Assembly: GCA_030620925.1 (NCBI GenBank)
Contig: JAUXIQ010000075.1
Location: 1 to 8,068, forward strand
Length of the DNA: 8,068 bases
Direction of reading: 5' to 3'
Origin: JAUXIQ01 sp030620925 [NCBI: Nitrospinota bacterium]
Lineage (GTDB): Bacteria; JAUXIQ01
Shown: piece after piece, positions 1 through 8,068 of the stretch
Layout of the letters: each line of letters starts with the position of its first letter
Position numbering within the stretch: position 1 is the first letter of the stretch
Program-made: the position numbers and the translations under genes
The notes under the pieces: model-generated
What the model was told of the DNA's origin: nothing
The model's input: only the letters and a program-made list of their open reading frames with translations
Databases searched by the model: none

Positions 1-18
1 AGCTCACATGCCTTGTGT

Positions 19-44
19 ATTTTTCACCATAACTCATGAAAAAT
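19..44. repeat. Perfect 8-bp inverted repeat, function unknown
   Basis: ATTTTTCA at 19-26 is the exact reverse complement of TGAAAAAT at 37-44, with a 10-nt loop between them. The arms are AT-rich, so a stem would be weak. It could be a remnant terminator of an upstream gene or a protein-binding site. No T-tract follows directly, so I do not call it a terminator. Confidence 0.35.
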
Positions 45-194
45 TAGAATTCGGTCGATAAAAAGTATAGTTCAGAAAGCAGGGCCATTTCAAGGCGTTT
101 CTGATAAAAGACGGAAAAGTTAAAATTTGTGAGACCCAGAACCGTTTTATCGGGGAGGAAAAAAGATATTTAACTTGACTTATTTTTTTTCTTA

Positions 195-223
195 TTGATT
201 TTCAGCTAGTTATTTGATATAAG
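195..223 (+). promoter_or_regulatory. Candidate sigma70 promoter of the mreB-rodA operon
   Basis: TTGATT at 195-200 is followed after exactly 17 nt by TATAAG at 218-223, which matches the -10 consensus at five of six positions. Transcription would start near 230 and give a leader of about 60 nt before mreB. The T8 run at 183-190 lies where an UP element would sit. A second -35-like box, TTGACT at 175-180, has no good -10 partner at 16-18 nt. This is read from the sequence alone, without expression data. Confidence 0.5.
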
Positions 224-287
224 TTCAGTAACCTTGCACGGGCGTATTACGATGCTGATTCTATATTTCCTCAAACATAGGATGTAA

Positions 288-1316
<1,029 letters not shown>

Positions 1317-1355
1317 CACTGAAGAACTTTACATTCAATTCCTTTTATATTTGCC

Positions 1356-2213
1356 TTGAATAGTTTCAGCAGCCCATTAATCCAGAATGAAACGGACCCC
1401 AGGATTGTTAGCGCACGACGTTGGCAACTCCTGGTGGTTCTTATTGCGGTATCCCTGGCGTTGACCATCACCTCCATCAAAAGTCGCGGGAACCCCAATT
1501 TAGTCCAATCCCTGATATTAAACGTTTTCTCTCCCTTCCAGTGGACGTTCTCCAGCGGGACACGCTCCATTGGAGGCTGGTGGCGCGGCTACGCCAATCT
1601 GGTGGGTGTAAAAAAGGAGAACGAGAAACTTTCTAATAGAGTCAGACAACTACAGAGCGAAGTCAACAAGCTCAGGGAAGCGGAAATCAAACTCTGGCGG
1701 CTTCAGAGGTTGATGGGTTTTAACGTTGAAAAACATATAGAGGCAGTGCCCGCCGAGGTGATCGGCAGAGAAGCCGACAACTGGTCCCGCATGATTCTTC
1801 TCAACAGAGGCACGGAGGACGGTGTGGAAAAGAGCATGGCCGTAATAACCTCAGAAGGGTTATTGGGGAGAGTGGCGCAGGCGTCAGATAACAAGGCGAA
1901 GGTACTTCTTATAACAGACTGGCGCAGCTCCGTAGACTCTCTTGTTCAAAGGACTCGCGCACGGGGCATCGTGGTGGGGAAATCATCACGAGCGGGCGAA
2001 ATGAGGTATATCCCCTTGAACGCCGACGTGAGGGTGGGGGATAAAGTGTTATCCTCCGGTTTAGGCGGCGTCTTTCCCAAAGGGCTGATGGTAGGGATGG
2101 TCATAAAAGTGACCAAAGAGAGAAACGGTCTGTTTCAAAAAGCCACCGTGATCCCCTTCGTCGATGCAGGCGAAGTTGAAGAGGCCCTGGTGGTACTTCG
2201 CTATGGAGGATAA
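1356..2213 (+). CDS. mreC: Rod shape-determining protein MreC
   Basis: MreC is a bitopic inner-membrane protein whose periplasmic part contacts PBP2 and helps switch on the RodA-PBP2 pair. The 285-residue product has the expected layout: a short cytoplasmic tail with an arginine pair (residues 21-22), one membrane segment at about 24-40, a coiled coil at about 84-118, and a two-part beta-rich MreC core from about 122 to 280. The core includes the family-typical SSGLGGVFPKGLMVG stretch at 233-247. The start is chosen as TTG at 1356. An in-frame TGA lies at 1320-1322, there is no in-frame ATG or GTG between it and the membrane segment, and the only other option I see is ATT at 1338. No Shine-Dalgarno sequence is evident before the TTG, so the exact start is uncertain. 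The last codons contain the ribosome-binding site of mreD. Confidence 0.95.
   Translation: MNSFSSPLIQNETDPRIVSARRWQLLVVLIAVSLALTITSIKSRGNPNLVQSLILNVFSPFQWTFSSGTRSIGGWWRGYANLVGVKKENEKLSNRVRQLQSEVNKLREAEIKLWRLQRLMGFNVEKHIEAVPAEVIGREADNWSRMILLNRGTEDGVEKSMAVITSEGLLGRVAQASDNKAKVLLITDWRSSVDSLVQRTRARGIVVGKSSRAGEMRYIPLNADVRVGDKVLSSGLGGVFPKGLMVGMVIKVTKERNGLFQKATVIPFVDAGEVEEALVVLRYGG
2205..2209 (+). promoter_or_regulatory. Ribosome-binding site fixing the TTG start of mreD
   Basis: GGAGG lies inside the last two glycine codons of mreC, nine nucleotides before TTG at 2219. It is the strongest SD match in the operon. It supports the unusual start codon and suggests that mreD translation is coupled to termination of mreC. 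Confidence 0.7.
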
Positions 2214-2218
2214 GCGGC

Positions 2219-2806
2219 TTGTCCCTTCAGTTATATGGCCAGAGGTTTTATACAGGGAAAAAGACGAGTATCGCCCGCATCGCCATCCTGATCTTTGTCT
2301 TTGCACTGCTGCAGACAGCCGTTCTGGGGAGAGTTTCCATCATCGGGATTAAGCCCGAGCTGCTCTTGATTCTGGCCTGCTATTTCCTGCTTCATCTACC
2401 CGACAGGGAAGCACTCATATCGGTTTTTATCCTGGGGCTCATCAACGATGCTTATTCGCTGGTCCCTTTCGGTCTAACCTCCTTATCCTTCTTGATCATC
2501 GCCGCTATCCTGCTTAAAGCCAGGGACGAGCTGATCGAAACAAACCTCTTAACCTGGTGTGCGGTGCTGTGTGGAGCCACTCTGTTCAACGCCATGCTTC
2601 AGATTGTATCGATGCGTCTGGTACTATGGGAACCACTCCCCATACTGAACTCTCTGGGCAAACATCTGCTGGTGGTGGTTATAAACGTGGCCCTGGGAGT
2701 TGCCCTCCTCCCCATTCTTATCCGTATGAGCAGCGGCCCGGCGGCCTCCCACAAGAAGGTGGGCGAAGACCAGTCTGAGCACTTGAAAATGCGGAAGTTC
2801 GTGTAA
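2219..2806 (+). CDS. mreD: Rod shape-determining protein MreD
   Basis: MreD is a small polytopic inner-membrane protein of the elongasome that works with MreC. Its biochemical role is poorly defined in all species. The 195-residue product is strongly hydrophobic, with probable membrane segments at about 19-37, 47-60, 63-79, 84-99, 110-131 and 148-168. The loop INDAYSLVPFGLTSL (75-89) corresponds to the family's conserved Asp/Gly-containing region. The TTG start is supported by GGAGG at 2205-2209 and lies only 5 nt after the mreC stop. The C-terminal tail after residue 170 is polar and lysine-rich, making the protein somewhat longer than the usual 160-170 residues. Identification rests on hydropathy, weak motif similarity and the fixed position between mreC and mrdA, which together are convincing. 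Confidence 0.92.
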   Translation: MSLQLYGQRFYTGKKTSIARIAILIFVFALLQTAVLGRVSIIGIKPELLLILACYFLLHLPDREALISVFILGLINDAYSLVPFGLTSLSFLIIAAILLKARDELIETNLLTWCAVLCGATLFNAMLQIVSMRLVLWEPLPILNSLGKHLLVVVINVALGVALLPILIRMSSGPAASHKKVGEDQSEHLKMRKFV

Positions 2807-2807
2807 C

Positions 2808-4652
2808 ATGCTTTTCGGCAATATAGAAACACTAGAAATTACCGAGATAAGGAAACGCCTCCTCATCCTTTCAATACTGGTCCTTATATCTATGGGGGTT
2901 CTGTTTATCCGGCTGTGGCAGCTTCAGATATCTCAGAGCGAAAAATACAGAACCCTCTCTGAGAGCAACCGTATAAGAGTCCTCCCGGTTAAAAGCCCGC
3001 GAGGTTATATCACGGCTCGAAACGGAGCACCACTGGTGGAGAATCGGCCCGAGTTTAAACTCTATCTCATTCCCGAAGAAGTACCCGATGTGGAAGAACT
3101 GCTGTCCCGCATGGAGGGCAACATAAGCGTGGACATGGAATTGGTAAAGGAGCGGCTGGCTTCTTCCAGAAAGTTCAAACCGGTGCTGGTTAAAGACGAT
3201 TTGGGCCGCAACGAACTGGCCTTCCTGGAGGAACACAGGCCCGACCTCCCGGGCACCTTCATACAGGTTGAACCGGTACGGTTCTACAGGTACGGCCCCC
3301 TGGCCGCCCATCTACTCGGCTACTTGGGCGAGATAAGCGAGAAAGAGCTCAGAAACCGCACCAGAGACAGGTATATGATCGGCGACTATACAGGAAAATC
3401 GGGCCTGGAGAAAGCCTACGATCGGGAGTTGAGGGGGCTCAAGGGCCGCAAGTTCATGGAAGTGGACGCCCTGGGCAGGGAGCTTCGACCCCTGGGAAAC
3501 ATAGAGCCTACCATAGGCAACATCGTTACCCTCACTTTGGACCTGGACCTCCAGATTCTGGCCGAAGACCTTCTACTTGACGAGCGGGGAGCTATTCTGG
3601 TCATGGACCCCAGAGACGGACAGATTCTGGCCTACGTGAGCAAACCGGCGTTCGATCCCAACCTCTTCGTCAGCGGTTTGAGGAAGCAAGATTGGGAAGA
3701 GCTGAGTACCGACAAGACCCACCCCCTGCAGGACAGGGTTATGCAAGGTCAGTATCCGCCCGGCTCGGTGTTCAAGATTATAACGGCCGTGGCCGCCCTG
3801 GAAGAGGAAGTCGTCAACGAAGAAACCACGGTCTACTGCCCCGGCCACTATTATTTCGGCAAAAGAATCTACAGAGACTGGAAGAGATCGGGGCACGGAG
3901 TGGTCAATCTGCACCGGGCCCTGGTGGAATCGTGCGACGTATATTTTTACCAGGTGGGTGAAAAGGTAGGCGTCGACACCATACACAAATATGCCAAAGG
4001 GTTCGGATTTGGAAAAGCATTGAACATTGCCCTGGGCCGCGGCCAGCCAGGCTTGATACCATCCACCACCTGGAAGACCGAGGTAAAGAACGAACCCTGG
4101 TTCCCGGGAGAAACCCTCATAACGGCTATCGGCCAGGGTTATGTGCTGGTCACCCCCATGCAGCTTGCCATCATGATCAGCGCAATAGCAAACGGAGGCA
4201 CGCTTTACCTTCCTCAATTTGTGGAACGTGTAGAGAACCAGGAAGGGCGAATCATTAAAAGGTTCAAACCCCAGGAACTGGGCACCATACCCGCCACCCC
4301 CGCCACCCTGGCAATAATAAGAAAGGCATTGTGGGGAGTGGTCAATGAACCGAAGGGAACGGGAAAAGGGGCCAAGCTCCCCTGGGTTGAGGTGGCCGGA
4401 AAGACAGGGACTGCCCAGGTGGTGAGGTATAAAAAATGGAATCGTAAGCAGATTGGGACACCGAAAGAATTGCTGGATCATGCCTGGTTCGTTTCTTTTG
4501 CACCCCTGGAAGAACCTTCCATAGCCCTGGTGATTCTGATTGAAAACGCGGGCAAAGGGGGCAGCAGATACGCCCACATAGCAAAAAAGATCATCGAGGC
4601 TTATCTGAGCAAACAGACGAAAACCGGCGTCAATGAAACTTCGAGTAGATAA
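2808..4652 (+). CDS. mrdA: Penicillin-binding protein 2, elongation transpeptidase
   Basis: PBP2 is a class B PBP anchored in the inner membrane. It crosslinks new glycan strands in the periplasm during lateral growth, as the partner of RodA. The 614 residues show a cytoplasmic tail, one membrane anchor at about 17-36, and a dimerisation/pedestal domain from about 60 to 235 with SPRGYITARNG (63-73) and YTGKSGLEKAYDRELRG (194-210). The transpeptidase domain runs from about 257 to 600. The catalytic motifs are SVFK (320-323, nucleophile Ser320), SCD (375-377, the SxN/SxD motif) and KTG (532-534). All are intact. Cys344, Asp357, His363 and Cys376 could form a structural zinc site like that reported in other PBP2 enzymes. 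The ATG lies 1 nt after the mreD stop, with GGAAG at 2793-2797 as a weak ribosome-binding site. The pedestal features and the rod-operon setting separate it from division PBP3. Confidence 0.97.
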   Translation: MLFGNIETLEITEIRKRLLILSILVLISMGVLFIRLWQLQISQSEKYRTLSESNRIRVLPVKSPRGYITARNGAPLVENRPEFKLYLIPEEVPDVEELLSRMEGNISVDMELVKERLASSRKFKPVLVKDDLGRNELAFLEEHRPDLPGTFIQVEPVRFYRYGPLAAHLLGYLGEISEKELRNRTRDRYMIGDYTGKSGLEKAYDRELRGLKGRKFMEVDALGRELRPLGNIEPTIGNIVTLTLDLDLQILAEDLLLDERGAILVMDPRDGQILAYVSKPAFDPNLFVSGLRKQDWEELSTDKTHPLQDRVMQGQYPPGSVFKIITAVAALEEEVVNEETTVYCPGHYYFGKRIYRDWKRSGHGVVNLHRALVESCDVYFYQVGEKVGVDTIHKYAKGFGFGKALNIALGRGQPGLIPSTTWKTEVKNEPWFPGETLITAIGQGYVLVTPMQLAIMISAIANGGTLYLPQFVERVENQEGRIIKRFKPQELGTIPATPATLAIIRKALWGVVNEPKGTGKGAKLPWVEVAGKTGTAQVVRYKKWNRKQIGTPKELLDHAWFVSFAPLEEPSIALVILIENAGKGGSRYAHIAKKIIEAYLSKQTKTGVNETSSR

Positions 4653-4654
4653 CC

Positions 4655-5752
4655 ATGCTGATAACACGGATTTCAATAAAAGACCTGGACTGGGTTCTCC
4701 TGGCTCTGACCTTGAGCCTCGCTTCGATAGGCTTACTGGCCATATACAGCGCCACCCACGGGAAGGGGGTCAGCTCGGTAGACGTTTATTACATCAGGCA
4801 GATATGGTGGCTGGCGATAGGTGCACTGTTTATGGCCTTCACCACCCTGGTGGATTACAGGACTCTGGGAAGATATGCCTATGTCTTCTATGGGATCATA
4901 GTGCTTTCTCTCGCCTACTTACTTCTGTTCGGAAAAGCCGTCTCAGGAGCTCAGCGCTGGATAGAGCTGGGCTCGATAAACTTTCAACCTTCAGAGTTGT
5001 CCAAAGTCATACTGGTGCTGGCCTTGGCCAAATGCCTCCAGGATAAAAGCCGCGGCGGCCTGTTAGGGTTCCGCAGTCTCCTCTTGCCCGTAGGTCTGGT
5101 GCTACTGCCTTTCGCACTGGTGGTCAAACAACCGGACCTGGGTACGGCCCTCCTGCTGGCTCTCATGGCGGTGATCATGGTCTTCCTGTGCGGCATAAAA
5201 CGCCGCACTCTTATTTATATGCTGGTGTTGGCTCTTGGGCTCACACTTCTGTTGTGGTATTTCATGGAAGACTACCAGCAAGGGCGGGTAATAAACTTCC
5301 TCTACCCCAACGCCGACCCCAGCGGTGCCGGTTATCAAAGCCTGCAATCCAAAATAGCAGTGGGCTCGGGAGGAATCACGGGCAAAGGGATCATGGCCGG
5401 CACACAAAGCGGCCTCAATTTTCTCCCTGAAAAACACACGGATTTTATTTTCGCCGTGGTGGCTGAGGAACTGGGATTTTTTGGCTCCTCTCTGGTATTA
5501 TTTCTATATCTTGCTATAATAATCAAAGGGCTGAACATAGCTTTCAGCGCCAGGGACCTCCTGGGAGTATTGATGGCCGGCGGCGTGGTGATCATGCTCT
5601 CCCTTCACGTGGTACTGAATATCGCCATGACCGTGGGAATGGCGCCGGTGGTGGGAATACCGTTGCCGCTCATGAGCTACGGCGGCTCCTCGGTGGTCAC
5701 TACCATGGCCGGCATCGGCCTGTTGATGAACGTCAGGATAAATAAGTCTTGA
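4655..5752 (+). CDS. rodA: RodA, SEDS-family peptidoglycan glycosyltransferase
   Basis: RodA is a polytopic inner-membrane enzyme that polymerises lipid II into glycan strands, which PBP2 then crosslinks. The 365-residue product has the usual RodA length and about ten hydrophobic segments. Family motifs are present: AQRWI (99-103), FQPSELSK (110-117), KQPDLGTAL (158-166), PEKHTDFIF (258-266) containing Asp263, which corresponds to the catalytic aspartate of SEDS enzymes, and GIPLPLMSYGGSS (334-346). Two nucleotides separate the ATG from the mrdA stop, which implies translational coupling; no strong SD is visible. It is the last gene of the rod operon, with a terminator hairpin about 80 nt downstream. 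FtsW or SpoVE would be the alternatives within the family, but position and length favour RodA. Confidence 0.96.
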   Translation: MLITRISIKDLDWVLLALTLSLASIGLLAIYSATHGKGVSSVDVYYIRQIWWLAIGALFMAFTTLVDYRTLGRYAYVFYGIIVLSLAYLLLFGKAVSGAQRWIELGSINFQPSELSKVILVLALAKCLQDKSRGGLLGFRSLLLPVGLVLLPFALVVKQPDLGTALLLALMAVIMVFLCGIKRRTLIYMLVLALGLTLLLWYFMEDYQQGRVINFLYPNADPSGAGYQSLQSKIAVGSGGITGKGIMAGTQSGLNFLPEKHTDFIFAVVAEELGFFGSSLVLFLYLAIIIKGLNIAFSARDLLGVLMAGGVVIMLSLHVVLNIAMTVGMAPVVGIPLPLMSYGGSSVVTTMAGIGLLMNVRINKS

Positions 5753-5768
5753 ACGATGGATAGGGCGA

Positions 5769-5793
5769 TTACCCCCCTGAAAAGGGGAGGTAA
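5769..5793 (+). repeat. GC-rich hairpin with GAAA tetraloop after rodA
   Basis: TTACC plus CCCCT (5769-5778) pairs with AGGGG plus GGTAA (5783-5787, 5789-5793). This gives ten base pairs with a single bulged A at 5788 and a GAAA loop at 5779-5782. No T-run follows directly, so it is not a classical intrinsic terminator. It may protect the 3' end of the rod mRNA, act as an auxiliary termination signal, or be a remnant of an interspersed repeat. Confidence 0.5.
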
Positions 5794-5834
5794 CGGTAGG
5801 TCGATTAAAATAAATTATTTAACGAACAAGCTTA

Positions 5835-5861
5835 ACCCCGCCTATGGCGGGGTGGGTTTTT
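5835..5861 (+). terminator. Intrinsic terminator of the rod operon
   Basis: ACCCCGCC (5835-5842) and GGCGGGGT (5846-5853) form a perfect eight-base-pair stem closed by a TAT loop. GGG and five Ts (5857-5861) follow. The orientation fits termination of transcripts arriving from rodA. The three-base spacer before the T-run makes it slightly non-ideal, but the stem is strong. Confidence 0.75.
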
Positions 5862-5875
5862 CCAATAAAAGGTTC

Positions 5876-5900
5876 TCTCGAAAGTCTTACTCCTTCGAGA
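5876..5900. promoter_or_regulatory. Inverted repeat upstream of the methyltransferase, possible operator
   Basis: TCTCGAA at 5876-5882 is the exact reverse complement of TTCGAGA at 5894-5900, with 11 nt between them. The second arm ends 28 nt before the methyltransferase ATG. The position suits an operator or a leader hairpin. No clear -35/-10 pair is visible between the terminator and the gene, so how the gene is transcribed remains open. Confidence 0.4.
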
Positions 5901-5928
5901 CGATTAAGAAGGGTTTACCTGCGCCTCT

Positions 5929-7209
5929 ATGACCGTTCATAAGATCATCATCGGTGATTCCAGGGATATGAAGGAGGTTCCCGACGGGGCCGTCCACTTC
6001 ATAATCACCTCGCCGCCTTACTGGCAATTGAAAGATTACAACCACGCAAACCAGATAGGCTTCGGCGACAGCTACGAAGACTATATAAACAACCTCAGCC
6101 TGGTCTGGAATGAATGCCACAGGGCGCTCCACGATGGGTGCCGCCTCTGCGTCGTGGTGGGAGACCAGTTTGCCCGCTCCGCGTACTACGGGCGTTACAA
6201 GGTCATACCCATCCGTACGGAGATAATAAAATTCTGCGAGACTCTGGGGTTCGATTACATGGGAGCCGTCATCTGGCAGAAGGTCACCACCTGTAACACC
6301 TCAGGTGGCGCAACCATTATGGGCTCCTATCCCCATCCCAGAAACGGCATACTGAAAATCGACTACGAATTCATCCTCAACTTCAAGAAACCGGGAAAAC
6401 CGCCGAAGGTCAGCCCTGAAATCAAGGAAGCCTCCAGGCTCTCACTGGAAGAATGGAACGAATACTTCGCAGGTCACTGGAATTTCAGCGGGGAAAAGCA
6501 GGATAAGCACCTGGCCACCTTCCCTGAGGAGCTCCCCCGACGATTGATCAAGATGTTCAGCTTCCAGGGGGAGACGATCCTGGACCCTTTTTTGGGCAGC
6601 GGCACCACCACCGCGGCCGCCGCAAGGCTGGGCAGAAATTCCGTCGGCTATGAGATAAACGCGGAATACCGACAAACCATCGAGGACAGACTGTCAGAGA
6701 CCGTCAGCCTCGCAGGGAATAACCACGATGTAGAAGTAATTGAACAACGGCCTGAAAAAATCGACTTCAATAAGAAAATAGAAAAACTGCCTTACGTTTT
6801 TAAAGACCCTGTGTGTTTTCGGAGAAAAATCCACCCCGGGGCATTGAACTTCGGTTCCAAAGTAGACGGTTCGGAAAAGGAGCCTGAGACGTATCACAGA
6901 GTCCAAAAGATAGTTTCCCCCTGCGAGGTAGTCCTGGACAGCGGCCGAAAAATCAACCTCATGGGAATTAAGCCCAACGGGAGGACGGATGCCCAGGCCC
7001 GACAACTATTGGAAAAACTCACTAAAGGAAGTAAAATATATTTACGGTTCGATGGTAACGATAATGGAACGAATTGCTACCTCTACCTCAAGAACAAGAC
7101 GTTTGTCAACGCCCATCTGGCGAAAAGCAGTCTTGTGGATGTAGACACGACTCAAGATTACAAATTCAAACAAAAATTTCTTAAATACAAAGAATCGGCT
7201 GTCGCCTGA
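5929..7209 (+). CDS. Beta-class DNA methyltransferase with SNase-like C-terminal domain
   Basis: The product is a predicted S-adenosylmethionine-dependent methyltransferase acting on exocyclic amino groups of DNA bases (N4-cytosine or N6-adenine; SPPY favours N4-cytosine). The 426 residues show catalytic motif IV TSPPYW at 27-32, a probable target-recognition region at about 115-195, motif X-like HLATFPEELPRRLI at 194-207 and the SAM-binding motif DPFLGSGTT at 219-227. This order is the beta class (N4/N6 methylase family PF01555). Residues 260-320 look like a linker. Residues of about 321-423 resemble a staphylococcal-nuclease OB-fold (DSGRKINLMGIK, then KGSKIYLRFD, then FVNAHLAKSSLVDVDT) without its catalytic residues. 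The ATG is the only standard start after the in-frame TAA at 5905, although AAGAAGGG lies 15 nt away, unusually far. No restriction endonuclease gene is adjacent, so it is either an orphan methyltransferase or has a distant partner. The recognition sequence cannot be read from the gene. Confidence 0.92.
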   Translation: MTVHKIIIGDSRDMKEVPDGAVHFIITSPPYWQLKDYNHANQIGFGDSYEDYINNLSLVWNECHRALHDGCRLCVVVGDQFARSAYYGRYKVIPIRTEIIKFCETLGFDYMGAVIWQKVTTCNTSGGATIMGSYPHPRNGILKIDYEFILNFKKPGKPPKVSPEIKEASRLSLEEWNEYFAGHWNFSGEKQDKHLATFPEELPRRLIKMFSFQGETILDPFLGSGTTTAAAARLGRNSVGYEINAEYRQTIEDRLSETVSLAGNNHDVEVIEQRPEKIDFNKKIEKLPYVFKDPVCFRRKIHPGALNFGSKVDGSEKEPETYHRVQKIVSPCEVVLDSGRKINLMGIKPNGRTDAQARQLLEKLTKGSKIYLRFDGNDNGTNCYLYLKNKTFVNAHLAKSSLVDVDTTQDYKFKQKFLKYKESAVA

Positions 7210-7243
7210 ACAATGTGGAACAAGAAGGGTATTATCGCAAACG

Positions 7244-8068
7244 ATGAGTGTTTATGACGAGCTGCTGCCTCACGTAAAAAAACCATCCAGATACCTGGGA
7301 TACGAGATAAATGCAGCAGCTAAAGATTTGAGCAAGGTGACCGTTAAGGTGGCCCTGGCCTTCCCGGATTTGTATGAGATAGGTATGTCCCATCAGGGGC
7401 TTAAGATTCTCTATCACATCCTGAACTCTCGGCCCGATTCCGCCGCTGAGAGAGTTTTCATCCCCGATGAGGACTACATCGCCCTCCTGGAGGAAAGAGG
7501 GCTCGAGCTCTGCAGCCTCGAGTCTCAACTGCCCCTTTCCCGATTCGACCTGGTCGGCTTCACGCTGCAGTATGAGCTCAGTTACACCAACATACTTCAC
7601 ATGCTGCGGCTGGGCGGCATACCGTTGCGCCGGGAAGAGCGAGGCGAAAAAGACCCCTTCGTCATTGCCGGAGGCCCCTGCGCTTTCAACCCCGAACCGC
7701 TCGCTGACTTTTTCGACGCCGTGGTTCTCGGCGACGGCGAGGAAGTGATACTGGAGATAGTGGAGGCTTATCGCCGACACCGCAAAGAAGGGGGGGAAAG
7801 GACGGACTATCTGGAGCGCCTTGCCGGCATTGAAGGGGTATACGTCCCCTCGTTTTTCGAAGTGAGAGACGGCCTGGCGGAGGTCCGTCCCCTTCTCGAC
7901 GGCTGCACCACCGTGACCGGCCGGTTGGTGGAAAACTTGGACGTCGCCCCCTATCCCACCAGGCCTGTGGTCCCCTTCATGGAAATCGTGCACGACAGGC
8001 TAACAGTGGAGGTCGCCCGGGGGTGCACCAGAGGATGCCGCTTCTGCCAGGCGGGGTGCATCTGCAGG
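7244..8068 (+). CDS. Radical SAM protein, TIGR03960-like (partial, 3' end missing)
   Basis: This is the first 275 codons of a gene cut by the window edge. An N-terminal Rossmann-like region (about 35-180), of the kind annotated as B12-binding in this family, includes ALAFPDLYEIGMSH (37-50), GFTLQYELSYTNILHML (105-121) and IAGGPCAFNPEPLADFFDAV (141-160). A radical SAM domain then begins at about 250, with the iron-sulfur motif CTRGCRFC placing cysteines at 261, 265 and 268 (CxxxCxxC). These phrases match what I recall of TIGR03960, a widespread family of uncharacterised function often encoded near rod-shape genes, DUF2344 and RNase G genes. The substrate is unknown. The ATG fits the family N-terminus (ELLPHVKKPSRYLG). 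AAGAAGGG lies 14 nt upstream, and 34 nt separate it from the methyltransferase. Residues 271 and 273 are additional cysteines. Confidence 0.9.
   Translation, partial: MSVYDELLPHVKKPSRYLGYEINAAAKDLSKVTVKVALAFPDLYEIGMSHQGLKILYHILNSRPDSAAERVFIPDEDYIALLEERGLELCSLESQLPLSRFDLVGFTLQYELSYTNILHMLRLGGIPLRREERGEKDPFVIAGGPCAFNPEPLADFFDAVVLGDGEEVILEIVEAYRRHRKEGGERTDYLERLAGIEGVYVPSFFEVRDGLAEVRPLLDGCTTVTGRLVENLDVAPYPTRPVVPFMEIVHDRLTVEVARGCTRGCRFCQAGCICR

What the first reader, a model, noticed from the sequence alone, without database searches (positions are those of the whole stretch)
6889..7197. Methyltransferase carries a degenerate staphylococcal-nuclease-like domain
Residues of about 321-423 follow the SNase pattern: a strand with DSGRKINLMGIK where active enzymes have DGDT..VRLxGID, a helix ARQLLEKL followed by KGSKIYLRFD, and FVNAHLAKSSLVDVD where SNases have VNxxLxxxGLAxV. 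In this hand alignment the catalytic Arg of the RL motif is Asn342, the Asp of GID is Lys348, and the second Arg (in YGR) falls at Thr/Asn. The domain would therefore be inactive as a nuclease and may serve as an OB-fold that helps the methyltransferase bind DNA or RNA, or recruits a partner. I recall similar tails on other methyltransferases of this family, so the fusion is probably conserved, but I know of no function assigned to it.
Basis: partly seen in the sequence, partly recalled or inferred. Interest (0 to 1): 0.68.

Follow-up and report, generated by a model that had tools for sequence, protein, structure and literature searches.

The report
Methyltransferase with dead nuclease-like tail
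A bacterial DNA-methylating enzyme carries at its end a domain with the shape of a well-known nuclease but without its cutting residues; the same fusion recurs in many kinds of bacteria, usually beside a restriction enzyme, and the dead domain most likely helps the enzyme hold DNA.

Summary
Residues ~319-426 of the 426-aa protein (window 6883-7206) are a staphylococcal-nuclease (SNase) fold fused to a beta-class TSPPYW DNA methyltransferase. The window's tail alone misses Pfam SNase, but 80 of 81 aligned family tails match it (E<=1, best 8.6e-11), the AlphaFold model matches SNase at Z 15.3, and profile comparison with 30 other SNases gives E 8.7e-23. Catalysis is lost family-wide: of 89 tails none keeps the Asp40 calcium ligand (76 have Lys/Arg). 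The Arg35 equivalent is lost in the window (Asn343, not 342) but is Arg/Lys in 84 of 89. In 22 of 26 genomes with an MjaI-type (CTAG) restriction enzyme, a tail-bearing methyltransferase sits beside it; the window's copy is solitary, with no such enzyme found in its ~89%-complete genome. Tail-less natural versions stop near residue 317, so the tail is a modular accessory. [quoted passage not shown] this function is inferred. A second fusion lineage has also lost the methyltransferase's catalytic Tyr.

The parts
5929..7209 (+). Gene for the 426-aa fusion protein (stop included)
   Evidence: PADLOC Type II MTase model PDLC03259 matches residues 1-420, E 1.9e-182
5929..6702 (+). Beta-class DNA methyltransferase core, residues 1-258
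   Evidence: PF01555 2.9e-41; closest solved chain 2zie TTHA0409 (Foldseek E 2.7e-24)
6007..6024 (+). Catalytic motif TSPPYW, residues 27-32
   Evidence: sequence; T27-W32 invariant in the 81 sequences of A2
6583..6603 (+). AdoMet-binding motif DPFLGSG, residues 219-225; it follows TSPPYW, i.e. beta-class order
   Evidence: sequence; D219, P220, F221, G223, S224, G225 invariant
6784..6870 (+). Conserved linker LPYVFKDP...FGSKVD, residues 286-314; present, in two cases diverged, in 5 of the 6 tail-less relatives, so it belongs to the methyltransferase module
6883..7206 (+). SNase-like domain, residues 319-426, catalytically degenerate
6955..6957 (+). Asn343 at the SNase Arg35 position (Arg/Lys in 84 of 89 tails)
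6970..6972 (+). Lys348 at the SNase Asp40 calcium-ligand position (Lys/Arg in 76 of 89, Asp in 0 of 89)
7066..7068 (+). Gly380 at the SNase Arg87 position; about four nearby loop residues (KYD region) kept by most relatives are missing in the window
4655..5752 (+). Upstream neighbour rodA (end of mreB-mreC-mreD-mrdA-rodA), context only
   Evidence: TIGR02210 1.2e-120
7244..8068 (+). Downstream neighbour, TIGR03960 B12-binding radical SAM protein (cut by window end); it stands where most relatives have the restriction enzyme
   Evidence: TIGR03960 6.9e-104

Best explanation
The protein is a solitary Type II beta-class DNA methyltransferase (probably N4-cytosine, possibly CTAG) with a C-terminal SNase-fold domain that no longer cuts. 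Shown by computation: fold, homology to SNase, family-wide loss of the calcium site and mostly of the catalytic glutamate, wide conservation, partnership of most relatives with an MjaI-type restriction enzyme, and modular presence or absence from residue ~317 on. Inferred: the domain is a non-catalytic module that grips the DNA backbone with its reshaped, basic former active-site face (Arg/Lys343, Lys/Arg348 in relatives), raising affinity or residence of the methyltransferase on DNA, much as the unrelated C-terminal domain of CcrM holds the non-target strand. It is an enhancer, not part of the catalytic minimum.
For: Fold and homology. No intact calcium site in any of 89 tails. The Arg35 position stays basic in 84 of 89, Asp40 becomes Lys/Arg in 76 of 89, and tails average +4.7 net charge over about 98 residues, window +7, against +1.5 for the 2.6-times longer core. 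The junction 301-320 is of low confidence (pLDDT about 55) between two confident domains, as for a flexible tether. The tail persists without the restriction enzyme: 7 genomes with a tail-bearing methyltransferase and no PF09568 hit. Natural tail-less relatives at 64-68% identity exist. In a second lineage both catalytic sites are lost yet the fusion is kept. Precedents: CcrM C-terminal non-specific DNA-binding domain (PMC6787082, abstract and passages); degenerate SN domains in Tudor-SN (PMC5900569, passages).
Against: No binding data. The invariant tail residues are mainly SNase fold-core positions, not an obvious DNA face. The window has lost the Arg343 that would be central to the proposed patch. 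AlphaFold gave no domain-placement (PAE) information here. Protein binding would fit nearly as well. CcrM's domain is essential, whereas tail-less enzymes exist here, so the analogy is loose.
Confidence: 0.5

Rival explanations
1. The tail is a protein-protein module: it dimerises the methyltransferase or couples it to the adjacent MjaI-type restriction enzyme (stoichiometry, coupling, or ordering of modification before restriction).
For: Most tail-bearing methyltransferases sit directly before the restriction gene, 75 paired of 105 tail-bearing. 22 of 26 genomes with PF09568 have a tail-bearing partner beside it. Tails and linkers of solitary copies are less like the consensus than those of paired copies (tail residual on core p 0.007, linker p 0.0016).
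Against: Tails are kept in solitary copies including the window (19 of 22 solitary; 7 of 10 genomes without the enzyme). G003 has an apparently intact enzyme with a tail-less methyltransferase. With tree-based branch lengths the extra divergence is not significant (tail:core 2.31 vs 1.95; p 0.17 rank test, 0.11 permutation). The tail/partner association is not significant by genome (22/2 vs 7/3, p 0.14).
Confidence: 0.22
2. The tail binds the operon's own DNA or RNA and regulates expression of methyltransferase and restriction enzyme.
For: The restriction reading frame often overlaps or directly follows the tail-coding end. SNase folds are nucleic-acid binders (family knowledge).
Against: No conserved operator was sought. 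Solitary copies keep the tail. Autoregulating methyltransferases usually carry helix-turn-helix domains (recalled).
Confidence: 0.12
3. The tail is a working nuclease.
For: SNase fold. 17 of 89 relatives keep Arg at both catalytic Arg positions, 14 have Glu at the Glu43 column, and Tudor-SN shows that partly degenerate SN domains can cut RNA (PMC5900569 passages).
Against: Asp40 in 0 of 89, Asp21 in 4 of 89, Glu43 in 14 of 89, and about nine loop residues missing in all 89, against Asp40 26, Glu43 28, Arg35 29 and Arg87 28 of 30 SNases taken by position. The window lacks all five residues.
Confidence: 0.03
4. The tail is a neutral remnant of an old fusion, without a present role.
For: It evolves about twice as fast as the core and is absent in several close relatives.
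Against: L344, G346, Y384, L387 and N394 are invariant in all 89 tails and N389 is kept in 88 of 89. It is kept across widely differing bacteria (record titles) at 31-51% identity to the window's tail and in frame on long solitary branches.
Confidence: 0.1

Closest known systems
PADLOC Type II methyltransferase model PDLC03259
   Same: The window protein, tail included, matches it over residues 1-420 (E 1.9e-182), so the family itself was already modelled
   Different: The model is named only 'Type II methyltransferase'; the SNase nature of the tail and its role are not in the name
MjaI/MthZI (CTAG) restriction-modification systems
   Same: Beta-class methyltransferase next to an MjaI-family endonuclease; M.MthZI on pFZ1 aligns at 32% over the core
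   Different: M.MthZI (355 aa) has no SNase match in its C-terminus; characterised CTAG enzymes are 303-364 aa (PMC5867850, passages); the window has no restriction gene
Staphylococcal nuclease family (PF00565)
   Same: Fold, topology and profile homology
   Different: Calcium site lost in all, catalytic Glu lost in most, loop over the active site shortened
CcrM
   Same: Beta-class methyltransferase with a fast-evolving C-terminal accessory domain (PMC6787082 passages)
   Different: The CcrM domain resembles SAND/PWWP, not SNase, and is needed for activity; here natural tail-less enzymes exist
Tudor-SN / extended Tudor domains
   Same: Degenerate SNase folds that have outlived full catalysis (PMC7641849 passages; PMC5900569 passages)
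   Different: Eukaryotic, RNA or methylarginine binding, different fusion partners; Tudor-SN still cuts RNA through SN1 and SN3
TTHA0409 (PDB 2zie)
   Same: Closest solved methyltransferase core
   Different: 297-residue chain matched only over query residues 3-259; no matched tail

Membership tests
SNase-like domain (PF00565) | SNase fold b1-b2-b3-a1-b4-b5-a2-a3 | tested here: met
   (Z 15.3, 109 residues, 2.3 A)
SNase-like domain (PF00565) | Profile homology to SNases | tested here: met
   hhalign 99.5%, E 8.7e-23 with 30 SNases; 80 of 81 members match PF00565 at E<=1, the window's own tail does not
SNase-like domain (PF00565) | Catalytic and calcium residues (Asp21, Arg35, Asp40, Glu43, Arg87; numbering recalled) | tested here: not met
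   window C332, N343, K348, G351, G380; Asp40 in 0 of 89 tails
SNase-like domain (PF00565) | Nuclease activity | not testable with these tools
   needs an assay; therefore not filed as a nuclease
Beta-class DNA methyltransferase (PF01555) | S/TPPY motif before the FxGxG-type motif, PF01555 match | tested here: met
Beta-class DNA methyltransferase (PF01555) | Transfers methyl to N4 of cytosine | not testable with these tools
   TSPPYW suggests N4-cytosine (recalled); no methylome here
MjaI-type (CTAG) restriction-modification system | Adjacent RE_MjaI (PF09568) gene | tested here: not met
   none next to the window's gene and none found in G000, about 89% complete; met in most relatives
MjaI-type (CTAG) restriction-modification system | CTAG specificity | not testable with these tools
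   inferred only from the partner of relatives
CcrM-type C-terminal domain | SAND/PWWP-like fold | tested here: not met
   the tail is SNase-like; the resemblance to CcrM is of layout only

The most novel reading that the evidence does not exclude
SNase folds have been recruited, with a conserved exchange of the calcium-site Asp for Lys, as a dedicated DNA-holding module of DNA methyltransferases. In one lineage (G257, G119, G384, G404, with partial copies in G405 and G406) this went on to a doubly inactive protein (SPPY to SPPA/SPPI plus a dead SNase) that keeps the AdoMet motif and a conserved gene neighbourhood, i.e. a methyltransferase-derived DNA-binding or sensing protein.
Probability: 0.3. 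Interest if true: 0.62.

Novelty: new variant of a known kind. Interest (0 to 1): 0.42.

Why it matters
Accessory domains decide how restriction-modification and solitary methyltransferases find and hold DNA. A widespread family whose tail is a disarmed nuclease, with close natural tail-less relatives and both paired and solitary versions, gives a ready comparison for testing what such a domain adds. It also adds a prokaryotic case to the known reuse of degenerate SNase folds in eukaryotes. The family itself was already modelled, so this is an annotation and mechanism question rather than a new system.

Tried and rejected
Sequence-only detection of the window's tail failed: Pfam gave Toprim_2 at E 0.18 and the PDB search gave chance matches. 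Antibody light chains in the PDB list are treated as chance. A restriction enzyme elsewhere in the genome was sought and not found (genome about 89% complete, so absence is not proven).

First SNase comparison set (21 sequences) was picked with a recalled sequence motif that includes Arg35, Asp/Asn40 and DGD, so its conservation at those columns was partly built in. I therefore repeated it with all 30 SNase loci cut by position only; the report uses that control. It gives the same picture with slightly lower numbers; 9 of 30 do not reach the Asp21 column.

Idea that the tail decays once the restriction enzyme is lost: suggestive by identity to consensus (p 0.007 for the tail, 0.0016 for the linker), not significant with tree branch lengths (p 0.17 and 0.11), nor is tail presence (p 0.14); not claimed. 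In one search four rows (L003, L008, L009, L010) and rows with too little downstream sequence were dropped (83 of 89 used). In one search the tests used the 88 of 94 rows with core branch above 0.02. In 'solitary' means no restriction-gene match in at least 1 kb of fetched downstream DNA (the window was accepted with 862 bases); only the genomes were checked genome-wide. The genome table 22/2 against 7/3 leaves out G295 (partial restriction frame at a contig end) and G203 (remnant).

Stand-alone tails: apparent ones (G073:C80, G011:C4) are fragments near contig ends with a restriction-gene trace beside them. Other hits of the tail profile in 290 genomes that I inspected (G285, G187, G087) are SNases with the usual catalytic motifs, apart from the G257 fusion; G083 ran into a 995-residue frame and was not resolved, and the remaining weaker hits were not inspected. 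Plasmids and phages: 3167 and 240 records match, every best place under 60% identity; 2 plasmid and 0 phage records cover 80% of the query, the two at 33% and 23% identity. IMG/VR: 4 tail hits and 80 kept methyltransferase hits; of the nine viral loci inspected, tail-bearing are L244 (with restriction gene), L245/L248 (one contig) and L246/L251 (one contig, split frames), while L247, L249, L250 and L252 show no tail.

Literature: no paper on an SNase-methyltransferase fusion surfaced (open-licence PMC only; subscription journals not searched). Searches were on CTAG methylation; of their listings two papers were opened for passages, the second not used. PADLOC, NCBIfam and Pfam names were seen only as listed.

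Full report
What is there. The window reads mreB, mreC, mreD, mrdA, rodA, then the gene of interest at 5929-7209, then a TIGR03960 radical SAM gene. The 426-aa product has a beta-class methyltransferase core (PF01555 2.9e-41) with TSPPYW at 27-32 and DPFLGSG at 219-225, a conserved linker (286-314) and a tail (319-426). Its closest solved relative is TTHA0409.

Is the tail an SNase fold? On its own the window's tail is invisible to Pfam. Relatives settle it. A scan of GTDB genomes gave 225 confirmed stretches, of which the best 80 were kept (record titles name proteobacterial, planctomycete, Nitrospirae, Omnitrophota, Elusimicrobia, Ignavibacteria, Bacteroidales, Clostridia and other MAGs). 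The aligned sets A1/A2 are the window plus these 80. Of 81 tails, 80 match PF00565 singly at E<=1, best 8.6e-11 (how many pass Pfam's own cut-off was not counted; three more distant members scored 18.3, 20.6 and 21.1 bits against a cut-off of 21). The profile finds 34 PDB sequences at E<=10, all SNase entries or an SNase derivative, best 3.2e-4. The AlphaFold model of the tail (pLDDT 84) has the SNase topology; all 50 listed Foldseek hits are staphylococcal nuclease (best E 3.5e-6) and VIA-align gives Z 15.3 over 109 residues at 2.3 A. Against 30 SNases cut by position from other genomes hhalign gives 99.5%, E 8.7e-23 (with a first, motif-picked set of 21 it gave 99.6%, 1.4e-23). In the full-length model the tail is also confident (ten-residue means mostly 87-91), while the junction 301-320 (about 55) and the region 120-144 are not.

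What is lost. Among 89 tails against the 30 SNases (SNase numbering recalled): Asp21 is Asp in 4 of 89 (Glu in 57), in SNases 20 of the 21 that reach the column; Arg35 is Arg 65 plus Lys 19 of 89, in SNases 29 of 30; Asp40 is Asp in 0 of 89 (Lys 68, Arg 8), in SNases 26 of 30; Glu43 is Glu in 14 of 89, in SNases 28 of 30; Arg87 is Arg in 17 of 89 (Asn 53), in SNases 28 of 30. About nine residues of the loop after Glu43 are missing in all 89. Since no tail keeps Asp40, none has the full set. The Asn100 position is Asn in 89 of 89. The window is at the degenerate end: C332, N343, K348, G351, G380, and a shortened b4-b5 loop. The exchange of a calcium ligand for a basic residue while Arg35 stays basic suggests a reshaped rather than simply decayed site; that is my inference.

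Company. In 60 of 90 loci one neighbour cluster lies downstream (57 of its 61 ORFs immediately); its representative is RE_MjaI, PF09568, 1.6e-44. In a survey of 386 genomes 26 had PF09568; beside it lies a tail-bearing methyltransferase in 22 (in G211 with the frames split, in G037 and G064 at contig ends), a tail-less one in 3 (G003, G157, G295) and only a remnant in 1 (G203). Pooled over 111 distinct methyltransferases from all loci: with tail 75 paired, 19 solitary, 11 remnant or contig edge; without tail 2 paired, 3 solitary, 1 remnant or edge. This pool favours tails, because 80 loci were chosen by full-length score. The window's genome has no PF09568 hit, nor do 15 further genomes checked, which include the six other solitary tail-bearing genomes G148, G144, G134, G314, G179 and G033 (M. 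jannaschii rings as control).

Modularity. G003, G388, G278 and G103 carry tail-less enzymes that match the window over residues 2 to 312-320 at 64-68% identity. In G278 the frame runs from about residue 317 into what by eye reads like the start of the restriction gene, though the restriction profile does not call it. So the core can do without the tail, and the join lies just after the linker.

Does the tail depend on the restriction enzyme? Identity to consensus is lower in solitary tails than their cores predict (p 0.007, 67 paired and 16 unpaired rows), but on a fixed tree the terminal-branch ratio tail:core is 2.31 solitary against 1.95 paired (19 and 75 rows; p 0.17 rank test and 0.11 permutation on the 17 and 71 rows with core branch above 0.02). 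Tail presence by genome, 22/2 against 7/3, gives p 0.14. I conclude that dependence is not shown.

A second fusion. The tail profile also found a 474-490 aa protein in G257 with relatives in G119, G384 and G404 at 36-38% over the full length, and partial ones in G405 and G406. It matches PF01555 (7.3e-30) and PF00565 (8.2e-8), but the catalytic Tyr of SPPY is Ala in 4 and Ile in 1 of 5 readable sequences, and the SNase catalytic motifs are lost too in the alignment. Its upstream neighbour (a PLP enzyme by eye) is shared by 5 of 6 loci; the sixth contig ends before it. No PF09568 was found in the six genomes. A fusion kept after both active sites have gone fits binding rather than catalysis as the role of the SNase fold.

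Mechanism and comparison. I favour a DNA-backbone-binding accessory domain (about 0.5). CcrM is the model for this layout: an N-terminal beta-class methyltransferase and a C-terminal non-specific DNA-binding domain, with about 46% and 14% identity among orthologues (PMC6787082, abstract and passages); the CcrM domain is SAND/PWWP-like and essential, so this is analogy, not membership. Degenerate SNase folds in Tudor-SN and extended Tudor domains show that the fold can outlive its catalysis (PMC5900569 and PMC7641849, passages). CTAG specificity is a guess from the restriction partner: M.MthZI, characterised as a CTAG m4C enzyme (PMC5867850, passages; that the pFZ1 gene is M.MthZI is recalled), sits beside an MjaI-family enzyme on pFZ1 but is only 32% identical over the core and has no SNase match.

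Novelty. PADLOC already has a full-length Type II methyltransferase model for this family, and Pfam can mark SNase in members, so neither family nor architecture is unseen by databases. I found no paper that discusses the fusion (open-licence PMC only). I therefore rate it a new variant of a known kind, with the function of the tail open and testable.

Noticed in passing
L350 1958-3415 (G257:C206); L352, L353, L354, L355, L366: A second methyltransferase-SNase fusion in which both active sites are degenerate (SPPA or SPPI instead of SPPY in 5 of 5 readable; SNase residues lost), with a shared upstream neighbour in 5 of 6 loci.
   Followed up: partly
L206 2951-3976 (G278:C24): A tail-less methyltransferase whose frame runs from about residue 317 into what by eye looks like the start of the restriction gene, as if a deletion removed the tail and killed the partner.
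   Followed up: partly
L153, L211, L212 (G033, G314, G179): Tail-bearing solitary copies with about 35-45 extra residues inserted in the methyltransferase core near residue 195.
   Followed up: no
L244 2912-4897; L245/L248; L246/L251 (IMG/VR contigs): Tail-bearing methyltransferases on contigs classed as viral, one with the MjaI-type restriction gene, one with the gene split over frames; the contigs may be proviruses or misclassified host DNA.
   Followed up: no
nine loci such as L043, L045 (neighbour clusters 1, 4, 5): The system sits directly after an argF-like gene in 9 loci, with argD- and argB-like genes further upstream in 7; the shown representatives are planctomycete MAGs, a possible stable chromosomal site (gene names by eye from sequence).
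   Followed up: no
window 5753-5928: The methyltransferase gene lies between rodA and a TIGR03960 gene with a 176-bp upstream gap, suggesting insertion behind a cell-shape operon.
   Followed up: no
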